Source: Terriglobia bacterium
GTDB lineage: Bacteria > Acidobacteriota > Terriglobia > Acidiferrales > UBA7541
Direction of reading: 5' to 3'
Assembly (NCBI GenBank): GCA_020072805.1
Contig: JAIQGC010000026.1
Location: forward strand, 1-35,558
Length of the DNA stretch: 35,558 nt
Shown here one piece after another: positions 1-35,558 of the stretch; the first letter of the stretch is position 1; every line of letters begins with the position of its first letter. A program made the position numbers and the translations under genes. The notes beneath the pieces are model-generated. The model searched no databases. It was not told the DNA's origin and saw nothing but the letters and a program-made list of their open reading frames with translations.

Positions 1-291
1 ACCGGGTCTATCGCCGGGACGCGTGAAGTTATTCCGGCTCCTCGCGGGAGCCGGCCAGTTGATCGCAGCCGTCGCGGCGGGATAGTCCCCCCACCTGCCG
101 CGGCAGACGTTCCGCAGTTCCTTCTGAACTTTCCTTTTCCCCTGCATGATCCAGCGAGAGAGTTTCAGGAGCGCGCGGGCGAGAAACCGGCGGGAGATTT
201 CCGTTTAGGCGATGGATTGAAATTCGAGGGACGTTTCCTTATTGGACAAGAGAGATGTAGTATTTTACTGCGGTATTTGCCAATGAGATAG
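1..291 (+). other. Open frame at left edge, possible 3' end of a gene, unrecognised
   Basis: Frame 1 is open from the first base to TAG at 289-291, giving 96 codons with no start needed inside the window. The translation is rich in Arg, Pro and Gly and matches no family I recognise. In DNA this GC-rich an open frame of this length can occur by chance. The same stretch holds an inverted repeat at 34-54 (8-bp arms CCGGCTCC/GGAGCCGG, 5-nt loop, no T-tract) and the palindrome CTGCCGCGGCAG at 95-106. The part from about 210 to 342 is more AT-rich and probably holds the promoter of the receptor gene, but I could not pick a convincing -35/-10 pair. Confidence 0.2.
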
Positions 292-342
292 TCTGACAAC
301 CGGTTATGGAAGGACCTTCATAGAGGTCAAGGGGAGGGGATA

Positions 343-906
343 ATGAAATTCACCAAGATATTTACCGTCCTGATCTGTTCCATTCTGCTGGTGTCCGGGA
401 TGGCGTATGCGCAGGGTGTGGGAGCTTCGGGGGACATCAAAGGAACGGTGACGGACCCATCCGGGGCGGCAGTGGCGGGAGCGAACGTGGTGGTGACCAA
501 TACCGCGCAGGGTGTGCGGCGCGTGGTGGTCACGGACAACAACGGAGAATATTACGCGGCGGGACTTTCCCCCGCGACGTATGAAGTAAGCGTGGAGCAC
601 GCCGGCTTTCAATCGCAAGTACAGAGCGACGTGGTGCTGAACGTGGGGCAGGTGGTGGTGATCGATGTGCATCTGAAGCTGGCGGGCGTCGCGGCGAAGG
701 TGCAGGTGAGCGCAGAGCTTCCGGTGGTGGAAACGGAAAGAGGGCATCTGGCGGACACCATCAGCGAGAAATACATCGTGGACCTGCCAATCAGCCGGCG
801 CGACTATCTGACCTTTACGCTGCTGATGCCCGGAGTTTCCGATTCGACGCGGCTGGCGGCGAATCAGGAGTGGAAGCCAATGATGATTCGGGCGGCGTAC
901 GGCTGA
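343..906 (+). CDS. Oar-like TonB-dependent receptor, N-terminal fragment (gene broken by frameshift)
   Basis: This is the front part of a large outer-membrane receptor of the acidobacterial Oar-like type. Residues 1-23 are a signal peptide ending in AYA, followed at about 30-115 by a carboxypeptidase-regulatory-like beta-sandwich (GxVTDPSGAAVAGANV start). The plug domain then begins (LPISRRDYLTF, LMPGVSDSTRLAANQ). The ATG has a strong ribosome site, GGGGAGGGGA at 331-340. After AANQ the frame runs into a few unrelated residues and stops at 906, while the receptor continues in another frame from about 864. Compared with the family, roughly 25-30 plug residues are missing at the junction. Either the gene is dead or the assembly lacks a short segment. 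Confidence 0.85.
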   Translation: MKFTKIFTVLICSILLVSGMAYAQGVGASGDIKGTVTDPSGAAVAGANVVVTNTAQGVRRVVVTDNNGEYYAAGLSPATYEVSVEHAGFQSQVQSDVVLNVGQVVVIDVHLKLAGVAAKVQVSAELPVVETERGHLADTISEKYIVDLPISRRDYLTFTLLMPGVSDSTRLAANQEWKPMMIRAAYG

Positions 907-3596
907 CGCTGAGCCAGGACGCGGTGCAGGAGTTCCAGATCAACCGCAGCAATTATTCGGCGGAGCAGGGATCGGCGAGCGGGGCGTCCATCAATATCGT
1001 GTCGAAGTCCGGCAGCAATCAGGTGCATGGAAGCGGCTATGGATTCTTCCGCAACGACGCGCTGGATGCCCGCGATCCCTTTGCCTATAGCCAGGCGCTG
1101 CAACCGGGGGATGTGTTCAATCCCGCGCTGCCGGACAGTCAGGGCCAGCCGGTGAAGAATACGCTGAGTCGGCAGCAATTCGGCGGGACGCTAGGCCTGC
1201 CCATCAAGAAAGACAAGACGTTCCTGTTTATAGCTTTCGAAGGGTTGCGGCAGGACGCGCAGAACGCAGTTCCGCTGCTGACGAATACCAGTATTTTTCG
1301 CCCGCAGAGCGACGCGACGAACAATCAAGCGGCAATTATCAGCGGACTCGCGGGGCTGGCTGGCAATCCTCCGGTACCCTGCATGACCGGCCAGCCGGCC
1401 TTGCCGGCGGCGACTTGCGCGGCCATTCTGACGAACATCCTGACGCTCAACCCGGTAAGCAGCCCGCTGAATGCCTATCTGGTGAACCAGTTTGAGAACA
1501 ACGGCGGCGTGTTTCCTTATGACACGCGGACGTATCTGGCCTCGGGACGCCTGGACCATCAGGTCGGCAACAACGACCAGGTGCATTTCCGCTACAGCTT
1601 CGGGCATGGCCGGGAGGAGAATCCCGATGTGCAATCGCTGACGGGCTTCTCGCGGGGCAGTTTGCTGCGCAGCTATGATCACACGCTGCAGGGCGCCTGG
1701 TTCCACCAGTTCAGCACGAAGGCGCAGAACGAAATCCGGCTGCAGGGGAGTTACAGCGAAGTGAATGTGATTCCCAATGTGACCGGGCAGGCCGGGCTGG
1801 ATATTCCCGGGTATGCGAATTTGGGGACAAACATCTTCCTGCCGAGCCTGACGATCATGCGGCGCATGGAATTTGCGGACAATTTTACGAAAATTCGCGG
1901 GCACCACACGGTGAAAATGGGGCTATACGCGCTGGAGCGGGGCAATCACACGGAGTCCGACACGTTTTTCCCGGGGCGCTTCGTCTTTGGCTCGCTGCCG
2001 GGAGGAATCCTGAGTCCGTGCTTGCAGGTGCCGGCGGCTTGCGGGCTTCCCGGCACGGTGACGCCCGCGATGATCAATTCGCTGCAGTCGGCGTCCCTGG
2101 GCCTGCCGCAGTTCTATCAGCAGGGCTTCGGCAACCCGGTTTTTCGCTACATGAGGCCGTTGCTGGCGGCGTACTGGCAGGACTCCTGGGCGGTGCGGCC
2201 GAACTTCACGCTGAATTTCGGGGTGCGCTATGAGCTGGATTCGCAGCCGAGAACGCTGCACACGGACAAGAATAATTTCGGTCCGCGCGTATCGTTTGCA
2301 TGGGACCCGTTCAAGGACCACAAGAGCGTAGTGCGCGGCGGATATGGAGTTTTCTTCGCTCCGACGTACTGGCAGATTGCCGATGTGGTGCAGACCCTGG
2401 GAACGGTGATCGGTTTCCGGCAGATTGACAATTTACTGGTACCTCTCACCGGAGAGCCGGGGAATCCCGCGCTGACCTCCGCGGCGATTTTCCAGACGCT
2501 GTTTGCGCAGGGGAAAGTGCAGTGCACGGCGCCGGCGCCGGGCGATGCGGCGTGCATCACGCCCGCGGACCTGACGCAGTTCGGGATCACGGTTAGTCAT
2601 ACGAATCCGCCTCCACCGCTGACGGTGCTCTTTTCCGCTCAGCCGGACTACCAGAACCCGTATTCGCAGCAGGCCGAATTGGGCGTGGAACGCGAGATCA
2701 CGCATGGCCTGTCGGTTTCGGCGAGCTATGTGTATGTGCATTCGCTGCGGCTGCCGGTGGCCATTGACACCAACCCGTTGCCGGTGCCGACCGCGTCCAA
2801 GGTGCTGGCCAACGGGTCAACGGTCAGCTACCAGAACTGGGGTTCCGCTGCTTGCAATGCGATTCCGACCAACTGCTTTGTGAATCCGCTGATCCTGCAG
2901 AACAACGTGTATTCTTCCGCGGCCATGGCGCTGTACCAGGGCGGGCTCGTGGAAGTAAAGAAACGCTTCAGCGATTATTTCACGCTGCTGTTGAACTACA
3001 CCTACAGCAAGGCGCTGGACAATTCCACGGACTTCAATAGCGATTATTCGCCGGTGGATCAGACCAATCTGGCCGCGGAGCGCAGCCTCTCCTCGTTCAA
3101 CGAGCGGCACAAGCTGGTGTTCGCGGGCGTGCTGGAATCTCCTTGGAAGGGCGGGTCAGGAGCCGGCGCGGGACAGCGCATTCTTTCCGGATTCCAGCTC
3201 TCTCCCATCTTCCGCTACAATAGCGGCCATCCTTTCACCCTGCTGGCCGGGAGCGACATCAATGGCGACCGGCATTCCACGAATGACCGTCCGTACGGGG
3301 CCGGGCGCAACACGGGCCTGGGACCGGACTTCTGGACGTTCGACATGCGCATTGCAAGGCAGTTCCACGTCGGGGAGAAGGCGAACCTGCGGTTGCTGGC
3401 AGAAGGGTTCAATCTGCTGAACCGGACGAACTACGGGAGCGTGAACAATGTGGTGGGGGCCGCGTATGGCCTGCTGCCGGGATTCACGACGTATAACGTG
3501 AGCGGAAGCAACGCCGTCTCGCCGAGCCAGCCGCTGGGCTTTACCTCGGCGCTGCCCAAGCGGGAAATTCAAATCGGAGTGCGTCTGGATTTCTAG
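870..3596 (+). CDS. Oar-like TonB-dependent receptor, plug remainder and beta-barrel (second part of broken gene)
   Basis: This frame continues the receptor begun at 343. It opens with the plug motif EANDDSGGVRLTLSQDAV, then FQINRSNYSAEQGSASGAS and INIVSKSGSN, typical of Oar-like receptors, and runs through a long barrel. It ends in a terminal Phe (IGVRLDF), as expected for recognition by the BAM machinery. Family members take up or bind large substrates at the outer membrane using TonB energy, and the ligand cannot be told from sequence. The GTG at 870 is only the first start codon in this frame and has no ribosome site of its own. Without the upstream part the product would lack a signal peptide. 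The two frames together would give an ordinary receptor of about 1,100 residues. Confidence 0.88.
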   Translation: MEANDDSGGVRLTLSQDAVQEFQINRSNYSAEQGSASGASINIVSKSGSNQVHGSGYGFFRNDALDARDPFAYSQALQPGDVFNPALPDSQGQPVKNTLSRQQFGGTLGLPIKKDKTFLFIAFEGLRQDAQNAVPLLTNTSIFRPQSDATNNQAAIISGLAGLAGNPPVPCMTGQPALPAATCAAILTNILTLNPVSSPLNAYLVNQFENNGGVFPYDTRTYLASGRLDHQVGNNDQVHFRYSFGHGREENPDVQSLTGFSRGSLLRSYDHTLQGAWFHQFSTKAQNEIRLQGSYSEVNVIPNVTGQAGLDIPGYANLGTNIFLPSLTIMRRMEFADNFTKIRGHHTVKMGLYALERGNHTESDTFFPGRFVFGSLPGGILSPCLQVPAACGLPGTVTPAMINSLQSASLGLPQFYQQGFGNPVFRYMRPLLAAYWQDSWAVRPNFTLNFGVRYELDSQPRTLHTDKNNFGPRVSFAWDPFKDHKSVVRGGYGVFFAPTYWQIADVVQTLGTVIGFRQIDNLLVPLTGEPGNPALTSAAIFQTLFAQGKVQCTAPAPGDAACITPADLTQFGITVSHTNPPPPLTVLFSAQPDYQNPYSQQAELGVEREITHGLSVSASYVYVHSLRLPVAIDTNPLPVPTASKVLANGSTVSYQNWGSAACNAIPTNCFVNPLILQNNVYSSAAMALYQGGLVEVKKRFSDYFTLLLNYTYSKALDNSTDFNSDYSPVDQTNLAAERSLSSFNERHKLVFAGVLESPWKGGSGAGAGQRILSGFQLSPIFRYNSGHPFTLLAGSDINGDRHSTNDRPYGAGRNTGLGPDFWTFDMRIARQFHVGEKANLRLLAEGFNLLNRTNYGSVNNVVGAAYGLLPGFTTYNVSGSNAVSPSQPLGFTSALPKREIQIGVRLDF

Positions 3597-3625
3597 GCGC
3601 TCTTCGCAAGCAGTTCGATCCTTCG

Positions 3626-3664
3626 CACGGGGCCGGGAGTTTCCTCCTGGCCCCGTGATTTTTT
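3626..3664 (+). terminator. Intrinsic terminator of the receptor gene
   Basis: A 14-bp stem (3626-3639 with 3644-3657, one G-U pair) and a 4-nt loop are followed by ATTTTTT. It lies 29 nt after the receptor stop. The stem begins CACGGGGCC and ends GGCCCCGTG. No T-tract is present on the opposite strand, so it acts rightward. Confidence 0.9.
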
Positions 3665-3684
3665 ATGCCGGCCCTGCGGAGGTT

Positions 3685-4578
3685 TCAATCCTCTTCGGGA
3701 GTGTCGTGGAGCTGGCTATAGGCCTCGCGGCGGGTGATGCCGCGCTCGCGTGCAGCCAGCTTCAGTGCTTCTTTGCGGTCGAGATGGGCCTGGAGCATTA
3801 ACTCTTCCACGCGATGGGCCAGGGACTGGGCGGAATCGGGAAGTTTGCCTGCTTGCTGAACCTCCGGCGGTCCCAGGATGAGGGTGATCTCGCCGCGGGG
3901 AGGTTTGGCGCGGGCCTGCTCGGTGAGTTGAGCGAGCGAGCCGCGCAGGAACTCTTCGTGGAGCTTGGTGACTTCGCGGGCCACGCAGGCGGGGCGGTCG
4001 CCGAGGATTTCCAGGGCGTCGGCAAGAGTGTCGGCGATGCGGTGGGGAGCCTCGTAGAGAACGATGGTGCGCTCTTCGAGGAGCAGGCGTTCCAGGGCGC
4101 GGCGGCGCTCGCCCGTGCGCGACGGCAGGAAACCGGCAAAGACGAACTCGCCGGCAGGGATGCCGGAAGCGGAAAGCGCAGCGAGGACGGCGGAAGGGCC
4201 GGGGACGGGCACGACGGGAATTTTGTGACGCACGCAGAGTGCTACGAGCCGGAAGCCGGGGTCGGAGACGAGCGGAGTGCCGGCATCAGTGACCAGAGCG
4301 ATCCTGGCGCCTTGTTCGAGTTCCAGGACGAGTTCGGGCGCGCGGGCCATTTCGTTGTGTTCGTGATAGCTGACCAGGGGCTTGTGGATGTCGTAGTGAT
4401 CGAGGAGTTTTTTGGTGTGGCGGGTGTCCTCGCAGGCGATCTTGTCGGCTTCCTTGAGGAGGCGCAAGGCGCGCAGGGAGATGTCCTCCAGATTGCCGAT
4501 GGGAGTGCCGATGACGTAGAGGCAACCGGAGGGGGCGCCGAGGCTGGTCGAAGGGGTCATTGGAGTTGAGTCTAGCAT
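3685..4578 (-). CDS. rsmI: 16S rRNA (cytidine(1402)-2'-O)-methyltransferase RsmI
   Basis: RsmI uses S-adenosylmethionine to methylate the 2'-OH of C1402 in the ribosomal decoding centre. The 297-residue length fits the family. The tetrapyrrole-methylase fold shows at residues 20-35 (YVIGTPIGNLEDIS), 50-54 (EDTRH), about 96-108 (VTDAGTPLVSDPG) and PVPGPSAVLAALSASG, with YEAPHRI and a C-terminal GEITLILG strand. The start at 4578 is the longest; a second ATG at 4560 is equally possible, since neither has a clear ribosome site and the conserved part begins only at residue 18. The gene is divergent from the fmdB-like gene, with an 80-nt gap. Confidence 0.95.
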   Translation of the reverse strand: MLDSTPMTPSTSLGAPSGCLYVIGTPIGNLEDISLRALRLLKEADKIACEDTRHTKKLLDHYDIHKPLVSYHEHNEMARAPELVLELEQGARIALVTDAGTPLVSDPGFRLVALCVRHKIPVVPVPGPSAVLAALSASGIPAGEFVFAGFLPSRTGERRRALERLLLEERTIVLYEAPHRIADTLADALEILGDRPACVAREVTKLHEEFLRGSLAQLTEQARAKPPRGEITLILGPPEVQQAGKLPDSAQSLAHRVEELMLQAHLDRKEALKLAARERGITRREAYSQLHDTPEED

Positions 4579-4602
4579 GGCGCGGGGAAGGTTGCGGACG
4601 CG

Positions 4603-4611
4603 TGCTATAAT
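4603..4611 (+). promoter_or_regulatory. Extended -10 promoter of fmdB-like gene
   Basis: TGC directly followed by a perfect TATAAT (4606-4611) forms an extended -10 element. No -35 is visible, which is usual for this class. Transcription would start near 4618, about 40 nt before the GTG start. Confidence 0.6.
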
Positions 4612-4658
4612 CGCGCTTTTGCAGCCCGTGCGCGGGCGATGGACGAGGAGGGTGCTCA

Positions 4659-4976
4659 GTGCCGCTGTACGAATACCAGTGCCGGAAATGCAAGAAGCTG
4701 ACCGAAAAGATCGAGAAGTTGAGCGGGCCGCACCTGAAGAAGTGCCCGCATTGCGGGGGAGCGGTGGAGCGGATGGCCTCGGCGCCGGCGATCCAGTTCA
4801 AGGGCGCGGGCTGGTACGTGACGGATTACGGCGGGAAAACCGCGTCGCGGAGCGAGGGAGCCAAGGCGGAGCAGGCGCCCAAGGGAGATTCAGCGGGGTC
4901 GGGCGAAGGGAAGAGCAAGGAGAGCGCGGCGAAGGAGAAGCCGGCGGCGGAGAAGAAGCCGGCGAAGAAGAAATAG
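4659..4976 (+). CDS. FmdB-family zinc-ribbon protein
   Basis: A small 105-residue protein of the FmdB/putative regulatory family. It opens with the family signature MPLYEYQC and carries two CxxC pairs (C8/C11 and C29/C32) that form a zinc ribbon. The tail from about residue 60 is low-complexity and very rich in Lys, Ala and Glu, ending in KKPAKKK, so it is probably disordered and basic. The start is GTG, chosen because the signature begins there and GAGGAGGG lies at 4646-4652. The family's true role is not established; the name comes from a gene near formamidase and methylamide genes. It is convergent with galU, with 25 nt between the stops. Confidence 0.88.
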   Translation: MPLYEYQCRKCKKLTEKIEKLSGPHLKKCPHCGGAVERMASAPAIQFKGAGWYVTDYGGKTASRSEGAKAEQAPKGDSAGSGEGKSKESAAKEKPAAEKKPAKKK

Positions 4977-5001
4977 GCCGGCCAGCAGGACATTTTGCGG
5001 T

Positions 5002-5925
5002 TTAGAGTTGCAGGGATTTGAGATAGGCGCGGAAATCGGCGCCGAGTTCCGCGTTCTGCAGAGCGATTTCGACGGTGGCCTTCAGGAAGCCGAGTTTGTC
5101 TCCCGCATCGTAGGAAATTCCATCGTAAATGTAGGCCCACAGGCCGCGTTCCTGCGCGAGGATGCGCAGGGCGTCGGTGAGCTGGATTTCGTTTCCGGCG
5201 CCGGGCTTGGTGCGTTCGAGGCAATCGAAGATTTCCGGCGGAAGGACGTAGCGTCCGGTTATGGCCAGATTCGAGGGGGCGTTTTCCGGTTTGGGCTTTT
5301 CCACCAGGCCGCGGATGCGCATCAACCGCGCGCCCCAGGGAGGCTGGGGAGCGGGCTCGCCGTCCACAATGCCGTAGAGCTGGGTCATGTTCCTGGGAAC
5401 TTCCTCGACGGCGATGGCTCCGACGCCGGTGGCTTCATAGACTTCCACGAGCTGTTTGGTGGCGGGATTGGGTCCCGGAATGATGACGTCGCCGAGAAGC
5501 ACGGCGAAGGGTTCGTCGCCGACGAGATCGCGGGCGACGAGAACGGCGTGGCCCAGGCCCAGGGGATCTTGCTGGCGGGTATAGCTGACGCGGACCATGC
5601 TGCTGATCTTGCGGATCATTTCGGCCTGGTCTTTTTTGCCGCGCTCTTCAAGGAATCGTTCCAGGGAGCGGGCGGTGTCGAAGTGATCTTCGATGGCGTT
5701 CTTGCCCTTGCCGGTGACGATGATGATGTGCTCGATGCCGGAAGCCACGCACTCTTCGGCGACGTACTGGATGAGCGGCTTGTCCACCAGGGGGAGCATT
5801 TCCTTGGGCTGGGCCTTGGTGGCCGGAAGGAAGCGGGTGCCCAGGCCGGCGGCGGGAATGACCGCCTTGCGTACTTTCTTGGGAGATGCCGGAGGGGCGG
5901 GAGGCCCCGATTTATCCGTAGCCAT
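5002..5925 (-). CDS. galU: UTP--glucose-1-phosphate uridylyltransferase
   Basis: GalU joins UTP and glucose-1-phosphate into UDP-glucose for envelope polysaccharides. The nucleotidyltransferase signature sits at residues 22-53 (VIPAAGLGTRFLPATKAQ, then PKEMLPLVDKP). Other family motifs follow: IIIVTGKGKNAIEDHFD, LGLGHAVL, LLGDVI, GLVEKP and GRYVLPPEIF. The length of 307 residues is normal. The first 17 residues are a Pro-rich lead-in. The ATG at 5925 is preceded by only a weak GGAG. It stands alone as a leftward gene between fmdB and tsaD. Confidence 0.95.
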   Translation of the reverse strand: MATDKSGPPAPPASPKKVRKAVIPAAGLGTRFLPATKAQPKEMLPLVDKPLIQYVAEECVASGIEHIIIVTGKGKNAIEDHFDTARSLERFLEERGKKDQAEMIRKISSMVRVSYTRQQDPLGLGHAVLVARDLVGDEPFAVLLGDVIIPGPNPATKQLVEVYEATGVGAIAVEEVPRNMTQLYGIVDGEPAPQPPWGARLMRIRGLVEKPKPENAPSNLAITGRYVLPPEIFDCLERTKPGAGNEIQLTDALRILAQERGLWAYIYDGISYDAGDKLGFLKATVEIALQNAELGADFRAYLKSLQL

Positions 5926-6061
5926 GGATGTACGTCGCTCCGATACGCGTCCGCGCGAATTTTGCTTTCTGCTGACAGTAGCGGCCCGGAGCGGAGTTTG
6001 TCAATTGCAGCGCGGGGGGCCTGTGTGCAGGAAGAGACGTCCGGCGGGGGCAGGGGGTGTG

Positions 6062-6070
6062 TGCTAGCAT
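6062..6070 (+). promoter_or_regulatory. Candidate extended -10 promoter of tsaD
   Basis: TGC followed by TAGCAT (6065-6070) gives an extended -10 matching consensus at 4 of 6 places, about 39 nt before the tsaD ATG. No -35 is seen. The preceding bases GTG make the string GTGTGCTA, also found before the gene at 9411. Confidence 0.4.
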
Positions 6071-6108
6071 GAATTCGTTAGGGGCATAGGATTTATAGGT
6101 CAGGTGAG

Positions 6109-7239
6109 ATGAGCATCCGGATATTGGGCATTGAATCCTCCTGTGACGAAACGGCGGCGGCGGTGGTGGCCGGCGGGCGGGAGATTCTCTCGAGTGTGGT
6201 GGCCTCGCAGATTGATATTCACCGCAAATACGGCGGCGTCGTGCCGGAACTGGCTTCGCGCGAGCACCTGCGGCGGATTGTGCCGGTGGTGCGGGAGGCG
6301 ATGGAGCAGGCCGGAATGAAGCTGGAGGAGCTGGACGCGATTGGCGTGACGCACGGTCCGGGGCTGGTGGGCGCGCTGCTGGTGGGGATTACGTATGGGA
6401 AGACGCTGGCGATGGCGCTGGGGAAGCCGCTGGTGGGCGTGAATCATCTGGAAGGGCATGTGCACGCGGTGTTTCTGGAGGCGGCGCGAGCCGGGCGAAA
6501 TGTGGAGCTTCCGGCGGTCTGCCTGATTGTGTCCGGCGGGCATACGGTCCTGTATGAGGTGAATGCAGAGGGCGGCGGAGGGAAAGACGAGCCGGGGCTG
6601 TTCCGCTACGGGAGAATCGGGCAGACGCGCGACGATGCCGCCGGGGAAGCTTACGACAAGGTGGCCAAGCTGCTGGGGCTAGGTTATCCAGGCGGCCCCA
6701 TCCTGGACCGGCTGGCGGCGGTGGAGATCCCGGGAAACGTGAAAGGCCCGCGGTTCACGGTGGCGCGGATGAAAGGCAACAGCCTGGATTTCAGCTTCAG
6801 CGGGCTGAAGACGGCCGTGCTTTACTACGTGCGGGAGCACGGGGAATTTATTCCAGAGATTGCGGCGCGGGAGGAAGCCATTGCGCAGGGGCGCAGGAAG
6901 TTTGAGGAAATCCTGCCGCTGTGCAGTCCGGCGACGCTGGCGCTGGTGCGGGCGTTTCAGGAGTCCGTGGTGAGCGAACTGGCGGGACGGGCGTTTGCGG
7001 CGGCGGAGCAGAGGCAGGCCGCGAGCGTGCTGGTTTCGGGCGGGGTGGCGGCGAACAGCCGGTTACGAGCGGAATTTGAAAGCCGGGGAGCGGCCGCGGG
7101 GCTGCCCGTCTATTTTCCCAGCCGTGCGCTTTCCACGGATAATGCGGCGATGATCGCCGCGGCGGCCTATCCGCGGTTCCGCGCGGGGCTGCATGCGGAC
7201 CTGCGGCTGAACGCCGTGCCGGGCCTGAAGCTGGCCTGA
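6109..7239 (+). CDS. tsaD: tRNA N6-adenosine threonylcarbamoyltransferase TsaD
   Basis: TsaD transfers the threonylcarbamoyl group to A37 of ANN-reading tRNAs (t6A), working with TsaB and TsaE. The ASKHA-fold start [11 protein letters not shown] is at residues 5-15, the metal-binding HLEGH at 113-117, then [44 protein letters not shown] and, near the end, [11 protein letters not shown]. At 376 residues it is some 30 longer than many homologues, partly through a Gly/Lys-rich loop after VNAEG. The start ATG follows CAGGTGAG. Its partner tsaB lies 0.8 kb downstream beyond carD. Confidence 0.96.
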
Positions 7240-7260
7240 AGGCGCGAACGACGGAGAAAT

Positions 7261-7306
7261 CCCCTAAAAAGAAAACCGGCGCGCAATCGAGGAGATTGCG
7301 CGCCGG
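7261..7306 (-). terminator. Intrinsic terminator of carD
   Basis: A perfect 13-bp stem (7276-7288 with 7294-7306) has a 5-nt loop. On the minus strand it is followed by TTTTCTTTTT, 20 nt after the carD stop. On the plus strand only a weak GTTTT follows some bases later, so it may also act poorly for tsaD. Confidence 0.9.
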
Positions 7307-7326
7307 AAGAGTTTTCCGGGAAAAGG

Positions 7327-7848
7327 CTATTCGTATTTTTCGAGCAGGACGGGGAACTGCAATTTGGCCTTGGCCAGGGACTTGACCACCAGGCCTTCGG
7401 CGTTTTCCGAGGTCAGGTTGCGGGCGGTGGCCATTTCGCTGACCAGAAGATATTTGGCGCGGTCCAGCATCTTCTTCTCGCGGAAGGAAAGAGGCTTGCT
7501 GCGGCTGAGGGAAACGAGGCTTTTGAGGACGACGGCGACTTCGAGGAGGGAACCGGTGCGCATGCGCTCGGAATTTTCCTTGAAGCGATGCTTCCAATCG
7601 TGATGCGAATTCAGTTTGCCCTTTTCGAGGAAGCCGAGAACTTTCATGGTGTCCGTGGAGCGAATGACCGGGCGCAGACCGACGACCGGCGCATTGGACT
7701 GCGGAACCATAACGCGCAAGCCGCTCGATACCACGCGAATCATGTAATACCGCTCGGTACGACCATTCAGAACGCCGTAATTGATTTGCTCGATGACGCC
7801 AACCCCGTGATTCGGATACACAACCTTGTCGCCGATTTTGTAGTCCAT
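7327..7848 (-). CDS. carD: CarD/CdnL-family transcription regulator
   Basis: CarD-type proteins bind the RNA polymerase beta subunit through an N-terminal Tudor-like domain and stabilise open complexes, often at rRNA and housekeeping promoters. Residues 1-60 form this RID domain (FxIGDKVVYPNHGVGVIEQI-like start, with YYMIRV and VMVPQSNA). The rest (about 65-173) is the helical DNA-binding domain, with SREKKMLD-like spacing in LSFREKKMLDRAKYLLVSE. The 173-residue length is typical. A ribosome site AGGGGG lies 12 nt before the ATG. Transcription from the promoter at 7884-7912 would give a 5' leader of about 30 nt. Confidence 0.94.
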   Translation of the reverse strand: MDYKIGDKVVYPNHGVGVIEQINYGVLNGRTERYYMIRVVSSGLRVMVPQSNAPVVGLRPVIRSTDTMKVLGFLEKGKLNSHHDWKHRFKENSERMRTGSLLEVAVVLKSLVSLSRSKPLSFREKKMLDRAKYLLVSEMATARNLTSENAEGLVVKSLAKAKLQFPVLLEKYE

Positions 7849-7883
7849 AAGCTTGGGTAGCCCCCTGGAGTCCTAGAGGTTCC

Positions 7884-7912
7884 AGTGTAGGGAGGAGGAA
7901 AGGGAGAGTCAA
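7884..7912 (-). promoter_or_regulatory. Sigma-70-type promoter of carD
   Basis: On the minus strand TTGACT (7907-7912) and TACACT (7884-7889) are separated by exactly 17 nt. They match consensus at 5/6 and 4/6 places. The predicted start is near 7877. Confidence 0.75.
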
Positions 7913-8040
7913 GATATTTCGTGTGGAATCAAAGAGTTAAGGAAAAGTGAATTCCGGTTTGGAACCAAAATTGCCTATTTTTAATATAGATAAACAGGTG
8001 CGTAAGTCTGAAACTAAGCGCCCGAGCGCTAACGTTTGTG

Positions 8041-8068
8041 TTATCAACGGTTGCAGGTGGTTTACACT
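8041..8068 (+). promoter_or_regulatory. Candidate promoter of tsaB, implying a leaderless mRNA
   Basis: TTATCA (8041-8046), a 16-nt spacer and TACACT (8063-8068) lie just before tsaB. The -10 hexamer and the next bases (TACACTGGA) are the same as in the carD promoter. The start point 7 nt downstream would be the A of the tsaB ATG at 8075. Confidence 0.4.
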
Positions 8069-8074
8069 GGATGG

Positions 8075-8797
8075 ATGCTGATTCTGAGTCTGGATACCTG
8101 CAATTCGCGGGGGAGCGCGGCGCTGCTCCGGGACGATCGGGTCTTGCGATGCGCTGTGCACGAGGCGGAGGAGGAATACTCGGTGTGGCTGCTGAACGCC
8201 GTGGAGGGGATTCTGAGAACGGAATCGGTGGCGTGGAAGGATATAGAGGTATTTGCGGTCGTTACGGGGCCGGGGTCGTTTACGGGGTTGCGGGTAGGGT
8301 TAACGACGGCGAAAGGGCTGGCGGAAGTTTGCGGAAAGAAGATCGCGGCGGTGCCGCGGCTGGAGGCGCTGGCGAGCATGCGGCCCCCGGAGGGAGACTG
8401 GGTGGCCGTGGCGGTGGAAGGTGGGCGGGGAGAAATCTATTGTGCGCTGTACCGGCGCGTGGGTGGAGAACTGAAGTTGGAAGGCCAGGAATGTGTTCTG
8501 GCGGCGGAGGAGTTTCTGAACCGTGTGGCGCGGGCAGTGCCAGACGGGGGAGTGATCTGGTGCACGCCGGGCACGGAACGAATTGCGGCGCTCGAAGGAT
8601 GGGCGGAGCGGGCGGCGCTGGGCGACAAGCTGGAAAACGCGGACGTGGCGCTGGCGCCCGCGGTGGGAAAAATCGGCTATGCCCTGGCGCGCGCGGGGAA
8701 ACTGGTGGATGCGCTGGCATTGGATGCCAATTATATCCGGCGGCCGGATGCGGAGCGATTTTGGGAGGGAGCCCGTGCGGGTGGTCATGCGCGGTGA
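8075..8797 (+). CDS. tsaB: tRNA threonylcarbamoyladenosine biosynthesis protein TsaB
   Basis: TsaB is the dimerisation partner of TsaD in t6A synthesis, an inactive ASKHA-fold relative. The start MLILSLDTC is the usual family opening and fixes the ATG at 8075; an upstream in-frame TTG at 8036 would add 13 residues with no family support. Further marks are the GPGSFTGLRVG motif, TTAKGLAEV, PRLEALA and a C-terminal DANYIRRPDAE. The length is 240 residues. No Shine-Dalgarno precedes the ATG. It overlaps rimI by 23 nt, so the two are one transcription unit. Confidence 0.93.
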   Translation: MLILSLDTCNSRGSAALLRDDRVLRCAVHEAEEEYSVWLLNAVEGILRTESVAWKDIEVFAVVTGPGSFTGLRVGLTTAKGLAEVCGKKIAAVPRLEALASMRPPEGDWVAVAVEGGRGEIYCALYRRVGGELKLEGQECVLAAEEFLNRVARAVPDGGVIWCTPGTERIAALEGWAERAALGDKLENADVALAPAVGKIGYALARAGKLVDALALDANYIRRPDAERFWEGARAGGHAR

Positions 8798-9251
8798 GGC
8801 TCCAGCGGGCACGAGGGTGCGTCCGATGGTTACGGGCGATGCGCAGGCCGTTGTGGCCATCGGGAGGCAATGTCCGGAGGCGGCTGGCTGGCCGGAGGAG
8901 AGCTATGCGCGGCTGGAAGAATTGGGCTATCGCGGATGGGTGGCGGTGGCGGGGGAAGAGATTTGCGGATTTCTGGTGGCAAGATGCGCGGCGGGAGAGG
9001 CGGAGATATTGAATTTGGCGGTGAAGCCGGAGCGGCGGCGGCAGGGGCATGCGCGAGGGATGCTGCGCGCCGCGATGGAGGGGCTGAAGGCGGAGGGAGT
9101 GCGCGAGGTGTACCTGGAGGTTCGCGAATCGAACGCCGGGGCGCAGGCGTTCTATGAGGGGGCGGGATTCGAGAGGTCCGGGCGGCGGCTGTCCTACTAC
9201 GAGCAGCCAAAAGAAGACGCAGTATGCATGGTGCATCGGCTGGTTCCCTAA
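8775..9251 (+). CDS. rimI: Ribosomal protein S18 alanine N-acetyltransferase, RimI-type GNAT
   Basis: A GNAT-fold acetyltransferase that in the family acetylates the N-terminus of S18. The acetyl-CoA binding motif is visible as LAVKPERRRQGHARGML, followed by YLEVRESNAGAQAFYEGAGF and RRLSYYEQP, all RimI hallmarks. The start is uncertain: GTG 8775 is chosen because GGAGG lies 6 nt before it; GTG 8781 and ATG 8787 are alternatives. From 8775 the protein has 158 residues. It overlaps the end of tsaB, a pairing found in many bacteria. A substrate other than S18 cannot be excluded. Confidence 0.88.
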   Translation: MRVVMRGEAPAGTRVRPMVTGDAQAVVAIGRQCPEAAGWPEESYARLEELGYRGWVAVAGEEICGFLVARCAAGEAEILNLAVKPERRRQGHARGMLRAAMEGLKAEGVREVYLEVRESNAGAQAFYEGAGFERSGRRLSYYEQPKEDAVCMVHRLVP

Positions 9252-9342
9252 AGGGACTGGTGCCCGATGAGGGGCTGGGGGGTGGGGAAAAGCCGCGGGA
9301 ATTAGATAATCCGGATGTTCACAGGCCGGGACGAAAAGACTA

Positions 9343-9371
9343 TTGGACGGGCGGGGGCAGTGTGCTACCTT
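9343..9371 (+). promoter_or_regulatory. Promoter of the YdcH-like gene
   Basis: TTGGAC (9343-9348, 5/6) and TACCTT (9366-9371, 3/6) are 17 nt apart, and the -10 is extended by TGC (9363-9365). The whole string TGTGCTA resembles that before tsaD. The stretch 9252-9342 between rimI and this promoter shows nothing else I can support. Confidence 0.55.
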
Positions 9372-9410
9372 ACGCCCATGTAGTCACCACCGCACAGTCC
9401 AGGAGGTCTC

Positions 9411-9644
9411 ATGGCAATGCTGCAGCGGAACCCCGGTGATTTTTATTCGCAAGATGATTTGGAATACCGGAAGCTGGAAGAGCAACACGATCGGTACGAA
9501 GCGGAATTATTAAAAATTGAGCAGTCGGAATTCCACAGTGCGGAAGACCTCCTCGAAGAAGTAAGACTCAAAAAACTAAAATTAAAAGTAAAAGACGAGA
9601 TGCTGGCCTTCGCCCAGCGTCATCGCCTCGCGCACCCCGCCTAA
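9411..9644 (+). CDS. YdcH/DUF465-family small coiled-coil protein
   Basis: A 77-residue, highly charged protein predicted to be almost entirely helical. The core (DLEYRKLEEQHDRYEAEL ... LEEVRLKKLKLKVKDEM) matches the DUF465/YdcH pattern of two helices with a conserved LKKxKLxxKD turn. The function of the family is not known. The start ATG has a perfect AGGAGG at 9401-9406. Compared with its neighbours the 3' half is rich in A and T (for example aaaaactaaaattaaaag), reflecting Lys codons. It is followed 80 nt later by psd and has its own promoter. Confidence 0.82.
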   Translation: MAMLQRNPGDFYSQDDLEYRKLEEQHDRYEAELLKIEQSEFHSAEDLLEEVRLKKLKLKVKDEMLAFAQRHRLAHPA

Positions 9645-9723
9645 AAGCGCGGCTCGCGGAGCAAAACTGTCGTAGAATGAGTGCTCCGCTGGCGGTGTGT
9701 CTGCGCAGCGTGGAAGGGAATTC

Positions 9724-10350
9724 ATGGTCCGCGAAGGATATACGTTTGGCTTGCCGCTGCTGGCCGCGGGCGCGGGAGCGCTGTTGCTGCACTGGACGGC
9801 GCCGGGCGCGGTGCTGATGGCGCTAGCGCTGTTTGTCTTTTCGTTTTTTCGCGATCCGCAGCGGGTGATACCGGCGGAGGCGGGCGCGGTGGTGTCTCCG
9901 GCGGATGGGCGCGTGGTGGTGGTGACGGAAGAGGAGTTCGAGGGCAAGCCGGGGAAGCGCATCAGCATTTTTCTGGCGGTGTGGAACGTGCACGTGAACC
10001 GCGCGCCGGTGGCCGGGGTGATCGCGCGGGTGGATTACCGGCCGGGAAAATTTTACGGGGCCATGCGCGCGCGGGCTTCGTTTGAAAATGAGCAGAACAT
10101 TATCCACATGAAGACGCCGGACGGGGAGATGGTCTTCAAGCAAATCGCCGGATGGATTGCGCGGCGGGTGATTTGCTGGAAGAAGCCGGGGGAAACGGTG
10201 GCGCGCGGCGAACGCATCGGGCTGGTGCGCTTCGGATCGCGGGTGGACGTGTGGCTGCCGGGGAACGCGGAAATACTGGTGAAGCCGGGCCAGGCGGTGA
10301 GCGGCGGGTCCAGCGTATTGGCGCGCTGGCCGGCGGGCGCGGGCGGATAG
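9724..10350 (+). CDS. psd: Phosphatidylserine decarboxylase, short pyruvoyl type
   Basis: Psd removes CO2 from phosphatidylserine to give phosphatidylethanolamine at the inner membrane. The 208-residue protein belongs to the short proenzyme class. Two hydrophobic segments lie at about 8-42, then FFRDPQR, SPADGRV (58-64), LAVWNVHVNRAP (84-95) and the self-cleavage site FGSR (170-173), where the Ser of Gly171-Ser172 becomes the pyruvoyl group. The start at 9724 follows GGAAGGGA (9712-9719); an upstream in-frame start at 9697 adds nine residues outside the family pattern. The next gene, pssA, makes its substrate. Confidence 0.95.
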   Translation: MVREGYTFGLPLLAAGAGALLLHWTAPGAVLMALALFVFSFFRDPQRVIPAEAGAVVSPADGRVVVVTEEEFEGKPGKRISIFLAVWNVHVNRAPVAGVIARVDYRPGKFYGAMRARASFENEQNIIHMKTPDGEMVFKQIAGWIARRVICWKKPGETVARGERIGLVRFGSRVDVWLPGNAEILVKPGQAVSGGSSVLARWPAGAGG

Positions 10351-10442
10351 AAGGAAAAAGGAAAAAAGTTGTGAAGCGAGATGGTTTTCATGCCGGAGGG
10401 AAGGTTTCCTGCGGGAAGCGCGTTTAACGGAGGCGAGCGAGC

Positions 10443-11264
10443 ATGGCGGACAGCGAACAACCGGCACTTCCTTTTGATCCCAAACAGATGAGGCGATTGA
10501 AGCTGCGGCGGGGAATTTACCTGCTGCCCAGCCTGTTCACCGTGGCCAATCTGATGTGCGGGTACTACGCGGTGATGGCGGCGCTGGCAGGAGGAGCCAA
10601 CGAATACGACCGGGCGGCGAAGGCAATCGGTTACGCCATTCTGTTCGACTCGCTGGACGGCCGCGTGGCGCGCATGACCGGAACGAACACGGAATTCGGC
10701 AAACAGTTTGATTCGCTGGCGGACGTGGTCAGCTTCGGAATCGCCCCGGCGGTGCTGGCGCTGGCCTGGGGAGTGAAGGGCCTGGCGGATCCGGGGTTTG
10801 TATCGGTGCAGCAGATTTCGCAGCTGGGGTGGATGTGCTGCCTGGTCTTCATGATTTGCTGCGCGTGGCGCCTGGCGCGCTTCAACGTGCAGGGAATGGC
10901 GCCGGGAGGACTGGCGCACTTCGTGGGCATGCCCACGCCAGCGGCTGCAGGGGTGGTCGCAGGAGTCATTCACGCGTTCAAGCAGCCGCTGCACGACTGG
11001 CGGTGGGCGGTGGCTTGGCTGCTCCTGGCGGCGGGGCTGGGCGCGCTGATGACCAGCACGGTGAGGTATTACAGCTTCAAGGACATCGCCTGGACACGGC
11101 GGTATCCGTCGCTGGGGATTGTTCTGATTGCGCTGATCGTGGCGGGCATTTATCTCTATTCGGAGATTGCCCTGTTCCTGATTGCCACTGGCTATGCGGC
11201 GGCGGGCGTCCTCATTCATTTGGTGCGCTGGCTGCGTCCGCGTGCCGCGCAGCCGGTGGCCTGA
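10443..11264 (+). CDS. pssA: CDP-diacylglycerol--serine O-phosphatidyltransferase
   Basis: PssA condenses CDP-diacylglycerol with serine into phosphatidylserine, the substrate of Psd encoded just upstream. The CDP-alcohol phosphotransferase signature DG-x2-AR-x8-G-x3-D-x3-D is complete (DGRVAR ... G ... FDSLAD). Several membrane helices follow, including one near LLLAAGLGALM and two near the C-terminus. The length is 273 residues. GGAGG (10429-10433) lies 9 nt before the ATG. The gap after psd is 92 nt, with A-rich bases but no terminator, so the pair is likely cotranscribed. Confidence 0.95.
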   Translation: MADSEQPALPFDPKQMRRLKLRRGIYLLPSLFTVANLMCGYYAVMAALAGGANEYDRAAKAIGYAILFDSLDGRVARMTGTNTEFGKQFDSLADVVSFGIAPAVLALAWGVKGLADPGFVSVQQISQLGWMCCLVFMICCAWRLARFNVQGMAPGGLAHFVGMPTPAAAGVVAGVIHAFKQPLHDWRWAVAWLLLAAGLGALMTSTVRYYSFKDIAWTRRYPSLGIVLIALIVAGIYLYSEIALFLIATGYAAAGVLIHLVRWLRPRAAQPVA

Positions 11265-11267
11265 CGA

Positions 11268-12278
11268 GTGGCCGATACCATGCGCTCGACCCGCATCGTT
11301 ATCGCCGGCGCTTCGTCACTTCTAGGGGCTGAACTCAAGGAATTGCTGGAGGAGAGCCGCCTTGCCGGTGCGGATTTTCGTCTGGTGGATGAAGAGATGG
11401 CCGCCGGAACGCTGACCGAAGCAGGAGGGGAGCCGGTGGTGATTCAGCCGGTGGATGAGGACAGTTTTGCGCGAGCGCAAATTGTATTTTTCACGGGTTC
11501 GAGCGGCTTTACCGCGCGAAATGCCGGGGCGGCGCGCCGCGCGAGGGCCAGGGTGATTGATCTTTCCGGCGGGCTGGCCGGGGAGAGTGGAACGCGGATG
11601 TGGATTCCGCAAGGGGAAGCGCCGGCGGGCCAGGGTATCGAGGGAGAACAGTTTTGCGTGCCGGGAGCGCCGGGGTGCATGGCGGCGATGCTGGCGCTGG
11701 GCCTGCGGCGCGCGGGGCTGAAGAGGCTGGCGGTGGTCTTTTACCGGCCGGCGGCCGAAGCGGGCCGCTACGGAATCGAAGAGCTGGAGGAGCAGACTCG
11801 GCGGCTGCTGACGTTTCAACCGGCGGGCGGGGAAGTGTTTGGAACGCAGGTGGCGTTCAGTATGGCGGACCGCTACGGGGAATCGAGCGCGGAAAATCTG
11901 GCCCGGGAGCGGACGCGGATTCAGCGGGAAGCCGCCGCCTGCCTGAGTGGCGCCGGAGTGAGCGCGGCAGTGCAGCCGTCCGTGCAGGTGGTGCATGCGC
12001 CGGTGTTCTACGGAACTATGTTTTCGGCCTGGGCGGAGATGGCCGCGGAGTCCGCGGCGGCGGATGTAGCGACTGCGTGCCGGGAAGCGGGATTTGCGGT
12101 GGCCGAAGCGGGAGCGGCGGCTCCGGGGAACGTGAGCGTGGCCGGAGAAACGGGCGCGCAGGTGGCCTGGCCGGAAGGCGATGCGGCGAGCGCGGGGGCG
12201 TGGTGGCTATGGGGCGGCGCGGACAACGTGAAATTTCCCGCGGCGCAGGCGGTGCGATTGGCGGAGAGGCTGCTGTGA
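11268..12278 (+). CDS. Aspartate-semialdehyde dehydrogenase-like protein lacking most catalytic residues
   Basis: The fold is that of aspartate-semialdehyde dehydrogenase (ASD/USG-1): a Rossmann start IVIAGASSLLGAEL (10-23) and the Asd/ArgC dimerisation region (about 140-330). The catalytic Cys is kept (C137, in PGCMAAM), but the partner Gln is replaced by Arg160 (FYRPAAEAG where ASD has YQAxSG). The substrate Arg and catalytic His of the RxPVxxGH motif are replaced by His243 and Thr250 (HAPVFYGT). It is therefore probably not a working ASD in the lysine/threonine pathway; another reaction or a structural role is possible. GTG 11268 starts 3 nt after pssA; ATG 11280 is an alternative. Its stop overlaps lptE. 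Confidence 0.8.
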   Translation: MADTMRSTRIVIAGASSLLGAELKELLEESRLAGADFRLVDEEMAAGTLTEAGGEPVVIQPVDEDSFARAQIVFFTGSSGFTARNAGAARRARARVIDLSGGLAGESGTRMWIPQGEAPAGQGIEGEQFCVPGAPGCMAAMLALGLRRAGLKRLAVVFYRPAAEAGRYGIEELEEQTRRLLTFQPAGGEVFGTQVAFSMADRYGESSAENLARERTRIQREAAACLSGAGVSAAVQPSVQVVHAPVFYGTMFSAWAEMAAESAAADVATACREAGFAVAEAGAAAPGNVSVAGETGAQVAWPEGDAASAGAWWLWGGADNVKFPAAQAVRLAERLL

Positions 12279-12808
12279 AGGGCGCGGGAAGGCGGGCATT
12301 GCTGGCGACGGCGGTGCTGGTGGCGATATTTACAGGCGGATGCGCATACCACGTGGCCGGGCGTTCGCAGTCGCTGCCCGCGATGATACGCACCATCGCG
12401 GTGCCGGCGTTTGAAAATGCGACGACGCGCTACCGAATCGAGCAGCGGCTGACCGAAGCGACTATCTGGGAATTTCTGGCGCGGAGCAAGTACCGAATCG
12501 TCTCCGATGCGGCAGGCGCGGACGCGACGGTGCGGGGCAAAGTGTCCGCGGTGGAGACGACGCCGCTGCTCTTTGACACCACCACAGGGCGTCCGACGGC
12601 CATGTTGGTGACGGTGCGCTGCCAGGTGTGGATGGAAGAGAATGCCACGAAGAAGGAACTCTACCGCAACGACAATTTTCTGTTCCGCAACCAGTACGAA
12701 ATTTCCACGGATGTAGCCAGCTTCTTCGAGGAGCAGGACCCAGCTCTGGACCGGCTGGCGCGGGATTTTTCCTCGCGGCTGGTGGCGGCGATTCTGGAGG
12801 GTTTTTAA
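12275..12808 (+). CDS. lptE: LptE-like outer-membrane lipoprotein
   Basis: LptE plugs the LptD barrel and helps deliver lipopolysaccharide to the outer surface. The 177-residue product has a lipoprotein signal peptide (RRALLATAVLVAIF) with lipobox TGGC, so Cys23 would be lipidated. It then shows the family's start CAYHVAGRSQSLP, AVPAFENATTRYRIEQRLTE, and DPALDRLARDFSSRLVAAIL near the end. The start is GTG at 12275, overlapping the previous stop as GTGA, with GGAGAGG at 12263-12269. It is placed directly before holA with 1 nt between, as lptE often is in bacteria. Confidence 0.9.
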   Translation: MKGAGRRALLATAVLVAIFTGGCAYHVAGRSQSLPAMIRTIAVPAFENATTRYRIEQRLTEATIWEFLARSKYRIVSDAAGADATVRGKVSAVETTPLLFDTTTGRPTAMLVTVRCQVWMEENATKKELYRNDNFLFRNQYEISTDVASFFEEQDPALDRLARDFSSRLVAAILEGF

Positions 12809-12809
12809 A

Positions 12810-13856
12810 ATGGCGCGCATCGCGGCCGGAGAGCTGGGCGAGCGGCTGGCGAAGGGCAAGGCCATCCCCGCGATTTTTCTTCTGGGGAATGAGCCCTTCC
12901 TGCGGGATAGCTGCCGCAAGCTGCTGATCGAGAAGTTTGTGCCGGAAGCGGCGCGGGCCTGGGCGCTTTCGCGGTTTTCCGCGGCGCGCGGGGAAGCGGA
13001 AGCGGCGCTGGCGCAGGCGCAGACGCTGCCGATGCTGTGCCCGCAGCAGGTGGTGTTTCTGGAGGACTGCGAAGGTCTGGAGAAACTTGGCGAAGAGCGG
13101 CGCAATGAGTTCGTTGAAGCGCTGGGGGCCTATCTGGACAATCCCGCGCCGTTTACGACGCTGGTGCTGGAGGCGGGAGCGCTCGACCAGCGCATGAAAT
13201 TCGCCAAGGTCCTGGCGGAGCAAGCCCTGGTGGTGGCCGTGGGTCTGGGTGAGGACGAGCGGGAACGGCGCACGGTGGCGGTGGGCCTGGCGGCGGAGAT
13301 GGCCGGAGAGCTGGGAGTGACGCTGGAGAAGGGAGCGGCCGAGGAGTTGGCCGAACTGGTGGCGGAGGATTTGCAGCGGCTGAAAATGGAGATGGAGAAG
13401 CTGGCCACGCACGCGGGAGATCGAAAAACCATTCGTCTGGAGGACGTGAGCGCGCTGGTGGTTTCGACCAGGAAAAACACCGTGTGGCAGCTGGCGGACA
13501 TGCTGGCGGCGGGGAAGAGAAAGACGGCGCTGGAGTTTCTGGACCGGCTGCTGCGTGAAGGAGATGAGCCGGTGGCGCTGGTGGGAGCGATGGCCTGGAT
13601 GTACCGGAAAATGATCGAAGCGCAGGAAATTAAGGGAGTGGCCAACGGGTGGCAGGCGGCGCGGCAGCTGGGGATGAAACCGGAAACGGCGGAATTGGCG
13701 CTGCAGAGCGCGCGGCGGATGCCGCGGGCGCAACTGCTCGCGGGGCTGCGGGTGCTGCAGGAGTGCGACGACCGGCTGAAGGGCGGGGGGCGCGACCCGC
13801 GGGCGCTGCTGGACTTCCTGATCGCGCGGCTGACGGCGCGGGGCCATCTGGCGTGA
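12810..13856 (+). CDS. holA: DNA polymerase III subunit delta
   Basis: HolA is the wrench of the clamp loader that opens the beta sliding clamp. The 348-residue protein begins with the AAA+-like strand IFLLGNEPFLRDSCRKLL (22-39), the family's counterpart of YLLYGDE. A central lid follows (LKMEMEKLATHAG, VWQLADMLAAGKRKTALEFL), then a C-terminal helical collar ending in LLDFLIARLTARG. No Walker A is present, as expected for delta. It is the last gene of the psd-to-holA run and converges on rpsT, whose terminator lies in between. Confidence 0.93.
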   Translation: MARIAAGELGERLAKGKAIPAIFLLGNEPFLRDSCRKLLIEKFVPEAARAWALSRFSAARGEAEAALAQAQTLPMLCPQQVVFLEDCEGLEKLGEERRNEFVEALGAYLDNPAPFTTLVLEAGALDQRMKFAKVLAEQALVVAVGLGEDERERRTVAVGLAAEMAGELGVTLEKGAAEELAELVAEDLQRLKMEMEKLATHAGDRKTIRLEDVSALVVSTRKNTVWQLADMLAAGKRKTALEFLDRLLREGDEPVALVGAMAWMYRKMIEAQEIKGVANGWQAARQLGMKPETAELALQSARRMPRAQLLAGLRVLQECDDRLKGGGRDPRALLDFLIARLTARGHLA

Positions 13857-13860
13857 AGCG

Positions 13861-13895
13861 GACAAAATAAAACAGGGCGGGGAGAACCCGCCCTG
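13861..13895 (-). terminator. Intrinsic terminator of rpsT
   Basis: A 9-bp stem (13873-13881 with 13887-13895) and a 5-nt loop are followed on the minus strand by TTTTATTTTG, 30 nt past the rpsT stop. On the plus strand no T-tract follows, so holA gets no help from it. Confidence 0.85.
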
Positions 13896-13924
13896 CGAAG
13901 GCCATCCGAAATGGAAATCCGGAG

Positions 13925-14230
13925 TTAGGCTTTTTTGGTGACGTGAATGGTGTGGTAGGCGATGCTCAGGCGCGACTTGTAGCGGTTGCCGGTGTTTTCA
14001 TGCAGCACGCCCTTGCCGATGGCCGTATCAATGGCCGCGAGCGTCGGCTGGAAAAGATCCGAGGCCGCCGTCTTGTCGCCCGCCGTAATCGCGTTGCGCA
14101 GCCGCTTCATCATGGTACGCACGCGGGTGCGGTTATTGCGATTGACTTCCGCGCGTTGTATAGATTGCTTCGCGCGCTTAAGGACTGATTTCTTCCGCTT
14201 CTTAACTTTGGTAGCCTGTCCCTGGGCCAT
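13925..14230 (-). CDS. rpsT: 30S ribosomal protein S20
   Basis: S20 binds 16S rRNA early in assembly of the small subunit. The product has 101 residues and is very basic, with the family pattern KKRKKSVLKRAKQSIQRAEVN, then RTRVRTMMKRL and IDTAIGKGVLHENTGNRYKSRL. AAAGGAG lies just upstream of the ATG. The gene has its own promoter (14266-14294) and terminator, and is a single-gene unit divergent from the AAA+ gene with only 57 nt between. Confidence 0.97.
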   Translation of the reverse strand: MAQGQATKVKKRKKSVLKRAKQSIQRAEVNRNNRTRVRTMMKRLRNAITAGDKTAASDLFQPTLAAIDTAIGKGVLHENTGNRYKSRLSIAYHTIHVTKKA

Positions 14231-14265
14231 TCATTGCTCCTTTGTGGCGTCTGCCCGAATTTCTA

Positions 14266-14294
14266 ACGATAGACGAGGCTAACCATTTTGTCAA
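14266..14294 (-). promoter_or_regulatory. Sigma-70-type promoter of rpsT
   Basis: On the minus strand a perfect TTGACA (14289-14294) is followed after 17 nt by TATCGT (14266-14271, 4/6). Transcription would start near 14259, giving a leader of about 29 nt. The -35 box overlaps the TTG start codon of the divergent AAA+ gene. Confidence 0.8.
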
Positions 14295-15877
14295 ACCAGG
14301 TCCCCAATCCGTTTCCCGCAGGACCGCCGCAAACGGCGCAGAAAAACAGTGCGGAAGGGTTGCGCGCCGGCGTGAATGCGGGAGATGCGCGCCCGCCGGA
14401 CAAGAAAGATGAGCTGCGGCTGCTGGTGAATTCGCATCATCCGCTGATTACCATTGAATCGGCGGAAGAGGAGCGCGTGGAGGCGCTGCTGCATGACGTG
14501 GCGGCGGAACTGGGCGTGGCTTTCTACGTGTGGACGGTGACCACGGGGCTGGCGCGCTACGGCGGGCAGCCGCTCTATAACAGCGACGCGCCCGAGCTGG
14601 CCCTGGCCAATATCGCCCAGGTAAAGGGCGACGCGCTGTTCCTGCTGAAGGATTTTTCGCGCTATACCGAGCAGGACAAGATCTGCCGCAAGCTGCGCGA
14701 CCTGGCCGAGGGATTCCGCGCGGCGCGGCGCTCGATTGTGATTTCCGGGGCTTCGTTGCACCTGCCGGCGGAGCTGGCCGCGGACGCCGCGCCCTATCGC
14801 ATGGCGCTGCCGGATTCGGAGGAGTTACTCCCGGCGGTGCGCGAGGTTCTGGCCACGGCGGCGCGGGAGCAGAACCTGGCGGTGCATCTGGATTCGCAGG
14901 CGGTGGCGCAGTTGACGCACAACCTGGTGGGGTTGCCGCGGGAGGAGGCCGTGCGCACGCTGAGGATGTGCCTGCTGGCGCGGGGGCAGGCTGATCCGGG
15001 ACTGCTGGCGGACGTGCTGGAGGCCAAGCGCAAGGCGCTGCGCGAGGACGGTTTGCTGGAGACGGTGCGGCGGGATTCGTCGTTTGGGGACGTAGCCGGG
15101 CTGGCGCGGCTGCGCGAGTGGGTGCGCAAGCGCGGCAGCGCGCTGACTCCCGAGGGCCGCGCGTTCGGCCTGGAAGCGCCGAAGGGCGTGCTGATCACCG
15201 GCGTGCAGGGCTGCGGGAAGAGCCTGGCGGCGCGGGCCATTGCCGGGGAGTGGGGCTACGAACTGGCGCGGCTGGACGCTGGGTCGCTCTACGACAAATA
15301 CATCGGGGAATCGGAGAAGCGCCTGCATCAGACGCTGGAGCTGGCGCAGCGGCTGGCGCCCATGGTGCTGTGGATTGACGAAATCGAAAAGGCCTTTGCT
15401 TCGTCGTCGGCCGGGACGGAATCGGACGGCGGGCTTTCGCAGCGCCTGCTGGCCACCATGCTGACGTGGATGCAGGAGCGCGAAGGCGGCGTGTTCCTGG
15501 CGGCGACGTCGAACAATATCTCCTCGCTGCCGCCGGAGATGCTGCGCAAGGGGCGCTTCGACGAAATTTTCTTCGTGGACCTGCCGGGGGAGCCGGCGCG
15601 GGAAGCGCTGTTCGGACTACACCTGAGGAAACGCGGGCGGGATGCGGGGCAGTTTAATTTGACGGCGCTGGCGGCGGCCAGCGAGGGATTTTCCGGGGCG
15701 GAGATTGAACAGTCCATCGTGGCCGGACTATATACGGCGTTCAGCGGGAAGCAGCAGCTTTCCACGGAAATTTTGCTGGCGGAGTTGCACGGGACGCAGC
15801 CGCTCAGCGTGACGCGGGCCGAGGAAGTGAGTTCGCTGCGGGCCTGGGCGCAGAGCCGGGCCGTGCCGGCGGAGTGA
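14288..15877 (+). CDS. Ycf46-like AAA+ ATPase
   Basis: A 529-residue protein with an N-terminal region (about 40-260) as in the Ycf46 family and a C-terminal AAA+ module. Walker A is GVQGCGKS (305-312), Walker B VLWIDEIE (360-367), sensor-1 near N409, and the arginine-finger region is RKGRFDE (420-426). The second region of homology GGLSQRLLATMLTWMQE is also typical. Ycf46 relatives are widespread in cyanobacteria and plastids, where one has been tied to carbon metabolism, but the role elsewhere is unknown. The start is TTG at 14288; GAGG lies about 11 nt upstream. The first 40 residues are Pro/Asn-rich and probably flexible. Its stop is 7 nt from that of the convergent capA-like gene. Confidence 0.85.
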   Translation: MSNQVPNPFPAGPPQTAQKNSAEGLRAGVNAGDARPPDKKDELRLLVNSHHPLITIESAEEERVEALLHDVAAELGVAFYVWTVTTGLARYGGQPLYNSDAPELALANIAQVKGDALFLLKDFSRYTEQDKICRKLRDLAEGFRAARRSIVISGASLHLPAELAADAAPYRMALPDSEELLPAVREVLATAAREQNLAVHLDSQAVAQLTHNLVGLPREEAVRTLRMCLLARGQADPGLLADVLEAKRKALREDGLLETVRRDSSFGDVAGLARLREWVRKRGSALTPEGRAFGLEAPKGVLITGVQGCGKSLAARAIAGEWGYELARLDAGSLYDKYIGESEKRLHQTLELAQRLAPMVLWIDEIEKAFASSSAGTESDGGLSQRLLATMLTWMQEREGGVFLAATSNNISSLPPEMLRKGRFDEIFFVDLPGEPAREALFGLHLRKRGRDAGQFNLTALAAASEGFSGAEIEQSIVAGLYTAFSGKQQLSTEILLAELHGTQPLSVTRAEEVSSLRAWAQSRAVPAE

Positions 15878-15884
15878 TTTCTGG

Positions 15885-17510
15885 TTAAGGAGTAGGCGGG
15901 GGGACGAGGTAATCGTCTCCAGTGCGTGCGAGGAGAAGTTCGCGGCGGCGCTGGAGCAATTGCAGTTGCGAGGAGACTTCGACGAGTTCCTGTTTTTGTT
16001 CTGGGGAGAGGGTGTTTGCCGGAGGCGTTGCGGTTGGAGCAGCGGGTGTAGTCGCTACAGATGATGCTGCGGACGGAGCATCCGGCGCGGCGGCGGATGA
16101 GACGGTCGCGGCCAGCTTGGTGAGTTCATCGAAGCGGGCTTGCAGTCGGGCGATTTCGCGGTCAATGAAGACGGGACGGATGATCAGCGTTTTCACGTGC
16201 TTGGCCGCGGCCTGCAAGCGGTTGTTTTCGGTCCACACGGGCATGATGCCCAGGTCGCCGAGTTCGACGCGGATTCCGGCGGGGCCATAGTCCTTGCGGA
16301 TGATGGAGAAGCGGGCCAGGAGGGAGTCGCGCTGCTCGCCGGATTTTTCCGGGGTCAGACCCTGCACGTAGCGGCTGGACTGGTTGGAAACAAAATTTCC
16401 CAGCGAGTAAAAAATAACGGCGGTGCGCTTGTCCTGGGTGATGTACGTCTCGATGGGCTGCAGGACGTGGGGATGATGGCCGATGATGGCGCCCGCGCCG
16501 GCTTCCAGCATTTTGTGGGCGATCTCGACGTCGGCGTCGCGCGGGGCGACGGCGTACTCCGTGCCCCAGTGAATGGAAATCAGCAGGAAATCGCATTGCG
16601 CTCGCGCGGCCTTGATGGCTTCCAGCAGTTTTTCTTCGCTCAGGCCGGGCGCGCCGGGCGCTTCGCCGGGGTAGGGAAAGAAAGCGACGTGGGGAAGTTT
16701 TTCCTGTTCTTGATTACGGCCGCCGTTGAGCCAGCGGGTCATGCCCAGCCAGCCCACCTTGATGCCGTTCTTTTCCAGGATGACCGGCTTCCAGGCGTCT
16801 TCGGCGCTGTCGCCCGCGCCGGCGAACAGAAGGCCCTCTTCGCGCAGATGCTCGAGCGATTCGCCGAACCCGGCGTAGCCCTGGTCGAAAACGTGATTAT
16901 TGGCGAAGGAGACGATTTTCACGCCGCTGGACTTGAGCGCGCGCAGGAGATCCACCGGGGCGTCGAACTGGAAAGGGCGCGAGCCGCGGCTGTGTTTGGG
17001 GGCCACGGGGGTTTCCAGATTGACGAAGCCGAAATCGGCTTGGCGGAAGGCGTCGGCCACGGAAGCAAACAGCGCGTCCCAGCCGCCGTCGTTGCCTGCC
17101 AGTGTGGGAACGGGAGCCGCAGCCGGCATTGGCTTTTCCGGCGAGAGCAGGGCCGGCGATTGCGGCGCTGCGGAAGCGATTGGCGCGGAAGAAATGATCG
17201 GCAATGGCAGAGTTGCGCTGGGAGAAGTCTCCGCAGGTTGCGGGGATGCGGCTGTCACGGCGGGCGCGGCGATTTTTTGCGCGGTGGCGGATTGCACGAC
17301 GGGCTGATGAGGAATCACGTCCCCGGCAACGGCGAAGCGGATGCGGCCGAGTTCGCGGGGATAGGCGACGGCGGCGGCGCGGAGTTGCGCGGAACTGGGG
17401 CCGAGCGCGGTCAGGCCAAAGGCCAAGACAAGCAGCAAAAGCGTTCCGGCTTCGCGCCCGAGGGCGCGCTTCCTGCGCAGCAAACAATTTTGCATGGCGG
17501 CTCGATTCAT
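15885..17510 (-). CDS. CapA-family (poly-gamma-glutamate synthesis-type) metallophosphatase-like protein with long Ala/Pro insert
   Basis: A 541-residue envelope protein with an N-terminal membrane segment or signal (about 20-42). The CapA domain shows FAVAGDVI (59-66), NLETPV (164-169), FANNHVFDQG (202-211), HWGTEY (314-319), GHHPHVLQPIE (344-354) and YSLGNF (368-373), so all expected metal-site motifs are present. Between the first two lies an insert of about 65 residues (75-140) made mostly of Ala, Pro and Ser. A second low-complexity stretch (470-500) precedes a C-terminal helix. CapA proteins act in capsule or poly-gamma-glutamate export, but the substrate here is unknown. The start at 17510 excludes 53 upstream residues that look non-coding; ATG 17495 is an alternative. 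Confidence 0.85.
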   Translation of the reverse strand: MNRAAMQNCLLRRKRALGREAGTLLLLVLAFGLTALGPSSAQLRAAAVAYPRELGRIRFAVAGDVIPHQPVVQSATAQKIAAPAVTAASPQPAETSPSATLPLPIISSAPIASAAPQSPALLSPEKPMPAAAPVPTLAGNDGGWDALFASVADAFRQADFGFVNLETPVAPKHSRGSRPFQFDAPVDLLRALKSSGVKIVSFANNHVFDQGYAGFGESLEHLREEGLLFAGAGDSAEDAWKPVILEKNGIKVGWLGMTRWLNGGRNQEQEKLPHVAFFPYPGEAPGAPGLSEEKLLEAIKAARAQCDFLLISIHWGTEYAVAPRDADVEIAHKMLEAGAGAIIGHHPHVLQPIETYITQDKRTAVIFYSLGNFVSNQSSRYVQGLTPEKSGEQRDSLLARFSIIRKDYGPAGIRVELGDLGIMPVWTENNRLQAAAKHVKTLIIRPVFIDREIARLQARFDELTKLAATVSSAAAPDAPSAASSVATTPAAPTATPPANTLSPEQKQELVEVSSQLQLLQRRRELLLARTGDDYLVPPPTP

Positions 17511-17557
17511 TGGAAATTCCGCGGCAGCGAGCGTGTCAAAGCAGGCCGCACGAAAAA

Positions 17558-17563
17558 AGTATA
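17558..17563 (-). promoter_or_regulatory. Candidate -10 box of the capA-like gene
   Basis: The minus strand reads TATACT (5/6), placing a start about 40 nt before the ATG at 17510. No good -35 is seen at the right distance, so this is weak. Confidence 0.3.
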
Positions 17564-17656
17564 CATGGAAGAGGAAGCAAGCGAAGGATGGCGTGGGAAA
17601 GAGTATAGGTATCGAGCAATGCGGGCGGGCAGGCGGAGCCGCCGGGAGAAGCGCGC

Positions 17657-17685
17657 TTGACCGCCGCACGCGCGTGGGATAGGCT
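17657..17685 (+). promoter_or_regulatory. Promoter of the phoH operon
   Basis: TTGACC (17657-17662, 5/6) and TAGGCT (17680-17685, 3/6) are exactly 17 nt apart. The predicted start is near 17692, which is 29 nt before the AUC codon at 17721 discussed under phoH. Confidence 0.6.
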
Positions 17686-17759
17686 CACTGTAGTTTCTCC
17701 TAAGAAGCAGGAGGAATCCCATCGCTACCCCAGGACCCGCACACAAGCCCAGCCATTTG

Positions 17760-18770
17760 ATGAGACGCACCGTCCACATACTCGGAAAAATTGAGCCGCT
17801 CTTCGGCACGCTGGATGAAAATCTGCGCCTGCTGGAAACGTCGCTGGACGTGCAGACCATTCTGCACGACCGCGACCTGTCCATCGAAGGGGAGCGCGAG
17901 CAGGTGGAGCGCGCGGCGCACATCATCGAGGAGTACAATCATTTGACGCGCGGCGGGCGGATGCTGAGCGGGAGCGAAGTGAAATCGCTGATCCGCGTGG
18001 CCACGGAGGATTTGCAGGTTGCGCCGCGCACGGTGCTCGAGCCGGGGCAGAGCCGCTCCTTCGGAAAGAAGAGCGTGCATCCCAAGAGCGCCAGCCAGCG
18101 CCTCTATATGGAGGCCATCGAGCGGCACGACATGACCTTCGGGATCGGCCCGGGCGGCACCGGAAAAACGTATCTGGCGGTGGCCATGGCCGTCTCGGCG
18201 CTGCTGACCAAGCAGCTCAACCGCATCATTCTGGCGCGGCCGGCGGTGGAAGCCGGGGAGCGCCTGGGATTTCTTCCCGGAACGCTGCAGCAGAAGATCG
18301 ATCCGTACATGCGGCCGCTCTATGACGCGCTCTACGACATGCTGGACGCGGACAAGCTGGAGCGCTTTCTGGAGAAGGGAATCATCGAGGTGGCGCCGCT
18401 GGCGTTCATGCGCGGGCGCACGCTGAACGATTCCTTCGTGATTCTGGACGAGGCGCAGAACACCACCAGCGAGCAGATGAAGATGTTCCTGACGCGGCTG
18501 GGCTTCAATTCCAAAGCGGTGATCACCGGAGACGTGACCCAGGTGGATCTGCCGGCGGGGAAGAGGTCGGGTTTGGTGGAAGCGATCGAGATTTGCGGAA
18601 AGATCGAAGGCATCGCGACGGTACAATTCACGGAAAAGGACGTGGTGCGGCACAACCTGGTGCAGCAGATTATCCGCGCCTACGAAGAGCGGGAAGCGCA
18701 GTCCGGCGGACGCGGCGGCGGGGAGAGCGGCAAGGGCGGCGGAGCGGGAAGAGAAGCCGCGCGAGGATGA
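17760..18770 (+). CDS. phoH: PhoH-like ATPase
   Basis: A PhoH-family P-loop protein; relatives bind RNA and are linked to ribosome and RNA quality control, fitting the ybeY neighbour. From ATG 17760 it has 336 residues. Walker A is GPGGTGKT (130-137), followed by [17 protein letters not shown], the Walker B strand [12 protein letters not shown] and [11 protein letters not shown]. The C-terminus is a Gly-rich tail. The start is uncertain: no ribosome site precedes ATG 17760 or TTG 17757, whereas a perfect AGGAGG (17709-17714) sits 6 nt before an in-frame ATC at 17721, which would add 13 residues (I/M-ATPGPAHKPSHL). The stop overlaps ybeY as ATGA. Confidence 0.93.
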
Positions 18771-19216
18771 TCGTCAACCAGCAACGGGCGGTGCGCGTGG
18801 CGCTGCGCCCACTGGAAACGTTTCTGCAGCGTGTGGAAACGACGCTGGGTCTGAGCCGATCGGCGGCGACGGTGTGCCTGGTGAGCGACGGAGAGATGGC
18901 CCGGCTGAACCTGCGCTACCGGAAGAAACCCAAGGCCACGGATGTGCTCTCGTTCCCGGTAGTGGCGGGCGGGAAGCCGGTGAAGTTGCGCGGCGGAAAA
19001 GTGAGCCGCGCGGGGCAGGGCGAGTTGGGCGACATCGCCATCGCGCCGGCGGTGGCGCGGCGGTACGCGGCGCGCGACGGGCGTGCGCTGGGGATGGAAC
19101 TGCGCATCCTGATTCTGCATGGCGTGCTGCACCTGCTCGGATATGATCACGAAACGGATCGTGGCGAAATGGATCGTCTGGAAGAGAAGCTGCGGCGGCG
19201 GCTGGGTCTGAAGTGA
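18767..19216 (+). CDS. ybeY: Endoribonuclease/rRNA maturation factor YbeY
   Basis: YbeY is a zinc-dependent endoribonuclease needed for 16S rRNA 3' maturation. The 149-residue protein carries the metal motif [11 protein letters not shown] (118-128), with the three His at 118, 122 and 128, and the conserved TDVLSFP (58-64) and GELGDIAIA (85-93). The start ATG overlaps the phoH stop (ATGA) and the stop overlaps corC (GTGA), so translation of the three is probably coupled. Confidence 0.95.
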
Positions 19217-20511
19217 ATCCCCGAAACTGGATCTATGGGCTGGGCCTGTTCCTGCTGGTTGTGGGACTGCCGGTGGTTTCCTACCTGATGATCATCTACC
19301 GGCAACTGGGGCGGGTGACCACGGGACGGGTGCACGAGCATCTGGATATATTCGAGGCGGAACTCGAGCCGCGCATGAGGATGGAGCGGCGCAAGGCGGC
19401 GCGAAGTTTCCGCCTGCTGGCCCATTTGTGGCTGGCCATTCTGGTGATGGTCACGACGCAATTGCTGCTCTCCGGCGAATCGGGAAACTGGGAAGTGTTT
19501 GCCGAATTGATTGTCATCATCGGACTGGAAGTGGTCCTGGCCATGCATTTCCTGCCGGACATTTTTCTCTACCGGACGACGGGGCGATGGCTCGTGCCGC
19601 TGTTGCCGGCGCTGCGCGCCTGCCTGTGGCTGGTGCTGCCGGTGCGCGTATTTCTGGACGTGGGCGAATCGCTGGCGCGCATTTCCGAGGAGGAGCCAGG
19701 AGGGGCGGCGGACGAGCGCGCGGACAACGAAGGGATTGAGGCGTTGGTTGAAGCCGCGGAAGAAGAGGGCATTATCGAGCGGGGGCAGGCGGAGCTGATC
19801 GAGCAGGTGGTGGAATTCAGCGACAAGCGCGTGCGCGAGGTGATGACGGCGCGGCCGGACATCGTGGCCATCGCCGCGGGAACGTCGCTGGCGGAATTGA
19901 AGAGCCGCTTCGTGGAGACGCGGTTTTCGCGCCTGCCGGTTTATGAAACGGCGCTGGACGACACGTTTGGAGTGGTCTTTGCCCAGGACCTGCTGCGCGT
20001 GCCCGAGCAGGACTTGGAGAAGCGGCGGACGCGGGAGTTGACGCATGCGGCCATGCTGGTGCCGGAGACCAAGAGCGGATCGGAACTGCTGAAGGAGATG
20101 CGCCAGAAGAACCAACAGATGGCGGTGGTGATTGACGAGCACGGGTCGGTGGCGGGCATCGTGACCGTCGAGGATCTGGTGGAGGAGATCGTCGGGGAAG
20201 CGGGAGAGGGATTGCAGCCGCGCGGGGACGTGGTGCGCGAGCTGGATGGCTCCTACATCGTGCGGGGTAGCCTGGGGATTTCGGATCTGGAAGGGCTGCT
20301 GAATATTCATCTAGGCGGGGACACGGAAGAGACGGCGACGACGATCGCCGGGCTGCTGAGCCACCGGCTGAGCAGGGTACCCGCGCCGGGCGACCGCATC
20401 GAGATGCAGGGCTACCGCTTCGAAGTGCTGGAGGCCAACCAGCGCAAGGTGCTGCGCGTGCGCATCCGGCGGCAGGCGGAAGCAGGCGCAGCGGAAGCGT
20501 CCCGGGCTTGA
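19213..20511 (+). CDS. CorC/HlyC-type membrane protein with CBS pair
   Basis: A 432-residue membrane protein of the hemolysin C/CorC family. The first 150 residues hold about four hydrophobic segments, forming a divergent DUF21-like region. After an acidic linker (EEEPGG...[17 protein letters not shown]) comes the CBS pair (about 205-335; [47 protein letters not shown]) and then the CorC_HlyC domain (about 340-420), ending VRIRRQ. Family members affect magnesium and cobalt efflux, but the substrate is not settled. The start is GTG, overlapping ybeY. The order phoH-ybeY-corC is widely conserved. Confidence 0.9.
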
Positions 20512-20564
20512 GCGCGATGCGTGGAGAATTGGATTTGCCATTCTGGTTGGAAAGAGGAGATCGC

Positions 20565-22364
20565 ATGCGTTTTGTCCGCACTTTCGCGGTTGCCAGCTTG
20601 TGGTTTCTGGCGGGATTTTGCCTGGCCGCTTCCGCGCCGGCGCAGGAAGCATCCGGCGGGGCAGCCGCACCGCCGCCGGTGGACCTGCAATGGGGCGTAA
20701 AGATCGCGATGCGCGACGGCGTGCGGCTGAATGGAACGGTGTTTCGTCCGCACGGGCAGAAAGAGCCGCTGCCGGTGATTTTCACGTTCACGCCGTACAT
20801 CAGCGACTCGTATACCGACCGCGCCGAATATTTTGCCGGGCACGGCTATGTCTACGTGCTGGTGGACGTGCGCGGGCGGGGAAATTCGGAGGGCGGCTTC
20901 GAGCCCTTCGCCAATGAGGGACGCGATGGCTATGATGTGGTCGAATGGCTGGCGCGGCAGTCCTGGTCCAACGGGAAAGTGACCATGTGGGGAGGCTCGT
21001 ACGCCGGTTTTGATCAGTGGACCACGCTCAAGGAGTTTCCCGCGCATCTGGCGACCATCGTGCCCGCGGCGGCGGCGCATCCCGGCGTGGATTTTCCCTT
21101 CCAGTACAATATTTCGTCTCCCTACATCATCCAGTGGATCACCTTCACCAGCGGAGCCACGAGCAACGCGAAGCTCTTTGGCGACTCCGCTTTTTGGAGC
21201 GCGAAATGGCGCGAACTCTATGAAGGACACCGGGCGTTTCAGGACCTGGACCGCGTGGTGGGCAATCCTTCGCCCATTTTTCAAAAATGGCTGCAACATC
21301 CCACGCCGGACGCTTATCTCGACGCCATGGCGCCTTCGCCGGAGCAGTACAGGAAAATTGCGGTTCCCATCCTGACCATCACCGGCCATTACGACGGCGA
21401 CCAGCCCGGCGCCTTCACCTATTACAAGCGCCACATGCAATATGGCACGGAGGAAGCCAAGGCCAATCATTATCTGATCATCGGTCCGTGGGACCACGCC
21501 GGAACGCGCACGCCGCAGCGGGAGTTTGGCGGAATGAAATTCGGCGAAGCCAGCGTGCTGGATATGAACAAGCTGCACACGGAGTGGTACGACTGGACGC
21601 TGAAGGGCGGGCCCAAGCCGGCGTTCCTGAAAAAGCGCGTGGCATATTACGTGGCCGGGGCCGAGGAATGGAAATACGCGGATACGCTCGAGGGAATCGC
21701 CGGCGCGCGGCGCACGCTGTATCTGGCGTCCGACGGCACTGCCGAGAGCGTATTCCATTCGGGCAGGCTCGCGGAAAAGTACGGGGCCGCCGCGGCTTCC
21801 GACCATTGGACCTACGACCCGTTGGATACGCGGGCGGCGCAGGATGTGCCGGTGGAGGAGCGCTCGCCGTATACCACGCAGAGCGGGATGATGAATCTGC
21901 GCGGGAATGGCGCGGTCTACCACAGCGAGGTATTTGACGCGGCCACGGAGGTGAGCGGTTTTGCAAAGCTGATCCTGTGGCTCTCGATGGATGTGCCGGA
22001 TACCGACCTGGAAGCCGATCTTTACGAAATTCTGCCGGACGGCGGGGCGGTGCTGCTCACTTCGGCGGCCATGCGCGCGCGCTACCGGGAATCGCTGCGC
22101 CAGGAAAAACTGGTGACGCCGGGAAAGATGGAAAAATACGTGTTTGATAATTTTACGTTTTTCTCCCGGCGCATCGCCAAAGGCAGCCGTCTGCGCCTGC
22201 TGGTGCGCTGCCCCAATACGCCGGAAATCGAAAAGAACTACAATGGAGGAGGCGTGGTGGCCGCGGAATCAGGCAAGGATGCCCGGACGGCGCACGTGAC
22301 GCTCTGGCATGACGCCGAGCACGCGAGCGCACTCGAGTTGCCCATCGTGAAAGCGGGAGAATGA
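20565..22364 (+). CDS. Secreted CocE/NonD-family alpha/beta hydrolase
   Basis: A 599-residue exported hydrolase of the X-Pro dipeptidyl-peptidase/cocaine esterase family. Residues 1-27 are a signal peptide (VASLWFLAGFCLAASAPAQ). The catalytic triad can be placed: Ser145 in GGSYAGF, Asp277 in GHYDGDQ and His311 in GPWDHAGT. VDVRGRGNSEG (101-111) is the usual oxyanion region, and the last 200 residues form the jelly-roll domain. The start follows GAGGAGA (20553-20559); a longer frame from 20508 lacks a sensible signal peptide. Substrate unknown; acyl esters, amides or glutaryl beta-lactams are cut by relatives. Its stop overlaps era (ATGA). Confidence 0.9.
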   Translation: MRFVRTFAVASLWFLAGFCLAASAPAQEASGGAAAPPPVDLQWGVKIAMRDGVRLNGTVFRPHGQKEPLPVIFTFTPYISDSYTDRAEYFAGHGYVYVLVDVRGRGNSEGGFEPFANEGRDGYDVVEWLARQSWSNGKVTMWGGSYAGFDQWTTLKEFPAHLATIVPAAAAHPGVDFPFQYNISSPYIIQWITFTSGATSNAKLFGDSAFWSAKWRELYEGHRAFQDLDRVVGNPSPIFQKWLQHPTPDAYLDAMAPSPEQYRKIAVPILTITGHYDGDQPGAFTYYKRHMQYGTEEAKANHYLIIGPWDHAGTRTPQREFGGMKFGEASVLDMNKLHTEWYDWTLKGGPKPAFLKKRVAYYVAGAEEWKYADTLEGIAGARRTLYLASDGTAESVFHSGRLAEKYGAAAASDHWTYDPLDTRAAQDVPVEERSPYTTQSGMMNLRGNGAVYHSEVFDAATEVSGFAKLILWLSMDVPDTDLEADLYEILPDGGAVLLTSAAMRARYRESLRQEKLVTPGKMEKYVFDNFTFFSRRIAKGSRLRLLVRCPNTPEIEKNYNGGGVVAAESGKDARTAHVTLWHDAEHASALELPIVKAGE

Positions 22365-23317
22365 CGAATACGACAGAGGAAAAGAAGTTTCGGGCGGGAT
22401 TCGTGGTGATCGTGGGCAGGCCCAATGCCGGGAAGTCCACGCTGCTCAACCATTATGCGGGGCAGAAGATCGCCATCGTGACCTCCAAGCCGCAGACGAC
22501 GCGCAACCGCATTCAGGGCATCGTGAACTTGCCCGGTGCGCAGATCGTGTTTGTGGATACGCCGGGGTTGCACAAGGCGGACAGCGCGCTGGGCCGGCAG
22601 ATGATGCGGGAGGTGGCCGCGGCGCTGGAGGGAGTGGACGTGCTGCTGCTGATGGTGGACGCGACGCAGAGCGGGCGCGGGCCGGATGAATTCGTGCTGC
22701 AGAGAGCCCGGAACTTCGAAGGGCCGGTGATTCTGGCGCTGAACAAAGTGGACCGCCTGCCCCGGCCGAAGCTGCTGCCGCTGATCGCTTCCTATGCAGG
22801 CGCGTATGAGTTCGCCGCCATCGTGCCGATCTCCGCGCTGAAGGGCGATGGATTGGAGGAGTTGATCGAGGAGATCGTGAAGCGGCTGCCGGAGGGCGAA
22901 GCGCACTTTCCGGAGGAGCAAGTAACGGACCAGCCGGAGCGTTTCCTGGCGGCGGAAATCATCCGCGAAAAGGCTGTGGACCTGACCTACCACGAGGTGC
23001 CCCATGCCCTGGCGGTGATCGTGGACAAATACGAAGAGACGCCGAAGATCCTGAAGATTCATGCGACGCTCTATGTCGAGCGGGATGCGCAGAAGAAGAT
23101 CCTGATCGGAAGCAAGGGCGAGATGCTGAAGCGCGTGGGCACGCAAGCGCGCAAGGAACTGGAAAAGCTGCTGGGCAGCAAGATTTATCTGGAGCTGTAC
23201 GTGAAGGTGGCGCCGGACTGGCGGGACAATCCGCAGAAGGTGCGCGAACTGGACTGGCACGTGCAGCTGGAGGAACTGGCCGCGGAAGAAGAAGCGGACC
23301 GGGGCGAAGAGGAGTAA
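22361..23317 (+). CDS. era: GTPase Era
   Basis: Era is a GTPase that binds the 3' end of 16S rRNA and checks small-subunit maturation. The 318-residue protein has G1 GRPNAGKS (19-26), G2 TTRNRI, G3 DTPG (66-69), G4 NKVD (128-131) and SALKGDG (G5). The C-terminal KH domain has IGSKGEMLKRVG, then LYVKVAPDWRDN. The tail is very acidic. The start ATG overlaps the hydrolase stop. Its partner YbeY lies upstream in the same run. The gene converges on ntrX with 24 nt between. Confidence 0.96.
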   Translation: MTNTTEEKKFRAGFVVIVGRPNAGKSTLLNHYAGQKIAIVTSKPQTTRNRIQGIVNLPGAQIVFVDTPGLHKADSALGRQMMREVAAALEGVDVLLLMVDATQSGRGPDEFVLQRARNFEGPVILALNKVDRLPRPKLLPLIASYAGAYEFAAIVPISALKGDGLEELIEEIVKRLPEGEAHFPEEQVTDQPERFLAAEIIREKAVDLTYHEVPHALAVIVDKYEETPKILKIHATLYVERDAQKKILIGSKGEMLKRVGTQARKELEKLLGSKIYLELYVKVAPDWRDNPQKVRELDWHVQLEELAAEEEADRGEEE

Positions 23318-23341
23318 GGATCCGGCGCAAGCGGCGCGGGG

Positions 23342-24700
23342 TCAGTCCGGGGCGGCGATGCCCAGGGATTTCAGTTTGCGGTAGAGGTGGCTGCGTTCGA
23401 GGCCCAGGGCCAGGGCGGTCTGGCTCATATTCCAGCGATTTTCCTGTAATTTCCTCAGAATGAATTCGCGCTCATAGGCGCTGCGGGCCTCCTGCAGCGT
23501 GGCATAGGGCTGCTGCGGGCTTTCGGAGGCGCCGCGAAAAAGCTCGGGCGGCAGATGGTGCGGGTCAATGCGCTGCTGCGGGCACATGATGACCATGCGC
23601 TCGACGAGGTTGCGCAGTTCGCGTACGTTGCCGGGCCAGGGATAACGGATGAGGATGTCCAGGGCCGCGGGGGAGATTTCCTTGAGGCGGCGGCCGTAAT
23701 CGGCGCAGAATTCTGCGAGGAAATGGCGCGCGAGAGCGGGAATGTCGGTCTTGTGGTCGCGCAGGGGCGGGACGAGGAAGGGGATCACGTTCAGGCGGTA
23801 GAAGAGATCCTGTCGGAAGGCTCCGCGGGAGATTTCCTGTTCGATATTTTTGTTGGTGGCGGCGATGACCCGGGCGTCCACGGTGACGGTTTGATTGGAG
23901 CCGACGGGCTCGAAGCGCTGCTGTTCGAGCACGCGCAGAACCTTGGACTGGGTGCGCAGGCTCATGTCGCCGACTTCGTCGAGGAACAGCGTGCCGCCGT
24001 CGGCCTTCTGAAATTTGCCGATCTTATCCTCGGTGGCCCCGGAGAAGCTTCCTTTGACGTGGCCGAAGAGTTCGGATTCGATGAGTTCTTCGGGGATGGC
24101 GGCGCAGTTCATTTCCACGAAGGGGCCGTTGCAGCGCAGGCTGGCGGCGTGCAGGGCGCGGGCCACCAGTTCCTTGCCGGTGCCGCTTTCGCCGTAAATA
24201 AGCACGCGGCCGTTGGTGGGTGCGGTGACCGCGATCTGCTGGCGGAGCGCTTTCATGGGCACGCTATCGCCGATGACCTGATGGCGCTGGCCCAGTTCCG
24301 CGCGCAGGTTCTGATTTTCATCCTGCAGGTGGCGCTGCTGCATGGCGTTGCGCACCAGCACGGTGATGCGTTCGAGCGAGAGGGGCTTTTCGACAAAGTC
24401 GAAAGCGCCGAGCTTGGTGGCGCGCACCGCCGTTTCGATATTGCCGTGGCCGGAAATGATGATCACGGCCGGGGGGTGGGCAAGAGACTGAATGCGCCCG
24501 AGAGTTTCCAGGCCGTCGATGCCCTTCAGCCAGATGTCCAGCAGAACGACCTCGACATCGCCGGCGGCCAGACGCTGCAGGGCTTCCTCGCCGGAAGCGA
24601 CCGCCTCGGCGTGATAGCCCTCATCCCGCAGGATGGAGCCGAGGGATTCGCGGATGCCCTCTTCATCGTCCACGATCAGGATGTGCGCGGGCAGAGTCAT
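23342..24700 (-). CDS. NtrX-like sigma-54-dependent response regulator
   Basis: A 452-residue NtrC-class activator. The receiver domain (1-120) has the acidic pair D11/D12, phospho-acceptor D55 (VVLLDIW), and K105 (FVEKPL). The AAA+ domain has Walker A GESGTGKE (170-177), the sigma-54 contact loop GSFSGA (217-222) and GGTLFLDEVGDM. The C-terminal Fis-type helix-turn-helix reads SQTALALGLERSHLYRKLKSLG. The contact loop differs from the usual GAFTGA at two places, including Thr to Ser. It starts 2 nt after ntrY, so the two form a two-component pair; NtrX is the best family match. The target genes are unknown. Confidence 0.9.
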   Translation of the reverse strand: MTLPAHILIVDDEEGIRESLGSILRDEGYHAEAVASGEEALQRLAAGDVEVVLLDIWLKGIDGLETLGRIQSLAHPPAVIIISGHGNIETAVRATKLGAFDFVEKPLSLERITVLVRNAMQQRHLQDENQNLRAELGQRHQVIGDSVPMKALRQQIAVTAPTNGRVLIYGESGTGKELVARALHAASLRCNGPFVEMNCAAIPEELIESELFGHVKGSFSGATEDKIGKFQKADGGTLFLDEVGDMSLRTQSKVLRVLEQQRFEPVGSNQTVTVDARVIAATNKNIEQEISRGAFRQDLFYRLNVIPFLVPPLRDHKTDIPALARHFLAEFCADYGRRLKEISPAALDILIRYPWPGNVRELRNLVERMVIMCPQQRIDPHHLPPELFRGASESPQQPYATLQEARSAYEREFILRKLQENRWNMSQTALALGLERSHLYRKLKSLGIAAPD

Positions 24701-24702
24701 GG

Positions 24703-26961
24703 TCAGGAAGCGGTGCCTCCGTCGGAGTGTTCGCCCGAAGGAGAGCTGAGCGGATCCATCACCGGCAATTCTACATAAAAACGGGAGCCGGCCGGGCGGT
24801 TGTCTTCGACGCGGATGGTCCCGCCATGTTCGGCAATGATGCGCGCGGCGATGGCCAGACCCAGGCCGGTGCCGCGGTCCTTCGTGGAAAAAGTGGGAAG
24901 GAAGAGCCGGTCCTTGTCTTCCGGGGAGATGCCGTGGCCGGTGTCTTGCACGCAGATTTCCACCATGTCGGTATCGGCGTGGGCGCTGGTGAGGATATGG
25001 ATTTCCTTGCGCGGCGCGTTTTCCAGGGCCTCGGCGGCATTGTCGATGAGGTTGACGAAGACGCTGCGCAGCAGGCGGCCATCGGCGCGGATGACGGGGA
25101 GCTTGCTTTGCAGATGGGTACGGACGCTGATGCCCTCGAGCCTGTCGGCGAAAACCTCGAGGGCTTCGCGGACAATTTCGTTGGCGTCGGTGGGCGCCGG
25201 ATGGGCCGTGGGGAAGCGCACGAACTGGGTGAATTCATTCACCAGCGAGGCCAGGGTGGAGACTTCGCGTTCGATCAGGCGCGAACATTCCATGGCCATC
25301 GCGGTGAGTTCGGGGTCGGGGGCGGCGGAGTCCTGCTCCGCGCGGCGCTCGATGAAGCGGGTCAGGCGCTGCGCGGAAAGCTGTATAGGCGTGAGCGGAT
25401 TCTTGATTTCGTGGGCGATGCGCCGCGCGACTTCCTGCCAAGCCGCGGATTTCTGCGCGCGCAGGACCTCGGTCAGGTCATCGAGCACCAGAACGAAGCC
25501 GCTATGGGCGCGGCGCGGCCCCAGGGAACTGACGGTCACGGCAGCGTGCAGCACGCGGTCCTGGACGACGATCTCGATTTCGCGCGTGACCACTCCCATG
25601 CGCAGGGCCCGGCGCATCATGTTCTGCGCCAGATGCGCGGCCTCGGGGCCCAGCAGGTCTTCAATCTTGTGCATGCCGGTGGCGGAGACGCCGGTGATGC
25701 GGGTCATGGCGGGATTGACGCGCAGCAGGGCGCCATGTTCGTCGAGGGAGACGACCCCGGTGGGAATATTTTCGAGGATGGTTTCCATGAGCTGGCGGCG
25801 GCGTTCCAGCTCCTGGACGGCCTGCTGGAGATTGCGGGTGAACTCGTCAATCTGCAGGCGGCTGTCGCGCAGCTGGGTGGTCATGGCGTTGAAGGAACGA
25901 ACCAGAACGCCGAGTTCGTCTTGAGCCTGTTCGGGGACCTGATAGTTGAAGTTTCCGGCGGAGATCTCCCGGGTGCCCTCGGCGAGAGCCAGGATGGGGA
26001 CGGTGATTTGTTTGGCGAGAAAGAGGGCCGTCCAAAGAGCGGAGAAGAACAGGAGCAGAGTGAAGAGGAGAAGAACGAGAAGCATCTGCGTCTTCAAGGC
26101 GCGAAGATTCTGTTTTCCTTCCTCGTAGGCGCGGGATTGTGATTCGACACTGGCATAACGCGCCGAGAAGGACGGCGGCAGGAGCCGGGCGACGATCAGG
26201 ACGGCACCCTGCGGAAGCGGCGCGGGATTGTTCGACAGATAGGACTCATCGGCCAGCCGCCAGACCGGTGTGCCGCCGGGAAGCGGGCGGCCGAGGTGTG
26301 GTGTGGCGGGGGACTGCAAGGTCCTGGGCTCCGCGAGCCTCTCGGCGGCAGGGCGGCGCAGAACATGGGAAATGCTGCCGTCTTCATGCAGCAGCCACGC
26401 CGCATCGGCGCCGAGAAGAAGTGCCTTGGCGGGCCATTCCGCAGGAGGCGCGAGAGCGCCTCGGCGGCCCGGCGCACCGGGGGAAGCAAGCGGCGGCCCG
26501 GAAACCGCGCCGGCAATTTCGTCCAGGCGCTGCATCTGCGCGGCGGTGGAATCCGCCAGGAGGCCGCGGGCTTCGGTGACGGCCAGTTCCAGCGGGCGCG
26601 GGAACCAGCGAGCCAATGTGCGGTTGAGAAGGGAATAGCTGATGAAGAACATGAAGAGGATGGGGAGGAGGGAGAGAACCATGGCGCCCAGAACCATTTT
26701 GGTTTTGAAGCGCGCGCCGGGCTGCTGCTTGCTGCGCTCCATCCACAAGCGGACGATCGTGCGGATAAGGATCAGGCCAAAGACGAGAATCGCGGCGGTG
26801 ATGAAGGTGGAGACGGAATAGAGGGCCAAAACGTCGCGCCAGTTCCCAAACTGGAAGGGAACATCGAGAGAGCCGAGCGTAAAAGCGGCAGCGAGAAGGA
26901 GGGTAAGCAGTATCCCGCCGAGGGCCAGGCGCAGGCGCAATTGGGTGTTCAGTGGGCTCAT
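24703..26961 (-). CDS. NtrY-like membrane sensor histidine kinase
   Basis: A 752-residue kinase. Membrane helices lie at about 12-30, 45-67, 88-112 and 290-317, with an extracytoplasmic region between the third and fourth. It is followed by HAMP (about 313-370), a PAS-like domain (390-500), the H-box ARRIAHEIKNPLTPIQLSA with His517, N-box NLIDNAAEAL, and G boxes DTGHGISPED and GTGLGLAI. The H-box string is characteristic of NtrY. In NtrY/NtrX systems the pair senses nitrogen or redox state. The ATG overlaps the stop of the glycosylase gene (ATGA), so all three are one operon. Confidence 0.92.
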   Translation of the reverse strand: MSPLNTQLRLRLALGGILLTLLLAAAFTLGSLDVPFQFGNWRDVLALYSVSTFITAAILVFGLILIRTIVRLWMERSKQQPGARFKTKMVLGAMVLSLLPILFMFFISYSLLNRTLARWFPRPLELAVTEARGLLADSTAAQMQRLDEIAGAVSGPPLASPGAPGRRGALAPPAEWPAKALLLGADAAWLLHEDGSISHVLRRPAAERLAEPRTLQSPATPHLGRPLPGGTPVWRLADESYLSNNPAPLPQGAVLIVARLLPPSFSARYASVESQSRAYEEGKQNLRALKTQMLLVLLLFTLLLFFSALWTALFLAKQITVPILALAEGTREISAGNFNYQVPEQAQDELGVLVRSFNAMTTQLRDSRLQIDEFTRNLQQAVQELERRRQLMETILENIPTGVVSLDEHGALLRVNPAMTRITGVSATGMHKIEDLLGPEAAHLAQNMMRRALRMGVVTREIEIVVQDRVLHAAVTVSSLGPRRAHSGFVLVLDDLTEVLRAQKSAAWQEVARRIAHEIKNPLTPIQLSAQRLTRFIERRAEQDSAAPDPELTAMAMECSRLIEREVSTLASLVNEFTQFVRFPTAHPAPTDANEIVREALEVFADRLEGISVRTHLQSKLPVIRADGRLLRSVFVNLIDNAAEALENAPRKEIHILTSAHADTDMVEICVQDTGHGISPEDKDRLFLPTFSTKDRGTGLGLAIAARIIAEHGGTIRVEDNRPAGSRFYVELPVMDPLSSPSGEHSDGGTAS

Positions 26962-27728
26962 GAGGATGCCGGCTCACTCTGAGCATAGTGCATGCGAGAG
27001 CGAACCGCCACGGGGGGAAGCGGATTGGAGGGGAGAAAGGGGAATAGCGGGCATTGCCCGCAGCGGGGGGAATGCGGGCGGCACCAGTCTTTTCCCGTGC
27101 GAACGATCAGCGCATGGTACTCGTTGAAAAGCGAGACCGCGCGGGGCAAGCTGCTGTGAAAGCGTTCCTGGATGGATTGATAGCTCTCGCGCGGTGCGGC
27201 GTGCCCGTGACGCTCCAGGATGCGGCGGGTGTAGGCATCCACGACGAAGACGGGGTGTCTTCCGGCATAGAGAAGAATCGAGTCGGCGGTTTCTGGGCCG
27301 ATTCCGTGGACGGCCAGCAGACTGGCGCGCAGTTCGGCGGTGGGGCGCCGGAACATTCGCGCGAGGGAACCACCGTGGTCGTCCTGCAGGAAGCGCACAA
27401 AAGCCTTCAGTTTTTGCGCTTTCTGGCGGAAATAGCCGGAGGAACGGATCAGGCGGGCCAGCCGGGCCGTGGGTGCGCGCAGGATGGCGCGGGGAGTGAG
27501 CAGTTTTGCGGTGCGGAGATTGCCGATGGCGCTCTCCACGTTCGTCCACGAGGTGTTCTGGGTGAGGATCGCTCCGATGATGACTTCGAAGGGAGTGCGG
27601 GCTGGCCACCAGCTTTGCGGGCCGAGAGCGGAATGAAGAGCTTGATAATATTGAAGGAGAACAGAAGCAGGAAGGGCCGGTGCGGGGGCGTGGACAATTT
27701 TCGTCAAGGAGGTGTCTTTTTGCGGCAC
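26958..27728 (-). CDS. Endonuclease III-like HhH-GPD DNA glycosylase with degenerate iron-sulfur motif
   Basis: A base-excision repair glycosylase of the HhH-GPD superfamily. From GTG 27728 it has 256 residues: PFEVIIGAILTQNTSW, the helix-hairpin-helix HGIGPETADSIL (141-152) and the catalytic Asp164 in VVDAYTRRI. The Lys used as nucleophile by true endonuclease III is Glu here, as in MagIII-type monofunctional enzymes. The C-x6-C-x2-C-x5-C cluster motif has Cys 216, 223 and 226, but the fourth position is Leu232, so the iron-sulfur cluster may be absent. A longer frame from TTG 27776 exists, but a good promoter overlaps it, so I prefer a later start (GTG 27728, or TTG 27707). Confidence 0.82.
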   Translation of the reverse strand: MPQKDTSLTKIVHAPAPALPASVLLQYYQALHSALGPQSWWPARTPFEVIIGAILTQNTSWTNVESAIGNLRTAKLLTPRAILRAPTARLARLIRSSGYFRQKAQKLKAFVRFLQDDHGGSLARMFRRPTAELRASLLAVHGIGPETADSILLYAGRHPVFVVDAYTRRILERHGHAAPRESYQSIQERFHSSLPRAVSLFNEYHALIVRTGKDWCRPHSPRCGQCPLFPFLPSNPLPPVAVRSRMHYAQSEPASS

Positions 27729-27752
27729 AGCCGAAAACGCCTGTCGAACCGC

Positions 27753-27781
27753 ACGATAGCCGCCCGGCAAGCGCAAGTCAA
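27753..27781 (-). promoter_or_regulatory. Promoter of the glycosylase-ntrY-ntrX operon
   Basis: On the minus strand TTGACT (27776-27781) and TATCGT (27753-27758) are exactly 17 nt apart, nearly identical to the rpsT promoter. The predicted start is near 27746. Confidence 0.65.
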
Positions 27782-27810
27782 GAAGCGCCTGCAGTGGCAG
27801 TTGGTTGTGA

Positions 27811-27826
27811 AGGCCCTGGTTTTGCT
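27811..27826 (+). promoter_or_regulatory. Candidate sigma-54 promoter upstream of pilB
   Basis: AGGCCC-N5-TTGCT gives the strict GG-N10-GC spacing (GG 27812-27813, GC 27824-27825). It matches TGGCAC-N5-TTGCA at most positions. It lies about 118 nt before the pilB start; the rest of 27729-27944 shows nothing else I can support. Confidence 0.45.
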
Positions 27827-27944
27827 AACCTGTTCTTCCGGGCAGGGTATTAGCGATTTCAAAACCATGCCGGAATTTGTCGCTTCCCGCTGCGGGCCCC
27901 TCTGCTAAGGTTAGATGCGGGTAAAACTTCCTGGGAGTGTGTGG

Positions 27945-29669
<1,725 letters not shown>

Positions 29670-29686
29670 GAGAGGTTTGACCGAAC

Positions 29687-30805
29687 ATGGCTGGCATTAC
29701 ACTCAGTGAGCTTTTGAAAAAGATGATCGAGATGGGCGGGAGCGACCTGCATATCACCACCAACAGCGCGCCGCGCGTCCGCGTGCACGGACACTTGCGT
29801 CCGCTGGATATGCCTCCGCTGACCGCTGCGGACACGAAGTCGCTGGCCTACAGCGTGCTGACCGACGCACAGAAGCACCGCTTCGAGGAAAATTTGGAGC
29901 TGGACTTTTCCTTCGGCTTGAAGAACTTGGCGCGCTTCCGCGGCAACATCTTCAATCAGCGCGGGGCCGTCGCCGCCGTATTCCGCACCATTCCCTGGGA
30001 GATCAAGGGATTCGAGGCGCTCAAGCTGCCTCCGGTGGTCAAGGGCCTGTGCGACAAGCCGCGCGGGCTGATTTTGGTGACCGGACCGACGGGCTCGGGG
30101 AAGTCCACGACGCTCGCGGCCATGCTGGACAAGATCAATAACGATCGCGAAGAGCACATGATCACGATCGAGGATCCCATCGAATTTCTACACAATCACA
30201 AGAAATGCCTGGTGAACCAGCGCGAAGTGCACTCCGACACGCACTCCTTCGCCAATTCCCTGCGCGCCGCTCTGCGCGAAGACCCCGACGTGGTGCTGAT
30301 CGGCGAATTGCGCGACCTGGAGACGATTGAGTCCGCGCTGCGCATCGCCGAAACGGGCCACTTGACCTTCGCCACTCTGCACACCAATTCGGCGATCTCT
30401 ACCATCAACCGCATCATTGACGTTTTTCCGTCGCACCAGCAGTCACAGATCCGAGCCCAGCTTTCCATGGTGCTCGAAGGCGTTCTTTGTCAGGCCCTGC
30501 TGCCGCGCATCGATGGCCGCGGCCGTTCCATGGTCATGGAAATTCTGGTGCCCACTCCAGCCATCCGCAACCTGATTCGCGAGGACAAAATTCACCAGAT
30601 CTACTCCTCCATGCAGACGGGCACGGGGGCTTCGGGCATGCAGACGTTTAACCAGAGCCTGGCCACGGCTTATTTCGCCAAGGAAATCACCATGGAGATG
30701 GCCCTGCTGCGTTCCTCGAATCCCGATGAACTGCAGGACATGATCAATCGCGGTGTGACGGGCGCGCCGGGCGGAGCGGGAGCCAAGGCGCCCGTGCGCC
30801 GATAG
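29687..30805 (+). CDS. pilT: Type IV pilus retraction ATPase PilT
   Basis: PilT disassembles pili and powers twitching motility. The 372-residue protein shows GSDLHITTNSAPRVRVHG (18-35), Walker A GPTGSGKS (133-140), Walker B VVLIGELRD (202-210), the His box TLHTN (230-234) and the retraction-specific AIRNLIRE (292-299), which separates PilT from PilB. It ends in a Gly/Ala-rich tail. AGGAGAGG lies 11 nt before the ATG, and the gap after pilB is 17 nt, so they are cotranscribed. Confidence 0.97.
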   Translation: MAGITLSELLKKMIEMGGSDLHITTNSAPRVRVHGHLRPLDMPPLTAADTKSLAYSVLTDAQKHRFEENLELDFSFGLKNLARFRGNIFNQRGAVAAVFRTIPWEIKGFEALKLPPVVKGLCDKPRGLILVTGPTGSGKSTTLAAMLDKINNDREEHMITIEDPIEFLHNHKKCLVNQREVHSDTHSFANSLRAALREDPDVVLIGELRDLETIESALRIAETGHLTFATLHTNSAISTINRIIDVFPSHQQSQIRAQLSMVLEGVLCQALLPRIDGRGRSMVMEILVPTPAIRNLIREDKIHQIYSSMQTGTGASGMQTFNQSLATAYFAKEITMEMALLRSSNPDELQDMINRGVTGAPGGAGAKAPVRR

Positions 30806-30859
30806 GTTTAACGGGTTGGGCGGTTTTGCGGGGAAAAATATTTAAGGAGGGCCAAGAAC

Positions 30860-32071
30860 ATGCCGGTTTTTACATATCGAGGCACCGACAGGGCCGGGGC
30901 CAGCGTCAGCGGAGAAATGACCGCGGCCAATAAGGCGGAACTGCAGAATCTCCTGCGGCGCCAGCAGATTACCGCGACAAAGATGTCGGAGAAGGGCAAG
31001 GAATTCAACCTGCCCACGTTCGGAGGCGGCATCGACTCGAAAGAGCTGGCCATTTTCACGCGCCAGTTTTCGGTGATGATTGACGCCGGTCTTCCCCTGG
31101 TGCAGTGTCTGGAAATTCTCGCCAGCCAGCAGGAAAATCCTGTATTCCAGAAGGTCCTGACGGGTACGCGCGCGTCGGTGGAAGGCGGCACAACGCTCTC
31201 CGCGGCGATGAAGCAGTACCCCAAGGTTTTCGACGCGCTCTTTGTGAACATGGTGGAGGCCGGCGAAACGGGCGGTATCCTGGACACCATTCTGCAGCGC
31301 TTGGCGGGCTACATTGAAAAGGACGTGAAGCTGAAGCGCGCCGTGAAATCCGCGATGGTCTATCCGGTCGGCGTGCTGTCGGTGGCCGGGGGCGTCATCA
31401 TTTTGCTGCTGTGGAAGGTGGTTCCGGTATTTTCCACGTTGTTCGCCGGGTTGGGAGTGGATCTGCCCCTGCCCACTAAGATTGTAATCAATCTCAGTAA
31501 CTTTATCGGCAGCATCTACGGTTTTATGATCGTGGTGTTTGCGGCTGGCGCCGGGTTTGCCATCAAGACCTGGTACGCTACGCCGCAGGGGCGGCTCGTC
31601 CTGGATTCCCTCCTGCTGAAAATCATGCTGGTCGGCCCGCTGCTCAGAAAAATCGCCGTGGCCCGGTTCACACGTACACTGGGAACGCTGATCGCCAGCG
31701 GCGTGCCCATCCTGGAAGGTCTGGACATTACCGCGCGTACTGCGGGCAATGCGGTCATTGAGCAGGCCCTGCTGAAGGTGCGCAAGTCGCTCGAAGAAGG
31801 AAAAACGCTCAGCGACCCGCTGAAGGACGCCAACGTGTTTCCCGGTATGGTTACGCAGATGATCGCGGTGGGCGAGCAGACCGGCGCGATGGATGCCATG
31901 CTTTCAAAAATCGCGGACTTCTATGAGGAAGAAGTGGATGCCGCGGTAAAGGACCTTTTGACCGCCCTGGAGCCCATCATGATCGTCTTTCTGGGAACCG
32001 TCGTCGGCGGGGTCGTCATTTCCTTGTACCTGCCGCTGTTCTCCCTGATCGGTAAGCTGAGCGGCAAATAA
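30860..32071 (+). CDS. pilC: Type IV pilus inner-membrane platform protein PilC
   Basis: PilC is the inner-membrane platform turned by PilB and PilT. The 403-residue protein has the N-terminal FTYRGTDRAGASVSGE, two T2SS-F domains (about 65-190 and 270-395; FTRQFSVMIDAGLPLVQCLE and FTRTLGTLIASGVPILEGL), and three membrane helices near 165-190, 215-235 and 372-395. MIAVGEQTGAMDAML is also typical. AAGGAGG (30844-30850) lies 9 nt before the ATG. The gap after pilT is 54 nt. Confidence 0.96.
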   Translation: MPVFTYRGTDRAGASVSGEMTAANKAELQNLLRRQQITATKMSEKGKEFNLPTFGGGIDSKELAIFTRQFSVMIDAGLPLVQCLEILASQQENPVFQKVLTGTRASVEGGTTLSAAMKQYPKVFDALFVNMVEAGETGGILDTILQRLAGYIEKDVKLKRAVKSAMVYPVGVLSVAGGVIILLLWKVVPVFSTLFAGLGVDLPLPTKIVINLSNFIGSIYGFMIVVFAAGAGFAIKTWYATPQGRLVLDSLLLKIMLVGPLLRKIAVARFTRTLGTLIASGVPILEGLDITARTAGNAVIEQALLKVRKSLEEGKTLSDPLKDANVFPGMVTQMIAVGEQTGAMDAMLSKIADFYEEEVDAAVKDLLTALEPIMIVFLGTVVGGVVISLYLPLFSLIGKLSGK

Positions 32072-32158
32072 GATCGGGCCGTCCTGGCTGGTGAGGGAGA
32101 TCCACGGGCGGACGCCGGCACACCGGCAAGCGAGTGGAAGAGTCTTCACTGGAAACCG

Positions 32159-33226
32159 ATGGAACAATCGCATCCAACACGGGACTGGCTGCCCTGGCTG
32201 ACGCGGGTCCGCCTGCTAATGGTCACGCTCATCCTTGGCGTGGCGGCAGTTTGGCCACAGTACGAGTCCGGCGCTTCCGCCAGCCGCTATGTCCTTCCCC
32301 TGGTTGTGGCCTGGATCATGCTCGGTCTCCTGCATGTCGTCCTGATTCGCGTTACCCCTCGGCGCCGCTGGCAGGGCTATGCGCAGGTGGCCACCGATAT
32401 TGCCGTGATTACCGCCCTGGTCTACGCCACCGGGGTCCAGGAAAGCCACTTCATTTCCCTGTACCTGCTGGTGATCATCGTCAGCAGCATTCTCTTCAGC
32501 CGCTACCTGGCCTTTGCCACTGCGGGCATCTGCCTGCTCTTCCTGGCCATGTTGGCTGTTTTTTCCTATTCGGGAATCATCCCGCAGACCTATCTGGCCG
32601 AACCGGCGCCTGACGGTCTGCGCATCTGGTTCCTCAGTCACATCGTCGGTTTTTTCGCGGTGGCTTATTTGACCAGCCTGCTCTCCGAGTCGCTTCAGAA
32701 AAAGGGGCAGGAACTCGATGAGCAGCGGGAAGAGCTGCTGGACCTGCGCACCTTTACCGAGGACATCATTCACTCCATGCGCGGTGGTCTGATCACCACC
32801 GACCAGCAGGGCCATGTCCTGCTGCTCAATCGCACGGGGGAGGAAATTCTCGGCTTTCGTTTCGAGGAGTTGCGCGGGGTGAATCTGGCGGAAGAATTTC
32901 CCGCTCTCTGGCTGCCGGGGCAGAAGGACAGCCACGGGGTCATGGTTGTCCGCCGGGAAATCGATTTCCTGACGCCCGAAGGGGAAAAACGCTACGTGGG
33001 GATCTCGGTCTCTCCCTTGCGTTCCCGCAATCCGGAACAAAAAGGGTTTGTGTTTAATTTTCAGGATTTGACCGAGTTGCGCCGCCTGGAGCAGGAAGTG
33101 GCCACCAAAGAGCGCATGGCCGCTCTGGGGCGCCTTTCGGCGGCCATTGCGCACGAAATTCGCCAGCCACTGGCGGCCATGGCCGGTGCGGTCAAAGAGT
33201 TGGGCCCCGGGAATCGGAGCGGCTGA
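32159..33226 (+). CDS. pilS: PilS-like sensor kinase, N-terminal part (gene broken by frameshift)
   Basis: The sensor half of a pilus-regulating histidine kinase. It has about six membrane helices between residues 17 and 175, a coiled-coil linker, a PAS domain (about 195-310; [28 protein letters not shown]) and the H-box [17 protein letters not shown] with His332. After AVKEL the frame meets unrelated codons and stops. The next helix of the kinase ([19 protein letters not shown]) continues in another frame from 33208, with about 20 expected residues missing. On its own this fragment has the His but no ATP-binding domain. The start has only GGAAA as a ribosome site. The position between pilC and pilR supports PilS. 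Confidence 0.85.
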
Positions 33227-33291
33227 ACCACATCATTACTGATTTCCTGAACTATTCCCGCGAGAAGACCTACGAATTTCAGGAAGCCGAT

Positions 33292-33723
33292 GTGCGCACG
33301 CTGCTCGAGGAAACCCTGACGCTGATCGAGCAAAAGCCCGGACTGAAAGACAGGTATCGCATCGTGCGCGAGTTTGACTCCCAGCCGCTGCTGGCCCGCG
33401 TGGACGGCAGCCGCATGAAGCAGGTGTTCTGGAATCTCTGCGAGAACGCGCTGCGGGCCATGCCCGACGGCGGAACCCTTACCGTGCGCCTGGAACCGCA
33501 CAAGTTCTGGCTGCGCATCGCATTTCGCGACACCGGGGTGGGTCTGGAACCGCGCCAGAGGGCCAAAATCTTCGAGCCTCTGCAGTCGGGTTTCGACGGC
33601 GGGACGGGCTTGGGCCTGTCCATCGTGTATCAGATTGTGCAGGCGCACAGCGGCAAAATCAGCGTGAGTTCGGAGAAGAACGAGGGCGCAGAGTTCGTCG
33701 TGGAGCTGCCCCGGGCGGCCTGA
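33292..33723 (+). CDS. pilS: PilS-like sensor kinase, ATP-binding part (second part of broken gene)
   Basis: This frame holds the HATPase domain: N-box [17 protein letters not shown]1 DTGVGLEP, G2 [14 protein letters not shown], and ends [12 protein letters not shown]. Homology starts earlier, at about 33208, before the first possible start codon, so the GTG at 33292 is only the first start in frame and has no ribosome site. It is best read as the 3' half of the gene begun at 32159. pilR follows 37 nt later. Confidence 0.82.
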
Positions 33724-33760
33724 GTCGCGCGGCCTCCACAGGGATTGGAAACGGAAGGTT

Positions 33761-35137
33761 ATGGCGCTAATTCTAATAGTTGATGATGAGCGATCCATCT
33801 GCGAACTGCTCGAGATTGCCCTGCGCAAGGAAGGGCACAAGGTGGAGTTGGCATCCTCGGTGGAGGCCGCGCGGCGCAAGGTTGAGTCGCAAATATTCGA
33901 TATCGTGATCTCCGATATGCGCATGCCCGGCGCCAGCGGGGTGGACCTGCTGAAGTTCGTCAAAGAGATGTCCCCGGACTGCTTCTTTCTGCTGATTACC
34001 GGGGTTCCCACACTGGAAACGGCCATCGAAGCGATCAATTCCGGCGCGGACCGCTATGTAATCAAGGATCACGACCTGGTGGACCAGGTGCGCCGCACGG
34101 TGCGCGATGCCGCCGCGAATCTCCAGCTGAAAAAGGAAGCTGGATTTCTGCGCCGCGAATTGCGCCGGCTGACCGGCCTGGACAACATCATCGGGGAAAG
34201 CCCCAAGATGCGCACCATCTTTGACCTGATTCAGACGGTCTCCCCGCAAAGTAGCCGCATCCTGATCACCGGAGAGAGCGGTACCGGAAAAGAACTGGTG
34301 GCCCGGGCCATTCACGAAAACAGCGCACGTTCCTCCGCCCCTTTCATCACTATCAATTGTGGGGCCTTCCCGGAAAGCCTTCTGGAATCGGAGCTGTTTG
34401 GTTACATGAAAGGCTCTTTCACCGGGGCCAATGAAAACCGCCAGGGGCTCTTCCAGGCCGCCAACCAGGGAACGCTCTTCCTGGATGAGATCGGGAACAT
34501 GAGCCTGACCATGCAGGTGAAGCTCTATCGCGTTCTGCAGGAAGGCAAAGTGCGCCCTCTGGGCAGCGCCGCGGAGGCCGACGTGGACGTGCGCGTAATC
34601 TCCGCGACGAACAAGAGCTTTGAAAAAGAGATCGCCGAGGGCCGCTTCCGCGAGGACCTCTACTACCGCTTGAGCGTCATCCCCATCCACCTGCCGTCCC
34701 TGCGCGAACGCCGCGAGGATATCCCCATGCTAGCGCGCCACTTTCTGGGGAAATTTCAGAAGGAGATGAACAAGCCCATCCAGGGGATTTCCGCCGAGGC
34801 CATGCGCCGCCTGGAAGCTTACGAGTGGCCGGGCAATGTGCGCGAACTGGAAAATACCATGGAGCGCGCCGTGGCCCTCGAGACCAGCTCGGAAGTCTCC
34901 CTAGGCGTGCTGCCCAGCCGCATTGCCGGTTACGAGACGCCCATGGATGCAGGCGGCAATGGGGCCCTGCACCTGTCCGTGGAAGGCTTGGATTTCGAAA
35001 TGCAGATCGCTGAAACCGAACGACGCTATCTGCAAGCCGCCCTTGAAGCCGCTGGAGGCGTGCGTACACGCGCAGCGGAACTCCTCAAAATCAGTTACCG
35101 CTCTTTCCGCCACTACGCCAAGAAACACAATGTTTGA
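33761..35137 (+). CDS. pilR: PilR-like sigma-54-dependent response regulator
   Basis: A 458-residue NtrC-class activator of pilin genes. The receiver (1-115) has D8/D9, phospho-acceptor D52 (VISDMRMPG), T80 and K102. The AAA+ domain has Walker A GESGTGKE (171-178), sigma-54 contact loop GSFTGA (218-223) and GTLFLDEIGNM. The C-terminal Fis-type helix-turn-helix is TRAAELLKISYRSFRHYAKK. GGAAGG precedes the ATG. It follows pilS and precedes pilA, whose upstream region has a sigma-54 promoter, so pilA is the likely target. Confidence 0.94.
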   Translation: MALILIVDDERSICELLEIALRKEGHKVELASSVEAARRKVESQIFDIVISDMRMPGASGVDLLKFVKEMSPDCFFLLITGVPTLETAIEAINSGADRYVIKDHDLVDQVRRTVRDAAANLQLKKEAGFLRRELRRLTGLDNIIGESPKMRTIFDLIQTVSPQSSRILITGESGTGKELVARAIHENSARSSAPFITINCGAFPESLLESELFGYMKGSFTGANENRQGLFQAANQGTLFLDEIGNMSLTMQVKLYRVLQEGKVRPLGSAAEADVDVRVISATNKSFEKEIAEGRFREDLYYRLSVIPIHLPSLRERREDIPMLARHFLGKFQKEMNKPIQGISAEAMRRLEAYEWPGNVRELENTMERAVALETSSEVSLGVLPSRIAGYETPMDAGGNGALHLSVEGLDFEMQIAETERRYLQAALEAAGGVRTRAAELLKISYRSFRHYAKKHNV

Positions 35138-35158
35138 AGCGTGAAAGAATCGACTGCC

Positions 35159-35177
35159 CGGCATATGCCGTCTTTTC
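35159..35177 (+). terminator. Weak hairpin after pilR
   Basis: The perfect palindrome CGGCATATGCCG (35159-35170) is followed by TCTTTTC, 22 nt after the pilR stop. The stem would be only 4 bp with a 4-nt loop, so if it terminates transcription it does so weakly. Confidence 0.3.
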
Positions 35178-35225
35178 CCAGGAAGTGAGATCCGCGGACA
35201 TGCAGTCCAGGCAGTCAAAATCGGG

Positions 35226-35240
35226 TGACAAAAAACGTCA
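35226..35240 (+). promoter_or_regulatory. Candidate upstream activator site before pilA
   Basis: TGAC-N7-GTCA is an inverted repeat about 117 nt upstream of the sigma-54 -24 element, a normal distance for an NtrC-class enhancer site. Arms are only 4 bp, so it could be chance. Confidence 0.3.
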
Positions 35241-35307
35241 TATTTTAGGGGAATGCGAAAATATTCAACTGTAAACAAAAGACGGAAATTTAATACAATC
35301 AATATAA

Positions 35308-35337
35308 TCAACAGCTTACGCCCTTTCATGCTATATT
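35308..35337 (+). promoter_or_regulatory. Candidate sigma-70 promoter of pilA
   Basis: TCAACA (35308-35313), an 18-nt spacer and TATATT (35332-35337), with TGC directly before the -10. It sits just upstream of the sigma-54 element in an unusually AT-rich stretch. Confidence 0.4.
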
Positions 35338-35355
35338 TAGAAGCAGAGAATAGTT

Positions 35356-35371
35356 TGGTGCCATACTTGCT
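35356..35371 (+). promoter_or_regulatory. Sigma-54 promoter of pilA
   Basis: TGGTGC-N5-TTGCT has the strict GG-N10-GC spacing (GG 35357-35358, GC 35369-35370) and differs little from TGGCAC-N5-TTGCA. Transcription would start near 35382, about 39 nt before pilA. The sigma-54 activator PilR is encoded immediately upstream. Confidence 0.7.
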
Positions 35372-35420
35372 CACTACAAGGCATCTGGTAGGAACGCCAA
35401 ATTTCAAGGAGAGTTTAAAA

Positions 35421-35558
35421 ATGTCTAAGAAGCAGAAGGGCTTTTCACTTATCGAACTTCTGATCGTCGTGGCGATCATTCTGATCATCGCGGCTATCGC
35501 CATCCCCAACTTGCTGCGCGCCAAGATGGCCGCCAACGAATCTTCGGCCGTCGGTTCG
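35421..35558 (+). CDS. pilA: Type IV major pilin PilA, N-terminal part (cut by window end)
   Basis: The first 46 residues of a type IVa prepilin. After a short basic leader MSKKQKG comes the prepilin peptidase site G7/F8 and the hydrophobic helix FSLIELLIVVAII, with the conserved Glu at position 5 of the mature protein, then IAAIAIPNLLRAKMAANESS. AAGGAGAG (35406-35413) lies 7 nt before the ATG. The reading frame runs off the right edge. Being the last gene of the pil cluster and next to pilR, it is most likely the major pilin. Confidence 0.92.
   Translation, partial: MSKKQKGFSLIELLIVVAIILIIAAIAIPNLLRAKMAANESSAVGS

Follow-up and report, generated by a model that had tools for sequence, protein, structure and literature searches.

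In aspartate-semialdehyde dehydrogenases (ASADHs) the catalytic cysteine stands at the start of a helix, and the residues of the catalytic set are, in E. coli Asd, Cys135, Gln162, Arg267, and His274. Proteins with the ASADH fold that lack this set are known as USG-1 or Usg, and include the product of E. coli usg (b2319; PRK08040), the PRK05671 proteins, and the P. aeruginosa homolog 2hjs. E. coli Usg has a serine in place of the Cys, an isoleucine in place of the Gln, and a glutamine in place of the Arg, and its gene lies in the order pdxB-usg-truA-dedA. In passages of a paper describing the Salmonella pdxB-usg-truA-dedA operon, Usg is given no biochemical function (PMC6358828).

The window analyzed here is a 35,558-nucleotide stretch of a Terriglobia bacterium genome (contig JAIQGC010000026.1), and it contains an open frame for a protein of this kind, which we call AsdL. 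A search of one open-access literature collection found nothing on the AsdL family. We infer, with about even confidence, that AsdL, an ASADH-fold protein without the catalytic residues that is old in the phylum, acts in membrane-lipid and envelope homeostasis; probably it helps membrane assembly without catalyzing a reaction. The frame begins with a GTG codon 3 nt past the pssA stop, in register in our alignment with the ATG of relatives, and its stop shares four nucleotides (GTGA) with the lptE start. Both the order, between pssA and lptE, and the open frame at 11268-12278, here of 336 residues, agree with the original prediction. Farther along, after rpsT and the asdL run, positions 14288-15877 of the window hold a gene for an AAA+ ATPase of 529 residues.

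Table 1. Features of the asdL locus, in window coordinates.
Feature	Position	Strand	Remark
psd	9697..10350	+	phosphatidylserine decarboxylase
pssA	10443..11264	+	CDP-diacylglycerol-serine O-phosphatidyltransferase; TIGR00473, 108.9 bits, cut-off 107
asdL	11268..12278	+	open frame, 336 aa; dead ASADH-fold paralog
asdL codons 14-20	11307..11327	+	altered dinucleotide loop GASSLLG, by alignment
asdL codons 41-43	11388..11396	+	D-E-E, at A-S-x of the canonical A-S-x-R-S stretch
A134	11667..11669	+	column of the catalytic Cys (E. coli Cys135)
C137	11676..11678	+	originally taken as the catalytic Cys; three residues past the true column
R160	11745..11747	+	Gln162 column
H243	11994..11996	+	Arg267 column; invariantly H in the genus (27 of 27)
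T250	12015..12017	+	His274 column
lptE	12275..12808	+	overlaps the end of asdL
holA	12810..13856	+	DNA polymerase III delta subunit

We compared the active site in a MAFFT alignment whose 110 rows comprised 101 members of the family, E. coli Asd, two rows of E. coli Usg, the Asd of this genome, and five loci with a canonical or broken Asd. Family-wide counts refer to 142 AsdL genomes, which are a sample of the hits; one of 143 rows, a Planctomycetota Asd with a broken frame (L038), was removed, eight genomes or records whose protein has Cys, Gln, and Arg were treated as canonical and excluded, and profile hits below 45 bits were not used. The alignment placed R160, H243, and T250 in the Gln162, Arg267, and His274 columns, as had been claimed. 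The original prediction also held that the Cys is kept as C137, and here the alignment disagreed: the Cys135 column is occupied by A134, and the C137 column contains T in 15 of 27 genus members, M in four, V in two, and I, A, F, L, E, and C in one each. In an AlphaFold model a helix starts at residue 134 and C137 sits within it; the model was built on a four-sequence alignment, with a mean pLDDT of 65.5 and values below 50 for residues 161-248. On these grounds we rejected C137 as the nucleophile. The earlier motif reading is understandable, because a pairwise phmmer alignment with V. cholerae Asd II (2qz9) does match C137 to the Cys of that enzyme.

The substitutions are also not the fixed set that had been described. 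Among the 27 genus members, the Cys column is A in 25 and P in two; the Gln column is Q in 13, R in 13, and W in one; and the His column is T in 12, Y in seven, M, S, and V in two each, and H and L in one each. The Arg column, H throughout, is the sole invariant one of the four. With the retained Cys and the fixed substitutions both gone, the case for Cys chemistry in a new role falls. Across the family, none of the 142 AsdL has Cys in the Cys column of the alignment, and none of these homologs retains Gln, Arg, and His together; Arg by itself is kept in 10, two of which also have His. We conclude that loss of the nucleophile and of the substrate-binding set excludes ASADH chemistry for the predicted protein, on present knowledge of the family. 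What is left is a Rossmann-fold protein carrying the ASADH dimer domain. The original observation holds in its general form, but its main detail, the retained Cys, is wrong.

The rest of the protein is conserved in a different pattern. In the dinucleotide loop, the middle Gly of GxxGxxG is replaced by Ser or Thr in 128 of the 142 AsdL, and the glycines that persist are G14 (128) and G20 (124). At the site of the A-S-x-R-S stretch with which canonical Asd reads NADP, acidic residues are common, with D or E at position 41 in 106 of 142. Near-invariant positions are F247 (142 of 142), D98 and Q176 (140 each), and E172 (137), followed by S163 and D319 (136 each), P161 and W315 (132 each), and W313 (124); position 248 is H or Y in 133. 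D98, S163, E172, and D319 are common to AsdL and the canonical rows, F247 and N320 are common to AsdL and Usg, and P161 and W313 are peculiar to the AsdL family. Because fixed positions persist and the catalytic columns do not, the scaffold has been kept and the catalytic set lost.

The same residues could belong to an enzyme that has acquired a new function, in which the Rossmann domain and new residues in the old pocket would serve a reaction that needs no Cys, with a substrate derived from serine or from an envelope lipid. Retention of F247, P161, W313, H/Y248, G14, and G20 at the frequencies given above is consistent with such an enzyme. The old catalytic columns, however, vary widely even inside the genus, and no new polar residue is universal in them, so we consider a new enzymatic activity possible but doubtful.

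To place the family, we compared AsdL with curated models and structures. Two Pfam domains were found, Semialdhyde_dh (34.8 bits) and Semialdhyde_dhC (35.1 bits), each above the cut-off of 26. Six NCBIfam models match the asdL product, all far under their cut-offs, the best being PRK05671 (94.7 of 284 bits) and PRK08040 (78.3 of 273), followed by PRK14874 (74.6 of 223) and asd_B (55.4 of 324.2). The nearest curated models are all named aspartate-semialdehyde dehydrogenase, so genomes with AsdL may be credited with a false second enzyme of the lysine/threonine pathway. In a Foldseek search with the model of mean pLDDT 65.5, the best matches were all ASADH-fold proteins, with the USG-1 homolog 2hjs at the top.

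AsdL thus resembles Usg in having the ASADH fold without the catalytic set, and both its two best NCBIfam models and its best fold match are of the Usg type. E. coli Usg itself scores 683.5 bits on PRK08040, so the models nearest to AsdL include that of Usg, and the two proteins have a Q/H-A-P-V-F stretch in common. In contrast to Usg, AsdL falls under both Usg-type cut-offs, as does a distant AsdL (L046; 84.2 bits on PRK08040 and 139.3 on PRK05671). It is further set apart from USG-1 by W313, P161, and S/T17-L18, and its gene adjoins psd, pssA, lptE, and holA, not truA. With only two Usg rows available, a grouping of AsdL with 2hjs received support of 66/70 under a mixture model against 95 under a simpler model, and, again with two Usg rows, a topology joining AsdL to both Usg was not rejected (p-AU 0.248). 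With bacterial-type ASADHs (TIGR01296, asd_B; 2qz9), AsdL has both Pfam domains, the fold, D98, E172, Q176, and D319 in common, but it lacks the Cys, Gln, Arg, and His and remains far below the asd_B cut-off. With the asd_EA-type Asd of its own genome it has only the superfamily in common. AsdL is best classed as a dead ASADH paralog resembling Usg, in a distinct family with a lipid-gene context, and neither as an Asd nor as a proven member of USG-1.

We then considered the gene neighborhood in relatives. The gene immediately 5' of asdL is pssA in 135 of 142 genomes, a count that is biased by eight genomes found by looking beside pssA and becomes 127 of 134 without them. In the 135 genomes, the distance from the pssA stop to the first aligned AsdL codon has a median of -1 nt (quartiles -25 and 1), a proximity that makes translational coupling of the two genes likely. 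Within 500 bp downstream of asdL there is lptE in 68 of 142 genomes and an MsbA-like gene in nine. Among the seven exceptions without pssA, two (G006 and G309) are short of upstream sequence, one (G365) has yicC next to asdL, and four (G354, G400, G384, and G431; loci L253, L255, L256, and L257) have the MsbA-like gene next downstream. On MsbA_lipidA, their best-scoring model, the MsbA-like proteins of the four genomes reach 543.9-574 bits, short of the cut-off of 602, and two of these proteins were the source of the profile with which the other five were found, so "MsbA-like" is as far as the naming goes. Five genomes have pssA, asdL, and an MsbA-like gene in one run, with psd before pssA in L239 and L241. 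Individual loci have other neighbors: a group 1 glycosyltransferase gene lies upstream of asdL in L255, and yicC follows the exporter gene in L253. At L258 (G309; 395-2720), a divergent AsdL with S, T, D, and N in the active-site columns stands directly before a tyrosyl-tRNA synthetase gene, and the contig ends upstream.

As a control, we looked for psd, pssA, lptE, and MsbA-like genes near 11 canonical Asd loci (10 genomes or records including L038, with flanks of 0.4-5 kb) and found them at none. Fusion of AsdL with a neighbor was also considered and rejected, because none of the frames examined joined AsdL to PssA, Psd, LptE, the exporter, or HolA. The two flanking genes differ in how far they reach. 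All 68 cases of lptE adjacency fall in the 91 class-level genomes and one named record, whereas among 50 phylum genomes outside the class lptE is beside asdL in none and pssA in 44. Of the context originally proposed, a place between pssA and lptE, the pssA side is therefore deep and the lptE side holds within the class only, and we rejected lptE as the defining neighbor.

By name, psd, pssA, lptE, and the MsbA-like exporter belong to membrane lipid synthesis or LPS export, which favors a non-catalytic accessory or regulatory role. In the model that we prefer, AsdL would be translated from the psd-pssA message and would form an ASADH-like dimer. The dimer may still hold a dinucleotide although the loop is altered, perhaps NAD(H), which the acidic residues at the NADP-reading site would favor. 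AsdL would then be a subunit without catalysis of its own that assists or regulates an enzyme, PssA or Psd being the likeliest, and would thereby match phosphatidylethanolamine supply to envelope assembly. About half of the sampled species are without AsdL, which suggests that it modulates the pathway and does not carry it. Several observations count against a role in envelope homeostasis: AsdL evolves faster than its neighbors, is without fusions, has mostly lost the loop glycine, and is missing from 75 of 136 phylum genomes, and its model is weak at residues 161-248. A more specific version, which we offer tentatively and with low confidence, is that AsdL is an envelope regulator of a new kind, a dead ASADH dimer that senses cytosolic NAD(H) or a signal from the aspartate/serine pathway and sets the activity of PS synthase, so that in Acidobacteriota the output of phosphatidylethanolamine keeps pace with LPS export. 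Should the link to lipid genes prove functional, AsdL would offer a testable way of studying how phospholipid and LPS are kept in balance in this phylum, and a second example through which to approach the role of dead ASADHs of the Usg type.

An LPS-transport-specific role could account for part of the same neighborhood. AsdL would then work together with LptE or the MsbA-like exporter, and a shared promoter alone would explain why its gene follows pssA. The frequency of lptE and MsbA-like genes downstream, and the four genomes in which the exporter is beside asdL without pssA, are consistent with such a partnership. We nevertheless think it unlikely, because in the 50 phylum genomes outside the class asdL mostly has pssA beside it and never lptE.

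AsdL forms one clade against canonical Asd and Usg, with support of 100/100 in a mixture-model tree (41 rows, 30 of them AsdL) and 100 in a simpler-model tree (107 rows, 100 AsdL); both trees left out rows shorter than 290 residues. We estimated dN/dS by the Nei-Gojobori method, which is near saturation at depth, and obtained 0.165, 0.190, 0.198, and 0.117 in the four closest genus pairs. For the 173 pairs with dS below 2, the median was 0.23 for AsdL, and those of PssA, Psd, LptE, and HolA were 0.16, 0.11, 0.15, and 0.14, indicating that AsdL is constrained, though less than its neighbors. Purifying selection in the closest pairs, the single clade, and the separate asd described below all support the original view of a conserved paralog, and decay was rejected on the low dN/dS, the family-specific kept residues, and the fully supported clade. 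We conclude that asdL is an ASADH paralog, old in the phylum and under purifying selection.

At E ≤ 1e-5 the asdL product has matches in 260 of the 299 class genomes and in 59 of the 149 from the phylum, counts that take in a few genomes matching via canonical Asd (G023, G045, G320, and G344). With the family profile, with pssA neighborhoods checked, and with canonical Asd set aside, AsdL is present as a preserved pseudoenzyme family in 65 of the 149 sampled phylum genomes; 140 of the 149 have a PssA match. Where at least 1000 nt were available after pssA (136 phylum genomes), 61 have AsdL and 75 have none that was found, so AsdL is not required for phosphatidylethanolamine synthesis as such. 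In one genome without AsdL (G345), the gene after pssA (L220, 1203-2441, minus strand) resembles what we take, by sequence, to be a PLP-dependent aminotransferase. All 27 genus members whose locus was examined have AsdL; two further members (G194 and G262), each less than 90% complete, gave no match at E ≤ 1e-5. A tblastn search of a plasmid collection with the asdL product gave no match at 1e-5, and a scan of genome contigs identified a single AsdL, L036, along with two further loci of Asd type (L037 and L038). At L239 (G317; 1798-2920, minus strand), the AsdL match is split over two frames between pssA and the MsbA-like gene, possibly a frameshift or a broken copy.

Alternatively, asdL could be a hitch-hiking operon relic with no important function now and heading for loss, and the faster change of AsdL relative to its neighbors, its absence from about half of the sampled phylum, and the split copy at L239 would agree with this. 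We consider a relic quite improbable, since close pairs are under purifying selection, the family is a single old clade with its own fixed residues, and the gene is kept in every genus member with an examined locus.

Finally, the canonical asd that the original prediction had proposed to look for elsewhere in the genome is present. It is an asd_EA-type gene (G000:C124; TIGR00978, 449.5 bits, cut-off 301.2) with the Cys, Gln, Arg, and His intact, and it lies directly after an aspartokinase gene (TIGR00657, 259.4 bits, cut-off 208.7). Absence of a second asd, or homologs with Gln, Arg, and His all kept, had been named at the outset as grounds for refutation, and neither was observed. The phmmer match to 2qz9 might suggest that C137 is a displaced nucleophile and that AsdL has remained an aspartate-semialdehyde dehydrogenase. 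This is hardly credible, because 26 of the 27 genus members lack C137, the residue is within a helix in the model, other residues stand in place of Gln, Arg, and His, and the genome has another asd. By sequence similarity, a protein matching the product of the genome's own asd at E ≤ 1e-5 occurs in 134 of 151 class genomes, eight of these matches being weak (E 8e-7 to 1e-14) and perhaps other Asd types. Two genomes, G319 (L284/L109) and G381 (L259/L269), each carry a bacterial-type Asd with Cys, Gln, Arg, and His in addition to AsdL, and bacterial-type Asd and AsdL therefore coexist as paralogs.
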